Part shown: positions 1 through 37,819 of the stretch, piece after piece
How positions within the stretch are numbered: the stretch's first letter is position 1
Layout of the letters: each line of letters opens with the position of its first letter
NCBI GenBank assembly: GCA_016845525.1
Contig: JAERSQ010000222.1
Location: 1-37,819 of the forward strand
Length of the DNA stretch: 37,819 bases
Direction: 5' to 3'
From: Pseudomonadota bacterium
GTDB lineage: Bacteria > Pseudomonadota > Gammaproteobacteria > Arenicellales > UBA868
Translations under genes and position numbers: made by a program
Notes under the pieces: model-generated
What the model was told of the DNA's origin: nothing
Databases searched by the model: none
Seen by the model: the letters and a program-made list of their open reading frames with translations, nothing else

Positions 1-84
1 CATCAGGCTCTGGTTGAACTGCCGGCGGCTCATCTGGCCCGTGGCGAGTTGCTCTACAACATCTTCTTTTTTCAGCTCTTTCAT
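1..84 (-). CDS. Start of a polyamine-type ABC substrate-binding protein (truncated by window edge)
   Basis: Only the first 28 codons lie in the window; the gene continues past base 1. The ATG at 84-82 is preceded by a strong ribosome binding site, AAGGAGGA, about 6 bases upstream. The peptide begins MKELKKEDVVEQL and then shows SRRQFNQSLM, which resembles the twin-arginine export signals of some spermidine/putrescine binding proteins (PotD family). The next two genes upstream on the same strand are polyamine catabolic genes. In Pseudomonas the order spuB-spuC-spuD places a polyamine binding protein exactly here. Seen: start, ribosome binding site and signal-like N-terminus. Inferred: the function, because no mature domain is visible. 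Confidence 0.6.
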   Translation of the reverse strand, partial: MKELKKEDVVEQLATGQMSRRQFNQSLM

Positions 85-136
85 CGTTGTTCCTCCTTAA
101 GTTCTCTTATGACTACGCAGAATTCTTGCTAACCGT

Positions 137-175
137 GATCCTGATTAGAATCGTTCGGATGCTCCTATATTAGGA
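137..175. promoter_or_regulatory. Two related inverted repeats upstream of the binding-protein gene
   Basis: Positions 163-175 form a perfect inverted repeat, TCCTA-TAT-TAGGA. Positions 137-152 form an imperfect one, GATCCTGATTAGAATC, with six of eight symmetric pairs. Both contain a TCCT-(A/G)AT-TAG-like core, and their centres are about 23 bases apart, roughly two helical turns. They lie in the 169-base gap between the aminotransferase stop and the binding-protein start. A dimeric repressor or activator could bind both. The regulator is unknown and no promoter hexamers were convincing. Confidence 0.35.
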
Positions 176-253
176 TATTTCGGGCCCATAGGTGAAGCCT
201 CTCGTGGCAACCGCAATTTAGCATCGTGCGCCGACGCCGAACCCCTTATCGAC

Positions 254-1615
254 CTAGGCTCGCACCTGTTCCAGAGTTTTGTCGAGCGCCTTTCCTGCGA
301 GATCGACAAGTTCATCGATCTGATCCTTGGACATGATCAGCGGCGGGGAGATAATCATGCTGTCCCCAACCGCTCGCATCACCAGGCCCAGGTCAGCCGC
401 GATATCGCGACAGAGCGGCCCCGTGCTGCCTGAGGGCTCAAACTGGGCCCGGGTTTCCTTGTCGGCAACAATCTCAAAAGCGCCTAAAAAGCCCAGTCCG
501 CGCACCTCACCCACCAGGGGGTGATCGGCGAGTTCGGCCCAGCGTTTTTGCAGGTAAGGCCCGGTTTCGGTACGCACCCGGTCAATAATCCCTTCGTCGC
601 GCAGAATGCGAATGTTGGCAGAGGCGACTGCGCATGCAGCCGGATGACCCGCGTAAGTCATACCGTGGGTGAATTCGCCCCCTTCTTCGATGATGACTCG
701 TGATATGTGATCTGCCACCATGACGCCGCCGATGGGCAGGTATCCCGAAGAGAGTCCCTTGGCAATCGGCATGAGGTCTGGTTTCAGACCATAGTAATCG
801 CTGGCAAACCATTCGCCCGTGCGGCCGAAGCCGCAGATGACTTCATCAGCTACCAGAAGAATCTGGTGGCGCTGACAAATCGCGCTGATTTCTGGCCAGT
901 ACGTCTCGGGCGGCACAATGACGCCCCCGGCACCCTGGATGGGTTCGGCAATAAAAGCCGCGACCCGGTGCTCGCCCAATTCTTCGATTTTCTGTTCCAG
1001 TTCGCCAGCGACTTTCTTGCCAAACTCATCGGGCGACAGGTCGCCCCCTTCCCGATACCAGAAGGGTTGGCCGATGTGCACAATGTCGGGAATCGGCAGG
1101 CCGCCTTGCTCATGCATTGAGGACATGCCGCCAAGACTGGCGCCCGCCATAGTGCTGCCGTGATAGGCGTTCTTTCTGCTGATGATGACCTGCTTATCAG
1201 GATGGCCCATACACTGCCAGAAGTAACGAGCCATCCGCACAACAGTATCGTTGGACTCGGAGCCCGAATTGGTCAGAAAGACATGAGTGAGATGGTCCTG
1301 GGTAATCTCGGACAGCAGCGCGGAGAGCTCAATGACGGGGGGGTGTGCTGTCTGGAAGAAACTGTTGTAGTAGGGCAATTCCTCGATCTGTTTGCGCGCG
1401 ACTTCGGCGAGATCCTTGCGTCCGTAGCCAACATTGACGCACCACAGGCCCGCCATGCCATCGAGCATTTGATGCCCATCGGAATCCCACAGGTAGACAC
1501 CCTCAGCGCGTTCAATAATGCGGGCACCGGTTTCATGCATCCGTTTGTGATCGGTAAACGGATGCAAAAAGTGGGCGTTATCCAGCGCCTGGTATTCAGC
1601 GGTGGTAAGCGTCAT
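254..1615 (-). CDS. spuC: Class III (omega) aminotransferase, putrescine/polyamine:pyruvate type
   Basis: This 453-residue PLP enzyme belongs to aminotransferase class III. It has the cofactor-binding LVADEVICGFGRTG segment (Asp257) and the Schiff-base lysine in LMPIAKGLSSG (Lys286). The N-terminal stretch with HFLHPFTDHKRM is typical of the putrescine/beta-alanine:pyruvate subgroup. I start at the ATG at 1615, which has AAGGAG just upstream; the frame stays open 14 codons further without a better signal. The glutamylpolyamine synthetase gene lies 133 bases upstream and a polyamine-type binding protein downstream, the SpuB-SpuC-SpuD order of Pseudomonas. The likely role is deamination of putrescine or a glutamylated polyamine with pyruvate as acceptor. 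Substrate choice cannot be read from sequence; related enzymes use other omega-amino compounds. Confidence 0.85.
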   Translation of the reverse strand: MTLTTAEYQALDNAHFLHPFTDHKRMHETGARIIERAEGVYLWDSDGHQMLDGMAGLWCVNVGYGRKDLAEVARKQIEELPYYNSFFQTAHPPVIELSALLSEITQDHLTHVFLTNSGSESNDTVVRMARYFWQCMGHPDKQVIISRKNAYHGSTMAGASLGGMSSMHEQGGLPIPDIVHIGQPFWYREGGDLSPDEFGKKVAGELEQKIEELGEHRVAAFIAEPIQGAGGVIVPPETYWPEISAICQRHQILLVADEVICGFGRTGEWFASDYYGLKPDLMPIAKGLSSGYLPIGGVMVADHISRVIIEEGGEFTHGMTYAGHPAACAVASANIRILRDEGIIDRVRTETGPYLQKRWAELADHPLVGEVRGLGFLGAFEIVADKETRAQFEPSGSTGPLCRDIAADLGLVMRAVGDSMIISPPLIMSKDQIDELVDLAGKALDKTLEQVRA

Positions 1616-1748
1616 GGGATGCTCCTTGGTAACATGTTTTTCGGCTCGGCCCCGCATCTTAGAAGTCAGAGATCTGCGCCGTCAACGCGATTTGGACGCC
1701 ACAAAATACGAAAAAGGATGTGGTTTTTGAATGAGGCACAGGCCTGAT

Positions 1749-3128
1749 TTAGACATTCAGCAGGAGATGTTCGCGTTCCCAGGAACTGATCACCTGCAGG
1801 AAGGTGTCATATTCACTTTCCTTGACGGCATGCCACGCCTGAACAAAACGCGTACCCAGCATCTCCTTAAGGTCGTCAGAGTTTTCAAGCGCCTGCAGAG
1901 ACTGCTCGAGACTGCGCGGCAATTCGTACGGCATGTCATAGGCGCTCGCGGTCACAGGCGCGCTGGGGTCAAGTCTTTGCTGCATCCCGAGCAGTCCGCA
2001 GGCGAGGCTCGCGGCAATCGCCAGATAGGGGTTGGCATCCGCGCCGGGCACCCGGTTTTCAACCCGGCGTGATTCGCGACCGGAGTCCGGCACGCGAAGA
2101 CCCACCGTGCGGTTGTCCAGGCCCCATTGGACGTTAATGGGTGCCGCGTGATAGCGGATCAGGCGGCGATAGGAGTTCACATTCGGCGCGAGTAACGACA
2201 ACGAAGCCGGCAAAAAGCGTTGCAGCCCACCGATATGTGCGTAAAAAAGCGGACTGGCCTCTCCATTGGCATCACTGAAGATATTCTCCTTGGTGTCTGT
2301 GCAGACCACACTTTGATGGATGTGCATGGCGCTGCCTGGTTCTTTTTCCATGGGCTTGGCCATGAAAGAGGCATACATCTTGTGCCTGAGTGCTGTTTCA
2401 CGCACGGTCCGCTTAAATAAGAAGGCCTGATCAGCGATCGCCACAGGGTCGCCATGCAGCAGGTTAACCTCCATTTGCGCGGCCCCGGCCTCGTGGTTGA
2501 GGGTCTCCAGCGAGATGTCGAGCCCCTCGCAGTAGTCATACAGATCCTCAAACAGCGGATCAAACTCATTTACGGCATCAATCGAAAAGGATTGGCGCCC
2601 TGATTCCGCGCGCCCGGAGCGGCCGACCGGGGGCTCCAGGGGGTAATCCGCGTCAGGATTGGGTTTAATCAGGTAAAACTCCAACTCGGGCGCCACGACG
2701 GGCTCCCAACCGTGCTCCCGATAGGCGTTGACAACTTTTTGCAGCACGTAGCGCGGCGCCATTTCAACAGGACTGCCATCGGCATAGAAGCAATCATGGA
2801 TGACGAGCGCCGTGGGTTCCTGTGTCCAGGGCACCAGCCGGAAACTGTCAAGATCCGGCTTGAGGAAAATATCTTTGTCCGCAGGGTCCACTGCGCTTTG
2901 GTCTTCCGGGTATTCGCCGGTAACCGTCTGAAGGAATATCGCCTCTGGAAGGCGCATCCCAATCTCTTCGCTGTATTTATGCGCCGGGATCAGTTTCCCT
3001 CGCGCAATGCCCGTCATGTCAGGGATGACCGCTTCAATCTCGTCAATCCGGTTGTCACGCAGCCACTGCCTGATGCTGCGATCGGGAACCGCATCAGTTG
3101 TATCAATGGAATGTAATTTGTCGGACAT
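1749..3128 (-). CDS. spuB: Glutamine-synthetase family protein, probable gamma-glutamylpolyamine synthetase
   Basis: At 459 residues it has the length of the PuuA/SpuB branch of the glutamine synthetase family. Catalytic-domain landmarks are visible: ELEFYL (metal-binding glutamate region), NHEAGAAQMEVN, MHIHQS (ATP/metal histidine loop), and NRTVGLRVP followed by RRVENRVPGADANPYLA. These enzymes ligate glutamate to an amine using ATP, the first step of glutamylated polyamine breakdown. The ATG at 3128 has AGAGG upstream. The gene leads an apparent operon with the aminotransferase and the binding protein. Its pairing with a class III aminotransferase argues against a plain ammonia-assimilating GlnA, as does the absence of the conserved adenylylation-site tail. 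Whether it uses putrescine, spermidine or another monoamine is not decidable here. Confidence 0.85.
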   Translation of the reverse strand: MSDKLHSIDTTDAVPDRSIRQWLRDNRIDEIEAVIPDMTGIARGKLIPAHKYSEEIGMRLPEAIFLQTVTGEYPEDQSAVDPADKDIFLKPDLDSFRLVPWTQEPTALVIHDCFYADGSPVEMAPRYVLQKVVNAYREHGWEPVVAPELEFYLIKPNPDADYPLEPPVGRSGRAESGRQSFSIDAVNEFDPLFEDLYDYCEGLDISLETLNHEAGAAQMEVNLLHGDPVAIADQAFLFKRTVRETALRHKMYASFMAKPMEKEPGSAMHIHQSVVCTDTKENIFSDANGEASPLFYAHIGGLQRFLPASLSLLAPNVNSYRRLIRYHAAPINVQWGLDNRTVGLRVPDSGRESRRVENRVPGADANPYLAIAASLACGLLGMQQRLDPSAPVTASAYDMPYELPRSLEQSLQALENSDDLKEMLGTRFVQAWHAVKESEYDTFLQVISSWEREHLLLNV

Positions 3129-3213
3129 AAAGCCTCTGAAACTGTGAAAACCTGCGGAAGTGTAACCAAGCAGACATCATTGCAACAGGTTTTGCAGATA
3201 TGATCTTTATCAG

Positions 3214-3250
3214 AGTTTCATGATGGTGGGATTGACCCCACCGTGAAACT
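3214..3250. promoter_or_regulatory. Long inverted repeat in the spuB / ABC binding-protein divergent intergenic region
   Basis: Outer arms AGTTTCA (3214-3220) and TGAAACT (3244-3250) are perfectly complementary. Inner arms GGTGGG (3225-3230) and CCCACC (3237-3242) are also perfect, giving 13 paired positions around an ATTGAC loop. No T-tract follows on either strand, so it does not look like an intrinsic terminator. It sits about 90 bases from spuB and 170 bases from the ABC operon in the 289-base divergent spacer (3129-3417). It could be an operator or an RNA structure in a long leader. A TATGAT -10-like hexamer lies at 3199-3204 without a good -35. Nothing else in the spacer is recognisable. 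Confidence 0.4.
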
Positions 3251-3417
3251 GTTCGACAATGTCGCTCGCTGTTCTGGTCCGTTTTGCGTTTGGTGTCGCT
3301 GAAAAACCGCTTCTGTGGCTCCTACAGAGGCTCTAAATTGCGGAACAAAGAAGGATTGGGATGGATAGAGCGTGGTTTCAATAGAAATCTGATACTCAAA
3401 ATGTGAGGAGAATAGGA

Positions 3418-4671
3418 ATGGAAAAAGTGCGTAAATTGACGTCAGCGCTGGGCCTCGTTGCAGGCCTCTTCGGGCTGGCATCGCTGAGCGGCCCAGCTTT
3501 GGCCGCCGACTGCCCCATCAAGATCGGCGGTCTGGCTCCGCTTTCTGCCCCAGGCTCTGTGACGGGCGGGGAAGCGATGCGGGACGCCATGCTTCTGGCG
3601 CAACGGGACATCAATGCTGCCGGCGGTGTACTCGGCTGCGATATTGAAGTCGTCATTGCCGATACTGAAGGTCTGCCAGAGAAAGCACGAGCGCTGATGG
3701 AAAAACTGATCACCCAGGACGGCGTCGTAGCCGTGGGCGGCGGTTATCACAGTTCCGTTGGAGTAGCGGGCAAGGACGTCGCCAATGATCGCGGCATCCC
3801 TGTAGTCTTTGCTGAAACCTGGAACGACACCATTACCGGCGACAAGCAGAAGTACATTTTCCGTATTGCGCCGCTTAGCTCCTGGGCTTCTGGCGTGATC
3901 TGGCAGTTTGCCGCTCAAGCGCCTGGCGTGGAGAAAGTCGCCATCGTGACCGAGAACACCGATTACGGCATCCCGGCTGCGGCAGAGTGCGAAAAGGGTC
4001 TCGCCTCCAAAGGTATCAGCAGCACCACCTTTGGTGTCGATATTGGTACGCAGGATTTTGCCGGTATCGTGGAGCGCGTGAAAGCCGAAGATCCGGATTA
4101 CGTGATCGTTCTGCTGACCGGTGAAGCCGGATTCAACTACGCCCAGCAGGCAGCCGACGCGGGTATCGGCCCCATGGATCTCATGTTCCACGCCAACCAG
4201 GCGGGTCTTGAGAGTAAAGCCTGGTGGGAAAACGTCCCTGATGGCAATCTGGCCTTTATGGCGAGAATCGGAGTCCCGGAGACCATGTACAACGAAAGCG
4301 CTCTGAAGTTTGCCGAAGACTATAAGGCGAAAACTGGCAAAACCGGTGTTGAAAGTTACGCACTGGAAGCCTATGACTCCATCGGCGTATTGGCCCAGGC
4401 GATTAATGAAGCCGGTTCCACCAGCGGGGATGCCATCGTTGATGCACTGGAAAACATCAGCCACGAGGGTACTCTGGGGCGGATCTACTTCCCCTATGGC
4501 ACCAAAAAAGATCCTTCCGCCGACGGCAAAGGGGATGAATGGTGGCATCAGTGGCCTGATCCTGCGATCACAATGGTCCAGTATCAGAAAGAGGGCGAGC
4601 CTTCAAATACGATGACGATTGTGTATCCAGACGTCTACAAAACGGGCGACCCGGTCTACGTCGGAAACTGA
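3418..4671 (+). CDS. Branched-chain/amide-type ABC transporter periplasmic binding protein
   Basis: This is a 417-residue type I periplasmic binding protein (Peripla_BP_6/LivJ-like family). A Sec signal peptide ends near GPALA-ADC. The mature protein opens with IKIGGLAPLSAPGSVTGGEA, the usual first strand and ligand-binding loop, followed by the AQRDINAAGGVLG helix. ATG 3418 is chosen because GAGGAG lies 7 bases upstream; the frame also has a GTG at 3403, inside that ribosome binding site. It is the first gene of a complete Liv-type import operon (two permeases, two ATPases). A carbon-nitrogen hydrolase downstream suggests an amide, urea-like or amino-acid ligand, but the sequence does not identify it. 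A strong hairpin separates it from the membrane genes. Confidence 0.88.
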   Translation: MEKVRKLTSALGLVAGLFGLASLSGPALAADCPIKIGGLAPLSAPGSVTGGEAMRDAMLLAQRDINAAGGVLGCDIEVVIADTEGLPEKARALMEKLITQDGVVAVGGGYHSSVGVAGKDVANDRGIPVVFAETWNDTITGDKQKYIFRIAPLSSWASGVIWQFAAQAPGVEKVAIVTENTDYGIPAAAECEKGLASKGISSTTFGVDIGTQDFAGIVERVKAEDPDYVIVLLTGEAGFNYAQQAADAGIGPMDLMFHANQAGLESKAWWENVPDGNLAFMARIGVPETMYNESALKFAEDYKAKTGKTGVESYALEAYDSIGVLAQAINEAGSTSGDAIVDALENISHEGTLGRIYFPYGTKKDPSADGKGDEWWHQWPDPAITMVQYQKEGEPSNTMTIVYPDVYKTGDPVYVGN

Positions 4672-4696
4672 TCGTATTTTTTGAGTCATTTGAAAA

Positions 4697-4729
4697 AGCG
4701 GGGTGGGTGCGATCTGCGCCCACCCCGCT
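4697..4729 (+). terminator. Strong hairpin between binding-protein and permease genes (attenuating terminator)
   Basis: Arms AGCGGGGTGGG (4697-4707) and CCCACCCCGCT (4719-4729) are perfectly complementary, and the stem can extend inward by three more pairs including one G-T. An A-run precedes the stem and CACTTTTGT follows, so the U-tract is short and interrupted. It begins 25 bases after the binding-protein stop codon. Structures here commonly stabilise the binding-protein mRNA and reduce read-through into the permease genes, giving excess binding protein. Confidence 0.65.
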
Positions 4730-4786
4730 CACTTTTGTGTTAACCGTTGTAAACGGCAGGCGCTGCCGGCTGGCATGATCTGAGCA

Positions 4787-6055
4787 ATGCAATATTCAAG
4801 TATTTTCTGGTGGACGATTCTTTGGATTGTTTTCTGGGGTATCACCGGCGGCGTCGGCACCCGCAGGGTCTACCTGCGTAAAGACCTGGATACGTCCAAC
4901 GCAACGCTCGGCGGTTCGCTGATCGGTGCCGCGTTTGGTCCGTTTGGGCTGGCACCGCTCTGGTGGAAAAGCCCCGAGATCGGCCGGGTCATGATCACGC
5001 TATCGTCGCTGGTGGTGATCGGCATTATTGCGGTGGCATTCGCCAACGCGGATCCTGAAAACAACTGCGTGTCAAACGGATCTTTTGTCGCTTCCCAGAT
5101 TACCAACGGACTTATCATCGGCATCATTTACGGCCTGATGGCAATGGGTCTCACGCTGATTTTTTCGATCCTCGGGATCGTCAGTTTTGCCCATGGCGCC
5201 TTTTACATGATTGGCGGCATGCTGGTTTACTACATCATTAATATCTGGTTTCCCGGAACCCATCCCCTCATCGGCGTGTTGGGTTCGTGCTTGGCGACTT
5301 TCTCCATGGGAGCGCTTTTTGAGCGGCTTTTCCTGACGCCGATGTATGACGGACGGGTTGAGCGACCCGTTGAATACGGCATCCTGGTGACCTTCGGACT
5401 TTCTTTTACGCTGACTTACCTGGTCGCAGCCCTGGCAGGTTTCCACCCTGTGAAAGTAAAGCGGTTTTTTGACTTTCCGAGGATTCGGCTGCCGGACAGT
5501 TCCGATCCCTGGCTGATCAAGACGAGCCGGGGCAACATGGAACTGTTCGATACCGTATCGATCTCCAATCCCCGGTTTGTCGCAGCGATTCTTTCCATCA
5601 TGGTGCTGATCGGCCTGCTGTTGTTCCTGCACCGCACCTGGACCGGCAAGGGGCTTCGGGCCGTCAGCCAGGATCGGGATGCCGCAGCCATCACCGGAAT
5701 CAATCCCAATCGGATGAACATGTTGGCCTTCGCGCTTGGCTGTATGGTGGCATCGTTGTCGGGTGCCGTGCTGGTTCAGGCGTTCTCCTGGCTTCCCATT
5801 GTTGGCCAGATTCCTGAGATGCGGTCTTTCGTTATTGTGGTGCTGGGAGGATTGGGATCCTTGCCGGGCGCTTTTGTGGGCGGCACGCTGGTCGGACTGG
5901 TGGAGGCAGCGGGGACGGGCTGTGTCCCGAATCCGCAAAAGGCGTCGAGTTATATCCCGGCCTACGGGATGATCATCCTGACCATCATGCTGCTGCTGCG
6001 GCCGATGGGACTCTTCGGGCGGAAGTTTGCGAGCGGGGCGCACGGTAAGTTTTGA
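4787..6055 (+). CDS. livH: LivH-type ABC permease with an extra N-terminal membrane region
   Basis: The protein has 422 residues, whereas LivH-type permeases are usually about 290-310. The canonical core starts near residue 100: QITNGLIIGIIYGLMAMGLT, then the GIVSFAHGAFYMIGG loop, and later AVSQDRDAAAITGIN, the coupling-helix region that contacts the ATPases. The first 100 residues hold hydrophobic segments at about 6-24 and 68-86, plus a weaker glycine-rich one at 41-60 separated by charged TRRVYLRKDLD. That part is not a normal LivH element. The ATG at 4787 has only a weak upstream purine stretch. An internal start at Met69 would remove most of the extension, so expression of the full form needs testing. 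Its stop overlaps the livM start. Confidence 0.85.
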   Translation: MQYSSIFWWTILWIVFWGITGGVGTRRVYLRKDLDTSNATLGGSLIGAAFGPFGLAPLWWKSPEIGRVMITLSSLVVIGIIAVAFANADPENNCVSNGSFVASQITNGLIIGIIYGLMAMGLTLIFSILGIVSFAHGAFYMIGGMLVYYIINIWFPGTHPLIGVLGSCLATFSMGALFERLFLTPMYDGRVERPVEYGILVTFGLSFTLTYLVAALAGFHPVKVKRFFDFPRIRLPDSSDPWLIKTSRGNMELFDTVSISNPRFVAAILSIMVLIGLLLFLHRTWTGKGLRAVSQDRDAAAITGINPNRMNMLAFALGCMVASLSGAVLVQAFSWLPIVGQIPEMRSFVIVVLGGLGSLPGAFVGGTLVGLVEAAGTGCVPNPQKASSYIPAYGMIILTIMLLLRPMGLFGRKFASGAHGKF

Positions 6056-7275
6056 AAAGGCAAAACGTCCCTCAGCTGCTGGGCGCCCTCATCGTGGCGT
6101 TCTTTGTCGCCCTGCCGTTCGTCTATACGGGGGGCAACTATGACTACATCATGCACATCTGCATCATTGGCTTTTTCTATGCCATTCTGGCGTCCAGCTG
6201 GTCGATGCTTGCAGGTTATGCGGGTCAGTTCTCATTTGGGCACATGGCCTTTATGGGCTTAGGCGCTTATACCACTGCGCTTTTCTGTCATTATTTTTTC
6301 ATCTCGCCGGAACCCACCGGGATCTGCACTGAGTTTGCAATTGGCGGTCACTACCTGATCGTTAAGAACCCCATCGGGGTGACCTCGACCACCTTGACCC
6401 AGGACTGTCTCGCGCAGGCCATGGATAAATGGAACGGCACGGTCGAAGTGACGTCAATGCCGGTGTGGCTCGGTATTATTTTAGGCACCGTGGTGGGGGG
6501 TATTTTTGGCTTTTTGATCGGGCTTTTGGTACTGCGTCTGCGGGCTGCGTATCTTGCGCTTTTTACCCTGGGCTTTTCGGAGATCCTGCGGGCTACCATC
6601 AGCGCCGAGATTCAGATCACCCGCGGTCAGGCCGGCCTCGAGCTGCCAAGTCTGTTTGAAAACGGCATCACGATTGCCGGACATTTCTTCAGCAAAACAG
6701 ACAAGATTCCGCCGTATTTTGTGATGTTCTTTTTATTGCTGGGTTGTCTTGCGGTGCTGTATTGGCTCTCACAGTCTCGTTTTGGGCTTTTTGTCCGTGC
6801 CCTGCGCGAAGACCAGGACGCGGCGGCCGCACTGGGCGTCAATACCACGCGATACAAGGTACTGGTTTTTGTCGTCACGTCATCGATGGCGGCGCTGGCC
6901 GGTACGGTCTATGCACACTACGTCACGATCATTACGCCGAATAACCTGATGATTCTGCAGATGAGCCTGGTCGTGGCGATGGCGGTGATTGCAGGCGTCG
7001 AAAGTTTTATTGCGGCCGCGATTGGTGCCATCTTGATCGAATTCATTCTGGAAATGCTGCGCACGAGTTTCTCCATCGGCGGCATTACGGTGGATATGTC
7101 CCTCTGGCGGCTGGTGTTCTTTGGAGTGGTTTTGATGCTGACACTCCGGTTTGCCAGAAACGGGCTCCTGGTGCCGATTATTGACTTCTTTACTCGTGGT
7201 CATGTGGCGGCGGAGACGGTGGCGCGTCGGAAGGACGATGCGGCAGAAACGGAAAGCCGGGAGACACAATCATGA
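6052..7275 (+). CDS. livM: LivM-type ABC transporter permease
   Basis: This 407-residue inner-membrane permease has the LivM signature: GYAGQFSFGHMAFMGLGAYT near the N-terminus and ALREDQDAAAALGVN, the cytoplasmic coupling loop, near residue 260. Several hydrophobic helices flank these. The start is a TTG at 6052 overlapping the livH stop as TTGA. A later start would remove the first transmembrane helix, and no ATG or GTG precedes that helix in frame. A periplasmic-type insertion around residues 90-130 (with CTEF and DCLAQAM) separates early helices. The polar C-terminal tail after the last helix is rich in charged residues. It pairs with LivH to form the pore. Confidence 0.88.
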   Translation: MKRQNVPQLLGALIVAFFVALPFVYTGGNYDYIMHICIIGFFYAILASSWSMLAGYAGQFSFGHMAFMGLGAYTTALFCHYFFISPEPTGICTEFAIGGHYLIVKNPIGVTSTTLTQDCLAQAMDKWNGTVEVTSMPVWLGIILGTVVGGIFGFLIGLLVLRLRAAYLALFTLGFSEILRATISAEIQITRGQAGLELPSLFENGITIAGHFFSKTDKIPPYFVMFFLLLGCLAVLYWLSQSRFGLFVRALREDQDAAAALGVNTTRYKVLVFVVTSSMAALAGTVYAHYVTIITPNNLMILQMSLVVAMAVIAGVESFIAAAIGAILIEFILEMLRTSFSIGGITVDMSLWRLVFFGVVLMLTLRFARNGLLVPIIDFFTRGHVAAETVARRKDDAAETESRETQS

Positions 7276-8045
7276 TCGAGCTCAGTGTCTCCCGACTCAA
7301 CAAGCGCTTTGGCGGCAACCATGTGCTGAAGGATGTGTCCTTTGATATCAGCGGCGCAGAGATGATCGGGCTGATTGGACCAAACGGTGCCGGCAAGACA
7401 ACGCTGACCAATGTGCTGGATGGCGCGATCAAACCCAACAGCGGCACGGTGTATCTCAACGGTACCCGCATTGACCAGTTGCCGTCATTTGAGGTGGCCA
7501 AGGCGGGGCTGGGCCGAACCTTTCAGGTGACCCGCTCTTTTAGGCGCATGACCGTGCTGGAGAATCTTTATGTGCCCGCAATGGCGCAGGGACGCAGTCA
7601 CAAGAGCGGTGAAGTAAAAGAAGAAGCGCTTGAGGTGCTGGATTTCCTCACCATGGCGCACCTGCGCAATGAGTATGCCCGGGCGCTTTCCGGCGGCCAG
7701 CAAAAACTGCTCGAATTGGGCCGGTTACTCATGCTGGATCCCGACGTGATCATCCTGGACGAGCCTTTTGCCGGCGTGCATCCGAAACTGATGGAAGTGA
7801 TCTACGAATACATCCGTCGGGTAAATGAGCGTGGCAAGGCCATGATTATCATCAGCCACCAGATGGATTCCATCTTCGCCTTGTGCAAGAGACTGCTGGT
7901 ACTGAACTATGGCGACCTGATCGCCGACGATACGCCCGAGAACGTCAAGAATGATCCCGTTGTGATCGAAGCTTATCTCGGCACGACGGAAGACCGTTCC
8001 GGAACGGGACAGCATGATGACGAAACGAGGCCTGCCGATGGCTGA
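7272..8045 (+). CDS. livG: LivG-type ABC transporter ATPase
   Basis: This 257-residue ATPase contains all nucleotide-binding elements: Walker A GPNGAGKTT, the Q-loop near GRTFQVTRSF, the ABC signature LSGGQQKLLELG, Walker B VIILDEP and the H-loop in IIISHQ. The GLGRTFQ stretch and the overall length are typical of LivG rather than LivF. The ATG overlaps the livM stop as ATGA, implying translational coupling. It would form a heterodimer with the following LivF-type ATPase and drive import through the two permeases. Confidence 0.92.
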   Translation: MIELSVSRLNKRFGGNHVLKDVSFDISGAEMIGLIGPNGAGKTTLTNVLDGAIKPNSGTVYLNGTRIDQLPSFEVAKAGLGRTFQVTRSFRRMTVLENLYVPAMAQGRSHKSGEVKEEALEVLDFLTMAHLRNEYARALSGGQQKLLELGRLLMLDPDVIILDEPFAGVHPKLMEVIYEYIRRVNERGKAMIIISHQMDSIFALCKRLLVLNYGDLIADDTPENVKNDPVVIEAYLGTTEDRSGTGQHDDETRPADG

Positions 8046-8766
8046 GAACGACGACGATATCGTGCTCGAGTTGCGTGACCTGTATGTGGGTTACTACAAG
8101 GATCTTAATATCCTGCAGGACCTCAACATCAAGGCGCGCAAAAACCAGATTACAGCGATTCTCGGCGCCAACGGGGTGGGCAAGTCCACGGCGCTTAAGG
8201 CGGTGTTCGGCTTTTTGCGCCCCAACGAGGGCCAGGTGTTGCTGGAGGGGGAGGACATCATTGATGTGCCCACCCATCATCGCATCCTGAAGGGCCTTGC
8301 CTATATCCCGCAGCAGCCGGGGATCTTCAAGGATATGTCGGTCGAGGAGAACCTCGAGCTCGGCGGCTGGACCTTCAAACGCGACAAAAAACAGATTGCT
8401 GAAAAAATCGAAGCCAACTACGAGAGATTTCCCGTCCTTAAGGAAAAGCGCAAGCAGATCACAGGGGAACTCTCGGGCGGTCAGCAGCGCATGGTGGAAA
8501 TCAGCCGCACGCTGATGGCAGAGCCCCGCATGCTGCTGGTGGATGAGCCCACTGCCGGTCTTTCAAAAATGCTCTCGGAAGAGGTATACGAGATGCTGAC
8601 GATGCTGACCGAGCAGGAGGGCCTCACCATCTTGCTGGTGGATCAGGAGATCCGCCATGCCCTGCATATCTCTGACTATGTTTATGTCTTGGAGCTTGGC
8701 CGTAACAAGTTCGAAGGCCCCGCCTCGGATTTTGACGATCTGGAAAAAGCCTTCTGGGTCGCCTGA
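8038..8766 (+). CDS. livF: LivF-type ABC transporter ATPase
   Basis: This 242-residue ATPase has Walker A GANGVGKST, the AYIPQQPGIFKDMSVEENL stretch typical of LivF (equivalent to the VPEGR region), the ABC signature LSGGQQRMVEIS, and Walker B MLLVDEPTAGLS. The chosen ATG at 8038 has GAGG 7 bases upstream and overlaps livG by 8 bases. An ATG at 8014 would add eight residues and overlap more. It is the last gene of the importer. The 63 bases after it contain only a 4-bp GC hairpin, so transcription may continue into the hydrolase gene. Confidence 0.9.
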   Translation: MAENDDDIVLELRDLYVGYYKDLNILQDLNIKARKNQITAILGANGVGKSTALKAVFGFLRPNEGQVLLEGEDIIDVPTHHRILKGLAYIPQQPGIFKDMSVEENLELGGWTFKRDKKQIAEKIEANYERFPVLKEKRKQITGELSGGQQRMVEISRTLMAEPRMLLVDEPTAGLSKMLSEEVYEMLTMLTEQEGLTILLVDQEIRHALHISDYVYVLELGRNKFEGPASDFDDLEKAFWVA

Positions 8767-8829
8767 TCAGGGTAGACCCTCTCTTGGGGGCTCGCCGAAG
8801 GGCGGCTTTGGGTTGTCAAGATCGCAGCT

Positions 8830-9660
8830 GTGCAAAAACGTGACTCCTTAAGACTCCTGGGCTGTCAGGTAGCGATACCTGATGCCGTCTGCGCCAGTGA
8901 TCGCGATCGGCATGTTGCCTCGCTTTGTGAAGGCATAGCCGATCATCTTGCCAAGAGCGGGCCAGTCGATCTGATTGTCCTGCCAGAGCTTTGCACGCTG
9001 CCGTATTCGCGTGAAGCTTTTGAGGCACTGGATGACCTTGCCGAGTCGCTGGAGGGGGTTTCGGTTACGTGTTTTGCCGAACTGGCAAGAGCGCAAGGCG
9101 CAATGGTGGTATTCGGCATGGCGCGCCGCACAGACACCGGGTTCAGGATCAGTCAGGTCATTCTGAGCGAGACCGGCGACGTCGCCGGCTGTTATGACAA
9201 GATGCATCTTTGCCAATACGGGGCGTCCTGCGAGAAGGAGTTCTTTGAGCGCGGAGAAAAGATGGCCGTCGTTAGCCTCAAAGGCTGGAAGGTGGCTCCC
9301 CTGATCTGCTATGACATTCGTATTCCCGAAATGTCCCGGGCATTGGTGCTGGAGCATAACGCGGATCTGCTGCTGCATTGCGGCGCGTATTTCAGGGACG
9401 AATCATTTGCAACCTGGCACAACTTTGTAACAACGCGCGCCATGGAAAACCAGGTCTACCTCCTAAGCCTTAACCGGGCCGGAAAAAACTACGGCAACTC
9501 ACTGTTTTGCTTTCCATGGATGGATGAAACCCATCCTGCGGTTGCTTTTGCAGAACACGCCGAGGAGTTTCGCTTTCTTGAACTGGATCCGAATCTGCCG
9601 GACGAGACGCGTTCCATGTACACTTTCCTGAAAGACCGCCACGCAAAGTATTCTCTTTAA
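8830..9660 (+). CDS. Carbon-nitrogen hydrolase (nitrilase superfamily amidase)
   Basis: This 276-residue protein carries the nitrilase-superfamily triad: Glu53 in VLPELCTLPYS, Lys124 in CYDKMHLC and Cys160 in LICYDIRIPE. Such enzymes hydrolyse linear amides or carbamoyl groups, or in some branches nitriles. The start is a GTG at 8830, the only ATG, GTG or TTG in frame before the first beta strand (LGCQVAIPD); no clear ribosome binding site precedes it. In-frame codons just upstream spell VVKIAAV, a resemblance to normal family N-termini discussed under findings. It lies 63 bases after livF, so an amide imported by the Liv system could be its substrate; that link is inference. The predicted product is cytoplasmic. 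Confidence 0.8.
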   Translation: MQKRDSLRLLGCQVAIPDAVCASDRDRHVASLCEGIADHLAKSGPVDLIVLPELCTLPYSREAFEALDDLAESLEGVSVTCFAELARAQGAMVVFGMARRTDTGFRISQVILSETGDVAGCYDKMHLCQYGASCEKEFFERGEKMAVVSLKGWKVAPLICYDIRIPEMSRALVLEHNADLLLHCGAYFRDESFATWHNFVTTRAMENQVYLLSLNRAGKNYGNSLFCFPWMDETHPAVAFAEHAEEFRFLELDPNLPDETRSMYTFLKDRHAKYSL

Positions 9661-9729
9661 GCCCGAGCAGGGTTGCGGTTTGATGCTTGAGCAAGTTTGT
9701 TGCCCAGCGCATAGATTAATTGAGACCTG

Positions 9730-11598
9730 ATGGATAACGCACATCTAAAAAAAACCTGGGAAAAGGGTATTAAAGCGCTTGAGCAGAGGGACTTTGCCCG
9801 CGCCATCGCAAGCCTCAAGAAGGTCGAAAGAGCCGTGCCCGACGATCCGGATGTGCACTTCGCGCTGGCGGACGCGCTTTTGGGACAGGGCAAAGCGGAT
9901 CAGGCGATCCGGCAGGCTCAGCGCGGCGTTGATGCGGCGCCAAACGCCATTGTGGGATGGATCCGGTTGGGCAGGCTATTGCTCATGGCAGGAAAAGGCG
10001 AGCAGGCACTCAAGACTTTCAACAAGGCGCAGGAGGTCAGCCCGGATCACCCTCATGTTACAGCAGGGATTGCCGAATCCAAGGCTATGGTCGGCGATCT
10101 TGAAGGCGCAGAGACAGCTTTTTCTGAGGCGCTTTCCCTCACGCCGGGAGAGCCTGATCTCATCATATCGCTGGCGCGGGTGCAGGATGCAAGAGGGCAG
10201 ACGCAGACCGCTGAGAAAACCCTCCGCGAGGCCTGTGCAGCCCATCCTGGCGCTCTTGGGCTCTGGCAATCGCTCGGTCGCGCCTTAAGGGCGTGGGACC
10301 GAATCGAAGACGCGAGGGAGGCATGCAACGAAGCCCAAGCCCATCACCCGCATTCGCTGGAACTCAAGGCGCAGCGCGCGCAACTGGCCTACGAGTTGCG
10401 GGATCTTGAACCTGCGCAGGCGCTTTTGACCGAACTCGCCAAGGCCTATCCGAACGACGTGAATATCCAGAACGATCTTGCACAGGTGTTGGCGTCATTG
10501 GGTCAGGATGTTGAGTCTCAAGAATCCTTTAAGGATCTGACGGAGCGCGAGCCGCTGTTTGGCCAGCCCTGGCTCAACGTCGCAAGAGCCAAGCGTTATG
10601 AGGATCCCCAGGATGGAGAGATCCAAAAGATGCGAGCGGCCTTGAAACGCCGCCAACTCCAACCCTCCCAGGCGGCTTATCTTCATTTTGCGCTCGGCAA
10701 GGCGCTTGATGACTGCCGGGCGTATGACGACGCGTTTTCCCATTATCAGAAAGCGAATGCGATTTTCCGAGACCAGCTTGCCTTTGATTCAAAAGCGCTC
10801 GAAGCGCATGTAGATCGAATCATCGACGCCTTTACGCCGGAATTGATGAGCCAGTTCAAAGGGCAGGGCAGCCCGTCAACCGCGCCGCTGATGATCGTCG
10901 GGATGCCGCGCTCAGGCACGACGCTTCTTGAGCAGGTGCTGTGTGCACACCCTGGTGTAGAGACAGCAGGAGAGCTGCGCACGCTCGCTCAAGCCGCCCG
11001 GCGGCTGACCGAGGCCAGTGAAAAACCCTGGCCCGAATGTATTGCCAAGATCGCCCCTGATCTTTTTGCCGACCAGGCGCAAGCCTACTTTGATACGCTC
11101 ACCGCGAGAACCAGCGCTGCACAAAAAGTCATCGACAAGATGCCCCAGAATTTTCTGCATCTTGGGCTCGCGGCCTTGCTGTTCCCCAAAGCGGTCTTTG
11201 TGCATTGCGTAAGGAATCCTTTTGACACCTGTCTTTCAAACTTTTTTCAGGTCTTCCCTGCGGGAATCGACTTTGCCTATGATCTGGCCGATCTCGGCCA
11301 TTACTTCAGAAACTATCAACGTCTCATGACCCATTGGGAGACGCTTCTTGGAACCCAGCTTGTGATCGTGCGCTACGAGGAGCTTGTGAGTGAGCCGGAA
11401 AAAGTCTTAAGGCCGTTGCTGGAAGCCCTTGGCCTGAAGTGGAATGATGCCTGTCTTTCTCATCAGGAAACGGTGGGTAGAGTAGACACATTGAGCCTCT
11501 ACCAGGTGCGCAACCCCCTTAATACGGACTCTACTGAGCGGTGGAGAAACTACGAGAAACATCTTGGGCCGCTTCGCGCAGCCCTTGCGGGAGAATAG
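9730..11598 (+). CDS. TPR-repeat sulfotransferase
   Basis: The protein has 622 residues. About residues 1-340 are tandem tetratricopeptide-like helices, with repeated patterns such as ALADALLGQGKADQAI and GRLLLMAGKGEQALKTF. From about residue 385 a sulfotransferase domain follows. IVGMPRSGTTLLEQVL is the 5'-phosphosulfate-binding loop for PAPS, and FVHCVRNPFDTCLSNFF near residue 490 contains the 3'-phosphate-binding region. Such TPR-sulfotransferases are known in bacteria, but their substrates are mostly undetermined. There is no signal peptide, so it is probably cytoplasmic. It follows the hydrolase by 69 bases and ends just before a strong terminator. The start ATG 9730 lacks a strong ribosome binding site. 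Confidence 0.85.
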   Translation: MDNAHLKKTWEKGIKALEQRDFARAIASLKKVERAVPDDPDVHFALADALLGQGKADQAIRQAQRGVDAAPNAIVGWIRLGRLLLMAGKGEQALKTFNKAQEVSPDHPHVTAGIAESKAMVGDLEGAETAFSEALSLTPGEPDLIISLARVQDARGQTQTAEKTLREACAAHPGALGLWQSLGRALRAWDRIEDAREACNEAQAHHPHSLELKAQRAQLAYELRDLEPAQALLTELAKAYPNDVNIQNDLAQVLASLGQDVESQESFKDLTEREPLFGQPWLNVARAKRYEDPQDGEIQKMRAALKRRQLQPSQAAYLHFALGKALDDCRAYDDAFSHYQKANAIFRDQLAFDSKALEAHVDRIIDAFTPELMSQFKGQGSPSTAPLMIVGMPRSGTTLLEQVLCAHPGVETAGELRTLAQAARRLTEASEKPWPECIAKIAPDLFADQAQAYFDTLTARTSAAQKVIDKMPQNFLHLGLAALLFPKAVFVHCVRNPFDTCLSNFFQVFPAGIDFAYDLADLGHYFRNYQRLMTHWETLLGTQLVIVRYEELVSEPEKVLRPLLEALGLKWNDACLSHQETVGRVDTLSLYQVRNPLNTDSTERWRNYEKHLGPLRAALAGE

Positions 11599-11648
11599 GC
11601 AGGGCTAGCGAGCGCTTATTGATAATGGCTCCATCCGGAGAGCCAAAT

Positions 11649-11676
11649 AAAAAGGGCGCCTTGCGGCGCCCTTTTT
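11649..11676. terminator. Bidirectional intrinsic terminator
   Basis: AAAAAGGGCGCC (11649-11660), a TTGC loop and GGCGCCCTTTTT (11665-11676) form a GC-rich stem with an A-run before and a T-run after. It therefore works for both converging genes, the TPR-sulfotransferase on plus and the porin on minus. Confidence 0.93.
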
Positions 11677-11711
11677 ACACCAGACCATAAGGCCCGGTTA
11701 AACAGCCGATC

Positions 11712-12539
11712 TTAGAAGTCCATGCGCAGCATGCCAATACCTTTGGTATCGGTGCCGTCGTTGGAAAGCTCGATGATCGCTTTGGCGCCGCCGCCAAGAC
11801 CGATGGCGTAGTTACCCGTGATGACACCATCGGCATCGCCGGCTTCTTCGTAGTCGACCCAAATACCGGCAATACTGCCGTTGATGCCGAAGCCGTTATC
11901 GCCATTCGCCTGGTCAACGAAACCGCCGGACAGGCTGATGCCGGCGAGGCTGAGCGAAGCGCCAATACCGGTACAGTCGTTATTGCCGTGATCCTGCCAA
12001 GCCGCACCGATGGAAACACCACCGATGTTGAGGTTGGTGCCGATCGTGGCACGATCCAGGTCATCACCACCAGCGCTCATCTGCGCATCAGCGGATACAG
12101 AGAAGCCGCCAAGATTGGTGGAGAGATAGACGGAGTCTTTCATACGATACTGGATACAGGTGTTCGCCGCTCCACCGTAGCGGTGCGACTTATCGATGAA
12201 GGTACCGACCGTGTTGAACAGGGTGCTCCACTGTGAGCCGAGGCTCAGTGAACCCCAGTCGCCTTTGATGCCCACATAGGACAGACGCTGGGTGTTACCC
12301 GTGACGATGGAACCCTGAGCGGAGTTCACACGGAACTCGTAACCCATGTAGGCGCTCTGACCGTTACCAAGGTCGGAAGACGCTTTGAAACGAAGACGCG
12401 AGTAGTTGTCAGCGACCTGCCACTCGGAACCGGTGTACTCAACGCCGGTACGAATGGAGCCTGATACCGCAACGTCCGCGATCGCGACGGGCGTAGCTAA
12501 CGCACCGGCGACTGCTGCTGCAATCAGTTTCTTTTGCAT
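11712..12539 (-). CDS. Outer-membrane porin
   Basis: The 275-residue precursor has a Sec signal peptide (MQKKLIAAAVAGALATPVAIA, cut before DVAVSG). The mature part shows alternating beta-strand patterns, GSIRTGVEYTG, SRLRFKASSDLGNG, YEFRVNS, RLSYVGIKGDWGSLSLGSQWST, and a C-terminal phenylalanine (MRMDF), the outer-membrane insertion signal. This is the general Gram-negative porin family. It is shorter than the common 320-400 residues and glycine-rich in its second half, so it may have fewer or shorter loops. AGGAGA lies 9 bases before the ATG. A single cysteine pair (CIQY; NDCTG) could form a loop disulfide. Pore selectivity is unknown. The clean terminator downstream and structured leader suggest high, regulated expression. 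Confidence 0.85.
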   Translation of the reverse strand: MQKKLIAAAVAGALATPVAIADVAVSGSIRTGVEYTGSEWQVADNYSRLRFKASSDLGNGQSAYMGYEFRVNSAQGSIVTGNTQRLSYVGIKGDWGSLSLGSQWSTLFNTVGTFIDKSHRYGGAANTCIQYRMKDSVYLSTNLGGFSVSADAQMSAGGDDLDRATIGTNLNIGGVSIGAAWQDHGNNDCTGIGASLSLAGISLSGGFVDQANGDNGFGINGSIAGIWVDYEEAGDADGVITGNYAIGLGGGAKAIIELSNDGTDTKGIGMLRMDF

Positions 12540-12565
12540 TGTTGGATTTCTCCTGATTAGGTTTA

Positions 12566-12593
12566 AGTGTTGCTCTTGTACAAAAGCAACACT
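12566..12593 (-). promoter_or_regulatory. 28-base near-perfect palindrome in the porin mRNA leader
   Basis: AGTGTTGCT (12566-12574) and AGCAACACT (12585-12593) are exact complements, and the centre TTGTACAA is itself palindromic. Only the C/A pair at 12575/12584 breaks perfect symmetry. It ends 26 bases before the porin start codon, next to the ribosome binding site. In RNA it would be a stable hairpin, comparable in position to leader stems that stabilise some porin mRNAs. As DNA it could be an operator. Confidence 0.6.
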
Positions 12594-12634
12594 ATTGTCT
12601 TAAGAACGATCACTTCATGCAACGATTTATGAGC

Positions 12635-12664
12635 AAAATAGTGTCGCATGTTGCATAAAACCAA
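12635..12664 (-). promoter_or_regulatory. Candidate porin promoter
   Basis: Reading on the minus strand, TTGGTT (12664-12659) is followed after 18 bases by TATTTT (12640-12635), a moderate sigma-70 match. It would give a leader of about 90 bases containing the palindrome. An inverted repeat, ATGCAAC at 12617-12623 with GTTGCAT at 12650-12656, brackets the -10 and could be a regulator site. Confidence 0.35.
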
Positions 12665-13037
12665 CATTTCTTGCCAAGGCTGAATACCGAGAAAGACAGG
12701 CAAAAACCCGTATTTATTTTAAAAGTCGATATCTCATCAAAGATTTATCACTCAGATTCCTCAGGGCAAGGCTTCAGACAGAGGGTTTTGATGAGTACAG
12801 CGCTGGGTTCAGGGCCATAAGCTCCGCTCGATCGTTGCGCCATTAGACAGCGGTGCCAACGCTATCGCTGAGGACGGCGATTTCTCTTCCTGACAACTTA
12901 ACGGTGATCAATCCTTGCAGGAGCGGGAATGAGTAAAGTCGTCTGATAAACTTACCGGCTCTGGGGACAGGAAAGTCCACATTTCGTTGTTGCGCCTCAA
13001 GCACTTTCTTTGTATTAACTACCAACCAGGCATTTCT
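12665..13037. other. Intergenic stretch without a convincing gene
   Basis: This 373-base divergent spacer separates the porin control region from the small lipoprotein gene. It contains a five-codon frame, MSKVV-stop, at 12929-12946 preceded by AGGAGCGGGA, which is too small to call. A 60-codon minus frame has only a TTG start and no recognisable domain. I see no tRNA, repeat array or mobile-element ends. Confidence 0.6.
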
Positions 13038-13433
13038 GTGAAAGCGTACGATTCCAGAATTCTCCGGCGAAAAGTGATCTCTAGAACCTTTGCTTTAACG
13101 GCCCTTGCGGCAGTTTTACTGGGTTGCAGTTCCATTACCAACCTCAACAGGACGGCGGATTCCACGGTTGAAGGGCAGGGAGTCGAGAACGATCCAAATA
13201 CGATTGCTGGGGACGACTCTCCTTATGCCCGCTCTCCGCGGCGCCAGGTCGGGTACGGCTTTAGCATAGATGTTTTTGGGCGTGACAAGGACAAAAAGGA
13301 TGGCGGCGATGCGTCTCAAATCGCTATCGATGATCCTGAGTACGCGGAGTATCTCGAATGGAAGCGCTGGCAGGAATTCAAGGCTTACCAGGAATGGAAA
13401 GCGCAACAGGCGGGAGCAGAAAGCGCTTCCTGA
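13038..13433 (+). CDS. Small predicted lipoprotein with aromatic/charged C-terminal tail
   Basis: Starting at the GTG at 13038 (CAGG 7 bases upstream) gives 131 residues. A basic N-region (SRILRRKVISR) leads to the hydrophobic stretch ALTALAAVL and the lipobox LLGC, so Cys30 is the predicted lipidated residue. A GTG at 13074 would give a shorter signal with the same cysteine. The mature part is hydrophilic and low in recognisable structure, and ends in a helix rich in Trp, Tyr, Glu and Lys, with EYLEWKRW and QEFKAYQEWK. I do not recognise a family. It converges on bamC, 44 bases away, and the bamC product contains a similar aromatic/charged segment. It is probably an outer-membrane periplasm-facing lipoprotein of unknown role. 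Confidence 0.65.
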   Translation: MKAYDSRILRRKVISRTFALTALAAVLLGCSSITNLNRTADSTVEGQGVENDPNTIAGDDSPYARSPRRQVGYGFSIDVFGRDKDKKDGGDASQIAIDDPEYAEYLEWKRWQEFKAYQEWKAQQAGAESAS

Positions 13434-13446
13434 TGTTGTGGCGTAA

Positions 13447-13468
13447 CCGGCGCTGCCAAGAACGCCGG
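13447..13468. terminator. Possible hairpin between the converging lipoprotein genes
   Basis: CCGGCG (13447-13452) and CGCCGG (13463-13468) form a six-pair GC stem with a ten-base loop. It lies in the 44-base gap between two converging stop codons. No T-tract follows on either side, so it is a weak terminator candidate. Confidence 0.3.
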
Positions 13469-13477
13469 CTTGAGGGA

Positions 13478-14623
13478 TCAGTCGTCTTCTTTTGCTTGTT
13501 TTGCTCGCAGGCTTGCTTCCAACAGTCTTAGCACCTGGTCCCCAAGTTCTGTCTGCTGGTCGTTCGCATCCAGCATATTGATATGGGTTTGCGGACCGGC
13601 AGGTGTCAGCACCACAAAAATATCCTCAGCCGGAGCGCTGACGTCATCTTTCCAGAAGGCGAGCGCCTGAAACCATGACTTGTCCGCGAGTTTGCTGGGA
13701 TCGTCGTAGCGCACCACAAAGCGTAGTTGGGCGCGGTCTCGCTGTTCAATTGAAAAGCCCATATCCTGAAGCTCAAGATCAAGACGATTCCAGGCGGCGC
13801 CGGCCGCGCTGGAGAGCACCAGGGTCAGACGCCCACTCGAAGCCTCCTCAAGCGTGACCGATGATGCTGCCGCGGGTGTGGCAGCGACCGCTGTATCGCT
13901 GGCAAAGGTGAGTAATTGAATGCCGATCAGTTCGGCAAACGAGTTGGCAAGTTCGGTGTTGACGCTCTGTGCCGCTTCATCTTGGATCGAAACCGCTGGC
14001 CCGTTGCGGGTGAGTTCCAGGCTGACCAGGTAGATGATGGGATCACTTAGCCAGGGAATCCAGTCGGTCCAGCCGCCCGTGTCCTCGGGGGTCTCGGAGC
14101 CGTAGTGGACCCGGAAGGTGCCTTCGTCCTGATGCCGGGCCAAGACATGAACGCCCAGGTTAGTCAGTGCGGTGTCGAGGCGCTGCCAGGAATTTTCCAG
14201 GGTATCATCAATCAGAACGATCGCCTGACCCTCGCGCGTCGTGAGCGTCAGCACGCCTTCTTCCTGCAAGGACTCGCCGATAGCCTCATCTCTTGCCTTG
14301 CGAAATGCCGCGAGGCTGAGATCCAGATCGGCAGAATGCCTGTCGCGCCACTTCAGAAAATCCTGAAAGTCAGCCATCTTCTGGAACTCCTGAAACTGGC
14401 TGTATTGATCCAATTCGGCCTGAGTGGCGTTGCGGGCCGCGGCAGAGAACTGCTCGGTGTCGGCGTTTTCCTTGGGAGCGGTCAGATCCGGGGGAATCTC
14501 AAGCTGGGTCGTTCTGTCCCAGTCGGGCTCTGCGGGCTCAATTTCATCTGTAGAACTGCAGCCATGCAGAGCGACCAGTGTACTGATTGCAACCAGCGAG
14601 AAGACCTGACGACGAAGACGCAT
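13478..14623 (-). CDS. bamC: BamC-like outer-membrane protein assembly lipoprotein
   Basis: This 381-residue NlpB/BamC-family protein has a lipoprotein signal ending in VALHGC (Cys22) and an N-terminal unstructured segment with IPPDLTAP, similar to the conserved BamC segment that contacts BamD. Two helix-grip domains follow, about residues 120-245 (VLIDDTLENSWQRLDTALTNLG) and 258-375 (LVLSSAAGAAWNRLDLELQDMG). The two repeated WxRLDxxLxxxG patterns match the duplicated BamC domains. It would be anchored in the outer membrane as an accessory part of the BAM complex that inserts porins, one of which is encoded nearby. An aromatic/charged insertion (QFQEFQKMADFQDFLKW) lies at about 75-95. dapA, the usual neighbour in enterobacteria, is not here. 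Confidence 0.82.
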   Translation of the reverse strand: MRLRRQVFSLVAISTLVALHGCSSTDEIEPAEPDWDRTTQLEIPPDLTAPKENADTEQFSAAARNATQAELDQYSQFQEFQKMADFQDFLKWRDRHSADLDLSLAAFRKARDEAIGESLQEEGVLTLTTREGQAIVLIDDTLENSWQRLDTALTNLGVHVLARHQDEGTFRVHYGSETPEDTGGWTDWIPWLSDPIIYLVSLELTRNGPAVSIQDEAAQSVNTELANSFAELIGIQLLTFASDTAVAATPAAASSVTLEEASSGRLTLVLSSAAGAAWNRLDLELQDMGFSIEQRDRAQLRFVVRYDDPSKLADKSWFQALAFWKDDVSAPAEDIFVVLTPAGPQTHINMLDANDQQTELGDQVLRLLEASLRAKQAKEDD

Positions 14624-14682
14624 AAGAAGTTGAACCGGATTTCCTGTTGCAGCCCTTACGGCAGGGCTTCACCACAGCCCTG

Positions 14683-14690
14683 ATTATAAT
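14683..14690. promoter_or_regulatory. Symmetric ATTATAAT, possible -10 for divergent bamC and mobA promoters
   Basis: The eight-base palindrome reads TATAAT on both strands (14685-14690 plus, 14688-14683 minus), in the 124-base divergent gap. A near-extended TG lies at 14681-14682 for the plus direction. Neither direction has a good -35 hexamer. A small hairpin, AGCCCT with AGGGCT at 14651-14668, would lie in the bamC leader. Confidence 0.4.
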
Positions 14691-14747
14691 GGGATTGTTC
14701 CACTTAAGGCGCTTGAGCGCGAGGCAGAAAGCCATTTGAAACAAAGC

Positions 14748-15344
14748 ATGTCTACCGTCACCGGACTGCTCCTGGCCGGAGGCCAGGCCCGCCGGATGGG
14801 AGGCGCGGACAAAGGTTTGCTGACGCTCGGCGGCCGGCCGCTCGTTGCCTGGGGTCTTCAGCGTCTGGTGAGCCAGGTGGGTGAGGTGGTGATCAGCGCC
14901 AACCGAAATCATGCTGACTACCAGAAGTTGGGCGCCCGGGTCATCAGTGACAGTATCAGCGGTTATGCGGGTCCTTTGGCGGGCCTGTTTGCCGGGATGC
15001 AGGAGGTGTCGAGCGATTGGATCTTGAGCGCCCCCTGTGATTCCCCTTTGCTCGCAGGCGACTATGCCGAAAGGATGTATTCGGCTGTGAAGTCGGGGGA
15101 TCTTGACGCAGCAGTGGCGCACGACGGGAATCGTCTGCAGCCTGTATTTTTGTTGCTGAGTCGTCGATCACAGCCGAGTCTTGGTCGTTTTCTGGCCAAT
15201 GACGGGCGTAAGATCGATCTGTGGCTCGAAGAGGTCTCCCATCAAAGAGTGGATTTTTCCGATCGGTCGGAGATGTTTCTGAACGTCAATACACCAGAGG
15301 ACCTTGAGGAGATGGAGTCCCGGATCACCGGCAACAATCAGTAA
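14748..15344 (+). CDS. mobA: Molybdenum cofactor guanylyltransferase MobA
   Basis: This 198-residue nucleotidyltransferase has the MobA hallmark GLLLAGGQARRMGGADKGLL at the N-terminus (GTP-binding loop), then VVISANRN, VISDSISGYAGPLAGL (guanine and metal-binding region) and LSAPCDSPLL, the Asp-containing metal site. The end shows FLNVNTPEDLEEME, typical of the family. It transfers GMP to molybdopterin cofactor to make the bis-MGD form used by many oxidoreductases. I use the ATG at 14748; a TTG at 14736 has GAGG 11 bases upstream and would add four residues. It starts a plus-strand run of seven genes that may be partly cotranscribed. No molybdoenzyme is encoded in the window. Confidence 0.9.
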   Translation: MSTVTGLLLAGGQARRMGGADKGLLTLGGRPLVAWGLQRLVSQVGEVVISANRNHADYQKLGARVISDSISGYAGPLAGLFAGMQEVSSDWILSAPCDSPLLAGDYAERMYSAVKSGDLDAAVAHDGNRLQPVFLLLSRRSQPSLGRFLANDGRKIDLWLEEVSHQRVDFSDRSEMFLNVNTPEDLEEMESRITGNNQ

Positions 15345-15423
15345 ACCGATTAATGGATTTTGCGGTCTTTGGGTCATTGAGGTTAAATTGCCCTTTGCGC
15401 CCCAAAACCGATCCCCAACACCC

Positions 15424-15900
15424 ATGAACATCATTACGGACGCCGAGCAACTTCGAAAGATTGCGCTATTCGCCCAGCTGGATGCCGGCAGACTCAAGCG
15501 GTTGGCGTTCGCAAGTGAAGAGTCCAGTTTTGATGACGGCGATATTATCTTTACCATCAACTCCGGTTCAGACAGCGTGTACGTCATCATGTCTGGCGAG
15601 GTGGGGATTTTTATCAATGAGGAGGCGAGCGGGGATCCCGTGGCTGTGCTGTCGACCAGTGATGTCGTGGGCGAGATGGGCGTTATTGCCAATCAGCCTC
15701 GTTCGGCAACGTTGCGGGCACAGGGAGAGGTGCGCTGTCTGCGTATCCTTGCGGACGATTTCATGGATCTGATGCGCGACAATCCCGAGGTTTCCTTAAG
15801 CGTGCTGCGTCAGATGGCTGATCGGCTGACCCGGACCACCCAGGCTCTGGAGGCTCTCAAACGCGAGCACGCTGCCGCCTTGTCGCCACAGGCATCCTGA
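15424..15900 (+). CDS. Stand-alone cyclic nucleotide-binding domain protein
   Basis: The protein has 158 residues and consists almost wholly of one cyclic nucleotide-binding (CAP_ED) beta-roll. DGDIIFTINSGSDSVYVIMSGEVGIF matches the first half, in pieces. VGEMGVIANQPRSATLRA is the phosphate-binding cassette with its Gly-Glu and Arg-Ser-Ala residues, suggesting that ligand binding is retained. The C-terminal helix (LRQMADRLTRTTQALEALKREH) has no helix-turn-helix, so it is not a CRP-type DNA-binding regulator. The ATG at 15424 is preceded by a C-rich stretch without a clear ribosome binding site. It probably acts through a partner protein. The HD hydrolase gene begins 5 bases after its stop, so the two may form a functional pair. 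Confidence 0.8.
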   Translation: MNIITDAEQLRKIALFAQLDAGRLKRLAFASEESSFDDGDIIFTINSGSDSVYVIMSGEVGIFINEEASGDPVAVLSTSDVVGEMGVIANQPRSATLRAQGEVRCLRILADDFMDLMRDNPEVSLSVLRQMADRLTRTTQALEALKREHAAALSPQAS

Positions 15901-15905
15901 ACGCG

Positions 15906-16541
15906 GTGAATCAAGACCGATTTGAAGCGCTGTGGCGCCGTGCCGGAGGGGGCGGAGAGGCCGGCCGGGTGTTCGAGGCGCTAAAAGGGCATTACAGCGA
16001 TGTAGCCCGTCACTACCATGATTGCGGGCACATTGCGGTTTGTCTCACGGCTTACGATGAAGCGGTTTCGGTTCTCGGCGCTGATGACAGTGTGGAGATG
16101 ACGCTGTGGTTTCATGATGTCATCTTTACTCCCGGTGCGCGGGATAACGAAGCACTTAGTGCGAAGTGGTTTGCCACCGAGGCAGCGGGGTTTCTCCCGG
16201 AGGCATTCATTTTGCAGACCTGTTCGCTGATCGTGGCAACCGATCATCGTGAGCCGCCAGAAGGATTCGGGGCACAGTTCGCGGTGGATGTGGATCTTTG
16301 GGGTTTGTCGCAGCCCTGGGATGCTTTTTTTTCCGACACGGTCGATCTTCGTCGCGAAGCGGTCCACGCCGATGACGAGGCCTTTGCCCGCGGGCAGGGC
16401 GGGTTTTTGCGGGCCTTGGCAGAGCGTTCGCAAATTTATTCGACGCCGTATTTTCAGGACCGTTGCGAAAAATCAGCGCGTCAGAATATCGACCGGCTGT
16501 TGTCGCTCTTTGAGTCCGGGGTAGACTGGACTCAGTCTTAG
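15906..16541 (+). CDS. HD-superfamily metal-dependent phosphohydrolase
   Basis: This 211-residue protein shows the HD-domain metal ligands: RHYHDCGHI (His42 region), WFHD (His70-Asp71), VATDH (His114) and FAVDVDLWGL (Asp128/130). This matches the group annotated as predicted HD-superfamily hydrolases. Members of the wider superfamily cleave phosphate esters, including nucleotides, but no substrate is established for this group. The start is a GTG at 15906, 5 bases after the preceding stop, implying coupling with the cyclic-nucleotide-binding protein. It is probably cytoplasmic, with no membrane segment. Confidence 0.78.
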   Translation: MNQDRFEALWRRAGGGGEAGRVFEALKGHYSDVARHYHDCGHIAVCLTAYDEAVSVLGADDSVEMTLWFHDVIFTPGARDNEALSAKWFATEAAGFLPEAFILQTCSLIVATDHREPPEGFGAQFAVDVDLWGLSQPWDAFFSDTVDLRREAVHADDEAFARGQGGFLRALAERSQIYSTPYFQDRCEKSARQNIDRLLSLFESGVDWTQS

Positions 16542-16588
16542 TGCCGGGTTTCGACCCGCTCGCCAGTATCAGGAGTCAGAAATAAACC

Positions 16589-18577
16589 TTGTTTGAGAAA
16601 TTGCTTATCGCCAACCGCGGGGAGATCGCCTGCCGGGTCATCCGCTCTGCCAAAAAGTTGGGCATCAAGACCGTTGCTGTGTTTTCCGATGCAGACCGCG
16701 ATGCACCGCATACCCTGATGGCAGACCAGAGCGTCCATATCGGTGGGTCACCCTCAGCCGAAAGTTATCTTCTGGTGGACCGGATCATCGATGCCTGTCG
16801 GCACACCGGCGCCGATGCGGTTCATCCCGGGTATGGCTTTCTTTCGGAGAAGTCAGCGCTGGTGTCGGGTCTGGACCAAGCGGACATCGCTTTTGTCGGC
16901 CCGCCGGCCAAGGCGATTGAAGTCATGGGAGACAAGATTGCCTCCAAAGCGCTCGCTGAGAGTGCGGGGGTGCCGACCATTCCCGGCTTCAATGAAGTGC
17001 TTGCCGACGCGCAGGATGCCGTAAGCCGCGCCGGGCAGATTGGGTATCCGGTTATGCTGAAGGCAAGTGCCGGGGGCGGCGGCAAAGGGATGCGGATTGC
17101 CTGGAATGACGACGAGTGCCGCGAGGGTTTTGAGCGGGCCTCAAATGAAGCGCGCTCAAGTTTTTCTGACGATCGCGTCTTTATTGAAAAGTTTGTCAGT
17201 CAACCCCGGCACATTGAGATTCAGGTACTTGCGGATCAGCACGGCAACCGCATCCATCTCAACGAGCGCGAATGCTCAATTCAGCGTCGCCACCAGAAAG
17301 TGGTGGAGGAAGCCCCTTCCTTATTCGTTGATGAAGCCCTGCGGGCCGAGATGGGCGCGCAGGCATTGGCGCTGGCTGAGGCGGTGGGTTACACCTCTGC
17401 CGGCACGGTCGAGTTTATTGTCGATGCAGAGCGTAATTTTTATTTTCTGGAGATGAATACCCGGCTTCAGGTGGAGCATCCGGTAACGGAACTGATTACC
17501 GGTATTGATCTGGTGGAGTGGATGCTGAGGATTGCGGCGGGAGAGGAGTTGACGCTAACCCAGCAGGACGTCGGCATTCGTGGCTGGGCGTTGGAGTCCC
17601 GGGTCTATGCGGAAGATCCCTACCGGGGATTTCTGCCGTCTTCCGGGCGGGTGCTGCGCTTTCGACCGCCTGACGATGCCAAAGGGGTGCGCGTGGATAC
17701 AGGCATCTGCGAAGGCGGAGAAGTCAGCCTGCACTATGACCCCATGATTGCCAAATTGGTGACCCACGGATCAGATCGCGAACAGGCAGCACAGACGATG
17801 CTGCGGGCTCTGGACCGATTTGAGATTAGGGGCATCCAGAGCAATATTCCCTTCTTGGCCGCTTTGGTGCAGCACCCGCGGTTTCTGACTGGCGACACCA
17901 CGACCGGCTTTATTGAGGAAGAGTTTCCGGAAGGTTTTGCCGGCAACGCTCTGTCGCAGAGCGTCATCTACCGTATCGTGGCTCTCATCGCGGTGGTTCA
18001 TGAGCATTGGCATCTGCGCGAGGATGCCTATGCCAGGGTGCCGAGGATGCAGCCGACAGACCGGGTTGTCCAGATTGATGCAGAGCAGTACCCCGTTTCT
18101 GTTGTTGCTGACGAGGACAGTTGGCGGGCAATCGTGCGGGGCGAAACGGTCTCCATTGGGTTTTCGGGCAACCCCTTGGGTTCGGTTATCGATTTCTGTG
18201 CAGACGGGATCGAGGTCACCGCTCAGTTGAGCCGGACGGGTGCACGTTATGAAGTCTTTCACAACGGTGCCGGTGTCGAGGCGCTGGTGCTTGAGCCTTA
18301 CAGTGCTGCCCTGTATCACCTGATGCCCAAAAAGGTTGCGCCGGATCTTTCGCATTTGACGCTTTCGCCGATGCCGGGCCTGCTGGTTTCCGTCGCTGTG
18401 ACGGAAGGTGCCGAGGTCAAAGCGGGTGATGAGATTGCAGTGATCGAAGCCATGAAAATGGAGAACGTGATCCGGGCAGAGCGCGACGGGACCGTGCTTT
18501 GCGTCCATGCCCAGCCCGGTGAAGCGCTCGAAGTGGATCAGCAGATTGTTGAGTTTGTGCGGGAGTCATCTGCGTGA
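16589..18577 (+). CDS. pccA: Acyl-CoA carboxylase biotin-containing alpha subunit, probably propionyl-CoA carboxylase
   Basis: The protein has 662 residues. A biotin carboxylase half comes first (LLIANRGEIACRV, HPGYGFLSE, ATP-grasp loop KASAGGGGKGMRIAW, then FLEMNTRLQVEHPVTE). A linker region and a C-terminal biotinyl domain follow, with biotin attached at Lys623 in EAMKMEN. The start is a TTG at 16589 with AGGAG 13 bases upstream. Sequence alone does not separate propionyl- from 3-methylcrotonyl- or geranyl-CoA carboxylase alpha subunits. The overlapping meaB and nearby methylmalonyl-CoA epimerase favour propionyl-CoA. The carboxyltransferase (beta) subunit is not in the window, so it must be encoded elsewhere. 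It ends in a GTGA overlap with meaB. Confidence 0.88.
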   Translation: MFEKLLIANRGEIACRVIRSAKKLGIKTVAVFSDADRDAPHTLMADQSVHIGGSPSAESYLLVDRIIDACRHTGADAVHPGYGFLSEKSALVSGLDQADIAFVGPPAKAIEVMGDKIASKALAESAGVPTIPGFNEVLADAQDAVSRAGQIGYPVMLKASAGGGGKGMRIAWNDDECREGFERASNEARSSFSDDRVFIEKFVSQPRHIEIQVLADQHGNRIHLNERECSIQRRHQKVVEEAPSLFVDEALRAEMGAQALALAEAVGYTSAGTVEFIVDAERNFYFLEMNTRLQVEHPVTELITGIDLVEWMLRIAAGEELTLTQQDVGIRGWALESRVYAEDPYRGFLPSSGRVLRFRPPDDAKGVRVDTGICEGGEVSLHYDPMIAKLVTHGSDREQAAQTMLRALDRFEIRGIQSNIPFLAALVQHPRFLTGDTTTGFIEEEFPEGFAGNALSQSVIYRIVALIAVVHEHWHLREDAYARVPRMQPTDRVVQIDAEQYPVSVVADEDSWRAIVRGETVSIGFSGNPLGSVIDFCADGIEVTAQLSRTGARYEVFHNGAGVEALVLEPYSAALYHLMPKKVAPDLSHLTLSPMPGLLVSVAVTEGAEVKAGDEIAVIEAMKMENVIRAERDGTVLCVHAQPGEALEVDQQIVEFVRESSA

Positions 18578-19545
18578 ACGGTACGGCCTCGCTGGCGGAC
18601 GCCATCGGGAAACATGATCGGCGAGCGCTGGCGCAGGCGATCACCCTGGTTGAATCAGGCCTCAAGGAACACCAGTCACAGGCCAGGGAATTACTCGCCG
18701 CGTTGCCTGCTCCCGGGCAGCCGGCGCTGCGGATCGGTATCACCGGACCGCCCGGGGCCGGTAAGTCGACCTTCATCGAAACACTGGGTGGACACATGAT
18801 CAAACGCGGCCACTCGGTTGCGGTACTGACAGTGGACCCGAGTTCCGTGGTCAGCGGCGGATCCATACTGGGTGACAAGACGCGGATGCCGACATTGTCA
18901 GTGAATGAAAAGGCCTTTGTCCGGCCTTCACCGTCATCCGGCACCGAGGGGGGAGTTGGGCGGTTTACCCGGGAGGCGATTGCGCTTTGTGAGGCAGCCG
19001 GATTCGACCGCGTCATTGTGGAGACCGTAGGGGTGGGTCAATCCGAACTTCGGGCGGCGTCCATGACCGATGTTTTTGTGCTCCTGCTGGTGCCGGGCTC
19101 GGGAGATGAGCTTCAGGGCATAAAGCGAGGCGTGATGGAGTTGGCGGACCTCATCTTGGTCAATAAGGCCGATGGGGATCTGGAGCAGACCGCTCGCCGT
19201 ACGGTCTCAGAGTACGCGTCGGCGACGGGATTCCTGCAGGCCCGCACGCCCGATTGGAGAGTTCCGGTGCTCGCGATGTCCGCACTTAGGGATATCGGCG
19301 TCACTGACGCGCTGGACCAGATGGAGAAGTTTTTCGTGCACGCCACCCAAGCAGGGCTGCTTCAGTCCCGGCGGGAGAATCAGGCGATTGAGGCTCTGAT
19401 GCAGGCGCTGCACGAAGAACTGCTTGACGAGTTTCTGAAAAACACCAAAAACGCGGATGAGGTCGAGCGGGTTCGCCGGGAGGTGGCAACAGGGCGGCTG
19501 ACCCCCGGCCTTGCGGCACGCGCTCTTATCGATCAATTTACCTGA
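18574..19545 (+). CDS. meaB: MeaB/ArgK-family GTPase, methylmalonyl-CoA mutase chaperone
   Basis: This 323-residue G3E-type GTPase has Walker A GPPGAGKST near residue 57, VLTVDPSSVVSGGSILGDKTRM (switch I and the conserved MeaB loop, read in two pieces), VIVETVGVGQSE (Walker B and switch II) and LVNKADGD (the NKxD guanine-specificity motif). MeaB proteins load and protect the B12 cofactor of methylmalonyl-CoA mutase. The old ArgK name, arginine/ornithine transport kinase, is not supported here. The GTG start overlaps the pccA stop as GTGA, consistent with one operon for propionate catabolism. The mutase itself is absent from the window. Confidence 0.93.
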   Translation: MNGTASLADAIGKHDRRALAQAITLVESGLKEHQSQARELLAALPAPGQPALRIGITGPPGAGKSTFIETLGGHMIKRGHSVAVLTVDPSSVVSGGSILGDKTRMPTLSVNEKAFVRPSPSSGTEGGVGRFTREAIALCEAAGFDRVIVETVGVGQSELRAASMTDVFVLLLVPGSGDELQGIKRGVMELADLILVNKADGDLEQTARRTVSEYASATGFLQARTPDWRVPVLAMSALRDIGVTDALDQMEKFFVHATQAGLLQSRRENQAIEALMQALHEELLDEFLKNTKNADEVERVRREVATGRLTPGLAARALIDQFT

Positions 19546-19568
19546 ATCAAACAAGGCAGAAGCGTTCA

Positions 19569-19973
19569 ATGATTGGAAAACTCAACCACGTTGCGATTGT
19601 GGTGCCGGACCTCGATGCGGCAGCGGCGCTGTACCGGGATACGCTGGGGGCGGCGGTATCTGAGCCTGAACCTCTTGAAGCGCACGGTGTCACCACCGTG
19701 TTTGTCAATCTCGCCAACACGCGCATTGAACTCCTGCACCCACTGGGTAATGACTCATCGATCGGACGGTTTCTCGAGCGTCATCCCGATGGCGGTATGC
19801 ACCATGTCTGCTACGAGGTAGACGACATTCTGGAGGCGCGCGACCAACTAAAAGAGCGCGGTGCTCGGGTTCTGGGAGACGGAGAACCGCGTACTGGGGC
19901 GCACGGCAAGCCTGTGCTTTTTTTGCACCCGAAAGATTTCTGCGGCACGCTGGTTGAACTTGAGCAGGTCTGA
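19569..19973 (+). CDS. mce: Methylmalonyl-CoA epimerase
   Basis: This 134-residue protein of the vicinal-oxygen-chelate (glyoxalase) fold has the family landmarks KLNHVAIVVPDLDAA (metal His7), GGMHHVCYEVDDI (metal His79) and GTLVELEQV (Glu130). Length and motifs match bacterial methylmalonyl-CoA epimerases, which interconvert the (R) and (S) epimers between propionyl-CoA carboxylase and the B12-dependent mutase. It lies 23 bases after meaB and is probably in the same transcript. The ATG at 19569 follows CAAGGCAG. General glyoxalase-like enzymes are the alternative, but the meaB context makes that unlikely. Confidence 0.9.
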   Translation: MIGKLNHVAIVVPDLDAAAALYRDTLGAAVSEPEPLEAHGVTTVFVNLANTRIELLHPLGNDSSIGRFLERHPDGGMHHVCYEVDDILEARDQLKERGARVLGDGEPRTGAHGKPVLFLHPKDFCGTLVELEQV

Positions 19974-19994
19974 TTGCCGCCGTCTGCTCCGCCG

Positions 19995-20855
19995 ATGAGT
20001 AAGAGTGGGGGTAAAGTTTCCCCGGCGGTAGGCGTCTATTACCCCAGGATAGTCGAGACGCTGATCCGGCAAATCTGGTTTCGTCCAAGGATACCGGCGG
20101 GTAAGGCGCGGCGCCTGGGCCTGATCGAGCGGATGATGGGACGGCGCCGCATAAGGGTACTGACGCGGCCGGGATTTCTGTTTGCCTGCGACCAGACGGA
20201 TTGGTTGCAGCGTAACCTGCTGTGCAACCGTATTCATGAACAAGAGGTCACAGAGCAGCTGACGGCGGTTTTCAGGAGCGACGATATCTTTTTTGATGTC
20301 GGCGCGAATACCGGTTATTTCAGTTGTCTGGCACTTTGCTCGGGTGTCGCCGGCGTTACCGCATTCGAACCGGATCCGGACACCTGTGTCGTTATGAATG
20401 GCCAGCGTCAACTGAACGGCTGGGATGAGGCTGCGCTCAGTATCGTGCCGATGGGGTTATCCGATGAAAACGGCCACCAGCAGTTGATCCGGGGCAGCGA
20501 CTCGGGCGAGAGCGGTTTTGGCGACTGGCCCCACCGTGAACCGGTCGGCCGGATTGAGGTCGAGGTCATCACGTTGGATGAGTATTGCCGCCAGGCCGGG
20601 CGGTATCCCAGCATCCTGAAGATCGACGTTGAAGGCTGGGAGTATCCGGTACTACGGGGTGCCGCCGCAGTCCTGCAAAACCCCACCTTGCGTCTCGTTG
20701 TGTTTGAGACGGCCTGTGATGCCAAGGGCATCATCACCGACCCAAGACTGCCAGAACTGCTGGAACAGGCCGGATTCACGGTGTCCCACCTGCCGCGACC
20801 CTCAGGGCGAATCAAGCCGACGGAGAATTACCTGGCCCTTCGCGGCACTGATTAG
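19995..20855 (+). CDS. FkbM-family methyltransferase
   Basis: This 286-residue protein has the SAM-binding Rossmann motif FFDVGANTGYFSCLAL near residue 95, then AFEPDPDTCVVM (acidic end of strand 2), VPMGLSD and ILKIDVEGWEYPVLRGA, the conserved FkbM motif. FkbM enzymes usually O-methylate hydroxyl groups on sugars, lipids or polyketides; the substrate here is unknown. A basic N-terminal segment (RKARRLGLIERMMGRRRIRV-like, residues 34-55) may associate with membranes. I use the ATG at 19995; a TTG at 19974 directly follows the mce stop and would add seven residues. Its stop overlaps the stop of the converging hydrolase gene by three bases. No glycan synthesis genes are nearby. Confidence 0.8.
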   Translation: MSKSGGKVSPAVGVYYPRIVETLIRQIWFRPRIPAGKARRLGLIERMMGRRRIRVLTRPGFLFACDQTDWLQRNLLCNRIHEQEVTEQLTAVFRSDDIFFDVGANTGYFSCLALCSGVAGVTAFEPDPDTCVVMNGQRQLNGWDEAALSIVPMGLSDENGHQQLIRGSDSGESGFGDWPHREPVGRIEVEVITLDEYCRQAGRYPSILKIDVEGWEYPVLRGAAAVLQNPTLRLVVFETACDAKGIITDPRLPELLEQAGFTVSHLPRPSGRIKPTENYLALRGTD

Positions 20856-21628
20856 GTTAGGAGAGAATCGGCAAATTTCTGAAAGGCCTCGATGAGCGCA
20901 TCCGGCTTTTGCGCGTGAAGCCAGTGTCCGGCTTCTTCAACGGCCAGCAGCCGGGCTTTTGGAAAGCGCTTGACGATGGCGGACGCCGCCTGCGGCGTAA
21001 CATAGTCAGACTGTGCACCGTAGATAAAAAGACTCGGGACATCGCTATGCCCCGGCGCGATATCAAAGCCGGTTAACGCTTCCATTTGCCGATGAATAAC
21101 ATCAAGATTGATACGCCAGCTTAGTCCGGCCGAAGTGCTTCTGAGATTCTGTAGCAGAAACTGGCGCAGCGCTTTTTCCGGGATATCCTGCTCAAGTCTC
21201 GTCTCGGCATCGCGCCGGCTTTGAATCGCACTCAGGTCAAGCTTTTTCATCGCCTCCACCAGGGGCGTGTGAGAGTGCGGATACGCCGTCGGTGCGATAT
21301 CAACGAGGACAAGACCGCCAAGCGGGATCCGGTGTTGCAGTGCCAGCGTCATTGCCACTTTGCCGCCCATGCTGTGTCCGATCACGATAGGAGAATCCGG
21401 CACCTCGGCTGAGATGAACTCCGCCAGAACCTCAGCCTGAGCGGGATAAGCCATGTCGTCGGTCCAGGGTGAATCGCCGTGATTGGGCAAATCGACGCAG
21501 AAAATCTGCCACCGGCCAGACAGCCCATCAGCAATTCGCCGCCAGTTGACTGCGGAGCCGAACAGGCCGTGCAGGATCAGGACCGGCGATCCGGATCCGG
21601 TGACGGTAAAAGAAAGCGCAGACGACAC
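20852..21628 (-). CDS. Alpha/beta-hydrolase esterase (YbfF-like)
   Basis: This 258-residue alpha/beta-hydrolase has oxyanion motif LHGLFGS (His20-Gly21), nucleophile elbow GHSMGG (Ser86), an acid in YGAQSDYV (Asp208) and histidine in AGHWLHAQKP (His235). The sequence NHGDSPWTDDMAYPAQAEVLAEFI strongly resembles E. coli YbfF-type short acyl or acyl-CoA esterases (stretch read in parts). The start is a GTG at 21628, 20 bases after the lpd stop, so it is probably the last gene of the pyruvate dehydrogenase transcript. Whether it hydrolyses acyl-CoA or simple esters is unknown. No signal peptide is present. Confidence 0.8.
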   Translation of the reverse strand: MSSALSFTVTGSGSPVLILHGLFGSAVNWRRIADGLSGRWQIFCVDLPNHGDSPWTDDMAYPAQAEVLAEFISAEVPDSPIVIGHSMGGKVAMTLALQHRIPLGGLVLVDIAPTAYPHSHTPLVEAMKKLDLSAIQSRRDAETRLEQDIPEKALRQFLLQNLRSTSAGLSWRINLDVIHRQMEALTGFDIAPGHSDVPSLFIYGAQSDYVTPQAASAIVKRFPKARLLAVEEAGHWLHAQKPDALIEAFQKFADSLLT

Positions 21629-21648
21629 GGGTGTACTGTTTACCGGCG

Positions 21649-23073
21649 TCAGTTTTTGCGCGGCAGGTAAAGATCCGTGATCGTGCCCTCGAAGGCCTCT
21701 GCCGCCAGTGCGACCGTCTCCGAGAGAGTGGGGTGGGGGTGCACGGTGAGCCCGATATCCTGGGCAACACAGTTCATTTCGATCGCAAGCCCGACCTCCG
21801 CGATCAGGTCTCCGGCATTGGGGCCGACAATACCTGCGCCGATGATCTGCTGCGTTGCGGGATCAAACAGCAGCTTGGTGAATCCTTCGCTGCGGGCCAG
21901 AGCAAGGGCGCGACCACTGGCAGCCCAGGGAAAGACCCCTTTGCCGTAGTCGATACCCTGATCTTTTGCCTCGGTTTCAGTGAGACCCGCCCAGGCAACC
22001 TCAGGATCCGTGTAGGCCACTGACGGGATGACTCTGGCCTCGAACCCGCTTTTGAGGCCGGCGGCCACTTCGGCAGCGACCTTGCCCTCGTGAGTCGCTT
22101 TATGTGCCAGCATCGGCTGTCCCACGATGTCGCCGATGGCAAAGATATGCCCCTGATTGGTTCGCTGCTGTTTATCGACCGCAATGAAGCCTTTGGCGTC
22201 GACCGAGACACCCGCCGCCTCGGCAGCAATATGATGACCATTGGGAGAGCGACCCACCGCGATCAGCACCGCATCGTATGCCGCGTGGTCTGGTGCCTTG
22301 TCGCCCTCAAACCGGACAGTGAGTTCCTCGGGGCCGGCCTCAACGGCGCTGACCCGGGTATCGAGATAGACACCCTCGCTCTGCTTGCCGAGACGCTTGG
22401 CCAGCGGCCTGACAAGATCAGGGTCTGCGCCCGGCATAAGCTGTGGCGCCATCTCCACGATGCTGACCTTGCTGCCGAGCGCCAGATAGACGGTGGCCAT
22501 CTCAAGCCCGATGATGCCGCCGCCGATGACGAGCATCCTGGGTGGAATGCTGTTGAGTGCCAGCGCACCCGTTGAGTCAAAAATACGGTCATCGTCCGGC
22601 AGGCCGGGCAGTGCGACGGACTGTGATCCGGCAGCAATAATCGCCTGCTTGAACGGTACGCACACGTCGGGTTCGTCACCCGGGCATGTCACAGCGAATT
22701 CGTGTGCTGAGGTGAAGCGGCCGATACCGTTGATGACCGTTACCTTGCGCTTTTTGGCGAGACCCGATAATCCCCCGGTCAACTGGCTGACAACCTTGTC
22801 TTTCCAGCCGCCCAGCTGCGGCAGATCGATGGTGGGTTCGCCAAACTGGATGCCGTGCGCACGCATCTCCCGCGTCTCTTCAATGACCCTTGCGGCATGC
22901 AGCAGGGCCTTGGAGGGTATGCAGCCAACGTTAAGGCAAACCCCGCCCAGAGAGGGATAGCGTTCGATCAGGCAGACCTTGAGTCCGAGGTCAGCTGCGC
23001 GAAACGCTGCGGTATATCCGCCGGGTCCAGAGCCGAGTACCGCAAGGTCAAAGGTGTCAGAAGTTTCGGTAAT
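21649..23073 (-). CDS. lpd: Dihydrolipoamide dehydrogenase (E3), apparently with a non-canonical AUU start
   Basis: The protein is E3 of the pyruvate dehydrogenase complex: an FAD-binding loop LGSGPGGYTAAFRA, redox-active disulfide Cys46/Cys51 in GGVCLNVGCIPSK, an NAD-binding GGGIIGLEMATVY, AIGDIVGQPMLAH, and the His-Glu pair in HPHPTLSE. No ATG, GTG or TTG occurs in frame between the aceF stop and the Rossmann motif. The first ATG (22866) would delete both the FAD loop and the disulfide. Starting at the ATT at 23073-23071 gives 474 residues and the motifs fall within one position of E. coli Lpd, which is also 474 residues. GGGGA lies about 8 bases upstream. A CTG at 23091 is an alternative. 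The aceF stop codon is in the same frame. Confidence 0.88.
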   Translation of the reverse strand: MTETSDTFDLAVLGSGPGGYTAAFRAADLGLKVCLIERYPSLGGVCLNVGCIPSKALLHAARVIEETREMRAHGIQFGEPTIDLPQLGGWKDKVVSQLTGGLSGLAKKRKVTVINGIGRFTSAHEFAVTCPGDEPDVCVPFKQAIIAAGSQSVALPGLPDDDRIFDSTGALALNSIPPRMLVIGGGIIGLEMATVYLALGSKVSIVEMAPQLMPGADPDLVRPLAKRLGKQSEGVYLDTRVSAVEAGPEELTVRFEGDKAPDHAAYDAVLIAVGRSPNGHHIAAEAAGVSVDAKGFIAVDKQQRTNQGHIFAIGDIVGQPMLAHKATHEGKVAAEVAAGLKSGFEARVIPSVAYTDPEVAWAGLTETEAKDQGIDYGKGVFPWAASGRALALARSEGFTKLLFDPATQQIIGAGIVGPNAGDLIAEVGLAIEMNCVAQDIGLTVHPHPTLSETVALAAEAFEGTITDLYLPRKN

Positions 23074-23157
23074 TTTTTCTATCCCCGGCAGCTCTGGTGC
23101 GGTCTGTGTCCGCGATGGCAGGTTTTGGTCTTGCGCTGAACGGTCAAAGTGCTTGTG

Positions 23158-24537
23158 TTAGAGCAGCAGTCTTCTCGAATCCTCAAGCGCGGATACGATA
23201 AACGCGCTGATCCGGGCTGCCTCCGCACCATCGATTACGCGGTGGTCATAAGACAGGTCGAGCGGCAGTATCAGGCGCGGGGCAAAAGCGTTTCCATCCC
23301 AGCGTGGTTTTATCTGCGCTCTGGAAACGCCAAGGATCGCCACCTCGGGCGCGTTGACGATGGGCGTAAAGCCGATGCCCCCGATGCCGCCGAGGCTGGA
23401 GATACTGATACAGCCGCCCTGCATCTCGTCCGGCTTCAGTTTGCCGTCACGGGCACGCGCACTCAGCGCACCGAGTTCAGTCGCGAGTTCCAGGATGCCT
23501 TTGGTGTCGACATCCCGCAGGACGGGCACAACCAGACCGTTCTCGGTGTCTACTGCCACGCCGATATGAAAGTAATGTTTGAGAACAAGATTCTCACCAT
23601 CGGGCGACAACGAGGCATTCAGCGTGGGGAAGGCTTTCATGGCGCTCGCCAGCGCCTTAATCACAAAGCCAAGCAGTGTGATGCGGACCTGCGCGTAGGC
23701 GCTCTCGTCTTTCAGCGTTTTCCGAAAGGCGTCGAGTTCCGTAATATCGGCTTCATCGTGATGGGTGACATGCGGCACGTTCAGCCAGGCCCGCTGCAGA
23801 TGCCGTCCGGAAATTCGCTTGATCCGCGACAGAGGTTCGGTTGCAACAGGACCCCAGCGGGAAAAATCAACCTCAGGTATCGCCGGCAGGCCGGAACCAT
23901 CCCCGCCGGTTCTGCCTTGCGATAGCGCCGATTTGATGAACTGCGCGACGTCTTCTTTGAGGATCCGGCCATGCGTGCCGGAGCCATTGATCTTTGACAG
24001 ATCGGCGCCCAGTTCGCGGGCAAAGCGCCGAATGGCGGGACTGGCATGTGGCAGAGGTCCTGAATCCGATTCGGTTACCGGGGGTAGGGAAGGGGGTGGA
24101 CGGGGAGCGGGCGGCGGCGTTGGATTGGGTTCTTTCGGAACCGGTGCCTCAGAATCAGATTGCGGTGGTGCATCGGTTTGCGCGGGCGCTTGCGCTGTCC
24201 TTTCGCTTGCTTCTTCCTTCGGCCTGTCTTCGGATGCTTCTGCTCCGTCTTTTGGCCCGGCCGGCGCTTGGGCTGACGTGTCCTGAGCACTCGATTCTGT
24301 GGCGGCCACCACGGCGACGAGGCTTCCCTGGGAGACCTGATCGCCTACCGCAATACGCACTTCGGTGACGGTTCCCGCGACGGGCGAGGGAACGTCCATT
24401 GTGGCTTTGTCACTTTCAAGCGTGATCAGCGGCGACTCGACGTCGACCGTATCTCCCGGTGAGACGAGCACCTCGATCACATCGACACTGTCAAAGTCGC
24501 CGATGTCCGGAACCAGAATGTCCTGTGAATCACTCAT
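23158..24537 (-). CDS. aceF: Pyruvate dehydrogenase E2, dihydrolipoamide acetyltransferase
   Basis: The protein has 459 residues and a single N-terminal lipoyl domain (Lys44 in ESDKATMDVPSP). A long Pro/Ala/Glu-rich linker spans about residues 90-155, followed by the peripheral subunit-binding domain (SPAIRRFARELGADLSKI, about 165-200) and the catalytic core ending in DLSYDHRVIDG with catalytic His432. E. coli AceF has three lipoyl domains; this one resembles shorter single-domain versions found in other proteobacteria. It forms the core that binds E1 and E3. The gene begins 12 bases after aceE with no obvious ribosome binding site, suggesting translational coupling. Its TAA stop is followed in the same frame by the open frame leading into lpd. 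Confidence 0.93.
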   Translation of the reverse strand: MSDSQDILVPDIGDFDSVDVIEVLVSPGDTVDVESPLITLESDKATMDVPSPVAGTVTEVRIAVGDQVSQGSLVAVVAATESSAQDTSAQAPAGPKDGAEASEDRPKEEASERTAQAPAQTDAPPQSDSEAPVPKEPNPTPPPAPRPPPSLPPVTESDSGPLPHASPAIRRFARELGADLSKINGSGTHGRILKEDVAQFIKSALSQGRTGGDGSGLPAIPEVDFSRWGPVATEPLSRIKRISGRHLQRAWLNVPHVTHHDEADITELDAFRKTLKDESAYAQVRITLLGFVIKALASAMKAFPTLNASLSPDGENLVLKHYFHIGVAVDTENGLVVPVLRDVDTKGILELATELGALSARARDGKLKPDEMQGGCISISSLGGIGGIGFTPIVNAPEVAILGVSRAQIKPRWDGNAFAPRLILPLDLSYDHRVIDGAEAARISAFIVSALEDSRRLLL

Positions 24538-24549
24538 GACACGGGTAGT

Positions 24550-27225
24550 CTACTGAAAGGCCGGATCGGGTTTTTCCGGATTCAGCGCATAGCGGCTGAT
24601 GGCATCAGAGACGGCGGATCGGGGCAGTGCATTTTCGTCTGCCAGAGCAGACAAGGCAGCGAGCGCAATCTGGTAACGGTCAACCTCGAAGAAGCGCCGT
24701 AGCTGTTCGCGGGTGCCGCTTCTGCCGTAGCCGTCGGTGCCGAGCACGACATAACGCCGTCCGTTCACAAACCCTCGGATCTGATCCGCATAGGCCTGGT
24801 TGTAATCGCTTGCCGCTATGATTGGCCCTTGGGAATCAGCCAGTTGCTCGCTGACGTAGATGGGCTGTGCAGCAGCGTCGGGATGCAGGCGGTTCCAGCG
24901 TACTGCTTCTCGTCCCTGACGGGCGAGTTCGTTGTAACTGGTGACACTCCACAGGTCGGCGAGGACACCAAAGTCCTGTTCCAGCAGTTCGGCCGCCGCC
25001 ATGGATTCCCGCAAGATCGTGCCGCTGCCGAAAAGCTGGACGCGTGGCGCCGCTTTGCGGCCGCGGGGCGCCTGACGTAATCGGTACATCCCCTGAAGAA
25101 TGCCGTCCCGCGTACCCTCAGGCATGGGCGGGTGGGGATAGTTTTCGTTCATCACGGTGATGTAGTAAAAAACGTTTTCCTGGTCGGTGTACATCCGCCG
25201 GATCCCGTCCTGCACAATCACGGCAAGCTCATAGTTAAAGGTGGGATCATAAGAGATACAGTTGGGAATACTGGCAGCCATCAGGAGGCTATGCCCGTCC
25301 TGGTGCTGCAGTCCCTCTCCTGCGAGGGTCGTTCGTCCAGCTGTCCCCCCAATCAGAAATCCCCGGGCCTGCTGGTCGCCGGCCGCCCAGGCCAGATCCC
25401 CGATGCGCTGCAGCCCAAACATGGAGTAAAAGATGTAAAACGGAATCATGGCGATCCCGTGATTGCTGTAGGCAGTGGCCGCCGCGATCCAGGAGGACAT
25501 GGCACCGGCTTCGGTAATGCCTTCCTGCAGCACCTGACCCTTGATGTCTTCACGGTAATACATCAGTTGGTCAGCGTCTTCCGGGATATAGAGCTGCCCT
25601 TTGGGTGCATAGATGCCCAGTTGACGAAACATGCCTTCCATCCCGAAGGTGCGTGACTCGTCGGGGACGATCGGTACAACGTGGGTGCCCAGGGACTTGT
25701 CCCGAGTCAGCGCTGTCAGCAGCCGGACGAAAGCCATGGTGGTGGAAATCTCGCGATCGCCGCTGCCTTCCAGTTGTGATTGAAAAAGCGACAGGTCTGG
25801 TGTGGCGTGAGTCGGCGCCGCATCGATTCGGATGGGCAGACTGCCGCCGAGAGCGTCGCGACGCTCTTTAAGATAGCGCACCTCGGGACTGTCCTCACCC
25901 GGGTGATAAAACTCGCAGGCCAGCACGGCCTCATCATCGAGCGGAATTCGGAATCGGTCACGAAACTCAAGCAGGGATTCATCGGCCATCTTCTTTTGGC
26001 TGTGGGTGATGTTTTGCCCTTCACCCGATTCCCCCATACCGTAGCCTTTAACGGTTTTTGCCAGAATGACAGTCGGCTGACCCTGGTGCGCGGCCGCCTG
26101 GGCATAAGCCGCATAGACCTTGTGTGGGTCGTGACCGCCCCGGTTGAGTCTCCAGATATCTTCATCGGTCATGTTGGCGACCATGGCCGCCAGTTCCGGA
26201 TACTTGCCGAAGAACTGTTCACGAACGAAGGCGCCGTCCTTGCTCTTGAAAGCCTGGTATTCGCCGTCCAGGGCTTCCTCCATGCGCTGCTTCAAAAGGC
26301 CCTGGGTATCGCGCAGCAGCAGTTTGTCCCAGTACGACCCCCAGATCAGCTTGATGACGTTCCAGCCTGCACCGCGGAAGGTGCCTTCGAGTTCCTGGAT
26401 GATTTTGCCGTTGCCCCGGACCGGGCCATCCAGTCTTTGCAGATTGCAGTTGACGACAAAGACGAGGTTGTCGAGCCGCTCCCTGCCTGCCAGTCCCAGG
26501 GCGCCAGTCGATTCGGGCTCGTCCATCTCGCCGTCGCCGACAAAGGCCCAGACTTTTCGGTTCGAGTGCGGGATGAATTCACGATTCTGGAGGTAACGCA
26601 TGAAGCGGGCCTGGTAAATGGCCTGGATCGGCCCAAGGCCCATGGACACGGTCGGGAACTGCCAGAAGTCGGGCATCAGCCAGGGATGGGGGTAGGAGGA
26701 CAACCCCTGGCCCTTTACCTCCTGACGAAAGCCTTCTAACTGCGCTTTGGTCAGCCTGCCTTCAAGAAAAGCCCGGGCATAGATCCCGGGCGCCGAATGC
26801 CCCTGAAAGAAAACAAGATCCGCGCCGTGTTCTGCTTGCGGTCCTCTCCAGAAATGATTGAAGCCCACGTCGTAAAGTGTCGCGGCAGAGGCGAAGCTTG
26901 CAATGTGACCGCCGAGTTCACTGCTGGTCTGGTTGGCCCGCATCACCATGGCGAGGGCATTCCAGCGGATCAAGGATCGGATACGCCACTCGATCGCCGG
27001 ATCCCCGGGGCTGCGGGCCTCGTGTGCCGTGGGGATCGTATTGAGGTAGGCGGTGGTCGGCCGGAAAGGGATATGAGTGCCGCTGCGCCGGGCCTGATCG
27101 ATCAGGGTTTCAAGAAGAAAATGAGCCCGCTCCTGCCCTGCCTGTTCGATGACGGCGCTTAAGGCGTCCTGCCACTCCTGCGTCTCGAGAGGGTCAAGAT
27201 CTGTATCCGGGCCGGAATCAGCCAT
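24550..27225 (-). CDS. aceE: Pyruvate dehydrogenase E1 component (homodimeric)
   Basis: At 891 residues it has the length and order of homodimeric AceE. The N-terminal region includes RTSSELGGH-like [18 protein letters not shown], then the thiamine diphosphate motif [12 protein letters not shown] with [14 protein letters not shown] about 30 residues on. [12 protein letters not shown] is followed by [19 protein letters not shown] and [20 protein letters not shown] near the end. It decarboxylates pyruvate and acetylates the lipoyl group of AceF. The ATG at 27225 starts the aceE-aceF-lpd-hydrolase transcript. The upstream 192-base gap holds a PdhR-like palindrome; no regulator gene is adjacent. 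The ribosome binding site is weak (CGGGA about 9 bases upstream). Confidence 0.96.
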
Positions 27226-27342
27226 GGGTTATGTCCCGATTGGGGCCCGGAAGCTGGTAAATACACCGGGCACAGCGGATGTATCGGAGGTCGAAAAACA
27301 CAGTACCACATGACGGGTTGGAATCTCGTAAATCCTGGTCAG

Positions 27343-27356
27343 ATGGTCTTACCAAG
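27343..27356 (-). promoter_or_regulatory. PdhR-like operator upstream of aceE
   Basis: Reading on the minus strand the site is CTTGGTAAGACCAT, containing TTGGT-AAG-ACCA. The PdhR consensus of E. coli is ATTGGT-N3-ACCAAT, a GntR-family site responsive to pyruvate. It lies about 118 bases upstream of the aceE start in the only leader of the operon. Ten of twelve consensus arm positions match. No pdhR gene is in the window, so the regulator is inferred; a FadR- or LldR-like GntR protein could read a similar site. Confidence 0.55.
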
Positions 27357-27417
27357 AAGCAAAACCAAACAACTGTTTAACACTCTGAGTTGTAGCGCTA
27401 TCAGAAACTATCGGCCG

Positions 27418-30255
27418 TTAAAGCAGGTCTTTAAGAAATGTGCCGGTATAGGACTGGGGATTGCGGGCCAGATCTTCCGGCGTGCCCGTGCCGACAAGTT
27501 GCCCGCCGCGCTGCCCGCCCTCGGGCCCAAGATCGATCACCCAGTCAGCCGTTTTGATGACATCGAGGTTGTGCTCTATGACGACCACCGTGTTGCCTTG
27601 ATCCCGGAGGCGATGCAACACGCCCAGGAGTTGGCGAATGTCGTGAAAATGAAGCCCGGTGGTCGGTTCGTCAAGAATGTAAAGCGTTCTGCCAGTGGGG
27701 CGCTTGGACAGTTCTCGGGATAGCTTGATCCGCTGGGCCTCGCCGCCCGACAGTGTTGTCGCACTCTGGCCCAGCCGGATGTAGCCAAGGCCTACGGCAA
27801 GCAAGGTATCCAGTTTGCGCTTGATCACAGGGATCGCATCGAAAAACTCGCCGGCTTCTGCAACCGTCATGTCCAGCACTTCATGAATCGTGCGGCCTTT
27901 ATAGCGAATGTCGAGGGTTTCCCGGTTGTAGCGTTTGCCCTGACAGTTGTCGCAAGGGACATAGATGTCGGGCAAGAAATGCATCTCCACCTTGATCAGT
28001 CCGTCGCCCTGACAGGCTTCGCAGCGCCCACCCCGCACGTTGAACGAAAAGCGCCCGACCTTATAGCCACGGGCGCGCGACTCGGGTGTGCCGGCAAAGA
28101 GTTCCCGGATCGGGGTGAAAAGACCGGTATAGGTAGCCGGGTTGGATCGGGGTGTGCGCCCGATTGGGCTTTGGTCGATGTCAATAACTTTGTCAAACTG
28201 GTCCAGGCCCGTGATGCCCTCATGCGCCGCCGGCTGCTCCCGTCCGCCATGAAGGTGCCGAGCCATGGCGGGATAAAGCGTATTGTTGATAAGGGTAGAT
28301 TTGCCCGAGCCGGAAACGCCGGTCACACAGGTCAGCAGCCCCACCGGAATGGAGACATCGAGACGATGAAGGTTGTTGCCGGCTGCCCCTTTGATCATGA
28401 GTTGTCGGTCGGGATCGAACTCGGTGCGCTCATCAGGCACATCGATCCTCTGGGTTTTGCAAAGGTATTGGCCAGTGACTGATTCCGGGGCGTCAAGCAC
28501 CTGGCTCAGGCTGCCCTCGGCAACGATTCGCCCCCCATGAACCCCGGCGCCGGGACCCAGATCCACGATATGGTCTGCACTGCGAATCGCCTCTTCGTCG
28601 TGTTCGACCATCACGACCGTGTTGCCGAGGTCCCGGAGATGGAAAAGCGTATCCAGCAAACGCTGGTTGTCGCGTTGGTGGAGCCCGATGGAGGGCTCGT
28701 CCAGGATGTACATCACGCCGACCAGTCCTGAGCCGATCTGCGAGGCAAGCCGGATGCGCTGGGCTTCTCCGCCCGACAGGGTCTCGGCGGTACGATCCAG
28801 CGTCAGATACTCAAGACCGACGTTAACCAGAAAGCGTAATCGCTCACTGATCTCGCGGATGATGCGTTCGCCAATCTCGCCCTGATGTCCCGGCAGAGAG
28901 AGCGCATCGAAAAAGTCGAGCGAGGACTCAATCGGCATGGCGGTCAGTTGGTGAACCGGATGATTGCCAACGAAGACATGACGCGCACCGGTTTTCAGCC
29001 GGCTCCCCTGACAGCTTTCACATGGCTGGGTGTTGAGGTAACGGGCGAGTTCTTCACGAATCGTGTTGGATTCAGAGTCCCGGTAACGGCGTTCCATGTT
29101 CGGTATCACACCTTCGAAGGTGTGCGCCCGCCGCCGCGGCCGACGTCCGTGCGAACGCAGGTAACTGAAGCTGATCTTTTCTTTTCCACTGCCGTACAGA
29201 ATGATGTCCCGAACTTTCTTGGAAAGGCGCCGGAAAGGTTTTTCAATATCAAAGTCGTAGTGCTCGGCGAGACAGTTCAGCATCTGGAAGTAAAACGCAT
29301 TACGTCGGTCCCAGCCTGAAATGGCGCCTGCTGCGAGACTTAATGTTTCATCATGGATAACCCGGTCAGGGTCAAAAAACTGGCGGGCGCCCAAGCCGTC
29401 GCAGTCGGGGCATGCGCCGGCTGGATTGTTGAAGGAAAAAAGTCGAGGCTCGAGTTCTGTCAGGTTGTAACCGCAGTGCGGGCAGGAATAGCGTGCCGAA
29501 AAGAGCATCTCTCGGGGCTCGGATTCGTCATCTTCATTCCCGGGCAGTACCTGCACCAGGGCAAGGCTGTCAGCGATGGCGAGAGCCGTCTCAAATGACT
29601 CCGCCAGACGCTGTGCAATATCGGCTTTGATAACGACGCGGTCGACAACGACATCGATACTGTGTTTTCGTTTGCGATCCAGCTCAGGCGGGGTATCCAA
29701 TTCATGTACCACGCCATCAATCCGGGCACGGATAAAGCCCTGACCCAGCAGGCTTTTCAAAAGCTGCTGATATTCTCCTTTGCGATCCTGGACCACCGGC
29801 GCCAGGAGCAAGATTCGGGTCCCTTCCTCAAGCGCCAGCACACGATCCACCATTTCACTCACTGTGCTCGCGGCCAGGATAACGCCATGATCCGGGCATC
29901 TGGGCTCTCCGACCCGAGCGTAGAGCAGCCTTAGGTAGTCGTAGATCTCGGTAACGGTCCCCACGGTCGAACGCGGGTTATGTGACGTGGCTTTCTGCTC
30001 GATACTGATAGCGGGCGACAGGCCTTCGATGAGGTCGACGTCCGGCTTTTCCATCAGCGACAGGAACTGCCGAGCATAGGCGGAGAGCGATTCCACGTAA
30101 CGGCGTTGGCCTTCGGCATAGATTGTGTCAAAGGCAAGAGACGACTTTCCGGACCCGGAAAGGCCTGTGATCACGATCAATTTATCGCGGGGCAGGTCGA
30201 TGTCGACACTTTGCAGGTTGTGGGTACGGGCCCCGCGAATCTTGATGTTACGCAT
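27418..30255 (-). CDS. uvrA: Excinuclease ABC subunit A
   Basis: This 945-residue DNA-damage recognition ATPase is near full length (E. coli UvrA is 940). Seen in order: [12 protein letters not shown], Walker [10 protein letters not shown], the signature [30 protein letters not shown], a second Walker [10 protein letters not shown], zinc-binding CEACQGDG with [10 protein letters not shown], and a second [15 protein letters not shown] with [10 protein letters not shown] further zinc motif pair lies in CPHCGYN and CPDCDGLG. I start at ATG 30255 (MRNIKIRG), aligning with E. coli; a TTG eight codons upstream is less likely. It acts with UvrB in nucleotide excision repair. It is divergent from the MFS gene. 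Confidence 0.97.
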
Positions 30256-30286
30256 GGATGCTGGGTTGCGAAAAAGCAAACTGTTA

Positions 30287-30316
30287 ATATTACGTCCCTT
30301 ATTGCCCTGCTTTCAA
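30287..30316 (-). promoter_or_regulatory. Candidate uvrA promoter
   Basis: On the minus strand TTGAAA (30316-30311) is followed after 18 bases by TAATAT (30292-30287), a good sigma-70 -35 and a fair -10. The predicted start near 30280 would give a leader of about 25 bases before the uvrA ATG. A lone CTGT half-site lies at 30281-30284; no complete SOS (LexA) box of the CTGT-N8-ACAG form is present. Confidence 0.5.
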
Positions 30317-30446
30317 AATCTTTTCACATTCCCTTGATTGAAAGTCCAAAACCTGACCCGCACCAGGAAATGGCAAGTGGATCGGGGCCCCGGATTATTT
30401 CCATTTTGACTAGACGCTCCTGAAGTTGCGCCCTGATAAATCCCCA

Positions 30447-31811
30447 ATGAACCGCTCTGAGCGGCGCTCAGTCGGTGCGCTCGCCGGCGTCTTCAGCCTG
30501 CGCATGTTCGGCTTGTTTCTCGTGCTGCCGGTCATGGCACTGTATGCCGCCCAGATGGATGGCGCGACCCCTTTTATGATCGGGCTCGCTGTTGGGGCTT
30601 ATGGCTTGACCCAGGCGCTTTTCCAGATCGCGTTCGGCACGCTCTCGGACCGGTTTGGCCGCAAGCCCCTGATTGTTTTCGGACTGCTCGTTTTCGCGTT
30701 AGGCAGCGTCGTCGCAGCCATGGCAGATACCCTGACGGGCGTGATCATCGGCCGGGCGCTGCAGGGCAGCGGTGCGATTGCCGCTGTGGTGCTTGCGCTG
30801 GCGGCTGATCTGACCCGGGAGCAGCAGCGGGTCAAGGCCATGGCGCTGATTGGAATGAGTATCGGTGCGTCGTTTCTGCTCGCGTTGATGGCCGGCCCGG
30901 CGCTGGACCGCTGGATCGGGGTGAGCGGGATTTTTTGGCTCACGGCGGTGTTGGCTCTGGGCTGTATTGCGGTGGTTGTCTGGTGGGTGCCTACGCCACG
31001 GCACGCGGCCGGGGATCCAGGATCCAGTGCCTCGCGGGATTATTTCCGCGAGGTGATGGCCAATGCACAGCTTCTGCGGCTGGATATCGGGATTTTTACT
31101 CTGCACATGGTTTTGACGGCCGTCTTTGTAGTTGTTCCTTTTGCTTTGGTGGAAACACTGGGACTCGAGCGGGATAGCCATTGGCGGGTGTATGTTCCTG
31201 TCCTGGTGGGTTCGGTACTGCTGATGGCCCCTTTGCTCATACTGGGGATGCGACGGGAGTGGACCTTTTGGGTTTTCAGGTCGGCCATTTTTATCGTGCT
31301 CATCGGGCAGTTTGTGCTTTTCACCGGAGCCGATCAGGCGACGCTGCTGATCGCTGGCCTCATGTGCTTTTTTATCGGCTTCAATTTGCTGGAAGCGATG
31401 TTGCCATCGCTGATGACCCGTCTTGCCCCGGGGTACGCGAAGGGCACCGCGATCGGGATCTACAACACCTTCGAATTTGCGGGCGTTTTTGTGGGTGGTG
31501 CATTAGGCGGTATCCTGCTGGGTCTGTTCGGTAGTTCGGGGGTATTCGCCTTCTGCGTTCTGGCGACGCTGGCGTGGCTGGTGGTGGCATTGACCGGGAG
31601 AGCCCCGCAACTGAGAAACAGCGTCACCTTGCGGCTGGATGGCGAAATCGACCTTGCCTCCGGCTCGATTGAGCACAGTCTGGGCGCACTTAACGGAGTA
31701 GACGAAGTGACCGTGCTGCCAAAGGATCGCGTTGCCTACCTGCGCGTGGATGAAAGCTGTTTCGACCCAGAGCAGGCCCACGCTGTGCCGGGCGTATTGG
31801 CACCTGATTGA
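30447..31811 (+). CDS. MFS transporter (YajR-like) with C-terminal domain
   Basis: This 454-residue major facilitator has about 12 hydrophobic helices. The family motif between helices 2 and 3 is clear ([17 protein letters not shown]), as are [18 protein letters not shown] in helix 1 and [20 protein letters not shown]. After the last helix about 70 residues remain ([24 protein letters not shown], then [13 protein letters not shown]), resembling the soluble ferredoxin-like domain of YajR-type transporters. The gene sits between uvrA and ssb as in Pseudomonas. I use ATG 30447; a TTG at 30426 would add seven residues. The substrate is unknown. The last residues before the stop at 31811 directly abut a truncated ABC ATPase gene on the other strand. 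Confidence 0.87.
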
Positions 31812-31992
31812 CTTGTCCGGCGATCAGCCTAAGCAGGGTGGTTTTGCCGCAACCGGACGGGCCGAGCAGAGTAAAGAATTCATTCTGCGCGATGGATACC
31901 GAGACATCGTTGAGCGCAGTGACTTGCTGCTCGGTTCCAGAGCCAAAAATCTTTGAAACATTGCGCACGTGAATCGAGACTGTGACGCTCAT
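31812..31992 (-). pseudogene. Truncated polyamine-type ABC transporter ATPase (5' remnant)
   Basis: An ATG at 31992 with a strong ribosome binding site (GGAGGAGA, 3-5 bases upstream) opens a frame of 59 codons that clearly encodes the N-terminus of a PotA/PotG-family ATPase: [42 protein letters not shown], then IAG. Walker A is intact. Homology stops there, where FE-P-G should follow, and the frame runs on antisense into the MFS gene to 31690 with meaningless sequence. Q-loop, signature, Walker B and transport-accessory domain are all missing, so it cannot work as an ATPase. The boundary lies within five bases of the MFS stop codon. It looks like the residue of a deletion or rearrangement, or an assembly join. 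Confidence 0.85.
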
Positions 31993-32212
31993 TCTCTCCT
32001 CCAGTCCCGACTCTTTAGCACGCGGGCTCATGACTTGTTTTTCTGTGATGCTTATAGCCAATGGGCAAATGCCCGTCAATAGAATGTGGAACACCGCTGG
32101 GCAACGCCCAACTATGAAGTGCTGGTTTGCCGAAGAACAGATGTATACTCATTTGCAGGGATTCTTGACCGCAGACTGGCTAAAAATGAGCGTCAAAATC
32201 TGAAAGGAGTGG
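31993..32212. other. Spacer between the ATPase remnant and the ssb promoter
   Basis: These 220 bases presumably include the old promoter of the truncated ATPase gene on the minus strand and unrelated sequence before ssb. A TATACT hexamer at 32144-32149 lacks a matching -35. I found no LexA box, terminator or credible small gene here. Confidence 0.5.
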
Positions 32213-32240
32213 ATGACATTCGCTTGGTCAGCGGTATACT
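32213..32240 (+). promoter_or_regulatory. Candidate ssb promoter
   Basis: ATGACA (32213-32218, five of six matching TTGACA) and TATACT (32235-32240) are 16 bases apart, placing a start near 32247 and a leader of about 47 bases before ssb. The same ATG could begin a 19-codon frame ending at 32272 with AAAGGAG just before it; promoter and frame cannot both be used from this transcript. Confidence 0.5.
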
Positions 32241-32293
32241 GCCTTGATGAGAGATTGGTGATTAAATCGTAAACGGAAAAGGAATATTGGCTG

Positions 32294-32734
32294 ATGGCTG
32301 GAGTAAATAAAGCAATCATTGTAGGAAATTTGGGTAACGATCCAGAGATTCGTTATTCGGCGAATGGCAATGCGATCGCGAGTATTTCGGTGGCAACGTC
32401 GGACCGGTGGAAAGATAAAAATACTGGCGAGCAACAGGAACGAACGGAATGGCACCGAGTTAAGTTATTCGGCCGTCTGGCCGAACTCGCCGGTGAGTAT
32501 CTAAAAAAGGGATCCCAGGTCTATATTGAGGGAAGAATTCAAACCTCAAAATATCAGGATAAGGATGGCAATGATCGTTGGTCCACGGAGATTGTTGCGA
32601 GAGAAATGACATTTCTAGGTGGCCGCGGTGGCGGAGGTGATGCGCAGGGTGGTTCTGGTTCGGCCCCGGAATTTGCTGAGGGGAATTCCGGCGGGGGATC
32701 CTCCGGGGACTTTGACGACGATATTCCGTTCTAG
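32294..32734 (+). CDS. ssb: Single-stranded DNA-binding protein
   Basis: This 146-residue SSB has the OB-fold N-terminus ([17 protein letters not shown], then [20 protein letters not shown] and [20 protein letters not shown]). A short Gly/Ser-rich linker follows, then the acidic tip DFDDDIPF, which recruits replication and repair proteins. It is shorter than E. coli SSB (178) because the linker is short. AAAGGAA precedes the ATG by about 10 bases. By eye the first half is more A/T-rich than its neighbours, which may reflect expression-related codon use. It belongs to the conserved uvrA-MFS-ssb neighbourhood, here interrupted by the ATPase remnant. Confidence 0.96.
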
Positions 32735-32817
32735 CGATTTGCCACCCGGCTCCGACCGACCCGGCCTCCGGATCAGGCAGGCGCACATGGATGAGGTCCG
32801 AGGCTCCCGCTCCTGCT

Positions 32818-33561
32818 TCAATCAGCACCACTTTGGTAGCGTACTTTGCCTTCCAACATATAACCGGCGCCGCGAACTGTCCTGATCAACTCCCTGCCAT
32901 CACCCTGGTCCGACGAGAGGTGACGCCGCAGGTGACCGATGCGAACGTCAATCGTACGATCAAAGGGCATGGTAGATCGGCCCCGCGTCGCCCGCAGCAG
33001 AAAGTCACGATTCAGCACCGTATTGGGGTTTTCTGCCAGCACCCGCAAGAGGTCAAATTCTGCGGTAGAAAGAGGAATTGTCCTCTCATCCGCACCGCGA
33101 AGTTTGCGTTGGCTGATATCAAGTTCCCAGCCCGAAAAACACAGTACGCCGTGATGGGCCGTCCTGGCAGTTCTTCCCTCTTCAGTCCGGCGTAGCAGAG
33201 CCTGCACCCGGGCCAGTAGTTCACGCAGATCGAAAGGCTTGGTCAGGTAATCATCCGCCCCGCTGGCAAGGCCTGTAACCCGATCGACAACTTCTTTTTT
33301 CGACGTCAGCATGATGATCGGTATCCGGCTCGTGCTGCGCAATTGCCGGGTCAGTGAAACACCGTCATCACCGGGCAGGCGGATATCCATGATCACAAGA
33401 TCGGGTAGTTGTCTGTTGAGAACGTCCTGCATGTCGGCCCCATTCCCGACACCAATGACATCAAATCCCTCCCGGCCCAGATAGCGTTGAACAAGATTGC
33501 GGATCTCCGGCTCATCGTCAATGATGAGGATGAGTTTTCGTTCAGGATGGGAGGCGCTCAA
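32818..33561 (-). CDS. OmpR/PhoB-family response regulator
   Basis: The protein has 247 residues. The receiver domain (residues about 10-125) has the acidic pair Asp15-Asp16, phosphoacceptor Asp59 in IMDIRLPG, Thr86 and Lys108 in LTKPFD. The DNA-binding winged helix (about 143-238) shows LSTAEFDLLRVLAENPNTVL, DRTIDVRIGHLRRHL and IRTVRGAGYML, typical of OmpR/PhoB. The start is a TTG at 33561 overlapping the upstream kinase stop as TTGA; no other start precedes the receiver. It is surely paired with that kinase. Its target is probably the divergent acyl-CoA synthetase and ABC genes, an inference from position. Confidence 0.92.
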   Translation of the reverse strand: MSASHPERKLILIIDDEPEIRNLVQRYLGREGFDVIGVGNGADMQDVLNRQLPDLVIMDIRLPGDDGVSLTRQLRSTSRIPIIMLTSKKEVVDRVTGLASGADDYLTKPFDLRELLARVQALLRRTEEGRTARTAHHGVLCFSGWELDISQRKLRGADERTIPLSTAEFDLLRVLAENPNTVLNRDFLLRATRGRSTMPFDRTIDVRIGHLRRHLSSDQGDGRELIRTVRGAGYMLEGKVRYQSGAD

Positions 33562-35231
33562 GCTCGGTTGCCCCGCAGTCTTTCCGTTCCCGATGAATTC
33601 AGAATCTGGTACACGGCGTTTCCCAGTTGTCGAGCTGAAAAAGGCTTGGCCAGTGTCGCCGACTGCCCGTTGCGGCGATTGATCATGTCGCTGCTCTGGC
33701 CGGAGATGCAGAGTGTCTGAATACAGGGATGGATCCTTTTAAGTTGACGGCAGAGGCTCTCGCCATCGATACCGCCAGGCATCAGCAGGTCGGTGAGTAG
33801 CAGATCGATATGTTGGTACCGTTCAGCAAGTTCCTGTGCCTGCTGGCCGCCCGATGCGTTGAGTGTCTGATAGCCAAGATCATGAAGCACCCGACAAATG
33901 AATCCGCGGACATTCTGATCGTTTTCGACCACCAGTATCCGCTCTCCATGACCCTTGGGAGCATCGCGTAGCCTGGCTTCACACGGCTCGTTTTGGCTGC
34001 CGGTGGCGCGAGGGAGGTAGAGTTCCACCCGGGTTCCGACACCTTTTTTGCTGGTGATGTGTGCCTGCCCGCCGGATTGGCGGACGAAACCGTACACGGT
34101 GCTCAGACCGAGTCCGGTACCAGTTCCTACTCCCTTGGTAGTGAAAAACGGCTCGAAAGCCCGCTCCATCACAGAAGATGACATGCCTTCACCGTTATCC
34201 TCTATGCTGTACATGACGAAATCGCCCGGACCGAGAGTAATTCGTTCATCGTAGCGTTCCAGCGAAACATTGGCGGCACTGATAACGAGTTCACCGCCAT
34301 GTGGCATTGCATCCCGTGCGTTCAAGGCCAGATTGACGATGGCGTTCTCCAGTCGTACGGGATCTGCCTGCGCGGACCAGGTGTTTGTCCCCGAGTCTAT
34401 ATCCACCTCGATTGTCTCGCTAAGGGTGCGCTTCAGCATGGCATCGATATCCGCGAACAGGCGGATTGAATGGACGGCAGCGGGACTCAAATTCTGATGG
34501 CTCGAAAAGTCCAGCAGCTGTCGTGTCAGTTCAGCCCCGCGCCGCGAGGCGCCTGCGGCAGCCTGCAGCGACTCGCGGGTAGCCATATCAGGCCTGGGAG
34601 AATCACCAATCAGGTCCAGATTGCCCTGGATAATGGTCAACAGGTTGTTGAAGTCGTGTGCGATACCGCTGGTCAACTGACCGAGGGCATTCAGTTTTTG
34701 TGATTCCAGCAGCGCTGCCTGCGCATTCTTGTGCTGGGCAATCTCCTCGCGAAGGGCAGCGTTGGTTTGATGCAGTTCAGTGGTACGTTCGACGACGCGC
34801 TGCTCAAGCAGATCGTGACTGTTCTGCAGCGCCTGTTCCGCACGCTTGCGGTTGGTGATATCGGTGTAGATGGTAACAAATCCTCCACTCCTGAGTGGTG
34901 TCCCGTGGACCTCCAGCACCTGCCCATTGGGCCGGGTTCGTTCAAAATGGTGCGGCAGGAACTGGCGGGCAAGCGCCATGCGCTGCTGCACCTGCTGATC
35001 CGGGTCCCCGGGTCCGTAATCTCCTCGCCGGGCGTTATACGCAAAAAGGGTCTCGAGGGGGGTGCCGATCCGGGCGAATTCCTCAGGAAATTCAAGCATT
35101 TGGGTAAAGTACCGGTTCCAGCTGACCAGGCATAGCGATTGATCAAAGACAGAGATGCCCTGGTCAAGATGATCCAGGGCATCCAGGGTGAGAACGGCCC
35201 TGGTCAGCAGGCTATCGTAGTCTGATCCCAT
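33558..35231 (-). CDS. Hybrid sensor histidine kinase with PAS and receiver domains
   Basis: The protein has 557 residues and no transmembrane helices, so it is a cytoplasmic sensor. A PAS domain spans about 18-130 (DQGISVFDQSLCLVSWNRYF through FVTIYTDITNRKRAE), then a coiled-coil (about 130-180). The dimerisation/phosphoacceptor domain has His192 in GIAHDFNNLL. The ATPase domain has NLALNARDAMP, DNGEGM (345-350) and GTGTGLGLS (369-377). A C-terminal receiver has acidic cluster Glu436/Asp438, Asp481 in LLTDLLMPGG and Lys529. Its coding end overlaps the response-regulator start. The HDFNN-type kinase with fused receiver suggests a phosphorelay. The PAS ligand is unknown; the divergent fatty-acid-type ligase suggests an organic acid or its CoA ester. 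Confidence 0.92.
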   Translation of the reverse strand: MGSDYDSLLTRAVLTLDALDHLDQGISVFDQSLCLVSWNRYFTQMLEFPEEFARIGTPLETLFAYNARRGDYGPGDPDQQVQQRMALARQFLPHHFERTRPNGQVLEVHGTPLRSGGFVTIYTDITNRKRAEQALQNSHDLLEQRVVERTTELHQTNAALREEIAQHKNAQAALLESQKLNALGQLTSGIAHDFNNLLTIIQGNLDLIGDSPRPDMATRESLQAAAGASRRGAELTRQLLDFSSHQNLSPAAVHSIRLFADIDAMLKRTLSETIEVDIDSGTNTWSAQADPVRLENAIVNLALNARDAMPHGGELVISAANVSLERYDERITLGPGDFVMYSIEDNGEGMSSSVMERAFEPFFTTKGVGTGTGLGLSTVYGFVRQSGGQAHITSKKGVGTRVELYLPRATGSQNEPCEARLRDAPKGHGERILVVENDQNVRGFICRVLHDLGYQTLNASGGQQAQELAERYQHIDLLLTDLLMPGGIDGESLCRQLKRIHPCIQTLCISGQSSDMINRRNGQSATLAKPFSARQLGNAVYQILNSSGTERLRGNRA

Positions 35232-35407
35232 GGTCTCGCTGGTTCCGTTGGACCTGGCTAGGGTACAAGATTACCCAAGTGCAGGCCAGGTCGGGGGATT
35301 AGATGGAAAAATTTTACCTTTCCGTTACAAAACAAGGTGCTTCAGATCAGCATTTGGCAATCTCTTTGACCTAGACTATTGGTGATCTGATCGGGTTGAG
35401 AGGTTGT

Positions 35408-35464
35408 CGCGCACGCCTTGCCCAAAAGATGAGTCTCGCGTGTGCGGTTGCCGGAAGCGGCAAC
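35408..35464 (+). promoter_or_regulatory. Two adjoining hairpins in the acyl-CoA synthetase leader
   Basis: First stem: CGCGCACGC (35408-35416) pairs with GCGTGTGCG (35438-35446), eight Watson-Crick pairs and one G-T, around a 21-base loop. Directly adjacent, GTTGCCG (35447-35453) pairs with CGGCAAC (35458-35464) around GAAG. They end 41 bases before the ATG in the 274-base divergent spacer (35232-35505), in which I found no confident promoter. They may be leader RNA structure or a regulator-binding region. Confidence 0.4.
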
Positions 35465-35505
35465 AAAGGGTTGGACAGAACCAGAGCGGGGATTGAAGGA
35501 AGGAT

Positions 35506-37464
35506 ATGGCCGATTTGAAGGAATCGCAGGGGCAGACTTTTCCGCAGTTGCTGTTGCAGCGGCTCAAGCATGATGCCGAACGTCCGGCTATGCGCGAAAA
35601 GGCCTATGGCATCTGGCAAACCTGGACTCTGGGACAGCTCTGCGAGGAATCCTTTGCGCTCGCGGCCGGCCTTGCCGATCTTGGGTTTGCCCGCAACGAT
35701 ACCCTCGTCATTATTGGAGATAACCGGCCGCGCCTGTACGGATCAATGATCGCGGCACAGGCGCTCGGCGGTGTGCCCGTGCCTGCCTACCAGGATTCTG
35801 TGGCTGAGGAAATCCAGTATGTCGTCGACCACGCTGAAGCGCGCTTCATCATCGCGGAAAACCAGGAGCAGGTAGACAAGGCTCTGGAGATTCGTGAGCA
35901 GTGCCCAAGAGTTGAGCGCGTTATCTATTGTGATCCCAAAGGCCTGCGCAAATACGATCCGCAGGTTGTGATGGATATCGAGACCGTCATGGCGCGAGGC
36001 CGTGAGCTTCTCGAGGCCGATCCGGATAAGGTCAACTCAGAGATTCAAAAAGGCAAGCCCTCTGATACATCGATCATCCTTTATACCTCAGGCACAACGG
36101 GGCGGCCCAAGGGTGTGGTGCTGTCCCATGAAAATCTCCTGGTCACTGCGCACAACACCAATGAGTTTGACGGGATCACGGCTGACGAAGAAGTGTTGGC
36201 CTACCTGCCGATGGCGTGGGTGGGAGACAACGTGTTCTCGTTCGCGATGGGTCTTGTTGCGGGTTTTTGTGTCAATTGCCCGGAAAGCACCAACACGGTC
36301 GCTCAGGACCTGCGCGAGATTGGCCCGACGTTTTACTTTGCACCGCCGCGGGTTTTTGAAAGCGTTCTCACCAGCGTCATGATCCGGATGAAAGACGCTG
36401 GACGATTAAAGCGCAGTCTCTTTGAGCATTTCATGAAAGTCGCCAAAAAGACCGGGGTCGCGCTGATGGACGGCCAGTCAGTGCCGGCCTGGGACCGCTT
36501 TCACTATGGTTTGGGTGAGCTGCTGGTCTATGGACCGCTCAAGAACACGCTCGGCCTAAGCCGGGTTCGGGTGGCTTATACCGCTGGTGAAGCCATTGGC
36601 CCCGAGATTTTCGAGTTCTACCGGTCTTTGGGCATCAACCTGAAGCAGCTCTACGGCCAGACCGAGGCCACGGTCTTCATCACCATGCAGCCTGATGGCG
36701 TTGTACGGTCTGAAAGTGTCGGTACGCCCCCGCCTGGTGTAGAGGTGCGGATCGAGGAGAACGGCGAGGTGGTTTACCGCAGCCCCGGCGTCTTCAAGGA
36801 ATATTTCAAGAATCCCGAGGCAACGGCCGAGACCAAGACCCCGGATAACTGGGTGCATACCGGCGATGCGGGTTACTTCGATGACGAAGGCCATCTCAGA
36901 ATCATCGATCGTGCCAAGGATGTCGGTAAGTTGAATGACAGCAGTATGTTTGCGCCCAAGTTCCTCGAAAACAAGCTCAAGTTTTTTCCCGAGATCAAGG
37001 AAGTGGTTACCTTTGGTGATCAGCGCGACTTTGTGACGGCCTTTATCAACATCGACCTTGATGCGGTGGGCAACTGGGCTGAGCGAAATAATGTCGCCTA
37101 TGCCAGTTACCAGGAACTCGCAGCACATCCAAAAGTATATGCGGTGGTGCAAGATTGCATCGAACAGGTCAACCAGAGTCTTGCTCAGGATTCACACCTT
37201 TCCTCATCGCAGATTCGCCGCTTTTTGATACTGCACAAGGAACTCGATCCTGATGATGGGGAGCTCACCCGAACACGGAAGGTGCGTCGTCGGATCGTCA
37301 AAGAGCGGTACGGTGATCTGATTGAAGCGCTGTTTGATGGCCGCAAGAACTGCTTTATCAGGACCGAAGTGATGTTCGAAGATGGCCGTCAGGGGCAAAT
37401 TGAAGCCGATCTTGAAATTCGGGATGCAGCCGTGTCACAGGAGCCCTCGCGCGCAGCTGCTTGA
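35506..37464 (+). CDS. AMP-forming long-chain acyl-CoA synthetase
   Basis: This 652-residue adenylate-forming enzyme has the phosphate-binding loop LYTSGTTGRPKG near residue 190, the A5 motif LKQLYGQTEA, the A7 motif WVHTGDAGYFDDEGHLRIIDRAKD, and a C-terminal domain with ENKLKFFPEIKEVVTFGDQRDFVTAFI (read in parts). This matches the long-chain fatty-acid ligase group rather than acetyl-CoA synthetases. It activates a carboxylic acid to its CoA thioester using ATP. AAGGAAGG lies upstream of ATG 35506. A LivG-type ATPase gene begins 50 bases downstream, and a two-component system is divergent, suggesting regulated uptake and activation of a carboxylate or fatty acid. The exact substrate is not evident. 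Confidence 0.88.
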   Translation: MADLKESQGQTFPQLLLQRLKHDAERPAMREKAYGIWQTWTLGQLCEESFALAAGLADLGFARNDTLVIIGDNRPRLYGSMIAAQALGGVPVPAYQDSVAEEIQYVVDHAEARFIIAENQEQVDKALEIREQCPRVERVIYCDPKGLRKYDPQVVMDIETVMARGRELLEADPDKVNSEIQKGKPSDTSIILYTSGTTGRPKGVVLSHENLLVTAHNTNEFDGITADEEVLAYLPMAWVGDNVFSFAMGLVAGFCVNCPESTNTVAQDLREIGPTFYFAPPRVFESVLTSVMIRMKDAGRLKRSLFEHFMKVAKKTGVALMDGQSVPAWDRFHYGLGELLVYGPLKNTLGLSRVRVAYTAGEAIGPEIFEFYRSLGINLKQLYGQTEATVFITMQPDGVVRSESVGTPPPGVEVRIEENGEVVYRSPGVFKEYFKNPEATAETKTPDNWVHTGDAGYFDDEGHLRIIDRAKDVGKLNDSSMFAPKFLENKLKFFPEIKEVVTFGDQRDFVTAFINIDLDAVGNWAERNNVAYASYQELAAHPKVYAVVQDCIEQVNQSLAQDSHLSSSQIRRFLILHKELDPDDGELTRTRKVRRRIVKERYGDLIEALFDGRKNCFIRTEVMFEDGRQGQIEADLEIRDAAVSQEPSRAAA

Positions 37465-37514
37465 GTATCCTGAATACGAAAGCAGTCAAACTCGTTTAGA
37501 AACCTATTAGCAAG

Positions 37515-37819
37515 ATGACCCACGAGCAAACCACCGAAACCCTCCTGGAGGTGGACGCCATATCACTGTCCTTTGGCGGTGTGCACGCGCTCGTGGATGT
37601 CAGTTTTGACATTCGCAAAGGGGAAGTCCGATCGATCATTGGCCCCAATGGCGCCGGAAAGAGCTCCATGCTCAACGTGATCAACGGCTTTTATCACCCC
37701 CAGGAGGGCACGATCACCTACCAGGGGCAGGCGCGAAAGCAGATGCGCCCCCATGATGCCGCCGCCGGCGGTATTGCCAGAACCTTTCAGAACATCGCGC
37801 TTTTCAAGGGCATGAGCAC
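37515..37819 (+). CDS. LivG-type ABC transporter ATPase, start of a second Liv system (truncated by window edge)
   Basis: The first 101 codons are present. The ATG at 37515 opens MTHEQTTETLLEVDAISLSF, then GGVHALVDVSFDIRKGEV, Walker A GPNGAGKSS and the Q-loop RTFQNIALFKGM, typical of LivG-type ATPases of the branched-chain (HAAT) family. It follows the acyl-CoA synthetase by 50 bases, probably in one transcript, so permeases, a second ATPase and a binding protein are expected just beyond the window. It is distinct from the LivG at 7272-8045. Only the N-terminal half of the nucleotide-binding domain can be judged. Confidence 0.9.
   Translation, partial: MTHEQTTETLLEVDAISLSFGGVHALVDVSFDIRKGEVRSIIGPNGAGKSSMLNVINGFYHPQEGTITYQGQARKQMRPHDAAAGGIARTFQNIALFKGMS

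What the first reader, a model, noticed from the sequence alone, without database searches (positions are those of the whole stretch)
31690..31995. Remnant of a polyamine ABC ATPase gene abutting the MFS stop codon
Seen: an ATG with an excellent ribosome binding site and 59 codons of clear PotA-type ATPase, cut right after LLRLIAG, within five bases of the MFS stop on the other strand. Inference: a deletion or inversion joined the two, possibly from a pot/spu operon once located between MFS and ssb. The polyamine unit at 1-3128 may be related. If transcribed, it makes a dead peptide and antisense RNA to the MFS 3' end. An assembly chimera must be excluded.
Basis: partly seen in the sequence, partly recalled or inferred. 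Interest (0 to 1): 0.6.

Follow-up and report, generated by a model that had tools for sequence, protein, structure and literature searches.

The report
Leftover stub of a deleted operon
The first 59 codons of a transporter ATPase gene are what is left here of a seven-gene transport-and-hydrolysis operon that sister species carry at this exact spot, so this is an ordinary but well-documented case of bacterial gene loss.

Summary
Window 31816-31992 (-) encodes 59 codons of a PotA-type ABC ATPase, cut after LLRLIAG, with a ribosome binding site, five bases from the MFS stop. In 14 of 14 evaluable other genomes the MFS 3' end abuts that second hydrolase; in the window it abuts the ATPase. The junction lies in a 13-nt word (CCGGCGATCAGCC) that relatives carry imperfectly at both ends of the missing segment (9-11 of 13 matches), as expected of a deletion of about 7.65-7.70 kb between short direct repeats. 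Synonymous divergence from sister G002 is alike on both sides (MFS 0.56, stub 0.60), and searches of the bin found no other copy of the missing transporter genes. An assembly chimera is unlikely, but only reads can exclude it. Two other genus members carry ATPase stubs with other breakpoints: G010 (about 71 codons, enzymes kept) and G018 (38 codons, contig ends at the first hydrolase gene). A promoter-like site remains; antisense transcription into MFS is untested. Most likely the stub has no function.

The parts
31816..31992 (-). 5' stub of a PotA-type ABC ATPase gene, 59 codons
   Evidence: 55 of 59 residues identical to the G002 ATPase
31690..31992 (-). 100-aa open frame: 59 ATPase codons plus 41 codons antisense to the MFS 3' end
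   Evidence: open frame 31690..32094 -, read from ATG 31992
31817..31829 (.). deletion junction: word CCGGCGATCAGCC, found imperfectly at both ends of the missing segment in relatives
31994..32002 (-). ribosome binding site of the stub, GGAGGAGAG
   Evidence: the G002 ATPase has GGAGGAGAAA at this place
32051..32079 (-). promoter-like site TTGACG-N17-TATAAG of the former operon
   Evidence: a site of this kind in 5 of 7 loci upstream of the ATPase; only match of nearly the same pattern in the window
30426..31811 (+). MFS transporter gene, whole, ending at the same residue as in sister genomes
32294..32734 (+). ssb, divergent neighbour of the stub

Best explanation
The stub is a truncated pseudogene left by one deletion of about 7.65-7.70 kb (size taken from two relatives) between two short imperfect direct repeats, one just behind the MFS stop codon and one inside the ATPase gene at codons 55-59. 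The deletion removed the last 84% of the ATPase, both permeases, the binding protein, both NylB-like hydrolases and the amidase, and spared the operon's promoter-like site, the stub's start and the divergent ssb. Shown: the stub, the intact operon at the same place in relatives, the repeat at both ends in relatives, concordant divergence on both sides. Inferred: a single step, loss by replication slippage or another short-homology event that does not need long homology, and absence of function now.
For: Operon at this place in relatives: complete between MFS and ssb on one contig in G015 and G004 (L045, L103), in parts in others. MFS followed by the second hydrolase in 14 of 14 other genus genomes where the stretch is held, plus contig C33 of this bin. 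Junction word: 9-11 of 13 positions match between the MFS-downstream sequence of five loci (four genomes and C33) and the G002 ATPase at the register fixed by the window; only 1 to 5 of 2362 registers along the G002 stretch do as well, the true one included. dS window versus G002: MFS 0.56, stub 0.60, fadD 0.68. Bin searches found no binding protein, permease or close intact ATPase of this operon. dN/dS of the stub against G002 about 0.08: most divergence predates the loss.
Against: One assembly, one contig of a metagenome bin (88% complete, 7.4% contaminated); no reads. None of the other 19 genus genomes shows the same junction. The repeat is imperfect in the five relatives' loci examined, so its form in the ancestor is inferred; the longest exact word shared there is only 7 nt. 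The bin holds a second strain's copy of part of the locus (C33, 96.5% identical to the G002 MFS), so strains are mixed in it. The ssb stretch beside the stub is mosaic.
Confidence: 0.86

Rival explanations
1. Assembly chimera: the living organism has the intact operon and the assembler skipped it.
For: Mixed-strain bin: C33 carries the MFS-hydrolase-amidase order from a strain close to G002. A short word is shared by both ends. ssb beside it tracks another lineage.
Against: The shared word is at most 13 nt, and the longest exact word shared between the five MFS-downstream stretches and the ATPase region is 7 nt, below usual assembly word sizes of 21 or more (recalled). Searches of the bin found no own-lineage copy of the missing genes, though at 88% completeness this alone is weak. 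Divergence of MFS, stub and fadD from the sister clade is concordant.
Confidence: 0.09
2. Two-step loss: first the transporter part was excised, as in G010, then the hydrolase-amidase part.
For: G010 shows exactly such a first step, and G018 probably does: ATPase stubs joined just upstream of the first hydrolase gene.
Against: Breakpoints differ (codons about 71 and 38 against 59), and the window's sister G002 has an intact ATPase, so the G010 and G018 events are not ancestral to the window. One step explains the repeat at both ends.
Confidence: 0.12
3. The stub is kept for a function: a 100-aa peptide, or an antisense RNA that tunes MFS.
For: Promoter-like site, ribosome binding site and start are kept; the stub still reads clean, Walker A included.
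Against: No Walker B, signature or permease partner is left; low dN/dS is explained by time before the loss; window-lineage changes in the stub are 3 replacement and 5 silent by parsimony, too few to show constraint; the G010 stub has an altered Walker A.
Confidence: 0.05

Closest known systems
PotA-type polyamine ABC ATPase (TIGR01187 potA subfamily)
   Same: The intact ATPase of relative G002 passes the TIGR01187 cutoff (387.9 against 355.6 bits) and has TOBE_2
   Different: The window holds 59 of 364 codons; the G002 ATPase stays under the PotA equivalog cutoff NF006987 (402.1 against 482 bits)
Deletions between short direct repeats (illegitimate recombination), recalled
   Same: One copy of the repeat remains at the junction, the segment between is gone
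   Different: The repeat is imperfect in the relatives examined; mechanism not tested
NylB 6-aminohexanoate-dimer hydrolase and NylA-type amidases
   Same: Both hydrolases of the operon in G016 match NylB-type structures over most of their length (E 3e-60 and 3e-47); the amidase matches aryl acylamidase best (E 4e-52) and also NylA (E 7e-35)
   Different: These genes are absent from the window; their substrate is unknown

Membership tests
PotA-type ABC ATPase | Walker A and PotA-type N-terminus | tested here: met
   GPSGCGKTT present; PotA among the best three models over the N-terminal 50 positions; 55 of 59 identical to a potA-subfamily ATPase
PotA-type ABC ATPase | Complete nucleotide-binding domain (Walker B, signature) and TOBE domain | tested here: not met
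   59 codons only, ABC_tran 1-33 of 137
PotA-type ABC ATPase | Permeases and binding protein alongside | tested here: not met
   Gone from the window and not found in the bin; present in relatives
Truncated pseudogene by deletion | Intact orthologue at the same place in relatives | tested here: met
   Of 20 genus genomes, 11 hold the stretch beside ssb: ATPase intact in 8, stubs in 3, the window included
Truncated pseudogene by deletion | Other side of the junction matches the far flank of the missing segment | tested here: met
   MFS 3' end, and the five bases between its stop and the word as in the five sister loci
Deletion between short direct repeats | Repeat at both ends of the missing segment, one copy left | tested here: met
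   9-11 of 13 matches at fixed register in five loci; imperfect
Deletion between short direct repeats | Junction present in the cell, not made by assembly | not testable with these tools
   No reads available

The most novel reading that the evidence does not exclude
The place between MFS and ssb in this genus is a repeated deletion site where the 5' part of the ATPase is spared each time because the promoter and first codons still do something, for instance serve as a leader for the hydrolase genes (G010, perhaps G018) or shape ssb or MFS expression (window).
Probability: 0.08. Interest if true: 0.45.

Novelty: new member of a known kind. Interest (0 to 1): 0.24.

Why it matters
It is a clean example of how a bacterium sheds a whole transport-and-hydrolysis operon, apparently in one short-repeat deletion, beside sister species that keep the operon and two others that lost at least its transporter part. 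It also points to an operon with no assigned substrate (polyamine-type ABC uptake with two NylB-like hydrolases and an amidase), whose binding protein was found only in this genus among 33 family genomes searched.

Tried and rejected
Inversion: rejected, because MFS and ATPase keep the relative orientation seen in relatives. Link with the polyamine genes at 1-3128: not tested. Missing 3' part of the ATPase elsewhere in the bin: not found; the 36 other protein matches to the stub in the bin (best by E-value 65% identical, one 67% over 47 residues) look like other ABC ATPases. A plasmid search with the stub protein gave 3779 records, the best listed 68-70% identical: ordinary ABC ATPases, of no further use. 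Standard promoter scan: one site, on the + strand at 32213-32240, none on the - strand, because it demands T at the last place of the -10 box; the TTGACG-N17-TATAAG site was first seen by eye and then looked for in relatives, so its choice was post hoc. The exact hexamers are in window, G002 and G014; G010 and G015 have variants; G003 and G017 have no match. The search for other copies in the window used a slightly narrower -10 box. Terminator scan: none.

Mended on checking: the MFS-side count is now 14 of 14, after G017 was fetched and read; before, it was 13 of 13. My note placed the G010 break 14 nt from the window's on the wrong side (alignment shows homology to about codon 71), and wrote the MFS-downstream word of relatives as a blend of two genomes. 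In one search the G010 row was read one base out of frame, so its dN/dS there is void and not used.

Full report
What is there. The window is contig C222 of a metagenome bin (268 contigs, 88% complete, 7.4% contaminated). On the - strand, ATG 31992 opens 59 codons of a PotA-type ATPase N-terminus ending in LLRLIAG, after a good ribosome binding site. The frame runs on for 41 codons across the MFS 3' end to 31690. The MFS gene itself is whole and ends at the same residue as in its closest relatives.

What relatives have. A DNA search of 61 genomes (49 with some match) and a gene map of the stretches fetched show that in this genus the MFS-ssb interval holds seven genes read away from ssb and towards MFS: ATPase (364 aa), PotB-like and PotC-like permeases, PotD/F-like binding protein, a beta-lactamase-fold hydrolase (395 aa), an amidase (478 aa) and a second such hydrolase (415 aa). 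A relative of the binding protein at E 1e-60 or better was found in 13 of 33 family genomes, all 13 in the one genus of six; of these, G015 and G007 are 55% identical and G018 has only a distant one (39%).

MFS side, 19 other genus genomes: 14 hold the stretch behind MFS (G002, G003, G004, G006, G007, G008, G009, G010, G011, G013, G015, G016, G017, G019) and in all 14 the second hydrolase follows; so it does in C33 of this bin. In G009 that hydrolase is matched in two pieces and may be broken. Not evaluable: G014 (contig ends 78 nt behind MFS) and G001, G005, G012, G018 (no MFS 3' end found). ssb side, 20 genus genomes: 11 hold the stretch; ATPase whole in 8 (G002, G003, G004, G006, G007, G014, G015, G017), stub in 3 (window, G010, G018). 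In the other 9 a contig ends there (G008, G019) or searches found no such stretch (G001, G005, G009, G011, G012, G013, G016).

How it arose. Behind the MFS stop, sister genomes read five bases and then words such as CCGGCAATCAGTC (G002) or TCCGCAATCAGCC (G019); the G002 ATPase at codons 55-59 reads CCGGCGATCAGCC on the same strand; the window reads CCGGCGATCAGCC five bases behind its stop. At the register that the window fixes, 9 (G016), 10 (G011, G019, C33) and 11 (G002) of 13 positions match; 1 to 5 of 2362 registers along the G002 ATPase-permease stretch, the true one included, do as well. The distance between the two copies is 7697 nt in G015 and 7645 nt in G004. A single deletion between short repeats is the simplest account; the enzymatic route is inferred.

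Is it real. Synonymous divergence of the window from the sister group is 0.70-0.73 for uvrA (G011, G016, G019), 0.47-0.57 for MFS (G002, G011, G016, G019, C33), 0.60 for the stub (G002), 0.53-0.68 for fadD (G019, G002), and from G014 1.25-2.0 for the same four genes. So both sides of the junction behave as one lineage. ssb does not: it is closer to G014 (dS 0.36), see below. The only other piece of the locus found in the bin, C33, is 96.5% identical to the G002 MFS but 85.7% to the window's: a second strain. Searches found no own-lineage copy of the missing genes in the bin (by DNA; 26, 29 by protein), although at 88% completeness absence alone is weak. Against an assembly join: the word is 13 nt, and the longest exact word shared in the five sister loci is 7 nt. 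I put the chimera at about 0.09.

When. The stub differs from G002 by dS 0.60 and dN 0.047, so it evolved under constraint for most of that time. By parsimony the window branch has 3 replacement and 5 silent changes, the G002 branch 3 and 10, with 4 silent unplaced: too few to date the loss, but it is probably recent against the species split. The G010 stub has an altered Walker A (GCDKT).

What it does now. Probably nothing. A promoter-like TTGACG-N17-TATAAG at 32079-32051 is kept; a site of that kind lies upstream of the ATPase in 5 of 7 loci, so transcription into the MFS 3' end in antisense is plausible and untested.

Repeated loss. G010 keeps about 71 ATPase codons joined just upstream of the first hydrolase gene and keeps all three enzyme genes. 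G018 keeps 38 codons (61% identical to G002) joined to the same intergenic region (its first 123 bases match the binding-protein/hydrolase gap of G007 at 86%); its contig begins there, so the fate of its enzymes is not known. The three breakpoints differ, so these look like separate events. That stubs persist may only mean that deletions reaching into ssb control are not tolerated (inference).

Noticed in passing
window 32177-32596: The start of ssb and its upstream stretch are 90-98% identical to G014 in 60-base steps, while stub, MFS, uvrA and fadD side with the G002 group; G002 and G019 carry an ssb of another type (about 67% aa identity) at the same place. Looks like allelic exchange of ssb, or a second place to check for a chimera.
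   Followed up: partly
window 32818-35231: A response regulator and histidine kinase pair sits between ssb and fadD in the window; the regulator is also found beside ssb in G015, G004 and G006 (weak pieces in G007, G018), and no match lies in the ssb-fadD gap of G002, G014, G010, G017, G019.
   Followed up: no
L043 5529-5741 (G010) and L110 1-244 (G018): Two further ATPase 5' stubs beside ssb with different breakpoints, from deletions that took away the transporter genes there.
   Followed up: yes
L049 7595-13776 and L046 7595-9968: Operon of PotABCD-like uptake genes, two NylB-like hydrolases (SxxK motifs SVTK, SMAK) and an amidase (GGSSG motif); possible uptake and cleavage of amides or oligoamides.
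   Followed up: partly
G000:C33 (L051): Contig of a second strain close to G002 inside this bin: evidence of bin contamination.
   Followed up: yes
L102 680-1613 (G009): The second hydrolase gene is matched in two pieces in G009, perhaps a frameshifted or decaying copy.
   Followed up: no
L104 and L107 (G007): The G007 bin holds two versions of the operon's ATPase (65% and 77% identical to G002), one on a contig with MFS, the other beside ssb: mixed strains or two copies.
   Followed up: no
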